64,000 bases of DNA from Schizochytrium sp. TIO01 (lineage: Eukaryota > Sar > Bigyra > Thraustochytrida > Thraustochytriidae): the NCBI GenBank assembly GCA_004764695.1, contig SMSO01000014.1, positions 3,919,148-3,983,147 of the forward strand, in the 5' to 3' direction. Both the position numbers and the translations under genes were made by a program. Position 1 is the stretch's first letter, and each line of letters opens with the position of its first letter. The notes under the pieces were generated by a model. It did no database searches. It was not told the origin of the DNA and worked only from the letters and a program-made list of their open reading frames with translations. This document shows positions 1 through 64,000 of the stretch, one piece after another.

Positions 1-38
1 CTAGAGAGAGTTGGAAGGACCATTGTATATCGATCTGA

Positions 39-710
39 TTAATCATAGCCGAAAATAATGTTAGTTTTCTGCTGTGCCTGCTTGGAGCTTAACAAACTAG
101 GGGGTGGTCTCTCACGAACATCGTGACCCGGAAAGCGGTTTGAAGTGGAATATGATAATTGATCTATGCCAAACGAAACAGCAGAGGTCTTTAAAGTATC
201 CACGAAAGTCTTGATACGTCTCTTCTCCTCCTTACGTGAAATGTCGCTGATCTCGTGATCAACAAAAGATGTCTGAGTTTGAGTCTGCACAGGGCCTGTT
301 TCATAACCCCAGGTAATGTTTGATTTCTGAGCTCGCTTCACTGACTTGTTCTCTTCAATAAATCGTTCTGTATGATGCGCCATCTCGTCAAAGCTTGGGC
401 CTTTGTTTGACCTGGTGTACGATGGGGCGTCATAACCAAGAATGAAATTAGCTTTTTTAAGATTGTCGCCATGGTTAATCTCAACTGGTGGGAAACCCGA
501 CAGGCGGGGATCAGGCAGGCCATTGCTTGTTGAATATGGGGCCTTCTCGGTACCAAAGTCCCAATGCACTGTTTTGTTGTCTGGATTGACTTGTTCTGTA
601 AAATGCTTTGCCCCGAATCGAGCTATGCTATCTTTTGTTGCCGCCATGCAGCTTCCTGTTGTAGTCGTATAATCCGGGTCGTCATATCCGAAGATGATAC
701 GCTTCGTCAT
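39..710 (-). CDS. FG(Y/F)D-repeat protein, possible ciliary/axonemal microtubule protein
   Basis: A 223-residue soluble protein, with no membrane segment or enzyme motif. It is built from about six diverged copies of a short motif, roughly [IV]-x-FGYD-x(3)-Y-[ST]-T-[ST]-N, near residues 5-17, 49-64, 89-103, 132-145, 178-192 and at the extreme C terminus (FGYD just before the stop). The open frame extends to a GTG at 755; the ATG at 710 is preferred because it begins one motif (MTKRIIFGYDD) and is the first in-frame ATG. Short Y/ST-rich repeats with conserved FG-D spacing resemble axonemal microtubule-associated and inner proteins of flagellates, but I cannot name a family. The link to cilia is inference. 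It is transcribed away from the next gene and its 3' end lies close to the window edge. Confidence 0.6.
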   Translation of the reverse strand: MTKRIIFGYDDPDYTTTTGSCMAATKDSIARFGAKHFTEQVNPDNKTVHWDFGTEKAPYSTSNGLPDPRLSGFPPVEINHGDNLKKANFILGYDAPSYTRSNKGPSFDEMAHHTERFIEENKSVKRAQKSNITWGYETGPVQTQTQTSFVDHEISDISRKEEKRRIKTFVDTLKTSAVSFGIDQLSYSTSNRFPGHDVRERPPPSLLSSKQAQQKTNIIFGYD

Positions 711-3700
711 GTTGCTTGCTCTTCGGAAGTACTCGTTGCTCGTCTCAGAGGCCACCTGCGCGAATGACTACCGCAGCCAGGGCGCGCGCTTTGCTCGTCT
801 GCGGTCTCCCGCACAAGCGTACAAGTGATTGCTCGCGAAATCCGAGAGTGCCACATTAAGAACTCCATATTGTTGTACCTAACAGCTTTCAGTGGTATGA
901 ATGAAAGTACACACCTCGAACGGACACATTTCAAGTCTTGAGCGTATCACTATGATATGCACGGACCAATTCTGATGCAGTGGAAGATGTAAGATTCTGG
1001 CAATTGGGAGCAGATTCCAGGTCGGCCGTTTGGTTGCATACGGTACTGTGGCTTCTCAGTGTGCGGAAGATGCATTGCGAGGCATTTAGTTTGTTTTCAC
1101 TATTCACTATTGGGATTCATGACAGAAATCTCAAATACATCTGGTGGTACTAGCAAACCACAAAAGGTTCTAGACGTGAGCGGTCTGTCAATGTCTGTGC
1201 ACGGAAATGATCTTGGCTTATTGTGTTGCAGGGTAATAGTTTCACGTCGAGCGGTCTTTTGCGTTTGCGAGAGCATCTTTCTTTGCTGTTGCTAACGCTG
1301 TTTATTAATGGGCACATTTCGACGAGACGGTCTGGCCACCCGAGAAAGCTGCGTGCAATTGCGCAGAATCGTGTAGTAAGGCAATGCATGCGACTAATTT
1401 ATTAAAGTGCTTCTATTTTCCGATAGGAAAATGTTAGAGCAATTAGCGTTTTGAGAGCGACTTCATCGTATTGGCGTCCAAATAGTATTATTTATTAATT
1501 TGTTTTTAATTAGAAACAACTACTTGCAGTGTTGACGAAAATAACATGCTCCACAAATAGCACGTCTTGATAGGATATTAAGCAACAAAGCAAGCTTTCT
1601 TTCAAAGTCCCTTTACATGGTCACCTCCAAATCATAACAAACACAAGTATGTTGATGATATATAGTTGAATCCTCGAACAATTCACTCTTTTGGCCAGGT
1701 AAGAATTATTGAAAATAAGAAAAACACTAACTACATAAATGTCCGCAAGGCTTATGAAATACTCTGAGTGAAGGTTATGCACGCACGCCATATTTTTTTG
1801 AAAGCTGGATTAAACATGTTCCATCCTCTGGAATATACTAGCTACCTAGGCATCTGGCTAGAGGTAGTGACAGTGCTTTTCAGAATTGTGTTTGTGGATC
1901 TTCAGTTCCTGCACCATAATTCTGTAGGGTTTTAGACATTGGCCCATTGGTTGCTCTCTTTAAATCTTCCTTCCTTAGTATTGAGCATGCAGAGTGCCCT
2001 GAAACTACAAATGGGTGGTCACGAACCTTGCAGCAATGCGACCTTGGATATTTTATCCACTAAACAAAGCAAAGCCAGCATCGCAGAATGATTGTGCAAC
2101 CTCCACACAAGTACTTTTATTATATTCTTTACCCTCTAGAAAAGTCTATCGTAGGGTGACCCACGCAAACCTTTTATCGGTGATCTTTTAACCTGCCCAG
2201 TAGACCTCACTTCTTCTTTACCTCCTACCACTATCAACAGAACCATGATGTCGTTTGCGAAGGTAACTATCAAGATAGCTTATGAACATCTCTAATGCAG
2301 AGACATTTTAGCCAATACCTTCAATAAGTCAAACGCGTTGGCCGGTTTTTCATGATGCTACTTTGAGAATGATCTAATACCGAGTATTACGTGGCTCTCT
2401 GAAGGCTTTGAAATGAAGGAGCTAATACCAACGCAGCTGTGGCAGGTACTCGCGGTCTCGTGGTGGCGCTGGAGCCCAAAGCGCATGTGAAGGCTGGTTG
2501 GCGACCTCGTTGAAGATCCAGCAGGATTGATGGTCGATCGGCTTGTTGTTGGTTCAGTGGAGCCTGACCTTTCCACCAAGTCAGTTGATTAAATAGGAAC
2601 TCTGCTCCACGATGTGGGCTTCCTGCCATCGATTCTTCTGGCCTAATGCCCAGGTCATCATCGCGCGCAATAAGAGAGCCTGCTTCTCAATCTTGGGTAA
2701 CGCAAGCAAATTGGCAGCCGTGTACAGAATTCTTTTACTTTTCCACGCAGCTGGCTGGTCCCATCAGCCATGATTAGAGCGTACTGGCGTGCGCAGGAGT
2801 GGAGTTAAACGAAACGAAACGAAACGAAAATAAAACCTCTTCTTTTCTCTCTCTATACCTTGAATCATCTTTTTAAAATTTTGATTTTTTAATAATAATA
2901 ATGAAAATAATGATAATGATAATAATGATAAAACGAAACGACGATTGAGAGTTCATACAACCCGCGCGTTGACATGTCAACTGAATATGACCTCTGGGTC
3001 CGGGCTCTTGTCGTGGGGTCCTAAGGATCTCTAAGTGTCCCTTAGCTGAAGCTAGAGAGCGTTGAAGTCAGACGTGAGAATATGATGGGAAGCAACTAAG
3101 ACCGAACTAAGTGATCTTAGAGGAAAGTGGTTCAAGAATGAATGTTATAACCAGGAAAACAAAGCTGGTGAGTAGCCCCGTCGATACATCCGAGAGAGGC
3201 GGTGGCTGGCATGCAAGCACATGGGCACCCAGGGGCGTCTCTATGATCGATATATCTCCACCTGGAGCTGCCTCGCACTCGCTGCGCTTTTCCGTGAGCA
3301 TCTCTGTATTCCGAGCTTTCCGCTGGCGCATCTCGAGCCTTAGCTTAGCCTCTACCCTACTCCTACCGTTCCGCCTAGCACGATGCCTCGCTGAGTTTTT
3401 CCTTTAACTTCTTCTTCTTCTTCTTCGTCTTCTTTCGAAAGAAAGAAGAATCCCGCCCTCCTACTGGTCGGTAGGCAGGTGCTAGGCAAGCATTGGTCTA
3501 GAGAACTTTGCATGTATGTATGTATGTATGTATGTATGTATGTATGTATGTATGTATGTATGTATGTATGTATGTATGTATGTATGTATGTATGTATGTA
3601 TGTATGTATGTATGTATGTATGTATGTATGTATGTATGTACATATATATAAGAAGAACATGGACATGGCAATAAGAAGAAGGCGGTAAGAGCTCATATAC

Positions 3701-4280
3701 TAGACCTGCGTAGCACTAGCACTGTGCCTCTCTCTCTTAGAGGACGATATGATATGATATGGGCATTCATTCATTCCATGATAATGCTGAGAGTGAGTGA
3801 GAAGAGGAATGAGAGAAACTTATTGTGCGTAGTAGGAGGTACCATTAGAAGTAGTCTACCTTCTGGTATAGCAGCAAATAAGTTAAATCCCGTTTGATCG
3901 TCGCCCTCGACCTTGAGCGCCAGGGGGGCCGTCGGGCCCTGCCCGGAGGGATCCTCGCTGTGTGCGGGTCGGCGGGCTCCACTCTGGGGCCCTCCAATCG
4001 TACGCCTGGGCTGATGTTTCCTCTTGACTGTGGCCTGTTTTCTTGTTCTCCGTCGCTTCGGTCCTCGTCGTGTTCACCGTCATCGTCAACTTCTTCGTCT
4101 TCGACGTCCGCATCGGCGCGCTTCTCGAGGCTTCTGATCTTCTGCAGCTCGATGATGCTGCTACCGACGTTCTCGCTCTGCTCTTCGCTGTCCACCACCT
4201 CTGTCTCTGCCTCTGACCCAGGGTCGCGCCTCGCCGCCCCTCTGCTGCTACGCTGGACCGAGTACCAGGCCGAGGACGCC
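711..4280. other. Intergenic region, 3.6 kb
   Basis: No convincing gene. Short frames here are unlike proteins, and most open with GTG or TTG. It contains a short (AACGA)n run near 2809-2828, an AT-rich AATAATGAT-type stretch near 2887-2935 and the (TGTA)n microsatellite annotated separately. The final 400 bases are GC-rich and open in the frame of the downstream membrane protein. Confidence 0.6.
3512..3640. repeat. (TGTA)n microsatellite
   Basis: About 32 uninterrupted TGTA units (129 bp), followed by a short TATA run. The apparent 69-114 aa ORFs across it on both strands (repeating MYVC or THTYI) are artefacts of the repeat. Confidence 0.97.
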
Positions 4281-6737
4281 ATGGCGCTCAGTGCAGCCCT
4301 CTGTCTGCTCTCGCTCTGCACTGCATCTGGTCAGTGCGATGAGACGCTGCTCTTCGGCATGATTTGCACAATCTTCGGCGCCCTAGTGACCTGGCGTCTG
4401 CCAGAACTAGAAGTGGAAACGATTCTCCGCGAGCTGAGTGGTCCTGGTCTGCAGACGGACGTGGTGGGCTGGGCAGAGGCTGCTCTGGGTGTTGAAATTG
4501 GCCGCAGTGCTGGAGCGGTTCTGTTTTCAGTGGGATGGGTAGCGGCTGGTGCTGGCGTGGTAGTTCTCGCACGGCACACGCTGCAAAAGTACTCCCCAGC
4601 GGCTTGCGTAGTGCTGTACTGCGCGTGTTTGAGCACGGTATTGCGGGACCGGGCAGCAGAGTCCCCTTGGGTGTTGGGCACGATTGTGGCAAGCATGTGC
4701 TTGCTATCGTTGAAGAGCAACCACGTGCTGAGGCTTCACATCGCGGCAGCGTGCTTTTGCGCGTGTATGTTACTGATGAGCGAGTGGGTGCAGAGGGACC
4801 CGCAGGAGACTGGCATTGAGATCGACCTTGTGCTTGGGCCCTCCGGCGTCAGCCTCTGCCTCACAGTTGGTCTCGGCGCCTGCCTTGTGCACGACCTGAC
4901 AGCAAACTTTTTACTGGAACCTGCAGTGGATTTCGCACACCTTTGCTACGTTTTGCTGTCCACCCTATTCAGTGTGGACTCCCTTTTGGAGCTCGTGTCA
5001 AAAAATATTGTGGCGCAAGAGCGACTTTCGTGGTTGACACCCAAAACTCAGGTCGCCAGTTTGCGCTGGGAGGACTGCCTCATGCGTTTGGGCCGTGTGC
5101 GTCTTGCAGCAGGGTGGCATGAGGTGCTCAAGTACGAGAATTTGGTAGCCATAGCACCGCTCTTCTGTGTATCGTTTGCACTTACGATGACGGTGCGAAG
5201 ACTGCTCTCACCAACCTCAGCGTGGCGTAGGGATCGCCCCAAGATTGCGATAGGACTCGTCTTGATGGCAGTGGCGATGCTACTTGTGTGGGTCTATGTC
5301 AATGAGTATTCGCATATTGTCAAAGTGGTAGCAAGTCCGGCAGCACTCACGATGGGCTCGGGGCTTGTCTACCTGTTGGTTTCACTCGTGACAGAATCTA
5401 CGAAATATCAGAGTATTGCTAAGGGGAAATGGTGGACAATGGTTTATTTTCGGACTGATGATGGATCGTCGAAAACAAATACCAGCCTCAGTATTGGAGG
5501 GGCAGAACACATGAACCGTAGCGAACCGCCTCCCTTCTTCATTCGTGGCGCTGATGACACCCGCGTGAAACACATTGTAGAAGAATTACGAGATCTTGAA
5601 AGCACATATAAGAACCTAACACTACAAGTGTACAAGCTCGAAAGAGCAAACGAACGTCCCGAGCAGCGCAGCAGTCCAGATCTCAGTTTAATGGACCAGC
5701 TCGCACGTCAACAGATCCAAGCTGCTAGCGTCGCTTGTCGCGCCGCGGTGGCTTCCGAGAAGATTGCGCTGCAACTCCGTGAGCTGGCCAGCGATGCTGA
5801 GACAGAGCGGGATCTACTCGTGTCGATCCGGAAGGATGCCAAAGCTCATGCAGCTGCGGGCATAGCACCTGGCAAACAGGCGCGCGATCAGCATTACATG
5901 GTTATTAAACGGCAAATGGATAATGCTATGAAGAGCTTTAAGTTCCTCCGTGAAGAAATGGAGGAGGCCGAGACCAAGGCTGAGACCTTGATGGAAAAGG
6001 CCCGGCGTGAACTTCGCCGGGCAGTGAAATACTACGCATCATGTCGACTTACAACGCGCGATAAGCAGATGCGTACTGACCTTGACAAACTCATGACGAC
6101 TCTCACTACACAAATTGATAAGCGGATTATGGATCCGGTGCAAATGAATCACCAGCTCGTTGAGGCAAAAAATCTGTTCAGAGACGAAACTCTCCGTGCA
6201 GGTCGCAGTTTGCCATCCGGAGCTTCTTCAGACGCAGGTCTAGATGATGGAAATCTGAATTCAGGCACCGGATTTGGTGCTAATGGTGGTACTCAACCCA
6301 CCCCATATGAGTTAGCAATGCAACGCAAAGGCATTTCATCTCGCGCCAATATCATGGATGAGGTCAGGGCAGATGAAACCACTGCTGCTGCAGCATTTAA
6401 TGAGGCTGGGTCCATGGGCTTCCAGACCATTCAGGGCGAAGGCGAACCTGAACTAACAACCTCTACAAAGTTTGCGCAATATGCGCAATTGAATAACGAA
6501 GCTTCTTCAAATCCTCGAATGGCAAGTTCATCAGAAATTTCGAAGTCCTCATCTCAGCGTAGTCGTCGTCGGCGTTGGTGGCCATTTTCGTCATCATCAT
6601 CGAGAAGCAAGAGGTCTTCGTCTGGCCCGATTGATGGCTCCAATGGGACTTCTTCCGACGGTTCGCAGCATGGGGAAAAGACCCACAAGAGCAAGTCTTT
6701 TAGGAGAAGTTTAAACCTTTCTAACAAACGAAAATGA
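4281..6737 (+). CDS. Multipass membrane protein with cytosolic coiled coil, family not recognised
   Basis: An 818-residue protein if started at ATG 4281, which has an optimal GCCATGG context. The frame is open back to at least 3894 (a TTG), and another ATG with weak context lies at 4014, so a longer Ser-rich N terminus is possible. The first about 400 residues contain roughly ten hydrophobic segments, for example LLFGMICTIFGALVTW, AGAVLFSVGWVAAGAGVVVL, IAIGLVLMAVAMLLVWVYV and ALTMGSGLVYLLVSLV. A charged region follows with heptad-like helices (KHIVEELRDLEST; FKFLREEMEEAETKAETLMEKARRELRRAVK), then a low-complexity basic/Ser-rich tail with an RRRRWW patch and many KSS/RSS runs. No catalytic or transporter signature is evident. 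The topology suggests an endomembrane protein with a long cytosolic scaffold tail. The antisense acidic frame over the 5' end is considered a shadow. Confidence 0.65.
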   Translation: MALSAALCLLSLCTASGQCDETLLFGMICTIFGALVTWRLPELEVETILRELSGPGLQTDVVGWAEAALGVEIGRSAGAVLFSVGWVAAGAGVVVLARHTLQKYSPAACVVLYCACLSTVLRDRAAESPWVLGTIVASMCLLSLKSNHVLRLHIAAACFCACMLLMSEWVQRDPQETGIEIDLVLGPSGVSLCLTVGLGACLVHDLTANFLLEPAVDFAHLCYVLLSTLFSVDSLLELVSKNIVAQERLSWLTPKTQVASLRWEDCLMRLGRVRLAAGWHEVLKYENLVAIAPLFCVSFALTMTVRRLLSPTSAWRRDRPKIAIGLVLMAVAMLLVWVYVNEYSHIVKVVASPAALTMGSGLVYLLVSLVTESTKYQSIAKGKWWTMVYFRTDDGSSKTNTSLSIGGAEHMNRSEPPPFFIRGADDTRVKHIVEELRDLESTYKNLTLQVYKLERANERPEQRSSPDLSLMDQLARQQIQAASVACRAAVASEKIALQLRELASDAETERDLLVSIRKDAKAHAAAGIAPGKQARDQHYMVIKRQMDNAMKSFKFLREEMEEAETKAETLMEKARRELRRAVKYYASCRLTTRDKQMRTDLDKLMTTLTTQIDKRIMDPVQMNHQLVEAKNLFRDETLRAGRSLPSGASSDAGLDDGNLNSGTGFGANGGTQPTPYELAMQRKGISSRANIMDEVRADETTAAAAFNEAGSMGFQTIQGEGEPELTTSTKFAQYAQLNNEASSNPRMASSSEISKSSSQRSRRRRWWPFSSSSSRSKRSSSGPIDGSNGTSSDGSQHGEKTHKSKSFRRSLNLSNKRK

Positions 6738-9700
6738 GATGATCACTCCAGAGTGTCATTCTCCATGACCAGCTTAAAGATCAAAGTACAATTGAATGAG
6801 GCGGGGGGCGAGAGGCTTTTATGTGGCAGCAGCTGCGGCGATAGTGATGATGAAGGTAATACCAACCTAATGAAATGGGCGATTTTGTCCGCACAGTTTT
6901 CCCCGTCAATCGTGTATATCGCATTTCCTGCCCGTGCCTCAAACTCCTTGCCCCACAGACCTTTTTTATTCTCTTATGTGCACCAGACCCACAAGAAACG
7001 AGAAAGATTGAAGACAGCAGGCACCATTGACGGACTTGTCCAGGGCTTGGATGAAGAAGGATATGTGCCTGCTCCAAAAAAGCGTTTTAACTCATGAGTT
7101 TGCGTATGCAATGTAGCTGTATGTTCCCGCTGCAATTGGCCTCTTGGCCTCTCTGCTTTTTTTGCTTGCCTTTTTTTGGCCTACCTATCTGCCACACTCA
7201 GAAATTACCTTTTATAAACAAAGCAAACATCTGTGTCTTTTGCATTCTAATAGTGGAAACCCCTTGCGATAGAGTCTATTTTTCAAGCAGAGCGCCCTTT
7301 CTTACTGTGGGTTTCACTTTACTTTCACATTGAGTTTTACAACTGAGCGACAGGCTAGTATCGTTGCCGGTCTGATGTAGATCCCTTTACAGTCTTGACG
7401 TTTTGGAGCCTCTGTTTTATGTCGCAAGTCACCCATCTAAGGGTCGCTGCAACACATAATTTCCCCGTTGGTAACAATTATGGTTTTTGCTAATCTGCCA
7501 GGTCGTGCGTTTGCTCGTCTACTTGACCTGAGATGTGCGAAGGACACAGAACAGAGCTGGCGGATTCAATTTGGTTGTTCTGCTTACTAGGCAGTCTCTT
7601 GCACCAATAGGCTGTATCTTGTTCTATTGACGGTACCTAGTAGTTAGTGTCCACCGCCTAGGCAATATGGTTCCTGCCAAGGTTATGTTGCATAATTTCT
7701 ATACCCAATGAAATACATACAACCCGGGCTTCTAGCCGGGTTAGCGTTATTTTCTAATTCAAACGAAACTGCAGGTACCCCACTGGAGTGAATTCTCTAC
7801 TCTGCAACATGGTCGAGATTCCATACAATGTCGCATGACCTAGCCGTGCCAAGTCTGTCCTATGGCGCAACAAAAAAGACCTCGCTGAAGATGATTTTGC
7901 TCGGTTAGCTGGAGTTCGCACTGACTGACTGCAGCGAAAACTAGGCGAGCTTCGTTTCATGACGTCATTATCGCCTTATTTTTCATCGCCGAATCTGTAT
8001 TGCGCAATACGACCTCAGTATGGTCTCTTTCCAATACTTACTACGAAACCGACTGGACTTTGTGCATTAGAGCGTATACTACGAGCTCCATCTTTGTCTA
8101 AGCTTGCGATGTTTAGCGACAATGTCTGCAGCAGACACGACTTATATCCCTGTTTCTGTGGTGTAAGACATCGTGTGAAGGCCAGTGAATCTGATTTCTC
8201 GACATCCTCCTTTTTTTTAAACCCGCTTTCAATGATGCAATCAATCACTAAAAAACATGTACGGAAGAAAGGTACTCCAGCTTGCGATGATTGGCGACCT
8301 TGGCCAGGCCGCGGAGCCTGTTCCAATCGGGTCTGAGCGAGGCCAGCCGCATGCTATTGACTCGCGCAATTTAGTTTGCGAACTATCGACCTCAATTCGT
8401 GGATTCAAACAACAAATGATTTCAATCGCTGGAGAAGAATAGGGAGTTAGCAAGCAGACTACACGTGGTCCGGTGGGTCATGAAAAGAACAGAGATGTGT
8501 TCTGTTACGGGTATGTACTTCAGAAGCGAGTTGTTAGCAGATTCCTGACGGCTTTTCATCAAAATCAACTGGAAAGTCAACAGCCTTGGTAGATCAAACG
8601 TGGAACACCCTCTCCTCTTCCTTCTACGTTGGTAGGCATCAATCTATCAATCTATCAATCCATATATTCAGAAACTAGCTGCTATCTTGCACGTGGCGCG
8701 GACCCTCAGTTGAAAGTTCTCCACAAACGAACGTGGCACATTGAACGAGTTTCAATATTATTGCCTTGATACCAGATCCCAGATTGCTTGCTGATTCCCA
8801 TACAAAAGCCCGAGTAAACCCGCAACAGACAGGCACTTGTAGTGTTTTACCTCGAAACTCACGCGCAGCTATAGGTCAGCGCACGTTCTCTTCTTACATT
8901 ATTCTCACATCAAAGTAGTTCCCCGCAGCCCCCTCCTAAAGGGCCCTTTCCGAGATTTTCGCCGCTATGGCCCATATTATCTAATACACAGTGGTATGAG
9001 AGGGCATGAGCCTCAGTGGGAATACCCGTGGGGGAACAACGAAACAGCGAGCGAAAGAACGAACCTCTCGATCGAACCCAGAGAAACCCACGCTCGCATG
9101 GCCATCAGCATCCCAAACCGAAGTATGAGCGCCCCCAAGACTCCCCAACTCTCGTGCTAAAGCTTGCTTTGTCTGAGGCCTCCTACGCTCTTGGGCGTCA
9201 GATCCTGCGTGCTAGAGTTCCTTTCGCGCTCCACTCCAAAGGAGTCAATAAAACTTTGAGGATGATGCTCTGCAGCGACGACAGTTGTGACTTATATTAC
9301 AGGACACGGAGCGGATCTGAACTAATTCCTTTTTATTTGAATGTTTGTTTGAATGTTTGTTTGAAAAGGTGTTTGTGGTCCAAGAAAGAGGTTTTCGATC
9401 TCCAAACACGATTTGAAGATAGCGAGAGATTGGACCTCGATATGATTCTTACACTTGGACGAGACGGGGTGGTGGAGACAGCGCCGCCACCGCTTAGACT
9501 TTTTGTTTTGACGGGACCTGGACGCTTGCAGTGCCGTACGAGCGAGGGGTGTGACTTCGAATTTTGATTTCAAATTCAAAATGTGGACCAATGGCTCTGG
9601 ATCATCAGCGTCAGCCCGGGTGCGGCTGTGGCGCATATCACGCGCGCTCGCCCGTAGTGCACACGGACCATAGGGAAGAGGAGTGAGATCCACAGCGGCT

Positions 9701-10227
9701 GGCCTCAAACAGACTTCCGTGGAGCTTTAACGAAGAAGAAGAGGAGGAAGAGGAAGCGCCCTCCCAGTACAGAAATTTAGGAAACCGGATGGGCTTAGAA
9801 TCCTGAAATTTGAAATTGGCTTTTTGCAGCACAAGAACGATGGCAGCTTGCAAATGAAGAGAACGCCATCATTCTCACAGAAGATATAACTCTCAGCGCA
9901 TTCAAAGCGGGTTCATGATCTCTTTGTGGCCTTACACTAGTGGTATCACGATGATGTCTTTGTGCGGAGGCTACAGATTGTCCAGAATTGAGAAATGAAG
10001 CAACTTGAAATTCCAATTCACAACTAACTTGAGAACCTCTGCCAGATACAATCACCTCAAAAGATGCGCTGCCTAGCTAGCTTCGTTCTTGAACTTTGCT
10101 TTTGCATTGCATAGTCGTGCTCGCCCAGATAGTACAGCTAGGTAGCAGCTTCTTCGGTGCTCTTGGAGCAGCTGCTTCCGTTCATTCTTTCTTTCTCCTC
10201 CATCGTGATTGAGTTTGAGTTTGCCAG

Positions 10228-10256
10228 TACTACTGCAGTAGTAGGGTACCTACTAC
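10228..10256. repeat. Overlapping short palindromes with GTAC/CTAC core
   Basis: A perfect 16-bp palindrome TACTACTGCAGTAGTA (10228-10243) overlaps a second foldback, GTAGTAGG / CCTACTAC with a 3-nt loop (10238-10256). The two structures are mutually exclusive. No function is known. Confidence 0.7.
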
Positions 10257-10826
10257 ATTTTCGCATAACTTGGGTCTTCCGCTTAACCTTTTTAATTAAC
10301 TTGAAGGGCAAATTGTTCTTACTTCATTCATGCAAGACGCATTGCGCGTGGTCTGTTGATTGATGCACGACCGGTCTTCCTGCTCAAGGTGTTGAATGTT
10401 CAGACAGCCAGGTCCTCGCTTCTTCCACTTCGAGGATTGCTAATTTACGATTAATGTCACCTCTCCGACAACAACTATTTCAACAACAACAACAACAACA
10501 ACAAAAACCTCGTGTAGATTTCTTTCTATGCTTTTTCATGCACTAGTGGGCAGTACAGACCCTCGCTCGCTGTCTCGCTCTGCTGTTGACGGACCTGCAG
10601 AGCTGGAGCCCTTGTCTTGAGTCTCACGGGGTTGGGTTCGTGGCTTCGTTTGTCTGCTCGTTCATTCATGAGGCCATTCAGTTGGGTTTGTGTGATGTGA
10701 TTGATGGGTCTTGGAGTTCTCTGATATTTAGGTAGAATCGAATAAGCTGAGGAAGAAATAGAGAAACCCCTTCCATCCTTTTCTTGAAGCAGCGACTACT
10801 ACGTATATGAGTAGATCATGGTAGGC

Positions 10827-10829
<3 letters not shown>

Positions 10830-10858
<29 letters not shown>
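10830..10858. repeat. (GA)n microsatellite
   Basis: An uninterrupted GA dinucleotide run of about 14 units, some 620 bases upstream of the SEC14-GOLD gene. Confidence 0.9.
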
Positions 10859-10862
<4 letters not shown>

Positions 10863-11476
10863 TGAGGAATTAAAGAAGAAGGAGAAAAAAAGCAGAAACG
10901 GTGTGCCAGAGTCATCAGATCAGCAGCCATTGTTGTTTGTTATAATTGCTTGTTATCATCACTTTTCATCAGTAGTTCATCACTCTTGTCGTCATTCACC
11001 AAACCTCCTTGGCGAGAACTACGAGCGAGTGAGTTATGGATTGAGCGAGTGGGTGCACCGGTGTAGCGAAAGGGCTGAGGTGTGTGGGACCTGAACCTCT
11101 GCAGCGAGCGACACGCGATGGCTTCCTCAGGGTGCTGACAACCAAGTCGATTGAATGCTGAGTTGAGATTCAGTCACTGGAGTACACGGATGTGAGCGTC
11201 TCGTCTTTTGCTTGTATAGACCTTCGAAGCTCTGCGAAAAACCACTTAACATAGGAGGCTACCCTTGGAAGATAAATTATGAAGGTGAAGACGGATGGAG
11301 TGACTGACTGATGAATGTGCACTTGTATATGGTCTTTATTGATATTGATTTAATGATGGTGGTGATAATGATCTCACTTTACATCTTCGACATACCTACA
11401 ACATCTCGTGAGCTTGTTTCCCGGCAATAGTCGTGAATACTGCGCAACGCAGAGTTTACAATAGTGGATAGAGAGT

Positions 11477-13012
11477 ATGGCTACCGCGGTGGAACGTGCT
11501 AACCAGCCCGATGTGGCGACGGAGGCCTCAGGCCCTGAGGAAAAAGCCCAGGCCCAAGAGCTGCTCAAGAGGCTAACATCAACCACCTCGTGGACCAAGG
11601 ACGATGTAGTCAAGTCTTTGACAATTCCTCGTGGTGAAGAGTATCTTGAAAGCACTCTGATCCGTTTCTTGCGTGCCCGTAAGGGAGATATTGCTAAATC
11701 AAGCGAGATGATGAGTGAGGCACTTGAATTCCGCAAGCAGCATGATGTGGATAACATTCTGGAAAAGCCAATTGCCAAGGAACTTTTGCGCCACATTCGC
11801 AAGGGTATCTATGACGGCTTCTTGCCCTCTTTCGACACCTTTGGTCGCCCCATCTATGTTCTGCGTGGAGGTGCTAGCAACGACGCTCTGCACAGCCTAC
11901 TGAAGGAAAACCCAACTGGCTACGCCGATGATTGGGATATCCATCTGTTGGAAGATGCCTTTGTACATTGGCATCTCATCATGATCGAGTATTTGACAAC
12001 AGTTCTCTTCGCAGAGGCTACCAAGAAGGCCGGCCGCTTGATTAACAAGTACATCGTCATTGATGACCTTAAGGGCCTTACCCTTCACGGAATCAAGGGC
12101 CTGTACAAAATCATCAGTTGCTTTAAAAAGACTACTGTCATCGATCAGCTCCTCTACCCTGAGCTTCTTGGCATGCTCATGTTCTGCAACAGTCCTTCTG
12201 TTTTCCGTGCCCCGTACAAACTCATTTCCAGCTTTCTTGAGGGTGACACTACTCGTAAGATCTTTGTTTTGGGTGGAGAATCACAATTTCGCCCAGCTCT
12301 TGATGTGGTAGCCAAGCGCGAGCAACTCCCCGAATTCTTCGGTGGTACCCTTAAGGGCCACCATGTATCAACGTATGAAAGCCCCGACACTGTTATGTAC
12401 GATCGCATCGACGACTTTGTAGCTGAGAATGGCAAGCGTGCAGGTTTTGACATTGAGAAGCGCAGCACTGCATTCACCAAAATCCATCTTCCTGCCAAGG
12501 CTGAGGAGTCTGTGGCTGTCAAAGTTAATGAAGGCGAGGTCGTTGAGTGGCAGCTCACAGTTGAGGCGCATGACGTGAGTTACCGTGCAGTTTTCCAACC
12601 TGATAAGGATGGTGCCGCGTCGCAGGTTGTCGATGAGCCTGCCAGGAACCCGCATGCATCTGACATTCGCTGGCACAACAGCTACCACGCTGAGCAGCCG
12701 GGCACCTTGACAATTTGGGTGAGCAATAAGCACAGCCGCATGCGGTCTAAGACTGTCTTGTACAGAATTTACACCTGGCAGCCCCAGGCCAAGCCAGAAG
12801 ATAACGCCGAGAAGGCCGCACAGGTTGTCGAGGGAGAGACTGTCCCCACTGAAGCTACCCCAGCATCCACTGCACAGGCAGCTAGTGCTGCCCCGGCTAC
12901 TGCTGTCCCGGCTACTGCTGAAGGTGCCTCTACGGATAGTACTGTTCCTGCTAAAATTGCAGAGACCAATGGAACTCCTCAGCCGCCTGTTGCACCAACA
13001 ACTGAGGAGTAA
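11477..13012 (+). CDS. SEC14-like lipid-transfer protein with GOLD domain (patellin-like)
   Basis: A 511-residue soluble protein. Residues about 53-90 are a CRAL-TRIO N-terminal helical segment (LIRFLRARKGDIAKSSEMM). Residues about 105-300 are the CRAL-TRIO/SEC14 lipid-binding fold, recognisable from YPELLGMLMFCNSPSVFRA and LPEFFGG. Residues about 335-445 are a GOLD-type beta-sandwich (VVEWQLTVEAHDVSYRAVF). The tail from about 450 is Ala/Thr/Pro-rich low complexity. Such proteins bind and exchange phosphoinositides or phosphatidylcholine and link lipid metabolism to membrane traffic; the GOLD domain mediates protein contacts. The SEC14-then-GOLD order matches plant patellins and SEC14L proteins. 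The ATG at 11477 is the first in-frame one, follows an AT-rich leader and gives a full-length family member. It is intronless and ends with TAA. Confidence 0.93.
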   Translation: MATAVERANQPDVATEASGPEEKAQAQELLKRLTSTTSWTKDDVVKSLTIPRGEEYLESTLIRFLRARKGDIAKSSEMMSEALEFRKQHDVDNILEKPIAKELLRHIRKGIYDGFLPSFDTFGRPIYVLRGGASNDALHSLLKENPTGYADDWDIHLLEDAFVHWHLIMIEYLTTVLFAEATKKAGRLINKYIVIDDLKGLTLHGIKGLYKIISCFKKTTVIDQLLYPELLGMLMFCNSPSVFRAPYKLISSFLEGDTTRKIFVLGGESQFRPALDVVAKREQLPEFFGGTLKGHHVSTYESPDTVMYDRIDDFVAENGKRAGFDIEKRSTAFTKIHLPAKAEESVAVKVNEGEVVEWQLTVEAHDVSYRAVFQPDKDGAASQVVDEPARNPHASDIRWHNSYHAEQPGTLTIWVSNKHSRMRSKTVLYRIYTWQPQAKPEDNAEKAAQVVEGETVPTEATPASTAQAASAAPATAVPATAEGASTDSTVPAKIAETNGTPQPPVAPTTEE

Positions 13013-14069
13013 AACATCAATGCCAATACTAAAACAACCAACTGTCATGTTACTATGACAACAACTGACTCCCTGTTGATTGATTTAGCGAAAGGTCTCT
13101 GCTCTAAGATTACTATCAACACTATCACAAATATAATAGAGAGAGACATGTTACCTATTTCTCGTCATGAAGGTCGCTCTTTTTGTCACCTTAACGCGCA
13201 TTTTTTTAAAATTGCCTTACACCCTCCATAATTACTATTGCAAGCGAACAAACATAAACATACCAGCTGCTTCTTCTTCCCAAGGTCGGGGTAAAGGTTA
13301 GGTGACTTAGGCGGTAACATGCCTGCAGCATACAAGATTCGCGAAAACAAGTGAGCATCTAAACAGGAGAAATACATTTGGAAGTATCACGTAATACCCT
13401 TTCTCCTCGAGTTCATAATCAACTTGTGATGTCAATGTAGAGACCTACCGCGGGTCTGGGATCGAAATTTTATGCTACTGTCAACGGGGGAAGATGGACC
13501 AGAAGAAAGCATATTCTAGATCCGTTGCTTCTATATTGCATTCAGAACTTTTTAATGCGCAGTTCTAGAGTGGTTTAGTCTCAACCTTACTTTATCCCCC
13601 ATAATTCTTTTTGTTCTTTCTATTCTAGCGACTAATGATGCATTTTGATTCTTTACACCGTGAAATCAAATTGAATCGATACTTGTGTCAATATCGATCA
13701 ATATGTGCTTACAATTTTATGACCATTTAGTTTGATTTGTTCTAAAATCTAAAGTAAAACATCAGATCATTGAATCAATTGGAATTAGTGCTTGTGGAAA
13801 CGCCGGGGGAAATGCTCCTACAACTCAATGACAGTAGATTACTTTTATAATGAAAAGTTACAGCAAAGTCGCAGACAAGTGTTTTCTTCAATGTTAATTA
13901 TGATGAGTCAAATGAATCAATCAAGCTCTCACAAGAGTTTTTTTGGAAATTAATTATGATGAGTCAAATGAATCAATAAAGTTAGACAGGACCTTCCATG
14001 GCCTTTGAAAAACAAATGCCCAATTCCAAGAGTTGAATAAAGCGTTGAACAGAGCGTTGCTGAAGTGCA
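13013..14069. other. Convergent intergenic region, 1.06 kb
   Basis: The shared 3' region of the SEC14-GOLD gene (plus) and the methyltransferase-like gene (minus). It is AT-rich with no ORF of note. A 28-bp direct repeat lies at its right end. Confidence 0.6.
13894..13977. repeat. 28-bp direct repeat, two copies
   Basis: Identical 28-bp copies at 13894-13921 and 13950-13977 (TTAATTATGATGAGTCAAAT followed by GAATCAAT), separated by 28 bp. Each contains TGAGTCA, the core of AP-1/Gcn4-type bZIP sites. They lie in the putative 3' UTR of the neighbouring minus-strand gene, so a promoter role is doubtful. Confidence 0.9.
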
Positions 14070-15134
14070 TCAGCCGCCCCAGAGATAGCTGAACCATCCC
14101 TGTGGCTTGCGCTCCAGGATGAAGCATTTCTCGTAGCATTCAGAAAACGGCACAACATCCACAATGTCCACGACCTCCCATCTGGACTCAAGTGTATCAA
14201 AAAAGCTCTTGTCCGCATGCGCACCACCGCGACCCTCGCCAACATAGACGAGATGTTTGCCCTTAAATTTGCTCAAGCACTTGGAGGCCATGTCAGTCGG
14301 AGGAGGGGCCACCAGCAATAGTGTCCGGTCGCTGTGCTTACGGAGGACATCCTGGTTACCCTCAAGCACACCAGTTTGCTCCTTGTCCTTTTCAGAAGGC
14401 AAGTAAAGCTGCGAATAGTCGTCGTAAGCAATAATGTCGACCTTGTAAGTGTTGGCAAGTTCGTTCTTCCACTGTCCATAGCCAGCACCCATCTCAACGA
14501 GCGGGCCGAGAGCTGCGATCTTTTTCATGGCCTCGTCAGACCACTTTACACAGCCATATTCACGCAGATACTCATCGCGAGCGTGTGCTTGGTCAGGAGC
14601 AACCCCAAAGATGAGTTGCTGGGCCTCGCGGTTCACGGCCTCCTTGAGCTTGTGCATTTCCATGCGAAAGTCACGTTCGGAGATTTCGCGGCGGTTCAGG
14701 CGCTCCTGCAGCAAAAAGATGCGATTGCGAGCCTTTGCGCGAAGGTTGAGCATCTCGCGCTCGCGAGCGTCGCGGACCTCGATGCCGGCCACAAGCTCAG
14801 GGTAGACGAAAGGGCTGACATCAGCGACCTTGGAGGTCTCGGCTGTGCTCTCAGAGGTCTTGGTTGGGTTGACTTCGGGGACCTTGGCGGAGGCAGCTTC
14901 CGAAGGTGCTGCCTCAGCATCTGCGAAACGGGAACCTGGAGCAAGGGCCCAAGCAGACCCAGCAAGAGCCACAATGCCAGCCGCAGCCGTCCAAGTTGAG
15001 GTTGAGGTTGGCGATGCAGAGGCCTGCAGCCGCGAACGCGCCACAGAAAGGCTACGGGAGGAGACTCGGCAAGAGGTCACGCGAGAGAGACCACCGAGGC
15101 CCACGCGAAGCGGGCTCGCCAAAGTCGATGCCAT
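14070..15134 (-). CDS. Methyltransferase-like protein with mitochondrial-type presequence
   Basis: A 354-residue protein starting at ATG 15134; the open frame begins three codons earlier at a TTG. The first about 50 residues are rich in Arg, Ser and Ala and lack acidic residues, typical of a mitochondrial targeting peptide. A short Ala-rich hydrophobic segment (GIVALAGSAWALAPG) follows, which could be a membrane anchor. A charged helical region spans residues about 115-175. The C-terminal domain carries LVEMGAGYGQW, resembling SAM-binding motif I of class I methyltransferases, an acidic motif II-like AYDDY, a DRTLLLVAPPP strand and HLVYVGEGRGG. This matches a family of uncharacterised SAM-dependent-methyltransferase-like proteins common in protists and fungi. 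The substrate is unknown, and activity is inferred from motif I only. Confidence 0.8.
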   Translation of the reverse strand: MASTLASPLRVGLGGLSRVTSCRVSSRSLSVARSRLQASASPTSTSTWTAAAGIVALAGSAWALAPGSRFADAEAAPSEAASAKVPEVNPTKTSESTAETSKVADVSPFVYPELVAGIEVRDAREREMLNLRAKARNRIFLLQERLNRREISERDFRMEMHKLKEAVNREAQQLIFGVAPDQAHARDEYLREYGCVKWSDEAMKKIAALGPLVEMGAGYGQWKNELANTYKVDIIAYDDYSQLYLPSEKDKEQTGVLEGNQDVLRKHSDRTLLLVAPPPTDMASKCLSKFKGKHLVYVGEGRGGAHADKSFFDTLESRWEVVDIVDVVPFSECYEKCFILERKPQGWFSYLWGG

Positions 15135-15737
15135 AGTTTGCAAATGCAGTGCAGTGCAATTCGAGAATTGCCTCTAGGTACTAGTAGTTGTACTACAACT
15201 TTCTTTCTCGCAATAGCCTTTTATTTTGTTAATGAACCAACAAAGCGGTGTAGGAGAAACAAGAAAAAAAGCATAACAAAGAAAACACAATGAATTTGGG
15301 TTGCGATCTTGATGAGATCAGGCCAACAATTGGTAACCAAGGAAAACACGAGTTGGTTTAAAGGGATAACATCTTTCAAAAAAGAAACTAAACATGAACG
15401 ATTTGGTGCAAGTCCTTCGATTTTTCAGGAGTAACAAATGAATGAGGTTGAAAAGGAGAGATGTCAATGCATTCATTGTTGGATGATCAGGTAAAGAATG
15501 TATAGGAACGAGATAACTTCTTCGAAGTCCTCATGTTTGGTGCTTGTGTTCCATTAACTAACAGGAAAGAATAGACCAGAGATGTAAAGAAGAAAATGAA
15601 GGACCTGGTGAAAAGTTGGCATGCGGCTACCTTCTATCTTACTACGAAGTAGAAGAAGGCATACCTTGACTTAGTCCCATGACTACGATAGCTTTGCTTT
15701 GTTAATTTGTAGGAAATTAAAAAACGTGGCTATTAAA
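15135..15737. other. Intergenic region, 0.6 kb
   Basis: AT-rich spacer between two minus-strand genes: the upstream region of the methyltransferase-like gene and the 3' region of the MFS gene. It contains a small GTTGTA/TACAAC foldback (15187-15199). Nothing else was seen. Confidence 0.6.
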
Positions 15738-17360
15738 TCAGTCCTCAGATTCTTCTGAGACGTTTTCGCACTCCTTAGAGCGACCACTACGGCCTTTGGG
15801 AAAGACACAAGCAAAGATAGTTCCCATGACCAAGACAATTAGCGCTGCACCGCGATAAGTGGCTGGCGCCCCAAACTCCTCAATAGCCAAGGATCCAAAG
15901 ATGAGTCCAGAACTTACGCCAAGACTACGAACAGCCATCCGTGTGCCTTGTGCAAAGCTCTCGAGTCCACGTGGTGCCATATCGCTAATAATGAGCACAC
16001 AAGAAAGCTGTGAAAGCGCAAAAGTAAGTCCGTGTAGGGGCTCACATAGCAAAATTAGCCAGCTGTAGTGAGTAGGAATAAAGGTGTATGCAGTAACACG
16101 GATGGAGAAGGCAACGAGCGCAAAGTAGAAGAGCTGCGAGGCTGAGAAACGCTCCAAGAGTGAGCGAGCCCAGGTAAAGCACGGGATCTCAAAAATCACA
16201 GTAACACATACGGAAAGTGCCATAACCATGTTAGAGGATCCAATTTCGTCGCGAAAGAAGAGGAATGATAAATTCTGGACAAGGCCAATACCAGCGCGAG
16301 CGACAGCGAGAGTTATAAAGAAAATTACATTTGGGAGGCTGCAACACGCAATAGTGGCAAAAATCGCCAGCTTCTGCCCAACGGAAAGGTTCGACAAGAG
16401 CCCTGCGTCATCATCATCATTTAAGCCTTGGTCCTTGTTGGAGTTTGCAAGTTCGACGGACGTGTCAGTCCCGTCGCTGACAGTGGTAGAGACTGATGTG
16501 ACTGTGCTTGAGGTAGTGTCGTGATGCACCAACGCGCGGGATTGACCTGCCTCTAGCGCGAGCGTCTCGGCCTCATCGCTACTGTCTTCGTCGCTTTCAT
16601 ACTCGGAGCGCAGGCTTTCCATGGCTGAGGCTCGCTCGAGGTTCTCGAATTGGCTAGTACCGTGACCTTCCTGACCCATAGAAGCGCCTCGGCCAGACTC
16701 AGTGCGCTGCAAACTTCCCTCTTCCCTTGCAAGCGCTTTGTACGAGTGGCCAAGAGAGCGACGCCACATCATATTGGCAAGAAAGGCAAGAAGGAACATG
16801 ATACTTGAGAGAACATAAAAGGGCACCATATACAAGTAGCTTCCAGAGTAGTCGAAGATAGCTCCCAGGGAAAAATTTCCGAGAGCGCGCGAGACTGCAC
16901 CAAAGGCACGTTCACGGCCGTAAAGTTTTTTACGCTCCTCAGCCATATTCCTCCGTGATGTTCCTACAGGGACATCGACATGCGCAAGGCAGTAGCTGTC
17001 CATCACAGTTTGTGCCCCTGCAAAGAGGACTGTGTGGCTGCATCTGATGAGGAGAACAGAGTAAACATTGTGGAATTGCGGGAACCAGAAGAGCGAAAAC
17101 ATGATGGCAGCTGATGCCGTGGACACAACCATTGTCATTTCGAGCCCGAGAACTCGATCTGCAAGGAGTCCCCAGACGAGCGGGGAGAACGAATTCAGAA
17201 ATCTTGCCACAGATTCCACGCCGCCGATCTCCGCCTGGTCCAGTCCTAGCGACTCGACGAGCAGTACCATGAACCTTCCCTGCGAAGCAAACACAAGGTA
17301 CCCCAGTACAAAGACCCACCTTGGCCTCAGTGTGCCATCACGGTTTACAAAGAAACCCAT
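15738..17360 (-). CDS. Major facilitator superfamily transporter (MFS_1-like), paralogue A
   Basis: A 540-residue polytopic protein of about 12 hydrophobic segments, split by a long acidic Ser-rich cytosolic loop (residues about 210-320). The N-terminal half has a motif A-like turn (WGLLADRVLG) between the second and third segments and a conserved cytosolic stretch KKLYGRERAFGAVSRALGN, typical of the MFS_1-like/nucleoside-H+-symporter-like branch. The C-terminal half ends with a basic/acidic tail. The ATG at 17360 begins MGFFVNRDGTLRPRW, closely matched by paralogue B (MGFFVGVDGALRPRW), which confirms the start. The substrate cannot be deduced. The paralogue lies 4.4 kb away in the same orientation, so this is a local duplication with substantial divergence, especially in the central loop. 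Confidence 0.88.
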   Translation of the reverse strand: MGFFVNRDGTLRPRWVFVLGYLVFASQGRFMVLLVESLGLDQAEIGGVESVARFLNSFSPLVWGLLADRVLGLEMTMVVSTASAAIMFSLFWFPQFHNVYSVLLIRCSHTVLFAGAQTVMDSYCLAHVDVPVGTSRRNMAEERKKLYGRERAFGAVSRALGNFSLGAIFDYSGSYLYMVPFYVLSSIMFLLAFLANMMWRRSLGHSYKALAREEGSLQRTESGRGASMGQEGHGTSQFENLERASAMESLRSEYESDEDSSDEAETLALEAGQSRALVHHDTTSSTVTSVSTTVSDGTDTSVELANSNKDQGLNDDDDAGLLSNLSVGQKLAIFATIACCSLPNVIFFITLAVARAGIGLVQNLSFLFFRDEIGSSNMVMALSVCVTVIFEIPCFTWARSLLERFSASQLFYFALVAFSIRVTAYTFIPTHYSWLILLCEPLHGLTFALSQLSCVLIISDMAPRGLESFAQGTRMAVRSLGVSSGLIFGSLAIEEFGAPATYRGAALIVLVMGTIFACVFPKGRSGRSKECENVSEESED

Positions 17361-18284
17361 TTTCTACCCTCCCCCTCCACACGTCGTACCGCACCTCCCG
17401 TGGCCCTGCACAAGGTCTTTGCCAGCGTCGTAGCAACCAGGCCAAAGAAAAAGCCCACGACGAACTCAGGACAAACAATCCACCGATCCCAGACCCCTGC
17501 CACCAAAATATAAGCAACTCCCAAGAAACACCACCTGTGACGCCGCGACCAGTGCCAACTGTCGCGTCGCTGCCGGTGCGTTTCCAGAGCTAATGCCACT
17601 GCCGGTGCTGCAGGAGCGACGAGGAGACTACGATGGTCTCGCCGCTCCGCCGCCTCGCTAGGAGTGCGCCCTCACCCACTAAGACTCCCGCTGCGGCGCC
17701 CGTCTGCGCCGGACTCACGCCTGTGCGCTGCGCCCAATGCCTCGCTCGGGTCAGTTCTGGGAGCCCAGCGAGAGAGGCGGAGGGAGGAGAGCTGAGGACC
17801 TGCGGAGCTCCTACGCGGACAGGGAGCTGATGGCGGGCTTCGTTGTCGAGCGCGGGGGCGTGGCCAGTCGGGTGGCTCGGGTCGCGACGCAATGGCGAAG
17901 GGCGATTGCTGGCGATGCTTGTTGGAGGCCACCCTGATTGAAGGTAGAACTATGGTAATGCTACTGTCTTTTTTTCTTCTTAATTCTCATTTTTAAATTT
18001 ATTTTTCTCTTTGTTGGAAAGGTCAATGTTTAACAAATGAATTTGAAAAGGGAGTCAATTGTGTTGATCAAGCCAACTCGTCGCTCGCCCAACCCTCTTC
18101 CGGGGCACAGATGCCTGCCTACCCACCCACCCGCCTGCCTACCCGCCTTCAAGGCCCCCGCCAGACGGCCAGCTAGCTGTTCGCTTGCTCAGAGGCAGAC
18201 CAGCTATTCAAGTTTGTTACCGCTTCAGCGAACGAATTGAATGGCACCATCGTCGTTAACCTATTATGACAGACAGTTCTTTCT

Positions 18285-18285
18285 C

Positions 18286-18337
<52 letters not shown>

Positions 18338-18339
18338 TC
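18285..18339. repeat. (CTTT)n microsatellite
   Basis: About 13 CTTT units. The antisense KKERKKER frame is an artefact. Confidence 0.95.
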
Positions 18340-18817
18340 GGAATTTGAAAACTTGCGGGAATGCTGAAACTTGAAACTTGTCAGCACTGCTACGGTTTAA
18401 CTTGAGAGGGCCCATTAGGACCTGGTGGGCTTCGAGACGAGGCGTCTCCACCCTACTGTTTTCCGTAGCCAGTTTCTACCGCGACGCCAGCGAAAAGAAA
18501 GCCTCACATACTCAGGGTTCAGCGGAGAGTGCTTTCCCTTTAGTCCAGAGAGAGGCCTATTCAACAGCTAGAGGATACTATAGGGGTGAAAACGGGAGAG
18601 CGCGGATGGGCATTTTCCTCGTCTGTTCTCTACCGGCACCATTTACGGGACACGGGTTATTGCGCAGATGTTTTGGGTATACGTGCGGGAGTTCTGTGAG
18701 AAGTTGGCACGTGCAAGTAAATGTCTGGAAGCCCTGTTATTGACTACTTAGGATGCCTAGCTACCTACTATGCCGTATTACTATCACCTGTGTCAGAAAT
18801 GAAACAAAGTTACTCTG

Positions 18818-18920
18818 TTTCTTTTTCTTTTTCTTTTTCTTTTTCTTTTTCTTTTTCTTTTTCTTTTTCTTTTCTTTTTCTTTTTCTTTTTCTTTTCCGT
18901 TTTCTTTTTTCTTCTTCTTC
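18818..18920. repeat. (TTTTC)n-type pyrimidine tract
   Basis: About 100 bp of CTTTTT/TTTTC units with slippage variants, on the pyrimidine strand only. It could adopt triplex structures. It produces artefactual poly-Phe/Ser and poly-Lys frames. Confidence 0.93.
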
Positions 18921-19573
18921 TTTTTCTTCTTTCCTGAAATAGGTGGTGCGCTCGAGTCCAATTCAAGGATTCCATCCCACTCAATTCCATTCAACCCCAT
19001 TCGAATTGAGCTTCGAGCGGCCCTGGGGCGAGGCGTATTTTTGCTTCTTTGTTTTCCACAAGGCAATCAAGTCCTCAGCTGGTGCAGCCGCGTTAAGGGC
19101 AATGCCCTCCTGGTGCTCTCGAAACCAACTGAGAAGCATTCGTAGGGTTATGTGCTCTGTGGGTCCACAGAAGTACCAGAAAGAATTCAATTCATTCCTC
19201 AGTCACCTTGGAGAAACTGAGCAAGCAGGCTACTGCACTCCATCGCGTGTGTTTAGCAGAATTTCATGGTGTCTCATGCTGCGCAGAATGGTCACGCAGA
19301 CTTTGGAAGGGACCTAAAGCAGGTTGTTTTCAACGTGCACTAAGTAATGTTAAAAAAAAAAAGTAAAGTGCTGGTGACACAGGAGCAGGTCGGGGACAAA
19401 CAAACGACCCTCCTCGTGCCCACTGTACCGAAGATGACCAATTTTGGTCTTGCCATTCAGCAGGGAATCCAAGGTGCCGGCGAAGCAACAGAAAGTAGGT
19501 TCTTACCGAGGTACTTGCCTGCCATTTGAAAGATCGATGGGTCTGCGTCCATCCAACCCCTGCTTAGAATCAG

Positions 19574-19616
19574 TCAGGGTGTGTACGATTAGAAACAATC
19601 ATGGTACACACCCTGA
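19574..19616. repeat. Inverted repeat, 13-bp perfect arms
   Basis: TCAGGGTGTGTAC (19574-19586) and its exact complement (19604-19616) flank a 17-nt loop that itself contains GATT/AATC. It would form a stable stem-loop in RNA or DNA. No flanking gene was identified. Confidence 0.8.
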
Positions 19617-20045
19617 TTGTGTTCTGGCCTGGCTAGCATTTTTCAATTGTCCTTTGCGACAAAGCGTCTCTGTCTCTCTGTAGCACAGGTATGATAAGGC
19701 CCCTGTGATGCGCGTGAAGGCAGATGCCAGGTTCCCCGAGTAGCTCAACATCAGAGCAATCCTCTGCGGGATGATTGATTCCACGCAGGCTTTTCAAGAC
19801 ATTGGCATCGAGAAAAGCAACAGCGTCTTCTTTAAATACTTGGGGTGCAAACCTCGCTGTTAGATTCTCTGGCCAGTGAAGTGTGGCGGGGTCGACAGCC
19901 AGCCTCTGGAGAAGAAGGCATCCCTTTGTGAGCTTGGCATTGTTGGGCAAAGCCATCTTTGTGCTTGTTTGGTCGTCCCGCATGGGACAAAAAGCTTCTT
20001 TTTAATTTGGAATGGCCAAGAGAAAACTTTTATTTTCCTAAGTAC

Positions 20046-20047
20046 GC

Positions 20048-20082
<35 letters not shown>

Positions 20083-20084
20083 AA
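20046..20084. repeat. (CAA)n microsatellite
   Basis: About 12 CAA units. The poly-Gln and antisense poly-Cys frames across it are artefacts. Confidence 0.95.
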
Positions 20085-21748
20085 GCTCCTAAGCGCAACC
20101 CGTTGGTAGATGGAGCTCCTCGTCAAGTCGATTCTTACACTACTAAAAACTTTGATCTCATCGACCAAGGGATTAATCAGTGTGTCTGAGGAAAACTAGT
20201 CAGTACTTCAAGAAACTGACCCAATTCGATTTGTAATCGCTCGTATGAAATGAAAAACGTAGTACTTCTAGATCTTCCTACGCACCCAAAATTGAATCAG
20301 AGAGTGCACAGTCCTGTAGGTAGGTAACCAGCTATGTCTTGCTTACCTTTTGCTCATTTCTTTTCCCTTGACTGTCTCCACAAGCAGACTGCTTGCGAAG
20401 TACAAGCGGGATGATGCTGAGAAGCTCGCTCGTATTTACCGCTCAAAGGGTGGCGCATCTGAATTCGTTTACAATCATGTCGAGGTTTGGAAACTCGCAG
20501 GGTACAGCAGGAAGAACATTGTAAAACGATCAGTTCCTGGTTCCTGTGAGAGCTTTTGGGGTTCACCAGCACGAGAAGAAGGGAATTTATATTGTTTATA
20601 ATCATCGTCAAGCACAGTAGTAACTTTGTTGGTTTAATTTCGAATGCTACCTTCAAGTTGGAGAGCCTTTGGGGATAGCACTGAAAAGGTGCGACGCTCT
20701 GAGTTTTGGGAGGGTTTTACAATGACGAAGCTTGAATATCCTGGGAGGCCTGGCCATGCTAGGGAGGGGTTCTTTAATATACCAATTAAAACTCATTAGA
20801 ATACTTGCTGCCAAAACAGTCCAACTTATAGACAAAGGAAGGAATAGTTTCCACCCAAGACGTATTAGTCGATCATAACGATAACGAGGATATGCGACAC
20901 GCACCCAAATAACAAGCTAATAAAAAAGAATACTTTAATAGCAAAACAAAAACAACCTTCAAAAATTTGCAATATTCTTTCCTATGAAGATTGAAAGAAT
21001 ACGATTGTTGACCTCCAAGGATGCAAAAATATGATTCTTTTGTTTAGTTGGTTATTGTGAGTAAAAAAGGGGTTTATTGTAACTTAACTTACAGTCCAAT
21101 GGAGCAATGGAGTCTAGAAATATACAAAAGTGCATGCACCAAAACCGCCCGTTCACCACAAAACAGGCGAATAGACACACCAGTCTTGTATATGAATGAA
21201 AGGAACCGTCAATTAGCATAAAGAAATGGCAGTACTATAGATGAGCTCCTTCGAGTATAACTATTCAGTCATATGCGCACATCCCATGGCTTTTGGACAT
21301 AACTCGTGGACATAACTGACTTTAGATTTCCAGCAGGTCTTCAACTGTTGGTCTTCCATTTGTTTTATTGCAACCTAGAGAGTGCTCGAGAATTAATTCA
21401 CACTTCAGACTAAGTGACTTGAGATCCATCAAATGTAAAACCGGTGCAACTCCTGATGTTTCACGTAGGTCAAGAGGCTCATAAGCAATATCCCTAGAAC
21501 TCCATCAGTATTAAATCTACTTATATCTTCACTCGTCGATCTCAACAATTGGTATATTTCCTGTATTGCTCTGCATACAGTTCAGTATTTACGTAAATTC
21601 TAGACGAAAGGTAAAATGACAAGATCTATACTTTTTAATATTCTTTTCCATGATATGAAGAAATCAAGATTATTTACAAAACAAAATATATTTCCATTCA
21701 ATCGCGCATGCATAATGAGGAGGTATGTGAGTATATGTATAGTTAGGA

Positions 21749-23242
21749 TCAAGGACCATGCGCCGCATGAGGGTGCAGAACGCGGGCGGTACTACATGCT
21801 GTCGATACAGCTAAGTATGTTAAAGCCATGATAAAAACAATGATTGATGCGCCCCTGTACATCACCACCGCGCCATAGCTGTCCATTACCGCACCCCCAA
21901 CAACAAGGCCAAGGCCTGTACCGAGGTTACGTACTGCTGTAATGGCGCCCTGAGAGAAGCTCTCTAAGCCTGGTGGGGCCATGTCACTAATGATAATGAC
22001 AGCGGCAAGTTGCATCAAAGCGAAGGTGACGCCATGTAATGGCTCACAAAGCAGAACCAAGACACCATGTTCAGGAGGGATAATCGTGTATGCCCAGACG
22101 CGCACAGAATATGCAATGAGTCCCCAAAAGAGCAGCTTTGGAGGCGAGAAACGTGTTACCAGCTGGTTCGCCACAGCAAAGAGTGGGATCTCGAACGAGA
22201 CAGTCACACAGACCGAGATACCCAAGACGATATTTGAGGCCCCAATGTCATCTTTGAAAAACAAGAATGACAGGTTTTCCACAAGGGCTACACCAGCGCT
22301 TGCCACAGCCATTGTACAAAAAAACATCCAGTTTGGTATATTGCAGCATGCAGTGCGGGAAAATAAACCTAATTTCCCAAGCAGGGAAATATCTTCGGGC
22401 ACAAGAAGTTCTGCTGGCTCATGTTCCTGTGCAACCCTGGAATCTATCTTTATGGAAGAGGCCTCGAGTTGCTGCTGCTGTCGAGAGGAGTGGTGTAAAT
22501 GATTAAGCTGGCTTGCATTATCTTCCACCACCACCTCGGCGAGCGTAACAGCAGCAGTTTCGCTAAGCTCAACCTCTCGAGATTCCTTTGCAACCTCCTC
22601 GTTTGACACCTGAACATATGATGCACGATTCGCCGTAAATCGCTGCATACACGAATTCAGAGCAACCACGAACAGAAAGAAACTCACTGTGCCAACATAA
22701 AATGGCATCATGAGCATATACGTATTATACTTGTCAAAAAGATATCCGAGCAGCAGACTTCCCAGTGCCCATGAGATTGCACCCCACAGACGTTCACGGC
22801 CATAAAGTTTCTTCCGCTCCGCAGCATCGTCTGCGGTCGGGACGTCTGCTGCGGGAACGCAGTGCGCCAAGCAGTAACTGTCGAGGAGAGGCGAAAACCC
22901 AGAAAGTAGAACCCCATGCAGGGTGCGCAAGATGAGTACCGCCTCGAAGAATTGGAATTGAGGAAAATACAGCAGACCAAAGGCCATTGCTGAAGTTCCT
23001 ACAGATATGCACATTGTGAGCTCACGCCCCAAGAGACGATCTGCGAGGATACCCCAAATAAGAGGCATAAAGGAGTTCAAGGAGCGAGGTAAAGACTGCA
23101 CGATGCCGATCTCCGTATCGGTGAGGGCCAGACTCTCAAGCATAACAGAGAGGAAGCGGCCTTGGCCCGTAAGCGCAAGGAAACCCAAGAAATACAACCA
23201 TCGAGGCCGGAGGGCACCATCCACACCCACGAAGAACCCCAT
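21749..23242 (-). CDS. Major facilitator superfamily transporter (MFS_1-like), paralogue B
   Basis: A 497-residue, about 12-segment transporter homologous along its length to the protein at 15738-17360. Shared landmarks are MGFFVGVDGALRPRW at the N terminus, WGILADRLLGRELTM (motif A-like), KKLYGRERLWGAISWALGSLL, a variable central loop rich in Glu/Ser/Gln, and SFLFFKDDIGASNIVLGISV in the C-terminal half. The open frame begins at a GTG at 23320, but the ATG at 23242 is chosen because it aligns exactly with paralogue A's start. Transport is presumably proton-coupled. The substrate is unknown and either the plasma membrane or an organelle is possible. Confidence 0.88.
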   Translation of the reverse strand: MGFFVGVDGALRPRWLYFLGFLALTGQGRFLSVMLESLALTDTEIGIVQSLPRSLNSFMPLIWGILADRLLGRELTMCISVGTSAMAFGLLYFPQFQFFEAVLILRTLHGVLLSGFSPLLDSYCLAHCVPAADVPTADDAAERKKLYGRERLWGAISWALGSLLLGYLFDKYNTYMLMMPFYVGTVSFFLFVVALNSCMQRFTANRASYVQVSNEEVAKESREVELSETAAVTLAEVVVEDNASQLNHLHHSSRQQQQLEASSIKIDSRVAQEHEPAELLVPEDISLLGKLGLFSRTACCNIPNWMFFCTMAVASAGVALVENLSFLFFKDDIGASNIVLGISVCVTVSFEIPLFAVANQLVTRFSPPKLLFWGLIAYSVRVWAYTIIPPEHGVLVLLCEPLHGVTFALMQLAAVIIISDMAPPGLESFSQGAITAVRNLGTGLGLVVGGAVMDSYGAVVMYRGASIIVFIMALTYLAVSTACSTARVLHPHAAHGP

Positions 23243-23726
23243 GACGCTGGGTTGAGTTGATACTGGTGGTGGAGATGTGACTGACGACGTTCTCAAAACA
23301 AGAGAGGAATAATCAATCACAAACGCTCGTCAAATTGGAAACCTTGGGAGGAACTCAAGGCCAGCCTTGTAGACAACCGAAGTGGTCTGAAGTAAGGGCG
23401 GTCTCTCTACCCGTCTGTCTTCAAAAGGGCTCGCCAACGACAAGGTAACCTTGTTTTTTTTAAACAACTACTACATACTCACTATTATGGGTACATCGCG
23501 GCGTCATGCCGCTCGTGTAGTTGAAAGCCACTAAAGTTGAAGCCGAATCAAAGCGAACGATGTGTCCAGGAAACCTTCGCGGAACTTGGTCTCAATGAGA
23601 TTGGAGAGGGTATCTGTAAGGTCTAAACTAAGCCGTGATGTGAACTACGAAAAATTCGTCGATCTTTCTTTGCGAGCATCGTTCACGGAATTCCGCGCAT
23701 TGCACCCGGTCCTATAACTGACGCAT

Positions 23727-23788
23727 CATCATGGCCGCTACTATTAATAAGTAATAACATCATGGCCGCTACTATTAATAAGTAATAA
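23727..23788. repeat. 31-bp exact tandem duplication
   Basis: Two identical adjacent 31-bp units (23727-23757 and 23758-23788), each starting CATCATGGCCGCTACTATTA. Perfect identity points to a recent duplication. Confidence 0.95.
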
Positions 23789-24267
23789 CAGTAAGTACTT
23801 AAGAGCTCTATCATATCAACCACATTGGAGAATTGTCTAAAGCCACACGGTGCGAACGCTATCCAAATCTCATCAGTCAGAGGCTGTTCCCTCCAATCAT
23901 TTTCCTTGGATATATTACCGCGTTGCGATGTAGTAACTGACTATACCAATTTTCAAATGTAGACGCGTGGATCTTGTCCTTGATCAACAACAGCAAATCC
24001 TGTTCTACCTAAGACAAAAGGCTTTGGAGTGCGTCATCCAAGTCAAAGCGCAAATATGAAAGAGTCTCTTCTCTTTTGGGAGTCCACCTAAGACAAAAGG
24101 TTTTGAAGGGTACATTAAAGTTAATACAAAACTCCTTGGGATTGGTAGGTACATAGCATGCTCCGTCATGTCCAATATACCTAGGCGTATCTATAGTGTA
24201 ACAATTGCATTACTTGGTCGAGTAATGAAAACCAGTTTTGCTACAGAATGTTCAGGGATAATCAATT

Positions 24268-24291
24268 TGCCAATATTTATAAATATTGGCA
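24268..24291. repeat. 24-bp perfect palindrome
   Basis: TGCCAATATTTA followed by its exact complement TAAATATTGGCA, with no spacer. It could be a dimeric transcription-factor site or a cruciform-prone element in the promoter-side interval between two divergent genes. Confidence 0.9.
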
Positions 24292-26199
24292 TGATGCATC
24301 TAATTCGGTTCTCTCCATTTCTTGGGTGCTGTATGGATCCAGCTTCTTGCTTCAAGAATCGAACTCCTCCTCTTTCTTTAAAATCGAAAAGAGTACCCCA
24401 GTCCTGAGATACTGAAAATATGATTGTTTTCTTCCACAATTTCAAAAAGAAGAGTGACCAAACAAGCCACGAACTAATTACATCAAGCCTGCGTGCTAGT
24501 CCCTAGCCAGATACAATTTATATGGTCAGCACGCTTCAGGACTACAGCCCACCAAGAAATGTATGCAAATCACAAAACTAGCTCACTTCAAAGAAATCAC
24601 CTTGTTGTAAATCTAATACAGGGTGGCGATACACTACATTTTCAGAAGAACCTAGAAATTCAAGAGAATGTAATAAATGCAATCGCCACTGCCGTGACCC
24701 ACGGCCAACTGGGGGTTGCAAGAGTGAAGTTTTATCCACCTATTCAATTAGACAAACAAGCGAACAATAACAATGAAACCGATTGTCCAGCATTATACAA
24801 CTCCAAGTAAGTTTCGAACAGGACCTTCAAAATCCGGAGCGTGAGAATTTACACACAATAATTCAATAGAGTAAATGCTTAATTGTTTAAATGTGCTTTA
24901 GGCTGTGCACCACTCGATTTGAATAGAGTGAGTGTGCACCCTAACCGAAAATTATGTATGGCTCAAGTCACCATTAGCAGTTTGCGATTTCAATTGTATT
25001 GGGACATCAAGAACAACATGATCACTCCCTAAATTAAACTAGGCATATCTATACACTGTCCAAAAGTATGGTTTATTCGTCGACTTCCGTCTATCCGTGC
25101 AGCCTGACTGAAGATAATGTTCGCTCTATTGAATCTTCCTACAGCCTATGAGATAGGGCATGCAGACTCTTTCCGCAAGTAAAACAATAGGTACCTAGGG
25201 ACTTTTAAAACATCTTTTATTTGTGCATCATACTCTTCTATAGTATATTTACATATGCTTCGGTAGTACTGCTGCCTGTCAATCAGCTATGACTGCACAC
25301 TGCACAAAATTGGAAGTTAGAACAGTTGAAGGGGATTCTGCTTCTTTTTGTCTATCTGCTCTTTCCGAGTCCAGATCAGAAATGGTATACATAGGTATGT
25401 ACCTATAAAATAAAAATTGGACATAATTTAAGTGATCGTTTTGGCTTGAATGTTGCCCTAGTTTAAAGATTTTAATTTATTACCTCTGACTACTAGTGAG
25501 AGCGGAAATTTAAGTTTTTTGGTATCTCAGTAATCAGCTGCCTCGACTTACCTCATTGAAGGTACCCCATACCCTTACTAGATAAACTAATTATGGATAG
25601 GGTGACTTATATGACGTCACGATGATATTTCCAAGTATAGTCCAAAATTGGTGCTATGCTTACCCACTTCATTTATAGTCTTCATTTTCTCGGATATGCA
25701 AACTAGTTAAGCATAGGGTTAGAGACAACTACCTCATGGATTTTATTCTCAAGGTACCGCTTATTATGTTTCCAAATCTGGGGATGAGCAATTAGACAAA
25801 GTGGTATTTAGTATCAAATTAGAACAAACGACATCTGCAAAACCAAAACGCGCTGAGAGTTACGACACGATTAAAAGGTAATTACTCGTATAGATGGCCA
25901 TCCATTGAATTGTCTAATCACTGTACTATTGGGGGATAGCAATCATTAACAGCACGGGCAGAATCTTTGCAAATAGTAAGATCCTCTTGACTAGGTAGAA
26001 TAACAGTCAGGCACAGTCTACATCGAATCAAAGACCGTTTGAAGAGATAGGAGCAAGGCGACAAAGACTTCAACAAGGACAAGCGAATATTTATTAAATT
26101 CGATCTTTCGACATCTCTTCTAACAACTTGTTTCCCAGATTAGTTATTCCTGAGCTCCCATTACTACATGGCAGCCGGGAGGCTTCAGTGCAGTACGAG

Positions 26200-29100
26200 A
26201 TGATGAGTAGAGGTTCCGGTGTCCAACTTACCACTTCAACAACACCTGAGCCTCAGCCTCCTCGTGAAGTCCCTCCTAGACCTTCAACAACAGCAACCTC
26301 TAGCTCGTCAGGATCACAAAATGGAGAACCTTCGACAATTGCAAGCAGAAATCCAGGTGTCCAACTAACCACCTCAACAGCACCTGCGCCTCAGCCTCCT
26401 CGTGAAGTCCCTCCTAGACCTTCAACAACAGCAACCTTTAGCTCGTCAGGATCACAAAATGGAGAACCTTCGACAATTGCAAGCAGAAATCCCGGTGTCC
26501 AACTAACCACCTCAACAGCACCTGCGCCTCAGCCTCCTCGTGAAGTCCCTCCTAGACCTTCAACAACAGCAACCTTTAGCTCGTCAGGAGCACAAAATGG
26601 AGAACCTTCGACAATTGCAAGCAGAAATCCAGGTGTCCAACTAAATAACTCAACAGCACCTGAGCTAAGGACTCCTCTCCAAATCCCTCCTAGACCTTCA
26701 ACAGATTTTGGATTATTAGAATCACAAGATACGGGACCTTTAACATCATCCAAGCCGCAATATACTCATCATTCTCCACGTCTCCTAAGAACAACACCTG
26801 AGCAACACACTTCTCAAGCTCCTCCACGTCCTGTAAGATCAACCTCTGCACTTTCGGGAACAGTACATGGAGAAGCTTCAGAAACGACGAGTATACACCT
26901 TGGTGTCCATTCCTTTTCTACAATAACACCACAGACACCTCAGACCCATTCAACCAATTCGCCAAACCCTTTGTTGTCCTTCATAGCAGAAAGAAACCAA
27001 GCCTCCCGTGCAACCTATGGAAATTCCTATTCATCAGAAGAAGATAAGGAATATTCGGATAGTAGTGATGAAGAAAAGGAGGACGTTTCGACAAACTTTG
27101 AAGGGGCATATAGTCATACACTAGGAGTACTGCCAAGGGAAGCAAATACTATTGGACGCATTTCAACAGAGCCTATGTCCAGAGATTCTTTTGCTGTTGC
27201 ACAGCAGAATCCAATTCATCAAATGCAAAGCAACAATAATCAGAACGAAAATGACAGCGTTAGTTTTCTTTCGGGCCCGGCAACGCCAATTCGTTTACTC
27301 ACAGCAAAAGATCAGAGAAAGTTTCCTTTTGTCGGAGAGCAGGGTGATCTGCAAATCCGTGTTCGACGTCACAAACCTGGAACCCCCGGCAAAGTCCAAT
27401 TGGAAGTACAAGTTATCTCTATTTTTAGACCATATCGATTTGCAAGGCGTCTCATTTACCTTTACTCTGTGTTTCAACTCACAGTTTATCTAGTTGTACT
27501 TACAATTTCTTTTATCCATCAAGTTGCAGCTGGAGTTTATCAAGGAGACTATCATCAGATACTGAAGATCCCGCTGTTGTTTCACTTCATTCACTGTATT
27601 TCTCACATTCTTTGTGTCATTAATCGAGTGCTTGTGGATATTTTGTCAAACTTTGATTACATTCAGAATCTCATTTCACCAGAACATAGACCCTTTATAT
27701 GGTGCGCCGAGGAATTGAATGATGCTGAAGAAAACTCTGCAGCAAAAAGCAAAGACTACAGCTGGGCATGCCAGCTCATTGATGACATTTTCGGTGTTCT
27801 TTTGATAGGGATACCAGCTTTGATTTTAAGCATCTTCCTTATATGCGGTGAATCATGGAAAACCGCTATTCGAAAGTCGCAAATTGGCGCAATTGTCTGT
27901 GCTGGGATAATTGTAGGCGTCTACTTACTGGAACACATTGTGACAGTTTGGAAGTTTATTCGTATTTTCAGAAGACATGATGAAGAATTTGTAGAAAGCA
28001 AAAGCGTCACTCAGCGGTGTTTTTCAGCAATTGCAGCCGTTGTTGAGACAAGGATGGTGTTTACCCTCTCCAGTATAATGTCACAAAAGTCAGGGAAAGG
28101 GAATGAAAAGTATTCAGAACACACTCCCAATGATGAATTCGATTTTCAACGCTTCCCACGCATAATCAGAAAGTTTTATATAGATCCACGAAAAGATGGA
28201 GCAACCACAGTTTTTCAGTCGTTGGCAATACGCACCAGCACTACTCCGATTTCGAGAGCATCCACAGGTTGGAGTAAACACAAGGTGTTTGATATTATTC
28301 TGAGGGTTACTATTGTCATCGCCATAGTCCTCGTTATTATCGCTGTCTCGAAAGCTCTTGGGTATAGAGGTGCTACCCTTGTTATCGTACTCATATTTGT
28401 TGGCTACAAATTAGGTAACGTCGCTTTGGGCTTCTTACGAAAGAACAAAACCGGGACTAGTAGTCTAGTATCGCACCTTATTTGGATTTTTGTACCAGTG
28501 AACACGGAACGGGAATCAGCTGGCTTTATTACTCAACATATATGTGGTATATTCAACTGCGATAAAGACGTCTCCCTAAATGGCTATGAGCGCGTATGGC
28601 TTGCACAACCTAAGAAGAGGTTTTGGCAAGGTTTGCTTTTATTTTCAGTTCTCATGTATATTCTCTTTTCAAGTATATCAATTGCTCAGGAAAATTACTT
28701 GGGAGGCGCGTGGTGTGGAATGTTTATTGGAATTGGATTTGTTTCTTACACATTTTTCTTTTTAGACCCTGAAGGTTGGGCATTTCTGAAAGAAGAGAAT
28801 ACCTTGCAACGAGCTGGTATTGCTGATGAAATCAAAGATTTTACTCCTACGGAGCGCCATGCATTCGACATGTTGACATGGATACGTAAACAAAGAAGCA
28901 TTATGTCTGCGGTCCTATTCATTGCGATTCTCTATATTGGAGCATTACATTTCATACACAGTAACTTTGAAGAAGAAAATGAATATGTGGATAAAATGCA
29001 AGTGGAACCTATGAGTGCTGAGGAGATTGCGCTAAGTATGTCACCCTCAGGATATTGTAATGTTCAAGCTGTCTGGAATGCAAGTGATCCATTTAGTCTG

Positions 29101-29874
29101 GAGCTCCAGGACTATGCTGCGCTAGCCGCTCTCTCGTATGTAAGTCGAGCCAACAGTATCAAAGAAATGCTTACCTCATGGTTCGAAAACTCCACGGTGA
29201 CTGTAGAGCTCTTGCAGTCTGAAGATCTTCCGCCGTCCTGTCAGAAGTCGAATGTTGTATTTCAAGCTTATGGGGCTCGCCAAGAAAGTGAAGAGAGGAC
29301 AATTCTTGCTATACGAGGGACAACAGATTACAAAGACTGGTTTGAAGATATTTCAGTCTGGGGACCAGTTGTGCTTATGGAGATGGCATCCAAAGTACTT
29401 CCCTTCGGCGATACATGGGACTCTTCAATTCCTTCTCTGCTCAGGGCTACAAGCATATTCAACGGAGGAGCCTTCGCTGACTCACTCATGAATTGTATTG
29501 AAGACCTACAGTCCTATAACTCTTCCTGGGGGCAAAAGCCTATTATTCTCACTGGACATTCTCTAGGCGGAGGCATTGCAGCTATTCTTGGAGCTCGACT
29601 TGATCTTCCTAATGTTGTTTTCTCAGCTCCTGGTGTAGAACTTAGCGTCGAGCTTGTGGCTGAAGGCAAACTCGAGAATCTACAGCGAAACACAGTTAAC
29701 GTTATACCAGATGGAGATATTGTTCCTCAGGTTGATCGTCCAACGTTTCATGTGCAACGAATATCGTGCGACGACACATCCGCTCTGCGTCCAGTAAGAT
29801 GTCACAGTATTGTTCAGACAGTGAATAAGCTTGCGGAGTCTTGCGGCGGTGATCGAGTCTTAATGGATTCTTAA
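26200..29874 (+). CDS. Polytopic membrane-anchored class 3 lipase, paralogue A
   Basis: A 1224-residue protein from ATG 26200; the frame opens 24 codons earlier at a TTG. Residues 1 to about 375 are disordered and Pro/Ser/Thr-rich, with a near-perfect 46-residue tandem repeat. The globular/membrane part follows: a conserved entry segment (KFPFVGEQGDLQIRVRRHK), then about nine hydrophobic segments, e.g. LIYLYSVFQLTVYLVVLTISF, VLLIGIPALILSIFLIC and IMSAVLFIAILYIGALHFI. The last about 260 residues are a class 3 (alpha/beta hydrolase) lipase domain: ILAIRGTTDYKDW forms the oxyanion region, GHSLGGG holds the nucleophile Ser, VIPDGDIVPQVD the likely Asp and RCHSIVQT the likely His. Membrane-embedded domains before a lipase domain recall diacylglycerol lipases, but the segment number is higher. 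The product would cleave acylglycerols or phospholipids at a membrane. The substrate and compartment are unknown. Confidence 0.88.
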   Translation: MMSRGSGVQLTTSTTPEPQPPREVPPRPSTTATSSSSGSQNGEPSTIASRNPGVQLTTSTAPAPQPPREVPPRPSTTATFSSSGSQNGEPSTIASRNPGVQLTTSTAPAPQPPREVPPRPSTTATFSSSGAQNGEPSTIASRNPGVQLNNSTAPELRTPLQIPPRPSTDFGLLESQDTGPLTSSKPQYTHHSPRLLRTTPEQHTSQAPPRPVRSTSALSGTVHGEASETTSIHLGVHSFSTITPQTPQTHSTNSPNPLLSFIAERNQASRATYGNSYSSEEDKEYSDSSDEEKEDVSTNFEGAYSHTLGVLPREANTIGRISTEPMSRDSFAVAQQNPIHQMQSNNNQNENDSVSFLSGPATPIRLLTAKDQRKFPFVGEQGDLQIRVRRHKPGTPGKVQLEVQVISIFRPYRFARRLIYLYSVFQLTVYLVVLTISFIHQVAAGVYQGDYHQILKIPLLFHFIHCISHILCVINRVLVDILSNFDYIQNLISPEHRPFIWCAEELNDAEENSAAKSKDYSWACQLIDDIFGVLLIGIPALILSIFLICGESWKTAIRKSQIGAIVCAGIIVGVYLLEHIVTVWKFIRIFRRHDEEFVESKSVTQRCFSAIAAVVETRMVFTLSSIMSQKSGKGNEKYSEHTPNDEFDFQRFPRIIRKFYIDPRKDGATTVFQSLAIRTSTTPISRASTGWSKHKVFDIILRVTIVIAIVLVIIAVSKALGYRGATLVIVLIFVGYKLGNVALGFLRKNKTGTSSLVSHLIWIFVPVNTERESAGFITQHICGIFNCDKDVSLNGYERVWLAQPKKRFWQGLLLFSVLMYILFSSISIAQENYLGGAWCGMFIGIGFVSYTFFFLDPEGWAFLKEENTLQRAGIADEIKDFTPTERHAFDMLTWIRKQRSIMSAVLFIAILYIGALHFIHSNFEEENEYVDKMQVEPMSAEEIALSMSPSGYCNVQAVWNASDPFSLELQDYAALAALSYVSRANSIKEMLTSWFENSTVTVELLQSEDLPPSCQKSNVVFQAYGARQESEERTILAIRGTTDYKDWFEDISVWGPVVLMEMASKVLPFGDTWDSSIPSLLRATSIFNGGAFADSLMNCIEDLQSYNSSWGQKPIILTGHSLGGGIAAILGARLDLPNVVFSAPGVELSVELVAEGKLENLQRNTVNVIPDGDIVPQVDRPTFHVQRISCDDTSALRPVRCHSIVQTVNKLAESCGGDRVLMDS
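26212..26650 (+). repeat. Coding tandem repeat, 138-bp period (46 residues)
   Basis: Three near-identical units plus a diverged fourth start at about 26212, 26350, 26488 and 26626. Each encodes the pattern PGVQLTTSTAPAPQPPREVP and then PPRPSTTAT...GEPSTIASR. The length is exactly a multiple of three and the units are almost identical, so the expansion is recent and in-frame. It carries PPRP-type potential SH3/WW ligands. Confidence 0.93.
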
Positions 29875-31657
29875 GAAAACCATTGCATCATTGTCATTGC
29901 TTCGCTCGAGTGTCGCCAAGCAGGCCTACTCACAAGAATAGATTGAATTCATGTCCATTTTAAAATGTTGTTTCTTCCTTATTTTCTGTTTTTGGACTTT
30001 TCTGAAGTGGATTTGTTTTGCCTGCCTGGTATTATCCTACGTTGCGGGCTTTGGTTAGTTTGTTCAGCTCCATCTGTTACTACACAGGGTGAATTTTGAA
30101 AACGCTGTGTGCTTCAAGATTTAGTTGAAGTGACTTGGACTTTTTAGCCCTTGCTTTAAGTTGAATCAATCTTTTCAAGTTCCTTCGCAGTAATCACTAT
30201 CTATAAAGGATTTTAGCGTTCCGGTTGAACCTCGTTATCATACATTTTAAATACAAAAAAAAGGGTCCATGAAACTCAAGACTTTGAGCAATCTTCAAAT
30301 AATGTTTACTACCCAGGCATCTTTATCATATCTTTTTTTCCAAATTTTTAATTATGAATAACACTCACGGACACTGTCAGGTGTTTTTCTTAAGTGTGTC
30401 ATGGCGAAGACTAGATCATCAGAACTGCTTTCTCTTTCGTTTCTATAGAGTACCTACCTTCTTCAAATTGAACAACTGCTCCAACCTCTTTTTGAATTAA
30501 ATCAGCTCGTTTTTTTTCTTCGAAGTAAAATATATTCTACACAGCACAAGAATGTGTTTGCTTAGGGACAACGAAAAGAGTTATGCTTTTTGGTAAGATG
30601 CGTCTAGTTAAGGATGGAGTTGGGAACCAACAGATTACGTTCATGAGCCCCAATGAATTTGGTGCGTCTACGAGTCAACTCTCTGCTACCAGGGAAAGTA
30701 CGGGGTGCAAAGAACGTCCCTGTCACGCGCAGTCTATTATTGACGAAATGCTATCTGAATGTCTCCGGAAAACCAAGTATTGCACTTCAAAACCTCTCGT
30801 TGCTCATTGTAGCGATTGCTCTCCAAAAAGAATATAGTAATGGATTTAAAGATAACACGTTCCTTTTGAAAGTTATGTCCTGGACGATCCAAACCACTCT
30901 GAGAAACGAAAACAACTTGGAACAGGTATCTAGTTGTTCGAAGTTGAAGAGTAGCCAAAGAGTGTAGGGAGCCAGTAGTCAATCATGATTGTTCGAGTAT
31001 TGTTGTGTATGGCTCCTATAGTTTCAGTTAGGTAATTGCTATGGAAAGACGCTGCCTCTTGTTACAATCAGGAAGAAAACGTGTATGGGTGTGCCAATTT
31101 GTAAGTTTTTGAGAGCACAGCCATCCTGTGGGAATAGTAGGGAGTACTAGGGAATGTCCTCTAGGATACCATGCCGTGCATAGGTGTACTTACTATGTAC
31201 TACTTCTCTGTGTCCCAGCACCTCGGTTTAAGGTGCCAAAAATGGACTATCGGATGATCAACGCAGTACCTCTGCGTTGCTTAGGAACCTTCGAACCGAC
31301 CAGCTACGCTTGCCCCCCAGAGGTCTAAATAGCAACTTGTAGATAATTGGCGGGAGAGACGTGGTCTCCTAAAGTGGAATGTAGCCTGCCACTAGGTGCG
31401 CAAATCTGCATCGTAGTTCACCAAAATATTGATGAAAAAGCACCAGGAGTACCCTTTTCCTTTCCACTTCCACATGTTTGTCACCAGAAAAAATTCGAAA
31501 ACCCTCGCATAAACGAAGTGTAAAGAGCAAAGTCAGAACTTCAAGCGTTTCAGTCTTTTCGTTTGTGTTTGCATTAGAGGTCTTCTTCAGGAACTAACTT
31601 TTGTCCTCTTCAAAACCATAACCTGATACTCGGAACTAGCAAGCGCTCAGACGCCCC
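29875..31657. other. Intergenic region between the lipase paralogues, 1.8 kb
   Basis: AT-rich, no supported gene. Short frames at 30583-30967 have no recognisable domain. Two small hairpins lie close together at 31218-31236 (GCACC/GGTGC) and 31260-31278 (AACGCAG/CTGCGTT), in a locally GC-richer patch that could be a structured RNA. Confidence 0.5.
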
Positions 31658-34600
31658 ATGGAGTCTGGAAAATTAAGCCACAAGTCGCCAGCAAACGCTG
31701 CGAACACTCAAGCAATGCAAGCGAAGACAAAGGGACGCAATGGATTTGCTCGCCCTAATATATCCTCAATACTAGCCAAACAAGCTGCAGAACATGTTCT
31801 TGCTAAAAGTGATCAATCTAAAGATACTCCTCAGAAGAAAAACGATTCTCAACCACGCCCAATTCCAAGAAGGCCTGCTTTGAATGAAACAGCCGGTTCT
31901 CCAAAAGAAGAAGAGCTTAACATAACACACACGATTCCAGGAAAACCTGCATTCACTGCAACAACATCTCAGTCCCCAAAAGAAGCGGAACTTAACCAAA
32001 CACGCCCAGTTCCATCAAGACCTGCACCGGAGTCCTTAAAGCCTGAACCGAAAGCAGAATTAGAAGACTCAACCAACCTCCCTTCGACCCCCAAGATTTC
32101 AGACGTTGAGAGTGAGTCAACACAATCCTTACCGAAAGGTCAAGGAAATGGGCTCTCATTCAATGACTTTGCTCAAAACGCGGCTAATCCTGAGGGTGCT
32201 GATGCTACCCAGGCTCAACCTGATCCTTGCCAAGACTCCTTGCAAGGTGAAATCACTGAGTTCAGATCCATTACTTCTGCAAACCTGATGTTGCCTATAG
32301 CTACTAGTATGTTGCTACAGGACTCTGATGATGAGCATCAAGCACACCAAGAAGTGTCAAATCAAGCAATAGAGCCTGCTGAACGAGTGATCCCACCAAG
32401 GCCTTCGCGCTTTGCTAACTCTACGCCGCATATGCAGACAATGCAAAGAGATCCCGATACAAACTTGGCAAGTATCACTCCAGATGATGACCCAAGCAAA
32501 GGCGAAAACGATAGCTGGATCTCCTTGAACAATGACCAAGTGGAGTTTGGAAAGCCCTACGATGCTACTACACATGGAGACGATGTACCAGAAGACAGGA
32601 CTGAGTTTACGGTGTTTAATAGGGCTGCACCAGATTTAGAAGATCCGGTCAACATTGGCAAGGTAGCTCTACCAAGAATCATCTTTATTGATGGAGCACA
32701 TACACCTAGACGCTTCCCTGTTGACAAAGCTTTGTCATTAGAATACCCCTTTGCAGGTCAAGATGCAGATCTTCAGATTCGTGTGCGACACATTGATCAT
32801 AACAATTCGAATAAGTCTGATTTGATCCGTCTCGAGGTTCAGGCGTTGCGAGATTTTAAGCCATGGCGATTTCTCCGCCGGGTTGCATACTTATACTCCT
32901 TTTTTGAGGTCTTTGTAGTGTGTATTGTATTTACGCTTTCATTTGTTCATCATATAATTGGTGGGTGGGCACATGGCAATGGGGGCGATATTTTGAGGTT
33001 CTTTCTTCTTTTTCACTTTCTCCACGTTATGTCACATGTGATGTGCTCTATTATCCGGGCCTTTGTTGACATCTTTTCTAATTTCCAATATATACAGTAT
33101 GTGCTTGCTGAACGCATCCCAGCATGTTTTCGACGGCTTTTTAAGCTTAAAAGGGGTCTTCAGCCTTTCGATGATGGTTATCATATGAGTATGACGGTTT
33201 TATCTTCTGAAATCAGTCGAATTGTTGACGACGTTTACACAACATTATTCATCGTTAGTCCGATTATTGCGTTTGTAATTTCAGTGTTGTTTTCGCCTTT
33301 CGACATAGCTATTCGCAATTCACAACTGTGCACGATCCTCATGGCTGCGGTGGTAGTTTTGATATACATATTGGATCACCTCATCTCAGTCGGGGACTTC
33401 ATTCACGATTCTCGTACCTCTAATGACAATGCAGCCAAAGTCGTAAGAACGAATAACAACCGAGACTTAAGTCAGAATGATTTGCAGTCACCACCACTTT
33501 CAAAAGCAAGCCAGCAAAAGTGTTTTGGTATCTGCTCAATGGTCAAATCCTGTGGTTCTGCGGTTAGCAGCCTCTTTGAAAAGCGAATGCAGTTTCTTTT
33601 GTCAAGTATTGTGACTCGAAGGGAGAAGCGCCGCCGAGCAAGCAGTTGTAGTAGTGAGAATAACCAAAAAGAGGTGATGTGCAATTGTTGTTACCAATAT
33701 CCATCTCCTGATGGACCCGTGTATTTACCATCTCTTCTCGAGACCACAGGGGGAAGGATGTTTCATGTGTCCAAAGGTATGAAAATGGAACTGAAAGAGA
33801 AGCTGTCATGTTATTCCAGATGCCAAGGTTACTTTCATTTGGGTGTCCGTGTTTTTGTCGTAATATGCTGCGTCGGTATCGTTATTGCAATATTAATCAA
33901 AGGGAAGGCAAGATTTGGAGCGACATTAGTAGGAGTCCTAACTGCTGGCTATGCCACCTATAAGTGGTGTTCCCCCTGGTTTGCAGCAAAGGATGGTTGT
34001 TTGTTTAAGCAAGGGCACTTCTGTGAATTTCTTTTCGGAGTAGTTCTCCCTGCCAGCACAAATAAAATTCTGCTAGAAACCTTTGACAAGGAATACAGAT
34101 GGCAGCGTGTATGGTTAGCTAAACCGAAGCAAAGGCTTTGGGTATTCTTGCTTGTATTTGGGCTAGTGGCTAGCACGTTATGCACCGTTTTTTCTATCCT
34201 TCTGGAGGACGCAGGCACCAAACATATGTGGGCAGTTTTCTCGTCAATTGTTCTGGTCTTATCGTTGGTTTTTTTTCTTGTGGACCCCCAGCCATGGCTA
34301 TCTTTGAGTGATCGTGATATGTTCAGCAAAGCTGGTATACAACGCGATCAAAATCTCACGCCAAAACAGAAGCATTGTGTGAGCATGCTGACATGGAGCC
34401 GCCGCCAGCGTGTGGCGCTGACGCTTCTTTTCTTTTTGTCAATATTATACTTAGCAGGAGTAAACTACATTTACCAGTTCGACGAGCAACAAGGTGCAGA
34501 AGGTGAAATAGACGTTTATCCACGAGAAGGCATTGCCTCTTATGGTGTAGAGCCTTCACCGATGGGCTATTGTAAAGTAAATGTTTTGTGGAATGCGTCG

Positions 34601-35407
34601 AACCCAGTAGAGCTTTCCCTCCAGGATTTCGCGTTCTTTGCGGCGATGGCGTATGAGTCTAGCAAAAGAGACTTGCAGTATCTTACGGAGAGATGGTTTG
34701 AAAACTCGGTTGCATCTGTTGAAATTATTCCAAAGGAAAATATTCCTGATGTTTGCAAGTCACCTGGCATTGAGACTAAGTTTTTTACTGCTTCTCAAGA
34801 CAATTACACACAGGTCATCCTTAGTATTCGTGGTACAACGGCTTGGAGGGACTTTCTCGAAGATATTACCGTGTGGGGGCCAGTTGTCATCATGGAGATT
34901 GCCAGCAAAATCTTGCCATTCGGAGATTTTTGGAGAAGCTCAATTCCTTTTTTGCTTCGAGCCACATCTCTTTTCAGTGAAAGCGAATATGCGGACAAGT
35001 TATCTGGTTGTTTGGACTTTTTGCAGATGGCAAACAACATTACTTTATCAGGAGACTCGCTCATTTTAACCGGGCACTCACTTGGCGGTGGTATTGCAGC
35101 CATTCTGGGGGCTCGTAAGGACGTGCACAATGTTATTTTTTCTGCGCCAGGAGTAGAGCAGACATTAAACATGGACGAGGCTAATGACGAGCGTGAGGCG
35201 CTCCGAAGGAACACCATCAATGTGGTGCCTGATGGCGATCCGTTTCCTACAGTAGATCTTCCCGCATACCACACGCAAAGGATTGAATGTAATGATCAAA
35301 CCTCATTGCGTCTCCTTAGGTGCCACTCAATTCTGCGTACAACTAACGAACTTTCTTCGCTTTGCAATGGAGAGCAATATCTAGGAGCCGAAGAGAACCC
35401 ATACTAG
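31658..35407 (+). CDS. Polytopic membrane-anchored class 3 lipase, paralogue B
   Basis: A 1249-residue paralogue of the preceding gene, same strand, start ATG 31658 (CCCCATGG context), stop TAG. The N-terminal about 370 residues are disordered, with three loose Pro-rich repeats (RPIPRRPALNE, TIPGKPAFT, RPVPSRPAPE, each followed by SPKE-x-ELN or a variant). The conserved core begins at YPFAGQDADLQIRVRHID and has about nine membrane segments. An extra about 70-residue linker with several Cys (MCNCCYQYP) is absent from paralogue A. The C-terminal lipase domain has SIRGTTAWRDFLED, the nucleophile elbow GHSLGGG, VVPDGDPFPTVD and RCHSILRTTNEL, so the Ser-Asp-His triad appears complete. Sequence conservation is strongest in the lipase domain and weakest in the N-terminal tail. 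An ER, vacuolar or plasma membrane lipase is plausible; the location is not determined by the sequence. Confidence 0.88.
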   Translation: MESGKLSHKSPANAANTQAMQAKTKGRNGFARPNISSILAKQAAEHVLAKSDQSKDTPQKKNDSQPRPIPRRPALNETAGSPKEEELNITHTIPGKPAFTATTSQSPKEAELNQTRPVPSRPAPESLKPEPKAELEDSTNLPSTPKISDVESESTQSLPKGQGNGLSFNDFAQNAANPEGADATQAQPDPCQDSLQGEITEFRSITSANLMLPIATSMLLQDSDDEHQAHQEVSNQAIEPAERVIPPRPSRFANSTPHMQTMQRDPDTNLASITPDDDPSKGENDSWISLNNDQVEFGKPYDATTHGDDVPEDRTEFTVFNRAAPDLEDPVNIGKVALPRIIFIDGAHTPRRFPVDKALSLEYPFAGQDADLQIRVRHIDHNNSNKSDLIRLEVQALRDFKPWRFLRRVAYLYSFFEVFVVCIVFTLSFVHHIIGGWAHGNGGDILRFFLLFHFLHVMSHVMCSIIRAFVDIFSNFQYIQYVLAERIPACFRRLFKLKRGLQPFDDGYHMSMTVLSSEISRIVDDVYTTLFIVSPIIAFVISVLFSPFDIAIRNSQLCTILMAAVVVLIYILDHLISVGDFIHDSRTSNDNAAKVVRTNNNRDLSQNDLQSPPLSKASQQKCFGICSMVKSCGSAVSSLFEKRMQFLLSSIVTRREKRRRASSCSSENNQKEVMCNCCYQYPSPDGPVYLPSLLETTGGRMFHVSKGMKMELKEKLSCYSRCQGYFHLGVRVFVVICCVGIVIAILIKGKARFGATLVGVLTAGYATYKWCSPWFAAKDGCLFKQGHFCEFLFGVVLPASTNKILLETFDKEYRWQRVWLAKPKQRLWVFLLVFGLVASTLCTVFSILLEDAGTKHMWAVFSSIVLVLSLVFFLVDPQPWLSLSDRDMFSKAGIQRDQNLTPKQKHCVSMLTWSRRQRVALTLLFFLSILYLAGVNYIYQFDEQQGAEGEIDVYPREGIASYGVEPSPMGYCKVNVLWNASNPVELSLQDFAFFAAMAYESSKRDLQYLTERWFENSVASVEIIPKENIPDVCKSPGIETKFFTASQDNYTQVILSIRGTTAWRDFLEDITVWGPVVIMEIASKILPFGDFWRSSIPFLLRATSLFSESEYADKLSGCLDFLQMANNITLSGDSLILTGHSLGGGIAAILGARKDVHNVIFSAPGVEQTLNMDEANDEREALRRNTINVVPDGDPFPTVDLPAYHTQRIECNDQTSLRLLRCHSILRTTNELSSLCNGEQYLGAEENPY

Positions 35408-36353
35408 TCAATGCGTTTAATTCGCAGTATGATAGATCGTCATTTAAAACAAAAAAGATCTAACCACCATAAGAATTAATTTACATTTCCAGTCTCATTG
35501 TTTTTGCCCCCCCTCAAGTGGGTACACATTTTTACAATCACCAAGTTTTTGTTTCGGTTGCACAGCACTCTCAAGTGCTAGAAAACTGCCCAGAAGAACC
35601 ATATACTTCTAACAAACCTTTTATAACTTCTGATTGCTCGTACGGACGTCTTAATCGAAAATTTAATTTAATTAAAAAGAACAAAAAACATGAAGAAAGG
35701 GTAAACAAGAGCGACATCAACTTCTAATGGCATGCTAAGTATCTTAATCAAACCGAAGAATATCATCAGGTGGAACCAAGCAGTGAAACTTAAGTCTAAG
35801 TTCACTCTCCCTAGGCAGAGAATATTTCTACAAATCAATCTACTTGGGGTAAAATTGCAAGTAGAAAGTTAGTAAAACTGCTGCAATTAACAAGGAAGCC
35901 GAAGAAAAAACGTGTATATATGTATGTATGTACGTATGAATGTGTTTTAAAAGAGAGGGTACCAATCTAGGTAGTAGTGCGATTACATCAGGTCATATCA
36001 GAATAACGTGTGTAACCAATCGGGAAATATTCTCCATTCATGGATGTCTATCTACCTATCTATCAGGCAGGCAGACAAGAGAATAAGTGCGTTTGCATGA
36101 CATCAACAATCACAAAAGGGTAAACAAACAGTACGGAAGTAAGGAGGTTTGGGTAAGAGAGAAAGGAAAGAAAAGGATCCTGTCTCTCTCTCTCTCCAAT
36201 AGGAAGGGGGCTGGGGTGGCTGGGTAATCTAATCGGTTGACAATAGAATTTCTCGTTCTTCTCCTTACAGGGAAGCGACGTAGCTTCTTCGCGGGGAAGA
36301 AGGAACAAACTATTAGGAACTAAACAACAAGGAAGCCGTGTGTATGTAAATTT
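35408..36353. other. Convergent intergenic region, 0.95 kb
   Basis: Shared 3' side of lipase B (plus) and the DDX21-like helicase (minus). AT-rich with short TGTATGTA, CTATCTAC and (CT)n runs. No gene seen. Confidence 0.6.
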
Positions 36354-38510
36354 TTACCAGCGTCCACGACCTCCACGGCCGCCACCACGGCCACCGCGAC
36401 CGCCACGACCGCCGCGTCCACCACGGCCACCACTGCGACCTGCGCTAAATCCGCCGCCGCCACCACCTCCGCGGGTGGGCTTGGACTGGAGCTCGGGGAG
36501 TTCAGTGACGTACTTGAGGTTGTCGTTTCCGTCCTTGATGGCCTTGTCAAGGTCCTTTTGATACTTGGACTCCATGTCAAAGACGGCTCCCTTAGTGTCG
36601 GCGAGGAGCTGCATTCCGCGGAGTCCCTCCACAGCGGCTGGGGGGAGAACACGGCGGAGTGCGGTCCAGACGTAGCCGAGGCCATAGAGTTCCTTCTCGT
36701 TCGAGTCGAACTGTACGGTGACGTAGCCTTCTGCACTCTGGAGAAGCGAGCGCGGCTTGAGAGTATCAGTGTCACTGAAACCAGTGATGTCAGCAAGCGC
36801 AGCAGCGAGGGCATCCTTAGCTCCAATCTCCTCAATAAGCTGCTCTGCAGACTCATAAAAGTGCTCAAAGACCTTGGTGTCCATGTTTGCAAGGCGCTCA
36901 GCGGCCTGGTGGGCGGCGGACTTGAGAAGGTCAATAGGCTGCGGTGCTCCGATACGGCGAAGAGTGTTTCCAGTGCCGCGTTCGAGCTGCTTGATGAGGT
37001 CAGTTTCTTGATGCTTGAAGAGAGTGATGCAGTGTCCACTGCGTCCTGCACGGCCGGTACGTCCGGATCTGTGCACATAGGTCTCCACGTCGGCCTTTCC
37101 TGAGAAGGATCCCGCCGGCGGCTGGAGCTGGATGACGAGATCGACACCCTTAATGTCAAGTCCACGAGCGGCAACATCTGTAGCAATGAGCACGTGGAAC
37201 CTGTTGTTGCGGAATCCTGCGAGGGTGATCTCGCGCTGTCCCTGTGCAATATCTCCATGGAGGACCTTGGCCTCGTGGGAAAGATCCTTGTCTACAACAA
37301 GCTCATTGCACTCCTTCTTGGTCTGGCAGAAGATAATGGTGCGGCCATTGTTGCGCACATTTCCGTACATGCGGATCAGATCATCAACGATCTTTCCGCG
37401 CACATGCCACGGGCACATGAGGCACAAGTGCTCCACATCTGAGGATGCCTTCTTGTCCTCGTTTCCAATGAGATCAACTGTGACGGGGTTCTTCATCTTG
37501 GTTCTGGCCACATCCGCCACCCAGGAGGGCAGAGTTGCGGAGAAGAGAAGAGTTTGAAGGGGTGCTTGGTTTCCGCTGTTGGCCCGTTGTTCGTCAATGC
37601 CAGAGAAGACCTTGTTCATCTCATCCTGGAAGCCCATGTCGAGCATCTGGTCGGCCTCATCGAGGATAAGAAACTGCACGCGGTCCAGCTTAAGGTTTCC
37701 GCGCTCGATGTGATCGCAGATACGGCCTGGGGTTCCTACAACACAGTCAAGACCGTTGTACATAGAGCGTGCCTGGGCTCCGATGGGAGCACCACCGTAG
37801 ACAGTGCAGGTCTCAAGGTGAGGGCCGGTGGTCTCAAACTCACGAGCGACCTGGATGGCGAGCTCACGGGTGGGAGCCATAATGAGGATGGCAGGGCCAC
37901 GACCACGAGTGCGGCAGTCGACCTTGAGGCGGTCAAGGAGTTCGACAACGGGCAGAGCGAAGGCAAGAGTCTTACCGCAGCCGGTGTGGGCACGGCCGAT
38001 GACGTCCTTTCCAGAGACAATGTGCGGGAAGGACATGGCTTGGATCTCGAAGAGCGAGTTCACACCGCGCTTCTCGAGGGCATCGCGTGTACGCGGAGAG
38101 AGGTCAAACTCATCGAGGGAGAACTGCTTGATGGAGGTCTTGTTCTCTTCGTCTTCCTCTGCCTGGAGTTGCTCCTTGGTCTTGCGAAGGGTTGGCTTCT
38201 TCTTGGAGGCAGCACCACTGTTAAGCTTCGAGCGCTTGCCCGAGTTCAAGTCGGTGTCAGAGTCGTTGCCGTTGTTCAAGCCGTTCTGAAGATCCTCGTC
38301 GTCGGAGGTATCGTCGTCGCGCTTGCGCTTGTTCTTCTTTTCCTTTTTGTCCTTCTTCTCCTTCTTCTCCTTCTTCTCCTTCTTTTCCTTCTTCTCCTTC
38401 TTCTTGAGTGCCTTCTCCTCGGCCTCGAGCTTCTCAAAGCTGCGAGTGCGAGGCCGCGAGGGCTCAGAATCCGTCATGGTGTCGGGGTCCACTTCGCGCG
38501 GAGGACTCAT
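36354..38510 (-). CDS. DEAD-box RNA helicase, DDX21/DDX50-like, nucleolar
   Basis: A 718-residue ATP-dependent RNA helicase. Residues 30-65 are a Lys/Glu repeat tract (KKEKKEKKEKK) ending in KNKRKR, a likely nucleolar targeting signal. An acidic segment follows. The helicase core starts with the Q-motif region near residue 130; Walker A AHTGCGKT is at 174-181, followed by PTRELA, VGTPGR, LDEADQML, SAT, ATDVAARGLD and HRSGRTGRAG. After the core is a GUCT domain (residues about 590-680; EGYVTVQFDSN, GLRGMQLLADTKGAVFDM), which defines the DDX21/DDX50 (Gu) group. The C terminus is an RGG/GGRGG box. The domain order is that of DDX21, which acts in rRNA transcription and processing and R-loop control. 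The ATG at 38510 is the first in frame. Long antisense frames here reflect codon bias only. Confidence 0.95.
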   Translation of the reverse strand: MSPPREVDPDTMTDSEPSRPRTRSFEKLEAEEKALKKKEKKEKKEKKEKKEKKDKKEKKNKRKRDDDTSDDEDLQNGLNNGNDSDTDLNSGKRSKLNSGAASKKKPTLRKTKEQLQAEEDEENKTSIKQFSLDEFDLSPRTRDALEKRGVNSLFEIQAMSFPHIVSGKDVIGRAHTGCGKTLAFALPVVELLDRLKVDCRTRGRGPAILIMAPTRELAIQVAREFETTGPHLETCTVYGGAPIGAQARSMYNGLDCVVGTPGRICDHIERGNLKLDRVQFLILDEADQMLDMGFQDEMNKVFSGIDEQRANSGNQAPLQTLLFSATLPSWVADVARTKMKNPVTVDLIGNEDKKASSDVEHLCLMCPWHVRGKIVDDLIRMYGNVRNNGRTIIFCQTKKECNELVVDKDLSHEAKVLHGDIAQGQREITLAGFRNNRFHVLIATDVAARGLDIKGVDLVIQLQPPAGSFSGKADVETYVHRSGRTGRAGRSGHCITLFKHQETDLIKQLERGTGNTLRRIGAPQPIDLLKSAAHQAAERLANMDTKVFEHFYESAEQLIEEIGAKDALAAALADITGFSDTDTLKPRSLLQSAEGYVTVQFDSNEKELYGLGYVWTALRRVLPPAAVEGLRGMQLLADTKGAVFDMESKYQKDLDKAIKDGNDNLKYVTELPELQSKPTRGGGGGGGFSAGRSGGRGGRGGRGGRGGRGGGRGGRGRW

Positions 38511-39006
38511 AACAAGCGAAGGCTGGCGCTGTGAGCGAGCGAGCGAGCGAACGAGCGAGTGAGGGGAAAGAGGAACGGTGAGTGGTGGCGTCGCCGGTGA
38601 GTTCCGGTTTTGGCCACTCGCTCTCCCTTTTCTGATTCTTCTTCTTTCTTTCCTGTTTCTTCTTTCTGTATTCCCTTCTTTTCTTGGTTGGTTTGCAGAT
38701 GACGATGACTGGTGGCGGAATCGAGCGAGACCAACCAGCCATTCCGAGAGGGGGCATATAGGGAGTCTTTGAACCGAAACCGCAGAACACTTTTATTGAA
38801 ATACCTTTAAATAGGTTAGAGAGTTACATGAAACGGACTATGAGAGGTGCAGGGTGAGCCTTTCTGGACCTCGGCATCCTGGCACCTCTAACTCACTGAG
38901 TTGGTGTGGAGGAATGAATGTGAATGCGAGAGCTGCGTGGGCGAGTGATGATGCGCGGGTTTGAAGGCAATTCTTGCGATGTTCAGTAGATGTGGAGAAG
39001 AATGCG
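38511..39006. other. Intergenic region, 0.5 kb
   Basis: Upstream region of the DDX21-like gene and 3' side of the EF-hand/WD40 gene. It contains a GAGC/GAGCGAGC-type run near 38535-38560 and pyrimidine-rich stretches near 38630-38680. No gene. Confidence 0.6.
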
Positions 39007-42000
39007 TTAACGCAGAGGTGGCAGCTTTGCAGAGGCAGATCTGCTCGCGGAGGATGTTGATGACACAGGTTTCGAGACCCCGGGCAGACCGTGTAACGCT
39101 TGTTTCTTATTTTTCTTGTTAGTGCTAGTAGGAGTGCTAACCTCGTTGCTGTTATTCTTCTTCTTCGTTTCGTGAGGCTGCTGCTGTTTTTTGAGGCGCC
39201 GCTGCGAACTGCGGGCCTCTCCACAAGACTCCTCACGCGTTGAGGTGGACATCTGTGAACGAGCGTCGTCGTCGTCGTCATCGTCATTATTGGCAGTGAT
39301 GTTTGCACCAGCGGCACCAGAGCGCTTCTTCTTGACCTTGCTGGTGTTGGTCTTGGGCAGTGAGGCAAGAAGGGCGTTTTCTTGTCTTCGCTCTTGTTTT
39401 CTCTGGCTGCAGTTCTTGCCATTGCCATCTCCAGTACTCGTATCGATTACTCTGGATCGTAGCAAGCGCCTTGAAGCTATGCCATTATTCTCATCGTCAT
39501 CACCATCAGAATCATTGTGGTGTACTTGAGCTGCAATTGCTGGGTCTCCGAGTTCATCCCAGTGCTTTTCATCAAATTCATAACCGTGAGCACTATGATC
39601 ATCACCTGCGCAAGATGAAGAAGGAGAAGAAGAACCAGTGATGTCTTGCCGCTCCTGTCTTCGTAGCCGACGCAGTCGCTTAAAGAGAACTGCGGTGGCT
39701 CGATCAAAAAGCTGATGCTCCGTCTGCGGACCTTCGCTTCCATAGCTCTGCAAGGATGCTGACATGCTTGTGCCCGACGTGGACAGAGTGTCGGCGCTTT
39801 TTACGCTGTCAAGTCTTGTCATGCTACGCGTCTGTTGATATGAACTTGTATGTGGATCGGATAGCGATTGTGATTGAGATGATTGCGATCGCTGCAAGAA
39901 CTTACTCGCGATGTGCGGAGCCAGAGTTGGCAAAAGTTCTCGGACCTTAGCCTGTTTGTCTTCCTGTGAATGCTTTAGGTTCACAAGGGAATTTAAAGGT
40001 TTCGAAATAGTCTCTGCAAAGACATCTAATGTACCGCGGAGAGAACCATCTTGGGCACTGAGAATACGCAGAACTCCGGAGTCATTGCCAACTAGAACCA
40101 GTTCCTCTGGCTGAATTATTGTCAATGTGTTAACGCTTGATCCGGGTGACACTGTTATTGGTGTATGGTTGGCAGACAAAGCAGGAGGGCTTGAAACCCA
40201 GAGGCTCTTAATAACGACGCCCGAGAATTGGTCCAATGGCGTTGTCGCAAGGCTCCGCTGGATGTCTTGCACTCGCGTCGCCTGCCGAGCCATACGATTC
40301 CCACGGTAGGTCGTAACTCGCACAGGCATCTTTACATGAGGAATGCTAGACTTGAGACCAAAACATACTACCTCTCCAGTCTCAAACCCTACAAGAAGCT
40401 CATCTCGGCCCTGGACGCAGAGACTTGTTGGCCCTGCATGCAGCTGGAACCTGGCAATACGGCCAAAAATACGGTGTCTGTCTTCACCTCCCACCACCCA
40501 CAAATTAAGTGTCTTCGAAACGCTGTCAATCCCAGCAAGCAAAGGTGTTATACCAGAATTTACATACGCGAGAGCCGTGAATTGACTCTCGGGTTCTGCC
40601 CGGCAAACACCAATGAGGCGTACGAACTCCAAGTCCCAGATGCAAATTACTCCTTTTGTACTTCCTGTGAGAGTTGTTTCAGGTTTTTCAAAAGGTGCAC
40701 CAGACGAAGAAGAAGGTCGCGATGGGTACTCTGGTCTTTCATAGCTTTCTACTTCTTTACACATTCCTAATCTCTTTTCTTTTGCAACTGAAGCAAGCCC
40801 TTCTCGGACTTGCTCCTCCTTGACTCTTTTCCCTGTTTCCTTTGGACCTTTTTGGTCTACCTGATTTTCCAGGTGACTTTTTAATTCCTCTTCTTCTTCG
40901 TCTTCTTGGTCCTTTAGTCCCCGTGGTTCTTCTTCTTTGAATATCTCAAGTTTCTTTGCAACATATGCAAAGTCTTCGAAGTGTTGCTGGAATGGAGGCG
41001 ATTGAGGCCGTGAACTTATATCACGTTGCTCCGCAAAGGTAGCGATCTGTTTCAGATGAAAGCTTACAGCTGACGAAAGCACATCGTGACACGTAGACTC
41101 ATCGTCGCTCTCTCCGAGAAAAATTGAGCGCAATTTGACAGAATGTTTGCTTGCGGTATATCCTACTCGATCCGCTTCATCGGAAATATGAATCGCGCCG
41201 CCCCATGAAGTTGTGACAACCAGGCGGTCTTTGTTGCACGCACAAAAGTGTGACGACGTCACTGGTGCGTGCGTTGGATGGGGGTCAAGCTCCTTGATGA
41301 GCGCACCATTCATGAGATTATAAATAAAGAGTTCGCCATATTCATTTCCGATGACTAGCTTTCTCTCGCGATCATCAAGACAGGCCGTCGTGATATCTCG
41401 TTTGTCAGATTCTGGGATACTAAGCACCGGCACTCGCTCACCGGTACGCACATCCCACAAGGCAACTTCTCGTTTCGTGACTGTCACGACACAGGCCATC
41501 GTACGATTCAGTGTGGCCATAATGATTGGGGACCGTTCCCTTTCTGCTGGAACCAACGAATACATTTCATCTTTTCCGTGCATTGCCTCCAAAGTCACAA
41601 TCTTGTCCTGCAAAGTAATAACCTTCGTGCAACCGAGCTGTATCACTTGCACGCATTCATAATCACAGCTAGCATTCCACAAGCGAGTCTCGCCGGACAA
41701 ATCACACGTCAATGCATAACTGCCTTGCATCACCAACGTGGCAAAAGTCGTAGGATGCTCATGACCCAAAAGGTAATGGGTACATCTAACATCTGTGTAT
41801 GAATTGGAAACTTTCCATACTTGAGCACAGGCGTCTAAGGGTTTGGATATATGACCCCCGAACTGTGGTTTTGGTGCTGTCACTAGCGTAGCCACAACAG
41901 TCTCAGGTTTGGCTCGAGTCCAAAAAGAAGACCATGCTGCCTCGTCAGTGGGAACAAATGACTTTGCGTGAAGTGCCATAACGCCCGAAGAATGGGCCAC

Positions 42001-42882
42001 AACAGCACCAATACGCTCTGCAGTATCAATGTTCCATATTGACACACTCCCATCCTCCGAAGCAGCCGCCAAGTGCTCATGCGTAAGGAATTGAAGCTCC
42101 GTAATTAGTTTGTGATGCCAGACTAGTCTCCTGGGTTCTGTTTCTAAGAGTGCTCCTGTCCTAGGCCTCCTTTTGAAAACTGAAATAACATGTCCTTTCG
42201 CGTCACCTCGCCCTGTTCCTACCGTGCATAGTTGTTCTGAGACTGGATGCCAACGAAGAATACGCTGTCCGCTTAGTGTACTAATTTGCTCCACCTGCCC
42301 TATGACACCCTCTAGTGTGAAACTTGAAAGGAAAAATTTGTCTCTATGTGATGAAGCAACGACAGCCATGTTAATACTCTTCAGGTGGCAGCCTGCGACC
42401 ACCTGGTGAGAGATGAAGTTACTTGTAACGCGTACTGATAGCAGAGGCCGCAAACGATTTTCCCGTAGACGATGAATTCTCAGCTGGTCAGAATTCGCTT
42501 CGACTGCACACAATGATCCACTAAAATCGCAAGCGAGTGCTGAGATGGCTCTTCGCTGTAGATTGATACGCATGCTTGCATCAGGTACTGGTTTCAGCTG
42601 AAAGTTATCTGATTCATTGCGCCGAATATCTTGCGCATGGTTGAGCTCGATAATAAATGCTACAAACTCGCCCCAGTGCACTTCTGTGTCTCCATTTGCA
42701 TCAATTTGGTTGAACAACTCGAGCGCCTGTCCCACTACTTCTTCTTTTGTCAAGCCATTGGGTGTCACGTTTGCGCAGATGATTTCCACGAATCTATCAA
42801 CTTTAATGCGATCCTCCTGGTTGAATGCCTTCTGTAACCTTTTTACAGAGCGATTGTCGATGCGCATTAACAGGTCCGACAT
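39007..42882 (-). CDS. EF-hand and WD40-repeat protein (WDR49/WDR64-like, CFAP337-type)
   Basis: A 1291-residue protein from ATG 42882; the frame opens two codons earlier at a TTG. Residues about 20-80 form an EF-hand region with a canonical calcium loop DANGDTEVHWGE (61-72). The body is a series of WD40-type blades, with segments such as LAAASEDGSVSIWNIDTAE, ALTCDLSGETRLWNASCD, ACVVTVTKREVALWDVRTG and ICIWDLEFVRLIGVC. These would form two propellers, interrupted by a Glu/Lys-rich linker around residues 640-710. The C-terminal about 250 residues are Ser-rich, acidic, then Lys-rich and disordered. EF-hand followed by tandem propellers is the arrangement of the WDR49/WDR64 group, associated with cilia; that role here is inference. 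It is intronless and coding throughout. Confidence 0.85.
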   Translation of the reverse strand: MSDLLMRIDNRSVKRLQKAFNQEDRIKVDRFVEIICANVTPNGLTKEEVVGQALELFNQIDANGDTEVHWGEFVAFIIELNHAQDIRRNESDNFQLKPVPDASMRINLQRRAISALACDFSGSLCAVEANSDQLRIHRLRENRLRPLLSVRVTSNFISHQVVAGCHLKSINMAVVASSHRDKFFLSSFTLEGVIGQVEQISTLSGQRILRWHPVSEQLCTVGTGRGDAKGHVISVFKRRPRTGALLETEPRRLVWHHKLITELQFLTHEHLAAASEDGSVSIWNIDTAERIGAVVAHSSGVMALHAKSFVPTDEAAWSSFWTRAKPETVVATLVTAPKPQFGGHISKPLDACAQVWKVSNSYTDVRCTHYLLGHEHPTTFATLVMQGSYALTCDLSGETRLWNASCDYECVQVIQLGCTKVITLQDKIVTLEAMHGKDEMYSLVPAERERSPIIMATLNRTMACVVTVTKREVALWDVRTGERVPVLSIPESDKRDITTACLDDRERKLVIGNEYGELFIYNLMNGALIKELDPHPTHAPVTSSHFCACNKDRLVVTTSWGGAIHISDEADRVGYTASKHSVKLRSIFLGESDDESTCHDVLSSAVSFHLKQIATFAEQRDISSRPQSPPFQQHFEDFAYVAKKLEIFKEEEPRGLKDQEDEEEEELKSHLENQVDQKGPKETGKRVKEEQVREGLASVAKEKRLGMCKEVESYERPEYPSRPSSSSGAPFEKPETTLTGSTKGVICIWDLEFVRLIGVCRAEPESQFTALAYVNSGITPLLAGIDSVSKTLNLWVVGGEDRHRIFGRIARFQLHAGPTSLCVQGRDELLVGFETGEVVCFGLKSSIPHVKMPVRVTTYRGNRMARQATRVQDIQRSLATTPLDQFSGVVIKSLWVSSPPALSANHTPITVSPGSSVNTLTIIQPEELVLVGNDSGVLRILSAQDGSLRGTLDVFAETISKPLNSLVNLKHSQEDKQAKVRELLPTLAPHIASKFLQRSQSSQSQSLSDPHTSSYQQTRSMTRLDSVKSADTLSTSGTSMSASLQSYGSEGPQTEHQLFDRATAVLFKRLRRLRRQERQDITGSSSPSSSCAGDDHSAHGYEFDEKHWDELGDPAIAAQVHHNDSDGDDDENNGIASRRLLRSRVIDTSTGDGNGKNCSQRKQERRQENALLASLPKTNTSKVKKKRSGAAGANITANNDDDDDDDARSQMSTSTREESCGEARSSQRRLKKQQQPHETKKKNNSNEVSTPTSTNKKNKKQALHGLPGVSKPVSSTSSASRSASAKLPPLR

Positions 42883-43319
42883 AGTCAAGACCGTCCAGCT
42901 CCCTTCTCACCCTTTCTGTCTAGAGGTGATAAAGCTTCACCGCTTCCTTACTTCTGAAAACCTGGTCGCATAATTCCAAGACCCTTTACCTTATTGCCTC
43001 GTTCGCCCTGTTCGCTTGAGACCTCTGTTCTCAAGATGCACATGTTTTACATATTTTGTAAACATCATCTTAGCCGTTGGTACTTCTATGGTCTTTCAAG
43101 ACTTACATTATTATTTATTGTTATTTTTAAATTAAAAAAGTTTTCTTAATTTATATATATTTATTTATTTAATCAAAATAACACCGTGTCTACTTCGAAG
43201 TTCTCTTTGGTGACTAATAAAATATGAAGTACAAGAATAAATACATGTGAAATTCAAACACTAGGCAGTAGCTACAGTTATCTATGCCATTAATGCCCAG
43301 AATTTCTCTCTACCCCTTT
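42883..43319. other. Intergenic region, 0.44 kb
   Basis: The promoter side of the EF-hand/WD40 gene, very AT-rich around 43100-43180 (ATTTATTTATTT runs). No ORF. It borders the transposon relic. Confidence 0.6.
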
Positions 43320-43945
43320 CAGAATCTTCAAAACTTGCATTTCCTGTATAAGGCCCAATCGCGGGTTGAAACCTAACACGCGACCCAAAGACAATCTCTT
43401 AATCATGTCCTTGGATAGGTAGCGCAAAAGGATGCCTCTGGCGGTGTGGATATCGCAATCGTCTTCATGTTCGATTTTTTGGGGGATAGTTGGAAACCTT
43501 GGATGTTCCGAACTTGTTATGGATGGTACGACATTCATTGCATGGTTTTGAAGCTCAGTCCTCTTGGGAAATAACCAGTTTACACCACTGCCGGGGGAAC
43601 GCTCGGTCCTGCGAATGAACGAGCTAGAGGTCACCAATCTGGCATTTGGCATTCTCGTTTTGCTCGGCGAAGGACACTCTGGCGTAGATAATGACACGGT
43701 CAGTGCTGCGTTGCTCGCCGGAGCAAACCGCAGCCACAGATGTGCCCCAGCATCGTCACCTGCGTATGTGCGATTGTCTATGGGGAGCCCCAAAGGGTAC
43801 TTGCTGAGACGCCAAACTTCTGGTTGAAGTAGTACCTCGCTGGCTTAAGTATTGCAGGTTTGCTTCACTTGAGGTCTTTGGAGTTTGGTGGTTCCTTGGC
43901 CATTCCATTTTCTTACCTAACCTCCACTTCTTGACAAAGACCTGA
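43320..43945 (-). mobile_element. Internally deleted relic of an IS607-type Fanzor element (miniature)
   Basis: A diverged third copy on the minus strand. Reading it in reverse gives, in order: sequence aligning to the leader and the first about 120 codons of the recombinase gene (ATG equivalent at 43908), an abrupt junction near 43560-43600, then the zinc-ribbon/RuvC-III end of the nuclease gene (HTARGILLRYLSKDMI preserved at about 43403-43450) and the conserved 3' tail including GCAAGTTTTG. About 1.5 kb of interior is missing relative to the full copies, including all of the nuclease N-terminal half. Point differences are numerous, so it is older than the two full copies. Its outer ends are approximate. 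Confidence 0.8.
43403..43908 (-). pseudogene. Fused tnpA/tnpB remnant
   Basis: What remains of the coding part of the miniature relic. The recombinase start region is recognisable (the MEWPRN equivalent of MGRPRN) but the HTH is scrambled. The alternative frame that overlaps the recombinase stays open through the deletion junction into the nuclease C terminus, giving an about 167-residue frame with no ATG. RuvC-I and the Glu site are deleted, and the zinc-ribbon cysteines are mostly lost. It cannot encode a working recombinase or nuclease. Confidence 0.75.
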
Positions 43946-44167
43946 ACAATGAATTATAAGATATCATCATTTGTATGTTGTACTGTTTCATAGGGACAGT
44001 GCTACTAGCTACGAGTCAAGCAGTCGAAACTTGCAGCAGTATATTTTTAGAGCTATAACAAAAAACGTTAAAAGTTCGATAACTTATATTTCGATGTGAT
44101 TGTTTCATATTAACCATATATTATGTTTAGTTAGATTATTAATAAGAAGTAGAGGTTAGATAAGAAA

Positions 44168-44866
44168 ATGGGGAGGCCGAGGAACCGACAAGCTCCAAAC
44201 ACTGCAAGTGGAGCAAACCTCGAATACAAACCAGCAAAGTTCTTTCACCGGAAGTTTGGGGTCTCAGCAAGCGCCCTTCGGGGCTGGGCCGACGGCGGAC
44301 GCGTGCGCTTCGCGCGCTTCCCCGGAGGCAAGCGCATCTATGCCAGCGACGATGTTGAGCGCATCTTTGATTGCGGTTCCACCGGCCGCGAGCAACGCAG
44401 CTCTGGATGTACCGTTATCTACGCCAGAGTGTCCTCGGTCAAGCAAAAGGAGGACCTCGAACGCCAGGTTGGCGATCTCCAGCGCGTCTACCCAGATGCT
44501 TCCGCCGTCTACAAAGACATCGGTAGCGGGGTCAATTTCAAACGCCAAGGTCTGTGCTCCCTACTGGACGCCTGTGACCGCGGCGGAATCGGCCAAGTTG
44601 TGGTCATGCACCGCGACCGACTTGCGCGAATCGCAGTCGACCTCTTGGAACACCTTTTCGAAAGAAAAAATGTCAAACTCGTGGTACACGGCCAAGATGC
44701 ACATGCCGGAGACTCAGACACCTTCACCAAAGACCTCCTCGGAATCATCACCGTCTTTGTGGCATCGCATCACGGAAAACGAGCAGCGCAAAATAGACGG
44801 CGACGACGCAGCGAGGAAGAAGCGAGCTCGCACGAAGGCGCGCAAGACCATCAAGAAAGAATATAA
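44168..44866 (+). CDS. tnpA: IS607-family serine recombinase/transposase TnpA
   Basis: A 232-residue DNA recombinase that excises and inserts the element through a 5'-phosphoserine intermediate. Residues about 15-65 are a MerR-type helix-turn-helix (FGVSASALRGWADGGRVRF, then GGKRIYASDDVERIF). The catalytic domain starts at VIYARVSSVKQKEDLERQV; Ser89 of the R-V-S motif is the expected nucleophile. It continues with the expected recombinase motifs SGVNFKRQGLCSLLDAC and VVMHRDRLARIAVDLLEHLF, and ends in the family's C-terminal helix (LLGIITVFVASHHGKRAAQNR). Its length is slightly above the usual about 200-220 residues. The ATG at 44168 is the only one upstream of the HTH. Its last 170 bases overlap the nuclease ORF in another frame. 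The local GC content is markedly higher over 44270-44640 than in the surroundings. Confidence 0.93.
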   Translation: MGRPRNRQAPNTASGANLEYKPAKFFHRKFGVSASALRGWADGGRVRFARFPGGKRIYASDDVERIFDCGSTGREQRSSGCTVIYARVSSVKQKEDLERQVGDLQRVYPDASAVYKDIGSGVNFKRQGLCSLLDACDRGGIGQVVVMHRDRLARIAVDLLEHLFERKNVKLVVHGQDAHAGDSDTFTKDLLGIITVFVASHHGKRAAQNRRRRRSEEEASSHEGAQDHQERI

Positions 44867-46145
44867 CCTTGTCCGTGCCAGAAAGGTTAGGGTATATCCT
44901 ACTAAAGATCAACGTACACAGTTGCTTAAATGGTTTGGTGTCACTAGAAGAGCCTACAATATTGGCGTTGCGTTTCACCGAGACATGGCGAAGGGCGAGG
45001 AAGAAGCCATCAAATTGCATCAAGAAGCGTGCATCAAAAAGGATCCCAAGACGAAGCAGGATTTAGTAGATGAAGATGGGAATCCCCAAACGTATGGTGC
45101 CCTCTATGGAGAAAAGAAAGCCGTTCGATCTAAAGAAAGGAATGGTGCTCCTGAATGGGTTCTCGAGGTCCCACAGGCTATCCGTGATTCCGGGATTCTG
45201 GATTTCTTCAAGGCTATTAACTCGGGACGAGCCAAAAACGAAGAACTCGCTGTACAAAAGAAAGTCCATGAGCGATCTTTCTATAAGTTTCGGAGCAAGC
45301 GTGATGAATCACAGATTTTCGAAGTGAATGCACGTACCTGGAATGCGAAGAAATCAAAGACCTCCGACTTTCTTAAAAAATTCCGAACACGTAAAGAAAA
45401 GTTCCCCGACCAGATTTCGAACGCCATGCGTGTGCAAATGAATCGCCTTGGGCATGTCTACTTCTGCTTCTTACGAGAAGAAAAAAAGCGTCCAATGGAC
45501 CAGGCACCCAAGGCGCACCATGGTGTCATTGCTCTAGACCCGGGTGTTCGCTCGTTTCAGACGATGTATGACGCCGATGGCCGCGCCATTGAATGGGGCA
45601 CAGGGAAAGATTTTAGAACCATATTCTATCTCTGTCGCCGCGTTGATAAGATCCAAAGCAGCATTGATAAAAAGAAAACTGCATCCAGTGATAAAGACAA
45701 TTTCAACACCCCCTTGAAGCGCGCCTTCTATCGCGCCCAACTCAAGATCAAGAACAAGATCACTGAGATTCACCGCAAGCTCGCGCTTTGGCTTTGTGAA
45801 AACTATCGTGTTATTCTCTTGCCCAAATTCGAAACCTCTAAGATGAGCAGGAGGATGGAGCGACGGATATCCAAGAAGTCTGTTCGAATGATGTGTCGTT
45901 GGTCCCATTTTGGGTTTCGCCAGGCTCTCATTCATAAGGCTGAGATGTTCCCGTGGTGCAAGCTTGTTCTTTGCCAAGAAAGTTACACTTCCAAAACATG
46001 CAATGAGTGTGGTACCCTCCACCATAACCTCGGGGCATCCAAGATTTTCCAATGCCCTAATCCCAAGTGCAACCATGTAGCAGACCGTGATGTCCATGCC
46101 GCAAGAGGCATCCTTTTACGCTACCTATCCAAGGACATGATTTAA
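44697..46145 (+). CDS. Fanzor (eukaryotic TnpB-like) RNA-guided nuclease
   Basis: About 482 residues if started at ATG 44697; another in-frame ATG is at 44670. The frame itself is open back to 44208 (a GTG), but that upstream part is the recombinase gene read in another frame. After a basic N terminus (RKKRARTKARKTIKKEY) comes the TnpB-type start of the folded protein (VRVYPTKDQRTQLLKWFG, RRAYNIGV), a REC-like helical region, then the split RuvC nuclease. RuvC-I is ALDPGVRSFQTMYDADG with Asp at 45537-45539; RuvC-II is LLPKFETSKM with Glu at 45831-45833; RuvC-III is ADRDVHAARGI (DRD 46083-46091). Between II and III lies a zinc ribbon CNEC...CPNPKC. All key residues are present. By homology to TnpB and Fanzor it would cut DNA next to a TAM motif under guidance of RNA from the element's 3' end. 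Size and IS607 association match the Fanzor2 type. Confidence 0.9.
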   Translation: MHMPETQTPSPKTSSESSPSLWHRITENEQRKIDGDDAARKKRARTKARKTIKKEYNLVRARKVRVYPTKDQRTQLLKWFGVTRRAYNIGVAFHRDMAKGEEEAIKLHQEACIKKDPKTKQDLVDEDGNPQTYGALYGEKKAVRSKERNGAPEWVLEVPQAIRDSGILDFFKAINSGRAKNEELAVQKKVHERSFYKFRSKRDESQIFEVNARTWNAKKSKTSDFLKKFRTRKEKFPDQISNAMRVQMNRLGHVYFCFLREEKKRPMDQAPKAHHGVIALDPGVRSFQTMYDADGRAIEWGTGKDFRTIFYLCRRVDKIQSSIDKKKTASSDKDNFNTPLKRAFYRAQLKIKNKITEIHRKLALWLCENYRVILLPKFETSKMSRRMERRISKKSVRMMCRWSHFGFRQALIHKAEMFPWCKLVLCQESYTSKTCNECGTLHHNLGASKIFQCPNPKCNHVADRDVHAARGILLRYLSKDMI

Positions 46146-46270
46146 AAAAATCATTTCATTGAGTCGCGGGTTAGTCTAACTAGCTCGTGATGAAGTCTTA
46201 GCTCTATGAAATGCAAGTTTTGCAAATTTTATAGTTTAAAATCTAAGAGAGACGCTGTTCCACAGGTTTT
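46146..46270 (+). ncRNA. Putative guide RNA (omega-RNA/fRNA) scaffold plus flank-derived guide
   Basis: The 103 bases after the nuclease stop are conserved in copy 2 though non-coding, and similar sequence survives in the relic. They hold an imperfect inverted repeat, CATTTCATTGAG (46152-46163) against CTCTATGAAATG (46202-46213), 11 of 12 pairs. Inside is a small GTTAG-T-CTAAC hairpin (46170-46180). TnpB and Fanzor guide RNAs come from exactly this position: the 3' end of the nuclease gene through the element's right end into the flank. The scaffold probably starts inside the ORF. The guide would be the bases immediately after 46248. Location is by analogy; folding and expression are not shown. 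Confidence 0.5.
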
Positions 46271-46535
46271 ACACTCGTGGCTATTCCCACAGGCATATAT
46301 ACTTAGGTTAAACACTCCAGTAAAGGTGTTCCTCCTGGCGCCACTGATAGTCTATCAACTGAACGAGATCGATCACTTAGGCTAGCTAGATGCCTACGCG
46401 CCTACTTAGCCGATCGCTAACTAACTACTTACCATACTGTTAATGGTTATGTAGATTTTACAATAATAATAATAAATGATGATGGTAGTGATAAATCACT
46501 AGGCCTTCGTTGATTGTACAGTGGTAGTTGTTTTG

Positions 46536-46585
46536 GTAGTACCTGGCTAAGGCAGGTACAGTACCTGTACGTAGCCAGGTACTAC
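46536..46585. repeat. Nested 50-bp foldback
   Basis: Outer arms GTAGTACCTGGCTA (46536-46549) and the exact complement (46572-46585), 14 of 14 pairs, enclose a second perfect hairpin CAGGTAC-A-GTACCTG (46553-46567). The outer arms and inner hairpin share the motif GTACCTG, so alternative pairings exist. It lies 290 bp beyond the right end of the IS607 copy. Confidence 0.9.
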
Positions 46586-46746
46586 AGCTATGCGTATGCT
46601 ACGCCTCCTACTCTCAGTAGGGTAGTGCTAACGGCGTTGTTTGTTGATAGAGGCAGAAGTATGGAGCGCCGCCTAATCATAGCAGTATGTTGATGTTTGT
46701 ATTTGTTTGTTTGTTTGTATTTATTTGTATTTGTTTGTATTTGTTT

Positions 46747-46936
46747 ATTTGTTTGTTTGTTTGTTTGTTTGTTTGTTTGTTTGTTTGTTTGTTTGTTTGT
46801 TTGTTTGTTTGTTTGTTTGTTTGTTTGTTTGTTTGTTTGTTTGTTTGTTTGTTTGTTTGTTTGTTTGTTTGTTTGTTTGTTTGTTTGTTTGTTTGTTTGT
46901 TTGTTTGTTTGTTTGTTTGTTTGTTTGTTTGTTTGT
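46747..46936. repeat. (TTTG)n microsatellite
   Basis: About 47 near-perfect TTTG units, with imperfect TTTGTATTTG units extending from about 46690 to 46955. It sits 170 bp upstream of the MED13 start codon, so it is probably promoter or 5' UTR. Poly(FVCL) frames here are artefacts. Confidence 0.97.
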
Positions 46937-47104
46937 ATTTGTTTGTTTGTTTTTTAGTCTCTCTTTGTGATTCTCTTTGATGTGATTGTGATTGACAGCG
47001 TTGATTGACAGAGAATCAGCAGAAATCAGAGAAACAGAGAATCAGAGAGCACCTCGATCCTCGCTCTCTACTTCGCGGCAGGTAGAGAAGCAAGCTCCGG
47101 CGCG

Positions 47105-50100
47105 ATGGTTCCCGGCGCGGAGGCCGGCGGCGCGGTCCGGGACGCTGCGGGCCACGCGCAAAAAAACACTCGATACAGCGTCGAGGCGGCTGCAGCTGCG
47201 GCGGGCCTGGCTGTGGCGGCCCATGATCAGCCGCATCTTCATCCTCATCCTTTCCAGCTTTATCCGAATCCCCAGCAGCGCGCCACGCAAACTCCGTTGC
47301 AGACGCAGCCTTCGCAAACAACGCAAGCTCAGAACGGGCGTCGTAAAAATACAAATGGCTCCGCTCCGGACCAGGGCCAGCGTGCTCGACGAGCTCTGAA
47401 GGATCTCACGCGGTCGCTGGAGCGGCATGCGGAGATGGTGTACTTCGACAAGGGCACGAAGGGGTTTACGAGCCTTCTCCGCAACGCTGGACTGCGCGGG
47501 ATGCCTCGGAAACGCCAGCGTCCTGACTCCGACATCGACACTTCTCCATCGCACACGTCCTCCTCGGCGTTGCGTCCCTTTTCATCGTCATCTTCTGGCA
47601 CCACCATGTCCAATTTGAATCATCCAAACGCTGCCATCCAGAGCCGTGGCAGGTCACCGCCACCCACAGATCAGTCACAGTCGCCACCAACACCACCAGC
47701 ATGCACGCCTCCGTCATTGGGCCCCAGCTCAGTCTTAGGTGGCCTCGAGGCTAATGGCAGTAACTTCTCCAACAACACTAATAACGACGCTCAGAGTAAG
47801 AGAAAAGATGGGAAGAAGACAAAGGCGGAGATGGGGGTCTTGCCAGCAGATCTTGAGGCGCGACTTTTGCTAGCGCAAAACTCAAAGTTGCAGACGCGGC
47901 CTGGGGATGGCCACCTGGCGGGGCTCCAGGAGGTCCCAGCGGCGCCTGCAAGCCTGTTCACATGGGAGGATCAGAGGCTTGGTGCGGTATACACGAGAGC
48001 GAGAGCAGTTCAGGTAGACAGCTCACTAGCGGAGCTTCAAGGTGTAGTTTCTACGAAGTACGGACCAGCTGTGACGCCATTCGCATATGTGCCACGGAAT
48101 AATAATTCTAAGCAGCATCATGATCAGCAGAACTCACAGATGAGGCAGGTGTATGGACCATCGTTGGAGTCGGCAGCAGCTGTTGCGACATCGCAAACGT
48201 TGACGCCGCAGATCACAGCCGAAAAGACACAGGATCAGCCGGTCAGCGAAGCGCGAACAACGACCGAGTGCAGCAGTCAGACGAAAACCGCCAAAGCCGG
48301 TCGCAACGCAAGTGCCCCTGCACTACAGGATTTAGGATACTTTGAGAACGAGACTGTTAAACACAGCGAACGACTTGTTAAACTTCTTGAGCACGAAGCT
48401 GTTTCGATTGCCCGGGGTGGGCTGAACAGCTTGGACTTTGGAGGCTGGGTGGGATTTAAAGCAAAATCAGCGTCGCCTGCAACAGGTATGGCCAGCCTCG
48501 CAGACGGTTGTCACCAGGGTGTCGAGTCTGCTATGCGATCACGAAAACATACTGTCACTCTCCGCGACCCTGAAGAGGATTATGACAATGACAATGATCA
48601 GGATGATGACACTGATGGAGGCGGGAACGACGGCCAGACCCCACGCACAGCAACCGGTGCCGGGGGTACTCCCGCTGACGCAGCAGGTGCAGCATCAACA
48701 GGGAATAGGCCCCCGACGACGCCTGGGCGAGAAAATGCCGAAGCTGCCGCAGCTGCTCGCAAGGAGGAGCACGATTTGGCAGAGGTGGACGCCGTGCGGC
48801 TTATCGTAGGATATGACACAGACTGGATTTCTGTACCGACGAATGTCGTACCCGAATGGGAGTTTGCGCAGCTTCGTCCTCTCACAGAGTTCACAGCCCT
48901 TTGCGAATATGCTGTCCTCAATGTAAGCGATCGTGCCGCTGTGGAAGCAGGCACAGCGCACATGAAACTCCTGGCGCGAAGAATGGGTGCGCAGGACAAG
49001 GATGCAAACTCCAGGGGATCAGTGAATGCTTTGTCAAATCGATCATCTGGCGATGGTAAGACTTCCCGAGATGCAAGACCTGACAACGCTGGTGGGATAT
49101 CAGGAAGCGGAGCAAGCGGAGTATCTGCTTTAGGAGGACGCAATGGATTAGCAGCTAGAGCTGGAATTGGTGGATCAGGAATAACGTCTAATGGAAATCG
49201 TCGGGCCGGTATTGTGGGCAGAGGACAGCCTGGAGGGGGCAACCGCCGCGCTGCGGGGAGAATCCCTAGCCGCGCCCAAAGAGAAAACCCAACGACCGGA
49301 AACTCGCCTACAGGCGCATCGGGTCCTGCTCAGCCCATTGCCCCGGCTCAAGGACCTTACAGGCGTAACGATCTCTTTTTTCGTCATATTGCAACTCTCT
49401 TTGATGTATGCAGTCTTGGTCTTATGGCGCAATTGAAGAAGGACAGTGAACCATTGTCCCTCGAGCTCAATCTCGATAAACTATTGGAGCGGAATGTAGA
49501 TTCTTTAATGGAGAGCCTTCAGGCCTACACAAAGTCGACGCGTAGCTTCCTTATTGTTTTTGTGGTCATGCCTCCTCGCAGTGACTCCTATACACTCTTG
49601 GCGATGGACTCCCTCGCACAAGTTTTGGCCAGGCTCGAAAAGAGTGTTGGTATTAGGAGCGACGGCACAACCATCAATGGCAGTGACTCCGATCCAAGTA
49701 TGCCTGGGTTCTATTCGTCGTCGTCTTCTTCTTCTTCTTCGCCAACAACCCGCATCATATTCCAACTTGTACCCTTTGAACTGCCTTCGGCGGCTTTGCA
49801 GCGCAGGTCCATGCTGAACATATGTTGCGGTCTGTACACGAAAGCCTCATTATTACGAAATGACCCAAAGCCTGCACCAATTGCCATGGCCCAAAACCCA
49901 GGTCCGCCGTGTGTTCACATTGGCTACTGCCTGGACCCTTCCTCTGGATGGCTTACTGCTTGTTGGACCGATAAGCAAGGAACATTTGCGCATACGTCTG
50001 TGAGCCGCACGCATGCGTCAACGCCACGTGGAGAGGCGTTGCAAACGCTCATGGCAGAAACAGAAAAGTTACTTGTACAGCAGCATGCCTCTGTGCCATC

Positions 50101-50557
50101 AGGAGAACCTGTTCGATTGTGTATTTCAATCGTTGCTTCGACAGAGACTTCCCTACGCGGCGATCTTGCTACCTGGAAGGAGACTATGAACTCTTTTTCT
50201 CAACGCTACAGCCAGATCCAGATTAGTATGGCCGTGTGTCGCGTTACTGCTGGATATGTGCGCGTCCCTGATTCTGTCTTGGCTGGTCTTCAGGCTTGTG
50301 ATGTCACATGTAATGGAAACGATGAGCGCTCTGCCAGGACTCATCTCATTATGGGCCGCACACCCTTGCAGAGCAACCGTTCCCTGTTACCCTTATTAGA
50401 GGTTGAGATGTGCGATGGCGATCTTTCGGCTGATGTGGTACTTCGAGACCTCCAAGCCTTGGCTGCGCTCCGTATCTTTGGTCAGCAAGATTCGATTGTC
50501 CCAATTCACCTTGAAATCTCTGGAAGACTCTCGAACTGGTTGTCTCCTATTCGGTAA
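47105..50557 (+). CDS. MED13: Mediator complex subunit 13 (CDK8 module)
   Basis: An 1150-residue nuclear transcription co-regulator. The C-terminal about 430 residues match the MED13 C-terminal domain: YRRNDLFFRHIATLFDVCSLG, the block FLIVFVVMPPRSDSYTLLAMD, then VHIGYCLDPSSGWLTACWTD, which is the family's most recognisable motif, and a final conserved segment with WLSPIR at the very end. The middle (residues about 360-720) includes a separate conserved block (AVRLIVGYDTDWISVPTNVVPEW) corresponding to the MID region, with long Asp/Asn, Gly/Ala and Ser-rich linkers around it. The classical MED13 N-terminal domain is not obvious; only residues about 95-135 look ordered. MED13 links the kinase module to core Mediator and carries an Argonaute-like fold. 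The ATG at 47105 is chosen as the first one in the frame; a further upstream exon cannot be excluded. Confidence 0.85.
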   Translation: MVPGAEAGGAVRDAAGHAQKNTRYSVEAAAAAAGLAVAAHDQPHLHPHPFQLYPNPQQRATQTPLQTQPSQTTQAQNGRRKNTNGSAPDQGQRARRALKDLTRSLERHAEMVYFDKGTKGFTSLLRNAGLRGMPRKRQRPDSDIDTSPSHTSSSALRPFSSSSSGTTMSNLNHPNAAIQSRGRSPPPTDQSQSPPTPPACTPPSLGPSSVLGGLEANGSNFSNNTNNDAQSKRKDGKKTKAEMGVLPADLEARLLLAQNSKLQTRPGDGHLAGLQEVPAAPASLFTWEDQRLGAVYTRARAVQVDSSLAELQGVVSTKYGPAVTPFAYVPRNNNSKQHHDQQNSQMRQVYGPSLESAAAVATSQTLTPQITAEKTQDQPVSEARTTTECSSQTKTAKAGRNASAPALQDLGYFENETVKHSERLVKLLEHEAVSIARGGLNSLDFGGWVGFKAKSASPATGMASLADGCHQGVESAMRSRKHTVTLRDPEEDYDNDNDQDDDTDGGGNDGQTPRTATGAGGTPADAAGAASTGNRPPTTPGRENAEAAAAARKEEHDLAEVDAVRLIVGYDTDWISVPTNVVPEWEFAQLRPLTEFTALCEYAVLNVSDRAAVEAGTAHMKLLARRMGAQDKDANSRGSVNALSNRSSGDGKTSRDARPDNAGGISGSGASGVSALGGRNGLAARAGIGGSGITSNGNRRAGIVGRGQPGGGNRRAAGRIPSRAQRENPTTGNSPTGASGPAQPIAPAQGPYRRNDLFFRHIATLFDVCSLGLMAQLKKDSEPLSLELNLDKLLERNVDSLMESLQAYTKSTRSFLIVFVVMPPRSDSYTLLAMDSLAQVLARLEKSVGIRSDGTTINGSDSDPSMPGFYSSSSSSSSSPTTRIIFQLVPFELPSAALQRRSMLNICCGLYTKASLLRNDPKPAPIAMAQNPGPPCVHIGYCLDPSSGWLTACWTDKQGTFAHTSVSRTHASTPRGEALQTLMAETEKLLVQQHASVPSGEPVRLCISIVASTETSLRGDLATWKETMNSFSQRYSQIQISMAVCRVTAGYVRVPDSVLAGLQACDVTCNGNDERSARTHLIMGRTPLQSNRSLLPLLEVEMCDGDLSADVVLRDLQALAALRIFGQQDSIVPIHLEISGRLSNWLSPIR

Positions 50558-52050
50558 AGAACAATCATAGAAGAGCATATATACCATCATACCTGATCCA
50601 TGTCTGCACTCTTTGGAGGGATATCTGAGGAGATCAAAAGAATTCAAGAATGCAATTTCCTACGAGTACAATCAATATACATAACATTAATATTGTTCAT
50701 ACTGATGAGGAGGTAGTGGAATTGAGATGGTTGCTTTTGTTTTCATTTCGATCACGTTGCGAGCAAGCGAAACTGTTTTGGTTTATTCTTCTCTCCTTTC
50801 TTGGCGGATTCTTCTCGCGTTTGTTCCTTTGAGCATCTTATTGTTATACTTATATCTCTCGCTTTTATCTCTCTCTCTCTCTTTCTCCCCTTACTTGGGC
50901 TCCTCTCCTTTTCAGCTTGCACTAGACTTCTTGGCGATAGTTATTGCCAACTTTTAACAAACTAGATCTCTTGCGCTTCGTAACTTGTGGTTCTAGCCTT
51001 GAGATGAGTCGCTCAGCATCATTTTTTAGGAATGATGCCGTATCCTTTTGTTGTACAATGAAAGTTGTGATTGTGGACTTCTTGAACAAATTGTCCAGAT
51101 GTATGCAAACATACGTGTGGTTTAGTAAATGTCGATTGTTCTGATACTCTTTGTCCCACGTCTTCATGTCTACGTTGCGTATGGTGGGAAATATAGTAGA
51201 GCTTACAAGGGAGCTGCACTCTTTACAAGAACGTGACACTCCACATTTTATTGCTATCTATAGAACCAGTTTTACTCCATTTTAATTTTTATTAGTTGTT
51301 GATTCCTCAGTTCGGATTACCCTCCTTTAAAAAAAGTTTCATTTAAAACATAAGTTTGCTTAGCCTTATCACCATGGCATTGTTTATGTTCATAACGAAG
51401 TAAATAATTTGAAGGGTTGTCACTGGATACTCTTTTTTCCTATTTGGAAATCCACAACGTTGATAAAACATCACAATACATTTAACTCAATTAGGTGCAT
51501 CAAAATCAATGTGGGCAACGTATTTGGGTGGCGCAGTGGTTTCCACGCAGATTTTTCTAAAATCAGAGAGACGGCATTATTTATTTGATACTGTAGTTAA
51601 GGAAACTTGAAAGCCCTGCTCGTGACGTAAAAAATAGACACAAGCCTTCTCAAAGAAATGTGACTGGGCCTAAGCCACTAGGGTAACCCTCTTAATGCTG
51701 GTTAATTCATTCAGTAGGTACACCATGCACTCCTATGTTGAATTGATTTTTCTGTTCTTTTTTGTGGCACGGGTATATAGTTTCTGTAACTCATTCTCTT
51801 TTTTAAAATTAAAGTAGGTAGGTAGTACTTGTTAGCCATCTGAGCGAGCCATATAAGCCCAGTGGCGGACAGGTCCAAGAGAAGTAGCTTGACTGGCCAG
51901 AAGTCATAAAGCCCCATTCAAGGTGAAGGACCTTTTCATTGCTGCGTCGCGTGAGTCAGTCGCAGTGAGAGTTTCGCTTGTGAGACAAGCACAGGATTCA
52001 TCACTAAATTCTACGGAAGTTCTCTTTGCAGTTCACTCAAGAGAACTGCG
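50558..52050. other. Intergenic region, 1.5 kb
   Basis: Between two plus-strand genes. AT-rich, with a short CT-rich stretch at about 50868-50890 and a GTAGGTAGGTAGTAC motif near 51815. No supported gene. Confidence 0.6.
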
Positions 52051-53847
52051 ATGGATCTACTTTCGGCAAGCGTACGCAATGTCTTTGAGGAGGAGCTTGG
52101 GTTCAAGCAGCTGACTCCAGTCCAGGGCGCAACGATTCCCAAATTTTTGAATAACTGCGACGTTGCTGTCGAAGCATGCACAGGTTCAGGAAAGACTCTA
52201 GCATTCGTCCTCCCAATTATCGAGATTCTTCTCCGACGCGATATTGAAGAGATCGAAGCTGAAGACGGCTCCGTGACCAAGGTAGTGCCTACAAAGGTTC
52301 AGAAGCGCCGACGCCCTGGGATGTGGGGCGCTTTGGTAATTTCACCAACGCGCGAACTTGCAGCTCAGATTGCCAAAGTTGCAGAACCTTTTGCCAAAGC
52401 AACTGGTGTACGAATGGCACTTTTCCAGGGAGGTTCGAACGTTGTCGATGATGTTACCAAGGTGACTACGACTAGCCTTGACTTTGTCGTGGCGACTCCT
52501 GGTCGTCTTGAAGATTTGATGCAACGGGCCCACAACTCAATCTCGTGGAAGGAGTTCGAAGTGCTAGTACTTGACGAGGCAGATGTTCTCCTTGATCTTG
52601 GATTTGAGCGTGTAGTAACTATGATTCTGTCCAAGCTTCCAAAGCAGCGGCGTACAGGACTTTTCTCGGCCACACAAACTCGCGAGGTCAAGGCACTTGT
52701 CCGTGCTGGCCTTCGTAATCCAGCTGTCATCTCTGTGAAAGTACACAGCGCTAATGCTGTGTCAGCCCAAGACTCACAGCGCACGCCTTTGACGTTAAGT
52801 AACCACTACATGGTTTGTCATCAGAATGAAAAGTTGCGCAATCTCTTAGAATTTCTGGACAGGGAGAGAAAGAGTAAAATTGTGATTTTTTTTGCGACAT
52901 GCGCTAGTGTTGCCTTTTACGAAAAGATTATTCCTGAGATGCTTCCCAAGGAGCTTGGGGAGCGCGTCTTAGGCCTTCACGGTAAATTGGCACAAAAGAA
53001 GCGCGTGAGCACATTCGAAAAGTTTGTTGAGTTGCCTAGTGGAGCGCTTCTTTGTACGGATGTGGCCGCCCGCGGTTTGGATGTCCCTAATGTTGACTGG
53101 ATTGTACAGTTCGACCCGCCTCAGGACCCTAGTTTCTTTGTGCACCGTGTGGGCCGTACGGCTCGCGCTGGCCGCCGGGGTAATGCTCTTGTCTTTCTTC
53201 TTCCGAAGGAAACTGCGTATGTTAATTTCATGGAGAACCAAAAAGTTCCTATGACCGAACTCGCGAGCAGTGAAGACCTTGCTACAGCAGCAGAGAAGAA
53301 ATACGGTGATGTACTTGGCAAGGTGCGCCAGCTCTTATTTCAGGACCGTGACTTGTTGGAACGAGGTACTCGTGCGTTCATGGCATTTGTGCGCTCTTAT
53401 AAGGAACACAAGTGCCAGTTTATTTTTCGCATGAACGAGCTCAACCTGCAAAAGGTCGCAGAGGCTTTTGTCCTGCTTCGATTGCCGAGTATGAAGGAGT
53501 TTCGTGAGAGTAAAGGTCTCAAGGGTTTTAAAGAGGAACCGGCAAGCAAGGTATCAGCGATTCCATACAAGGATAAAACTCGCGAAAAACAGCGTCAGGC
53601 CAATTATGTCAAGCTGAAGGCTGATCTGGCAGAAAACGAAGCCAAACGACAAGCCGAGGTTCTTCAGCAAAAGAAAGAGGCCGAGAAAAAGAGTAAAATG
53701 CCGCGGCGCAGCAAAGAGAAGCGTGATAAGGCAGCTCTAAATGAGGAATGGGATGCCCTTGGGCGTGAAGAACGTCTCTTCAAGAAGATGAAGAAGGGAA
53801 AGCTCTCAAAGAAGGCATTCGAGGAAATGATGGCGGATGACTTTTAA
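52051..53847 (+). CDS. SPB4: DEAD-box RNA helicase Spb4/DDX55-like (60S ribosome biogenesis)
   Basis: A 598-residue helicase. It opens with FKQLTPVQGATIPKFL (Q motif), then Walker A ACTGSGKT (42-49), PTRELA, ATPGR, LDEADVLLDLGFE, FSATQT, TDVAARGLDVPNVDWIVQFDPP and HRVGRTARAG. A DUF4217-type C-terminal extension follows (LLERGTRAFMAFVRSYKEHK; VAEAFVLLRLPSM), typical of Spb4/DDX55 and relatives, then a Lys/Glu-rich coiled-coil tail (KQRQANYVKLKADLAENEAK, KKMKKGKLSKKAFEEM). The ACTGSGKT form, domain order, length and tail fit Spb4, a nucleolar factor needed for late 27S pre-rRNA processing and 60S assembly. The ATG at 52051 is 20 residues before the Q motif, as in family members. DDX18 is less likely because there is no long N-terminal domain. 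Confidence 0.92.
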   Translation: MDLLSASVRNVFEEELGFKQLTPVQGATIPKFLNNCDVAVEACTGSGKTLAFVLPIIEILLRRDIEEIEAEDGSVTKVVPTKVQKRRRPGMWGALVISPTRELAAQIAKVAEPFAKATGVRMALFQGGSNVVDDVTKVTTTSLDFVVATPGRLEDLMQRAHNSISWKEFEVLVLDEADVLLDLGFERVVTMILSKLPKQRRTGLFSATQTREVKALVRAGLRNPAVISVKVHSANAVSAQDSQRTPLTLSNHYMVCHQNEKLRNLLEFLDRERKSKIVIFFATCASVAFYEKIIPEMLPKELGERVLGLHGKLAQKKRVSTFEKFVELPSGALLCTDVAARGLDVPNVDWIVQFDPPQDPSFFVHRVGRTARAGRRGNALVFLLPKETAYVNFMENQKVPMTELASSEDLATAAEKKYGDVLGKVRQLLFQDRDLLERGTRAFMAFVRSYKEHKCQFIFRMNELNLQKVAEAFVLLRLPSMKEFRESKGLKGFKEEPASKVSAIPYKDKTREKQRQANYVKLKADLAENEAKRQAEVLQQKKEAEKKSKMPRRSKEKRDKAALNEEWDALGREERLFKKMKKGKLSKKAFEEMMADDF

Positions 53848-55183
53848 GCAGGCGAATTTATTTCGAGATTTCTTTCTGAAAAGGAAGTGTTGTTGCAGTG
53901 CAGTGTTAAGATCTCTTTTGTTGGCTGGCTAGCTAGGATGTCACAAGAAGAAGCACCAATACGCTGACGATAAGCGGGCCATGGTACGTGCACCGGGTTT
54001 ATCCAATAAACATCCGTATTGCGTTAGCATCCGGAACATTGAACAAGTAAACCTGCACGTTGCATTCAACTTTTGGATACAATCAACAGGAATAGTAGAG
54101 TTGTATTTGTGTAAAATGTTAAAACAGAAAATCGATGTTTTTGTTATTCTTGTTATTTTTTTTTTAAAGTAAACGACTGCTGTTGCTCTGACCATGGCGT
54201 GCCTATCGCTGCTCAGGTTTTGGAACGCCGATTTGGCCTCAGATATTTATGTAATAATCCTTTGTTTAAAAAAAAAAAAGTGGTGTCACAATCACTACAA
54301 CTACACATGTACTTGTAGCGCAGAGGGAAGGGCGAGCTTACTTGTTTTATTTTATTTTCCTGTTTATGATTTTGATTCTTAAAGAAGGATGGGTTAGGAG
54401 GAAGGCCAATGGGGCAACTTACGTCGCCAAGAAGCCACCTTCAACCACAATGACTGAGCTTTTTCGTCGAACTGCCTAGTAAGGGAAGCTCACATTGCTT
54501 TAATTTGTCGTTTTTTTTGTTTCTTTTTCTTTGTCCATGTGTGTTACTTGTTTCCGGGTCGATGAACTGAAGTGATAGTAAATGTAGATGAAGGGCCATC
54601 GAGCCAGCTATTGCCAAAGTTGTATTAGTGATGCGTAGTTATGCTTGATGATATTTTATACTTGAAGTAAATGAAGACAGGAAACTGCACGACACCAAGC
54701 TCGAGCAGTCAACTGGGCTGTGATTAAACACACCACGCAAACACACAAACACATGATGAGCAATAGATATCGAAGCTATAGCCACGTTGATACTAGCCGC
54801 CCCCTGACAACCCAGATTGATTTAGTGCAAGCTAGTAAGCACCGTTCCTTTCCTATTGCTGCCTGAATGAAAGCAAGCTTCCACGTCATATAATAGATCC
54901 CACCCTTGGCTCCATCCAGATGCACGTGAGACTCTCGGACAACTTTATATCATCTGCTTCTTTCAAGACAGTGATGCCAGAAGTTTTGAGCGGAAATCAT
55001 TTCAGATTAAATTCTCTCTTCGCAAGACCCCGTGGATAGTGATTGCATGTTAAAGTCAGTCGATCTTCAAAAAGCAAAAGGTAATCTTGCAGGTGATGAT
55101 AAGAAAGGAGAAGACGAGAAGCACAAAGTACATCAGGACAGAGGCGTCAGAAAGTAGGGCAGCTCAGGAGCGAGATTGACGAC
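53848..55183. other. Convergent intergenic region, 1.3 kb
   Basis: 3' sides of the Spb4-like gene (plus) and Sec61-beta (minus). AT-rich, with short A and T homopolymers. No gene seen. Confidence 0.6.
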
Positions 55184-55507
55184 TTAGTTCGATGGGCTAG
55201 AGGCACCGGTGACCTTGCCCCAAATATGGAGCACCACCACGAAGCCGATGAAGGACAAGCTGAGAATGAGCACCATGTTGGGGCCGATCTTGAGACCCGG
55301 TGCGTCGTCAGTGTAGAAGCGAAGGGTCTCGCGAGCAGACATAGCTTCCATTGCACCTCGAGCGCGCTCCTGGGGCGTCTGGCCCGCGGTGGACGTTGAG
55401 GTGGCAGCGGCAGTCGTCGTGGGGCGGCGCCTCCTTGCAGCCGCGTTGGCAGGGCGGCCGCTGGCCGCTGCGCGAGTACCGCTGCTGGGGGGCTTGGCAG
55501 AGGACAT
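55184..55507 (-). CDS. SEC61B: Sec61 translocon beta subunit
   Basis: A 107-residue tail-anchored ER membrane protein. An Ala/Arg/Thr-rich cytosolic N-terminal region precedes the conserved pre-membrane motif ([18 protein letters not shown]) and a single C-terminal transmembrane helix ([20 protein letters not shown]), followed by a short lumenal tail. Length, the [13 protein letters not shown] signature and topology identify Sec61-beta, an accessory subunit of the protein-conducting Sec61 channel. The ATG at 55507 gives the standard N terminus. Intronless. Confidence 0.96.
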
Positions 55508-57560
55508 TTTTATTAGTCGGTAGTGATGCGACTGCTGTCAACGGAGGTGGCTTTGGCGGTGAGTGGGCTTTGCGGTGAGGACGGCAGCGGTAGCTATTAT
55601 GGTTGCGAGACTGATCGAGGAAGGATTTAGAGCTCCCTCTCTCTTTCTTTCAGTTATTTTAAAAGTCTAGGAAAGAAGAACTTGAGAGAGAAATGAAAAA
55701 AGAAGTTTAACTTTCATTTTAGTGTGTATACTCATCATCATCACTCATGGAGGTAAACTTGGTCAGGATCAAAGTCTTTTCCTCACAGTCTTGCTTGGTC
55801 TTGTGACTCCTTGGTTTAGCGTGTGTGTGGGTCGTAACACCTACAAAACGAAGATTGTGCCATCATTGCGAATCGAGGCTTTGATTCTTTGATGTGATCA
55901 TCATAATTAATTCTGTATTCTAAAATATATGTATCTTTCTAAGTCTTTTAAGTTTTAAAAATCACTTGCACATACTATAGTAGTAATATGATTTTTTTAA
56001 TTTGCTTCAAAAGAAACAAATTATTAATTGGACAATCATTACAATTGATTATAATAAACAAAAGACAAAAGAAAGCTGTGCTTAGTTTTTGGTTTCCAAA
56101 TGGCCATGTGAAACCGAAGCGTGAAGAAAAAAAGCTTCTGAGCTGGGACGTCAAAGCAAGATGAAATGTCGTAAGAAAACTATGTTATCTGATACCTTTT
56201 TAGTTGTTCTGATCTGTGAAAAAAGCGAGTGATACGACTTGATTTATTTAAGCCAGTGCTTACTTGAAAAATAATAATAAAAGTAAAAAAGTAAAAGAAA
56301 GAAGTAAAAGTATGTCTTCATTTTGATGTGTTGAGCTCTCCAACTCTTGAGCTCTCAAAGCATAAACTTAGTGCCCTGATCGGACCAGCATTCGTTCTCT
56401 CTCGTGTACGTAATTCATGTATAATTCATTATTCTAAGATGTGATTTGATTAGTGTAGGTCAAGAAACAAACAACTGCCAAGTGGCACAGTAAATGGCCT
56501 AATCCACCACCGTTCATGGCTGGCATATCTGTAAAATAAACCCAGTATATCTATTATAAATATAGCATATCTGGAACCACACAAATCCAGGCTGGAGGGC
56601 AGTTAGACCTCTTTACCATGATAGCCCCTTTTCATAATAAGTCCTATTTTATTTTTTCCCATCTTGTACCTTGACTTTCGCTTCAGCATGAGAGGTGGCT
56701 CAGAGTGAGGATGCCAGAGTAAATGAAAGAGAATCCTCTCTGAGAGGCCACTATTTAGCTTCCTACGATTTTTGAAGAAACAGTTTTCATGTAAAAAATC
56801 CTCTCTTGTACCTACTTCTTGTACCCATAACTACTGCTACTACATACTACCTATCTATGTCTTTCTCGAAGGAAGGTGCTAGTAGGCATTCTTAGCAGTA
56901 ACATCTATGCAGGTAGGTAATGGTCCAATGTGCGATGAAGTGAAATCTTGAGTGTATAGCAAATCCTTGATATTTCATTTGTGCAAAGTGTAAAGTAGAC
57001 ACCTACACCCAAGCTGAGCAGTAAGAGCTATTCATGCTTCCACGCAAAGCTAGAACAATGACGCAGTGAATGATTAGTAAGTGATCTTCAAAATTTAAGA
57101 GTAAACCTCTCTTGAAGGGGGTTTCAGGTGACCAGTTCCTTTAAAAACTAAAGAGCGCCATGATCTTCCTGAATTGCTCTTCAATGCAATGCAGGCTAGA
57201 ATTCCCATAACATAAATGCGTGCTATGTACCATACAACTTGCTGTTGTCAATGTTATCATGCCCTTTTATTCTTTTCTTTTTAACAATAAGGGAAGGGGA
57301 AACAGATATGTGTTATCATGAAATATATTTCGAAGACTACTCGGAGCCAACTACCTTCATCGCACGGCATTTGCTTCTACGCTGAAGACAATGATAAGAT
57401 TCTAATATTAAAAAATTAAAAAATGCATTTAAAACGGGATTAATTCTTCTTCCATGAATGATTTTATTTGATTTTTCTAGGATGTATTATTATTTGTTTT
57501 TAATGACATCGGTATGTAGCTGTTGAAAATTTACACAACGCTCGTAAAGGTAGCGTTTTT
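55508..57560. other. Intergenic region, 2 kb
   Basis: Upstream of Sec61-beta and downstream of the alpha-galactosidase (both minus). Strongly AT-rich in 55900-56300 and 57240-57480. It contains scattered CTACC/GGTAGGT motifs at 56810-56920 but no ORF, tRNA or rRNA signature. Confidence 0.6.
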
Positions 57561-58922
57561 TCATATAGTAACAATATATTGCATAAATGCTTCTTCATAC
57601 TCGGCCCTGAGCCTTTGTAAGGATTCTGTATACGCACAATATGACAAAACAAGGAATACAGAATCATGGCCTTCGATGCTGGCAACTATTGCAGAAGATT
57701 GGCCTTTGAGAGCTCGCACATCTTTACGAAGGAAATTCTTACGCACCTCCTTTCCAGACCAAACATCAATAATGCTGGTGATATTCCCACTTGCAGAAAT
57801 GCCAAGCAAGCCGGGGTCAACACGGATGGAATCAGGTGCTGCACCACGAGGATTGTCATTAAGAATAAGGAGAGCTGCTCGATCACCGCTAAGAGGCTTG
57901 GTCCAGACCTGGAGGGCCCTCCCTTGTGAGCCAGTTGTTTGATAGACCATAGAACCCGGATGCCCTGCCCACTCCTGGTTAATTGCAATGGCAAGTTTGT
58001 TAGATATAATCGGCCAAATCTCTTGTGTGATGGATGAGTTTGTTATTTTGTAGCCAAGAATTAGAGGAGAGCTCACAATACACCACGCAGCAAAATGAGC
58101 TTTATTCTCACGAGAATCCTTGAGTAAACCTACCTCCAGCATGTCGGGATATGCCCAACATCCAGGTCGGGAGATAGGGGCCTTACCTTGGTATGGGATT
58201 GTGGTCTGGAGGTTAGCAAACATGGATTCCCAACTCGCGGAAATATCGCCACTAGTTCGGAACATGTGGTATGGACAATCACGAAGGGTGGGCACTGTTC
58301 TCCCCCAGTGGCAGTTTTCAATCATCATTTTACCTGCGTGCATCCCCTGGTTAAATAGTTGGTAATATATATTAAGATCCCAAAATGCACCGCAACCGTC
58401 CAGCTTGGTGGAATCAAATCCGTACAGAAAATGAGCCTTTACATCACCAATATAATGGGCATTGTTGGACCAAACATTTTTTTTTTCTGCGCAAATACAG
58501 TTGTTACCATACCAACCAGCTTTGAGTCCGAGGGCATGGATGTCATCTGTCATCTTTTTTAGGTCAGGGAAGAGTTCGGTGTTGATGAGAGGCATCCCCT
58601 GTTGATCATGAAAAGTATTGTGGAACCCTTTGTTACAGGCTTGCCAATTATCATCGAGGCCAACGTCATTGAACCCAAGGTCAAGGAGAGATATGCCTCC
58701 TGTGTTTACTGGACGGCCATTTACATCACGTTTTTGTGCGATCTCCCTGGCGGCCTTTACAATGATGTCTTGGCTTACTTTATCGTGGTATGCATTCCAG
58801 GATCGCCAGCCCATGGGCGGAGTCCTTGCAAGTCCATCTTCAGCAGCCTCTATCATGTCAAGCGAACCAAGTCCGAGGATGCAGAGTATCCCAAGCCAGA
58901 TAAGATCTACGATCCCCTTCAT
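57561..58922 (-). CDS. GH27 alpha-galactosidase, secreted or lysosomal
   Basis: A 453-residue glycoside hydrolase that removes terminal alpha-galactosyl (or alpha-N-acetylgalactosaminyl) residues. Residues 1-26 are a hydrophobic signal peptide (LIWLGILCILGLGSL). The (beta/alpha)8 domain begins with the family signature RTPPMGWRSWNAY and continues with LGLKAGWYGNNC. The catalytic nucleophile is in STKLDGCGAFWD (Asp175) and the acid/base in RTSGDISASW (Asp226). An all-beta C-terminal domain follows from about residue 340. The loop CNKGFHNTFHDQQG resembles the substrate-binding CxxG/W region. Length and order are typical of GH27. The start ATG at 58922 is immediately before the signal peptide. 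The IS607 copy 2 lies 470 bp upstream, so its 3' end falls in the promoter side of this gene. Confidence 0.93.
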   Translation of the reverse strand: MKGIVDLIWLGILCILGLGSLDMIEAAEDGLARTPPMGWRSWNAYHDKVSQDIIVKAAREIAQKRDVNGRPVNTGGISLLDLGFNDVGLDDNWQACNKGFHNTFHDQQGMPLINTELFPDLKKMTDDIHALGLKAGWYGNNCICAEKKNVWSNNAHYIGDVKAHFLYGFDSTKLDGCGAFWDLNIYYQLFNQGMHAGKMMIENCHWGRTVPTLRDCPYHMFRTSGDISASWESMFANLQTTIPYQGKAPISRPGCWAYPDMLEVGLLKDSRENKAHFAAWCIVSSPLILGYKITNSSITQEIWPIISNKLAIAINQEWAGHPGSMVYQTTGSQGRALQVWTKPLSGDRAALLILNDNPRGAAPDSIRVDPGLLGISASGNITSIIDVWSGKEVRKNFLRKDVRALKGQSSAIVASIEGHDSVFLVLSYCAYTESLQRLRAEYEEAFMQYIVTI

Positions 58923-59393
58923 TCTTCCAGTTTCTTTTCAAGGTTGGTCAACTCTATGCCCTATCCTATCTCACCAGAAGAACCTCGCTTGACTACTGTC
59001 AAGTCACCACGTGTGCAGATCGACGCACAGCAACGCCAATTTAGTCCCTTGCAAAGGTGGCTAGCCTCGTCGTGGATAGCGATCTATAATCTAGAGTATA
59101 TCCGGGACTTTAAAAGTTCATAATAATTCGTTATACTAAAATATAAATATGTAGGCCATCATTGGTATTTATAACGCCAGAACAGTTTAATAATATTTTT
59201 TCCAAAAGTAAGAGAACAGAGTATGATTGAGCTTAATGTAGAGGTTATGTGTTCTTATGCACACATGTGTTAAATACCCCCAACAAAACTTTGTGAATGC
59301 CCTTCAAGCTCATATACATAGATTCACGAATCAAGAAGAATTGTTTTGTTTTAAAGATAAAATAGGGCTTCATGTAATTGTTGATATTTGACC
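58923..59393. other. Promoter side of the alpha-galactosidase gene
   Basis: 470 bp between the start codon and the right end of IS607 copy 2. AT-rich beyond 59100. No ORF seen; the sequence immediately left of 59394 is the candidate guide-derived flank of copy 2. Confidence 0.6.
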
Positions 59394-59500
59394 TCTTAGT
59401 TTTTAAACTATAAAATTTGCAAAACTTGCATTTCATAGAAGGAGCAAGACTCCATCACGAGCTAGTTAGACTAACCCGCGACTCAATGAAATGATTTTTT
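59394..59500 (-). ncRNA. Putative guide RNA scaffold of copy 2
   Basis: Mirror of the conserved 3' tail of copy 1. CATTTCAT/ATGAAATG arms (59429-59436 and 59486-59493) are retained, but the inner right arm differs: GGAG-TCTTG-CTCC forms a new local hairpin through substitutions and a 3-nt insertion. Nearby mononucleotide run length also differs. Its guide would be read from bases just below 59394 (GGTCAAATATC on the minus strand). Prediction by position only. Confidence 0.45.
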
Positions 59501-60949
59501 TTAAATCATGTCCTTGGATAGGTAGCGTAAAAGGATGCCTCTTGCGGCATGGACATCACGGTCTGCTACATGGTTGCACTTGGGATTAGGGCATTGGAAA
59601 ATCTTGGATGCCCCGAGGTTATGGTGGAGGGTACCACACTCATTGCATGTTTTGGAAGTGTAACTTTCTTGGCAAAGAACAAGCTTGCACCACGGGAACA
59701 TCTCAGCCTTATGAATGAGAGCCTGGCGGAACCCAAAATGGGACCAACGACACATCATTCGAACAGACTTCTTGGATATCCGTCGCTCCATCCTCCTGCT
59801 CATCTTAGAGGTTTCGAATTTGGGCAAGAGAATAACACGATAGTTTTCACAAAGCCAAAGCGCGAGCTTGCGGTGAATCTCAGTGATCTTGTTCTTGATC
59901 TTGAGTTGGGCGCGATAGAAGGCGCGCTTCAAGGGGGTGTTGAAATTGTCTTTATCACTGGATGCAGTTTTCTTTTTATCAATGCTGCTTTGGATCTTAT
60001 CAACGCGGCGACAGAGATAGAATATGGTTCTAAAATCTTTCCCTGTGCCCCATTCAATGGCGCGGCCATCGGCGTCATACATCGTCTGAAACGAGCGAAC
60101 ACCCGGGTCTAGAGCAATGACACCATGGTGCGCCTTGGGTGCCTGGTCCATTGGACGCTTTTTTTCTTCTCGTAAGAAGCAGAAGTAGACATGCCCAAGG
60201 CGATTCATTTGCACACGCATGGCGTTCGAAATCTGGTCGGGGAACTTTTCTTTACGTATTCGGAATTCTTTTAGAAAGTTGGAGGTCTTTGATTTCTTCG
60301 CATTCCAGGTACGTGCATTCACTTCGAAAATCTGTGATTCATCACGCTTGGTCCGAAACTTCTAAAAAGATTGCTCATGGACTTTCTTTTGTACAGCGAG
60401 TTCTTCGTTTTTGGCTCGTCCCGAGTTAATAGCCTTGAAGAAATCCAGAATCCCGGAATCACGGATAGCCTGTGGGACCTCGAGAACCCATTTAGGAGCA
60501 TCATGTCTTTCTTTATATCGGACGGCCTTCAGTTCTCCACCAAGGGCCCCATGTGTTTTTGGATTCCCATCTTCATCTACCAAAACCTGCTTCGTCTTGG
60601 GATCCTTTCTAATACACGCTTCTTGATGCAATTTGATGGCTTCTTCCTCGCCCTTCGCCACATCTCGGTGAAACGCAACGCCAATATTGTAGGCTCTTCT
60701 AGTGACACCAAACCATTTAAGCAACTGTGTACGTTGATCTTTAGTAGGATATACCCTAACCTTTCTGGCACGGACAAGGTTATATTCTTTCTTGATGGTC
60801 TTGCGCGCCTTCGTGCGAGCTCGCTTCTTCCTCGCTGCGTCGTCGCCGTCTATTTTGCGCTGCTCGTTTTCCGTGATGCGATGCCACAAAGACGGTGATG
60901 ATTCCGAGGAGGTCTTTGGTGAAGGTGTCTGAGTCTCCGGCATGTGCAT
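59501..60949 (-). pseudogene. Fanzor nuclease, interrupted by one nonsense codon
   Basis: Counterpart of the nuclease at 44697-46145. An in-frame TAG at 60362-60364 replaces the TAT tyrosine codon of the intact copy just after KKVHEQSF, separating the N-terminal/REC-like half from an intact 273-residue C-terminal half that keeps RuvC-I, -II, -III and the zinc ribbon unchanged. From KFPDQ to the stop the protein is identical to copy 1. TAG also ends lipase paralogue B in this window, so the codon is not recoded. Restart at the internal Met downstream (60322) would give a RuvC-only fragment. Confidence 0.88.
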
Positions 60950-61478
60950 CTTGGCCGTGTACCACGAGTTTGACATTTTATCTTTCGAAAAGGTGTTCCA
61001 AGAGGTCGACTGCGATTCGCGCAAGTCGGTCGCGGTGCATGACCACAACTTGGCCGATTCCGCCGCGGTCACAGGCGTCCAGTAGGGAGCACAGACCTTG
61101 GCGTTTGAAATTGACCCCGCTACCGATGTCTTTGTAGACGGCGGAAGCATCTGGGTAGGCGCGCTGGAGATCGCCAACCTGGCGTTCGAGGTCCTCCTTT
61201 TGCTTGACCGAGGACACTCTGGCGTAGATAACGGTACATCCAGAGCTGCGTTGCTCGCGGCCGGTGGAACCGCAATCAAAGATGCGCTCAACATCGTCGC
61301 TGGCATAGATGCGCTTGCCTCCGGGGAAGCGCGCGAAGCGCACGCGTCCGCCGTCGGCCCAGCCCCGAAGGGCGCTTGCTGAGACCCCAAACTTCCGGTG
61401 AAAGAACTTTGCTGGTTTGTATTCGAGGTTTGCTCCACTTGCAGTGTTTGGAGCTTGTCGGTTCCTCGGCCTCCCCAT
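60780..61478 (-). pseudogene. tnpA: TnpA serine recombinase, interrupted by one nonsense codon
   Basis: Counterpart of the recombinase at 44168-44866. It keeps the same ATG, HTH and Ser motif, but the AAA lysine codon after LLEHLFER is TAA (60978-60980), cutting the protein to 166 residues and removing the last about 65 residues including the C-terminal helix. The same base change alters Glu to Asp in the overlapping nuclease frame. One other substitution (Val to Ala) is seen in RVYPD/RAYPD. The element is probably unable to move itself, though copy 1's recombinase could act on its intact ends. Confidence 0.88.
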
Positions 61479-61592
61479 TTTCTTATCTAACCTCTACTTC
61501 TTATTAATAATCTAACTAAACATAATATATGGTTAATATGAAACAATCACATCGAAATATAAGTTATCGAACTTTTAACGTTTTTTGTTATA

Positions 61593-62244
61593 CCTGTTCC
61601 TTTTACACTTATAGTTAACAATAGACCACTACTAGCTTCGGGTTTAAATCAAATTTAAAATGTGGTTCTGTGGACATATTGTTAGATCATTGTTCTGTAG
61701 AGTTTCTTCTAGCAGCGAAGCGCTCTTCAGATCGAAGCTGTAACAGGGATATACGCTTCTTTGAAACTGAAGTTGAGACGAAAAGGAAACCTCAGAAGGA
61801 ATTATACTCTGAGTCTCAATTGATTTTCAAGGTGTCGTTACCGCGTTGCAGAGAACACCATATGATAACGCTGAAGGTCAGGAATAGAAGGTTGCTCCAT
61901 ATGAGACAATGAAATTTAAAAACGAAAATCTCGTCTGCTCCCATTGAAACGACGCAAACAATAGACTCTGTTGGCAGTTCATGAATTCTGACCCCAAGGG
62001 TCCACATTTTGGCATGAGAAGACCAATGCATATTGTTTGTTTCAGGGTTTTCATAAAATTACAATATCTTTTGACAATACCACAATATAATCAGATGCGT
62101 GGTGAAAGGACATTTGATTTGGGTGGCGCTGTGCCGTATTAAACTTTATCCCGATTGCTCTGTTTAAACATGTAAATGTTTGTTATCATGATATTTGCTG
62201 TATTACTGCTTATGGTTTACTCTTGACTTGCAAAGTTCAGTAGA
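61593..62244. other. Intergenic region, 0.65 kb
   Basis: Between copy 2 of the IS607 element and the 3' end of the DOMON/b561 gene. AT-rich with no supported ORF. Confidence 0.6.
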
Positions 62245-64000
62245 CTACATATTCAGGGATGGTCCCTTCAGCGGCTCAATACGTGAATTGGTGATGTCCT
62301 CGTCTTCCAATGCTTCGCTGTTTTGTAGAATGTTATTTTCTGAGATACTTACGGTGGCAATAAATGAAGTATTTCTATCCTCAGGTTTGCGCAGCCTGCT
62401 TCTCGCCGTCTGATTGAATGACTTATGTTGATTTGATGCAAGAGAAGGTGATGTTTCATCAAGAGCAAGAAGATCTCTAACTGAGCTCTGTGGTGTGGGA
62501 GGTGTGTGATGATGGACCAATTCAGCTTCTGTAGGTCGTGGGCGCTCAGGAAGTGATCGCGAGGACAACTTGATCACCGTTTCCATAGAAGAGGACTTGG
62601 GTACATGCGAGGATCGCTGTTCCGCATAGTTGCAAACATTTAGCCCGAGAACGGCTGCAGTAGAAGGATGAGCTCCTTCTTGTCTGGTCTCGTCGTTATC
62701 ATTATCAGGTCCTTGAACAATCTCAGACAACTGACGTGCGATACTTCGATTATGAGGGCTTGAAGCAACTTCTTGAGAGGACTCTCCCAGCTCTGTATCG
62801 TTGCCCGTGTTCAAATCGTCCTGTTCTTTAGATGAGCACTGGTTTTGGTTTGTACTACTAATATCGCGTTTGCAAGCCGAAACAAACGACCAAAGCAATT
62901 TCGCCTTTGCCCCAACCCCATGAGGTAGCGAAAACTGGAGCTCGCACTCTTTGTAGATAATTATCACCCCAATTACAACAGTCCAAATGGTAATAATATC
63001 CTTCACAGCTCGATTGACTTGAAGCAAGTCAATACCAAAGTATATTTGAATGTACGCAACAATCGGTAGGATGCGACCAATTATACGGTGAACTGGACGA
63101 ATAAATGCTTGACGAACACGTGTAAGTATAAAGACGATGACTCGGGGAGGCACGAACGGTATTCCCGACGACACTGTCTTTTCTACATAAGTTTTGATCT
63201 CAACTATAAGATCTTCAGGGAGTTCTTCAAGATGATGATATAGTCTATGCAATAATTCTTGAGGCCCATTATCCATTTCTTTAAACTTTGAAAACACAGA
63301 CTCGGCGCCATCGGAAAGTTCAGCCCCTGAATACGACATTGTAACGCGCTTTGAGTATTTGGAACAAAGGTATGCAGAAGTACCAAGGCCAGCTTGAAGA
63401 AGCGATGTATAAACCAGAATAGTACCCAGAACAGCATGCGATGACTGAAAGTGTTTATCAACAAAACGCTGAGCTAAATAATAGCCAGGTAAAGTGAGCA
63501 CAGTATTAATACCTTGGATAATTTTATGAGCTCCGAGCCACCATGCTGTGTGACGCTCATAGCGCGCAATCATGGCACCTACACAAATATTTATTCCCCA
63601 GATCATATACATGAGCATGCCGTGCGCTACCTGGAGATCCCTCTTATCTCGATTTCCAGCAATAGCAAGCCTTCCCCCACTTCCTGATAGATCAGCTTCT
63701 AAGATGTATCCACGGTTGGTCGGCGCGTGGCGTTTTAAGAAGGAGTTAGATCCAGCCTTTGGCATAGATGCTACATTTTGAAATGACCAAATAAGATTCT
63801 CGTATTGTTTTGAGAAAGCTTTATCTTGGTTGTCAGGGTCAGTTTCCCAGCGCAAGCGTTTTTCACACACCAATGTGACTGATCCGTTCTCCATAACTGC
63901 CGATACGAGCTCCACATCTTGTACGATATCGAGCTCTGGTCCAGCATAACGACTCCCGCTTCCTCGTGTGAAAAAGTCACCACAAAATGGAGTTCCATCG
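62245..64000 (-). CDS. DOMON/cytochrome b561 transmembrane protein, 5' end outside the window
   Basis: The reading frame is open to the window edge, so the N terminus is missing; an apparent start at 63915 is a GTG inside the frame. The visible part begins within a DOMON-like beta domain (VTLVCEKRLRWETD, ENLIWSFQNV). Next comes a cytochrome b561-type membrane core of about five or six helices with the four expected haem-ligand histidines: AHGMLMYMIWG, GAHKIIQGI, HAVLGTILVYTSLLQ and VHRIIGRILP. A roughly 180-residue hydrophilic Ser/Glu/Asn-rich cytosolic tail follows. DOMON-b561 proteins carry electrons across membranes, often for ferric reduction or ascorbate-linked redox. An insert of about 80 residues, partly charged, between the third and fourth His motifs is longer than usual. 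Confidence 0.85.
   Translation of the reverse strand, partial: DGTPFCGDFFTRGSGSRYAGPELDIVQDVELVSAVMENGSVTLVCEKRLRWETDPDNQDKAFSKQYENLIWSFQNVASMPKAGSNSFLKRHAPTNRGYILEADLSGSGGRLAIAGNRDKRDLQVAHGMLMYMIWGINICVGAMIARYERHTAWWLGAHKIIQGINTVLTLPGYYLAQRFVDKHFQSSHAVLGTILVYTSLLQAGLGTSAYLCSKYSKRVTMSYSGAELSDGAESVFSKFKEMDNGPQELLHRLYHHLEELPEDLIVEIKTYVEKTVSSGIPFVPPRVIVFILTRVRQAFIRPVHRIIGRILPIVAYIQIYFGIDLLQVNRAVKDIITIWTVVIGVIIIYKECELQFSLPHGVGAKAKLLWSFVSACKRDISSTNQNQCSSKEQDDLNTGNDTELGESSQEVASSPHNRSIARQLSEIVQGPDNDNDETRQEGAHPSTAAVLGLNVCNYAEQRSSHVPKSSSMETVIKLSSRSLPERPRPTEAELVHHHTPPTPQSSVRDLLALDETSPSLASNQHKSFNQTARSRLRKPEDRNTSFIATVSISENNILQNSEALEDEDITNSRIEPLKGPSLNM

Follow-up and report, generated by a model that had tools for sequence, protein, structure and literature searches.

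To our knowledge, Fanzors are RNA-guided nucleases of eukaryotes whose life inside transposons is poorly known. A stretch of 64,000 nucleotides from the thraustochytrid Schizochytrium sp. TIO01 (contig SMSO01000014.1, hereafter the window) raises the question of whether a transposon of prokaryotic type, encoding both a serine recombinase and a Fanzor, can be complete and mobile in a eukaryotic genome, and of how its two proteins share one short element. A preliminary description, made from the letters of the window, had proposed a complete and possibly live IS607-Fanzor element with defined ends at 44054-46248.

The element, its two proteins and its setting

The proposal of a complete element was borne out, since both the transposase and the nuclease frame pass profile cut-offs and the alignment of related copies fixes the ends within at most 1 bp of those first given. 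The main features of this copy, named W1, are as follows:

44053..46249, + strand: complete IS607-Fanzor2 element (W1), 2,197 bp, without target duplication, delimited by aligned-copy junctions and by the related empty sites found for three other insertions
44049..44052, + strand: left junction AGAG (target), with AG as the putative crossover dinucleotide, from the left-junction table and empty sites
44168..44866, + strand: tnpA, IS607-type serine recombinase, 232 aa, matching NF033518 and, in the PDB, the ISC1904 and ISC1926 TnpA proteins
44496..46145, + strand: Fanzor2 nuclease of 549 aa if read from ATG 44496, its predicted start, in frame +1 relative to tnpA, with PF07282 and PF12323 above cut-off
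45537..45545, + strand: RuvC-I Asp in DPG (Fanzor fingerprint 1), invariant in 9/9 aligned sequences
45978..45980, + strand: alternative RuvC-II Glu directly before the zinc ribbon, in ESYTSKTC (Fanzor fingerprint 2), Glu invariant in 9/9
46089..46091, + strand: RuvC-III Asp (RD), invariant in 9/9

TnpA scores 143.1 bits against the NCBIfam IS607 transposase model (NF033518, cut-off 110) and 70.5 bits against Pfam Resolvase (cut-off 23.3), and Ser89 in YARVSS (44432-44434) is presumably the nucleophile. The match to an N-terminal MerR-type DNA-binding domain (PF13411) reaches 17.1 bits, below the cut-off of 21.6, and the NF033518 alignment begins at residue 26.

The nuclease frame scores 49.9 bits against Pfam Cas12f1-like_TNB (PF07282, cut-off 26.3) and 35.8 bits against HTH_OrfB_IS605 (cut-off 21), and stays under the cut-offs of two NCBIfam models, guided_TnpB (NF040570, 91.7 versus 100) and IS607_TnpB (55.7 versus 350). 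The search suggested in the preliminary description, with IS607 TnpA and Fanzor/TnpB profiles, thus returned IS607 TnpA and TnpB-family RuvC/zinc-ribbon matches above cut-off, and the RuvC Asp/Glu/Asp set and zinc ribbon are complete, as proposed. The closest solved relative is the mimivirus L79 protein (9b0l, E 7.6e-19); an AlphaFold2 model from the single nuclease sequence had a mean pLDDT of 37.9 and was discarded. In the available excerpt of PMC10711439, Fanzor2 is defined by the RuvC-I DPG and by an alternative Glu of RuvC-II that precedes the zinc ribbon by six residues; the nuclease has both, and it is encoded in a eukaryotic genome together with an IS607 TnpA. DPG, alternative Glu and zinc ribbon are common to this nuclease and its cyanobacterial and viral relatives.

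W1 lies on a 7.46-Mb contig and is surrounded by genes of eukaryotic type (a WD40 propeller and a MED13-like gene), in agreement with the embedding described earlier. Taken together, these data support the view that W1 is complete and that this IS607-Fanzor2 element resides in a eukaryotic chromosome. Long open frames and a patellin-like CRAL-TRIO/GOLD protein also belong to the gene content, which might tentatively fit an alga or another protist as host; a search for RuBisCO gave 0 matches, and a search with an 18S pattern gave none.

Copies, target site and candidate guide RNA

Twenty-three copies, spread over many contigs of 1-10 Mb, could be aligned, far more than chance would give; their flanks differ, identity between copies reaches 99.8%, and older decayed copies also exist. 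Besides W1, the window contains a second copy and a relic:

59393..61593 (end approximate), - strand: second copy W2, 98% identical over 2,100 nt, both frames broken
43323..43932, - strand: remnant of an old, decayed copy in head-to-head orientation to W1 (43323-43450 76% identical, 43786-43932 80% identical)

Both had been noticed before. The relic was recovered in these two segments; W2 is present, but its TnpA stops after 166 aa and its nuclease core after 138 codons. As for the idea of a live transposon, recent mobility of the family is supported by near-identical copies with different flanks and by related empty sites.

A different reading, which we consider unlikely, is that the family no longer moves by itself: it would be dead, or mobilised solely by an enzyme from elsewhere, with all copies passive. 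At least one frame is not intact in 15 or 16 of the 23 aligned copies (L022 is ambiguous), and five copies at different sites carry the same 294-nt insert, which breaks TnpA and suggests that these copies were probably mobilised in trans. (Its reading as an intron was rejected, because the insert lacks GT-AG ends and a stop within it ends TnpA translation.) Against this reading stand the seven copies with both frames intact and the nearly identical pairs at different sites. Informative sites in the nuclease core are distributed over codon positions 1/2/3 as 58/42/129 of 425, and singletons as 78/85/104, a much weaker periodicity; the moving lineages were therefore under purifying selection. 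The lower divergence of the tnpA region could also reflect exchange between copies.

In the related empty sites of three insertions there is no target duplication, and AG is found at both junctions. The trinucleotide CAG stands before 18 of the 22 left ends (background 0.10, p 5e-15) and AG before 19, the exceptions to AG being L020, L022 and L029; the left junction of W1 itself is GAG, and the first right-flank base is A or T in 21/22 copies. Both marks of an IS607 element, the absence of target duplication and exchange over an identical dinucleotide, are found here, the dinucleotide being AG and not the GG given for bacterial IS607 in the available part of PMC6188088, where a serine recombinase likewise makes a 2-bp exchange without target duplication. 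An older subfamily has a different end dinucleotide. Given the CAG before most left ends, we predict from sequence that CAG is the target-adjacent motif (TAM) of the nuclease.

The scaffold of the guide RNA would come from the right end, where the following feature was found:

46146..46249, + strand: candidate reRNA scaffold, with hairpins and a pseudoknot (UCUUAG:CUAAGA), with CTAAGAG as its last letters; 46250 would be the first position of the guide

The fold of 46131-46250 has a z-score of -4.5, and values from -4.5 to -6.0 were obtained in 3/4 copies, the fourth (L029, z -1.15) being no better than shuffles. The pairs are kept at 99.2% in 17 young ends (38-44% when slid) and at 89.0% in 16 old ends (29-47% when slid). 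Covariation is not clearly above shuffles, its score being attained in 248/500 and, in a second test, 73/500 of them, and a consensus structure derived de novo from the old ends contained only 8 pairs. An Rfam search at E values up to 5 returned no family apart from a microRNA match that lies under its threshold and within coding sequence; in four relatives no family reached its gathering score. Stem-loop 2 of the candidate W1 guide RNA has a 4-nt deletion, so W1 itself may be a poor guide source.

In the mechanism that we propose, TnpA would excise the element and insert it by exchange over AG, mostly at CAG^W targets, without duplication; the sites are observed, and the chemistry is assumed from the family. 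The Fanzor2 nuclease, as second product, would be guided by an RNA made of the structured right end and the adjoining host flank, and would recognise the predicted TAM, the CAG remaining at the empty site. By cutting empty sites, as TnpB and Fanzor work suggests, it may cause the element to be retained or copied.

A probable nuclease N-terminus within tnpA

The earlier statement that both ORFs are intact holds insofar as both frames are open, but the nuclease frame has no ATG from 44703 to the start of the conserved core (ATGs were listed over 44054-44900), and an ATG start must consequently fall inside tnpA. The start at 44496 is predicted from the distance between ATG and PYW in homologues that have no overlapping tnpA. 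In our model the nuclease does not form a gene of its own further downstream, and approximately 100-125 N-terminal residues would be encoded in frame +1 inside tnpA:

44496..44866, + strand: two-frame stretch, TnpA C-terminal part and Fanzor2 N-terminal extension
44559..44567, + strand: PYW motif of the extension (SLL in the TnpA frame), in 23/23 aligned copies
44676..44687, + strand: NSWY motif of the extension (KLVV in the TnpA frame), SWY in 22/23 aligned copies, deleted in L031

A competing explanation takes the open +1 frame as a by-product of TnpA codon choice, with the upstream frame untranslated and the nuclease starting near its core by frameshifting or at a non-ATG codon. Several results agree with it. 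Under codon models, the open frame of the window taken alone has P values of at most 0.008, a signal that becomes weak once the choice of frame is counted; stop depletion in +1 reaches P 0.05 or less in 17/31 individually tested loci, the others rising to 0.974, in part since some of the ORFs used were short or were not tnpA; and substitution rates in the overlap track TnpA, which indicates weak constraint on the extension outside the motifs. A synonymous-shuffle profile test, in which 9/9 lineages exceed 300 shuffles, was dropped as proof of overprinting because 3/4 other frames exceed the shuffles as well. Low synonymous divergence in tnpA was also rejected as proof of dual coding, since informative sites are reduced at all three codon positions and shallower divergence or exchange between copies explains this equally well.

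What makes the by-product explanation quite improbable is the behaviour of the same segment elsewhere. Over codons -110 to -12 the nuclease frame is open in 35/36 relatives, the tnpA frame in 23 and the +2 frame in 0, with tnpA-frame stops in 12 of the relatives. L133 and L118, two viral homologues in which no tnpA overlaps the nuclease, have PYW and SW[FY] in an ordinary single-frame protein; a profile of the overprinted extension, built with the window row excluded, matches them with 25.6 and 20.3 bits, scores that 0/1,000 letter shuffles of each attain. Control IS607 elements lack the extension: +1 stop depletion is absent in 5/5, and in 3/3 TnpB lies in the +2 frame with an overlap of 4-7 nt. 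On the opposite side, the +2 (TnpB) frame of the control L129 is mildly stop-depleted (3 versus 6.7, P 0.047), and three other viral relatives (L131, L134 and L135) have two nuclease-frame stops upstream of their extension, as placed by a rough anchor.

On these sequence comparisons, the extension looks like genuine protein sequence, a feature that goes beyond the preliminary description and for which no report was found in the literature searched. Translation of the second frame might proceed from the internal start at 44496, by frameshifting, by splicing or from a separate transcript. We consider it very probable that the element is a DNA transposon of the IS607 type, resident in a eukaryotic nuclear genome and mobile until recently, which encodes TnpA and a Fanzor2 nuclease whose N-terminus is overprinted in tnpA.

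Relation to known elements

The proteins are of bacterial type and all 32 GTDB relatives found are cyanobacterial by title, yet contamination of the assembly by a bacterium or virus, named at the outset as what could overturn the description, is extremely improbable given the eukaryotic neighbours, the copies on many large contigs, the decayed relics and the distance of outside relatives (23-42% identical among the matches listed). No near-identical copy was found in phage, plasmid, GTDB and IMG/VR searches; viral contig scans with the window proteins alone gave no matches, and a profile including relatives was needed to recover the viral homologues.

That eukaryotes and giant viruses carry IS607-Fanzor2 elements has been described before, in the available parts of PMC3627910 and PMC10711439. 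ACa-1, ACa-2, CRv-1 and ISvMimi_1, as far as the excerpt of PMC3627910 describes them, likewise combine a TnpA_IS607 serine recombinase with a Fanzor2 bearing RuvC and zinc-ribbon motifs, and lack TIRs and TSDs. The present case differs from those descriptions in being a multi-copy, recently mobile nuclear family with a putative AG/CAG target and an older subfamily whose end dinucleotide differs, and in the recognition of the overlap between the nuclease N-terminus and tnpA. The cyanobacterial pro-Fanzors (described in part in PMC10711439) share DPG and the alternative Glu, are approximately 30-40% identical to the present proteins, and have a nuclease frame likewise open in +1 through the tnpA region. 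Mimivirus L79 carries an N-terminal TNSWY that aligns with L118 as query; unlike L133 and L118, it was missed by the extension-only profile, searched against the PDB. Overlapping ORFs are said to be frequent in bacterial IS607, according to the part of PMC6188088 available.

The overprinted architecture may be old, being common to cyanobacterial pro-Fanzors and viral relatives. We lean towards the view that the pro-Fanzor/Fanzor2 clade, the source of eukaryotic Fanzors, is marked by a +1-overprinted nuclease N-terminal domain, which would have tied transposase and nuclease physically since the cyanobacterial ancestor and become single-frame once tnpA was lost; the element would still be mobile in its host, its dinucleotide having changed from TG in the old subfamily to AG in the young one, and its target motif having changed along with it.

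The numerous copies in one eukaryotic genome, both recent and old, provide naturally occurring empty sites, target motifs and variants of the guide RNA that can be compared. If the N-terminus is encoded inside tnpA, a construct starting at the canonical core loses about 100 residues. The overlap, if true, couples the evolution of both proteins, and may bear on why one IS607 lineage yielded the Fanzors.

The window element and its relatives

The preliminary description of this stretch (G000:C13:3919148-3983147 in an assembly of 64.06 Mb and 37 contigs) proposed an IS607-Fanzor transposon amid eukaryotic genes, with an IS607 recombinase and a second copy. The recombinase is confirmed by profile search, and its catalytic domain is that of solved IS607-type proteins:

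44168-44866, + strand: TnpA (IS607), 232 aa; NF033518, 143.1 bits (cut-off 110)

A second + strand frame, overlapping tnpA, encodes a TnpB/Fanzor nuclease, which scores below the NCBIfam cut-offs (91.7 of 100 for guided_TnpB and 55.7 of 350 for IS607_TnpB). The eukaryotic setting also stands, with a WD40 protein on one side of the element, a MED13-like protein on the other and old family members in the genome. The second copy is present, but both its frames are broken. A long TTTG-type tandem array (46690-46980) lies directly downstream of the element; elsewhere in the window, a 138-bp tandem repeat (26206-26703) is found inside a long ORF (26128-29874) ending in a lipase-like domain, and an ORF of similar length (31658-35407) has a weaker lipase/hydrolase match.

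A scan of 84,980 prokaryote genomes gave 32 related loci, all titled cyanobacterial (at least 11 of them from Arthrospira sp. PCC 9108 and Oscillatoria sp. PCC 10802), and further relatives were found in a Microcoleus phage, a Trichormus plasmid and IMG/VR contigs. The DPG motif with an alternative Glu, given as the fingerprint of Fanzors and pro-Fanzors in PMC10711439, is common to the window, phage and plasmid proteins, and its residues are invariant in nine aligned sequences; the window nuclease is therefore, judged by its sequence, a Fanzor2. We conclude that a genuine and recently mobile IS607-Fanzor2 transposon lies in this eukaryotic genome. It is of a known kind: Fanzor2 in IS607-like elements (e.g., ACa-1 and ISvMimi_1) is described by Bao and Jurka 2013 (PMC3627910).

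Family copies and insertion sites

The protein search of the genome returned at least 85 matching stretches, at least 16 of which (the window copy among them) have at least 92% query cover and 93-100% identity, with no stops, and the DNA search returned at least 86. The alignment comprises 22 loci, including the window copy, plus the second window copy (23 in all; L026 is without its left end, L027 and L032 without their right ends). Element identity is 89.7%-99.8% in the 18 copies compared, and the flanks differ between aligned copies (except for 11 nt in common at the left junctions of L025 and L032), which indicates separate insertions. Seven of the 23 (the window copy, L012, L013, L016, L019, L020 and L021) combine a 232-aa TnpA with a nuclease core free of interruptions; in L022, TnpA is intact and the C-terminus of the nuclease is altered. 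Five copies at dispersed sites (L023, L024, L025, L027 and L032) have a 294-nt insert at the identical position near the tnpA start, which suggests that they were mobilised with help in trans; the insert includes a (CCTAA)n tract. Long residence of the family in this genome is shown by older copies, at ~67-75% identity and mostly interrupted by stops.

Some young copies have an old relic next to them or around them: ~30 bp separate the window copy from the inferred left end of a relic (window 43323-44053), L018 is ~290 bp from a relic, and L021 is inside one. In L018, the tnpA segment has lost 1 nt, which fuses the TnpA and nuclease frames into a single 642-aa frame, and in L028 (segment 10 nt shorter, start codon also lost) the fused frame has 518 aa.

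Singleton changes in the 23-copy alignment were taken as mostly post-insertion. Their frequency is roughly equal in tnpA and the nuclease core, with little codon periodicity (positions 1/2/3: 41/40/48 of 210 and 78/85/104 of 425, respectively), whereas the informative sites are periodic (core 58/42/129 of 425; tnpA 15/7/19 of 210), from which it follows that the moving lineages were kept functional.

When the joined flanks of 18 copies were compared with the genome, related unoccupied sites were obtained for three insertions. L021 occupies ..GCAG[element ..CTAAGAG]ACACTA.. inside its old relic, and another, unoccupied relic reads ..ATAG^ACACTA... For L012, two relatives read AACAATAATATT, and the occupied site has AACAG on one side and TAACATT on the other. 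For the second window copy, the left flank alone matched (..GAACAG being common to the relative), and the right side of the relative aligns with ~30 extra bases. These sites show that target duplication is absent and that each junction carries an AG, which is what a serine recombinase that exchanges strands over an identical dinucleotide should leave; bacterial IS607 uses GG instead (PMC6188088). In junction letters copied by eye (the left table being without L026 and L030), CAG stands directly before the element at 18 of 22 left junctions, against a background of 0.10 (p 5e-15), and on the right 21 of 22 flanks begin with A or T; the window copy has GAG, L029 has CGG, and L020 and L022 have neither. 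The 4-9 nt separating the target AG from a conserved CAAAAA vary among copies that are otherwise closely alike, as though each hop had picked up bits of old flank or filler.

In the older copies, the right end terminates in AAGTG rather than AAGAG in 11 of 17 ends read by eye, a set that leaves out L039 (no letters), L077 (young-type end) and L080 (unrelated end). At the matching place on the left, the ten readable older ends among 20 other left ends aligned have TG (5), CG (3) or TA (2), all of them TG or one transition away. These decayed copies are suggestive of a change in the dinucleotide used for exchange, from TG to AG.

The right end as a candidate guide RNA

The last ~120 nt were folded in four copies: three give z of -4.5, -5.7 and -6.0, and the L029 right end, where part of hairpin 1 is lost, gives -1.15. 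The hairpin 2 loop (UCUUAG) is complementary to the terminal CUAAGA, a predicted pseudoknot of the kind reported for IS607 reRNAs in PMC10711439; in the window copy, a 4-nt deletion takes out most of hairpin 2. Pairing, scored on the very sequences from which the structures were derived, reaches 99.2% of cells in 17 young ends (38-44% when slid) and 89.0% in 16 old ends (29-47% when slid). Covariation is not convincingly above shuffles (248/500 and 73/500 reach the score), and when the old ends are folded de novo by themselves, the consensus has only 8 pairs. An Rfam search of the right end gave no family match; RAGATH-18 reRNAs are the subject of PMC11061315.

A probable nuclease N-terminus within tnpA

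The window nuclease frame is open across all of tnpA in +1 (alone, P up to 0.008), with no ATG from 44703 to the conserved core. Of 41 relatives examined, five (L105, L111, L113, L117 and L124) were set aside because the match starts far into the protein, leaving 36, which do not count as independent: L119-L123 are near copies of one another, and several loci can come from one genome. Between codons -110 and -12, the nuclease frame is open in 35/36 (3 stops in total), the tnpA frame in 23/36 (37 stops) and the +2 frame in 0/36 (188 stops). The single exception, L118, has its nuclease-frame stops upstream of its own start, and in 12 of the 35 open relatives the tnpA frame has stops. Tested locus by locus against synonymous shuffles, 17 of the 31 loci reach P <=0.05; the remainder range up to 0.974, partly because the ORF used was short or was not tnpA. 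Some results count against overprinting: the overlap evolves mainly under TnpA constraint (19 pairs, from a 22-row set picked for an open frame, where zero stops come by selection), and profile similarity exceeds synonymous shuffles in three of four other frames too. Within the window family, PYW is kept in 23/23 copies and SWY in 22/23; of ten old, decayed copies, four retain an intact PYW and three an intact SW[FY].

We treated homologues without an overlapping tnpA as the decisive test. At L118 (a 174.8-kb IMG/VR contig, with three ORFs without Pfam matches as neighbours) and L133 (a 42.6-kb contig, phage-like in our reading), the tnpA frame has 14-15 and ten stops, respectively, and no recombinase motif was found on the forward strand at either locus. 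Both have the extension as ordinary protein (SPYWTD..TNSWFTVK in L118, KPYYND..KSWFSSIK in L133), and a profile of the overprinted segment, excluding the window row, scores them at 20.3 and 25.6 bits, respectively, with about ten sequences searched; for each, 0/1,000 letter shuffles reach the observed score. It also counts against overprinting that the extension profile misses mimivirus L79, although L118 aligns with this protein through TNSWY. The pro-Fanzor-like ORF of L133 (1483-2853) has lost the zinc-ribbon cysteines and retained the extension. An ATG precedes the PY motif by 15 (L133), 19 (L118) and 21 (window) residues, from which we predict that the window nuclease starts at ATG 44496 and has 549 aa.

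Seven of ten viral loci examined have a recombinase motif (L131, L134, L135, L136, L137, L143 and L144; L134 and L135 gave identical coordinates and scores), and in each of the seven it is read in frame -1 relative to the nuclease, as in the window element. With a rough anchor, L131, L134 and L135 show two nuclease-frame stops, upstream of their extension. Control IS607 elements differ: in the three with an adjacent TnpB, this lies in +2, with an overlap of 4-7 nt, in contrast to +1 in the window element. The +1 frame is not stop-depleted in five controls (P 0.26-0.70), and the +2 frame is mildly so in control L129 (P 0.047).

IS607 ORFs often overlap (PMC6188088), and PMC9956272 mentions both overlapping and separate types. 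The main text of PMC10711439 has zero occurrences of N-terminal, overlap, frameshift and start codon, and no report of +1 overprinting was found in the titles, abstract openings and passages of the Fanzor/IS607 literature that the search covered. What is new here is the multi-copy evidence for AG/CAG targeting, together with a putative overprinted nuclease N-terminus that would be common to the pro-Fanzor and Fanzor2 relatives examined.
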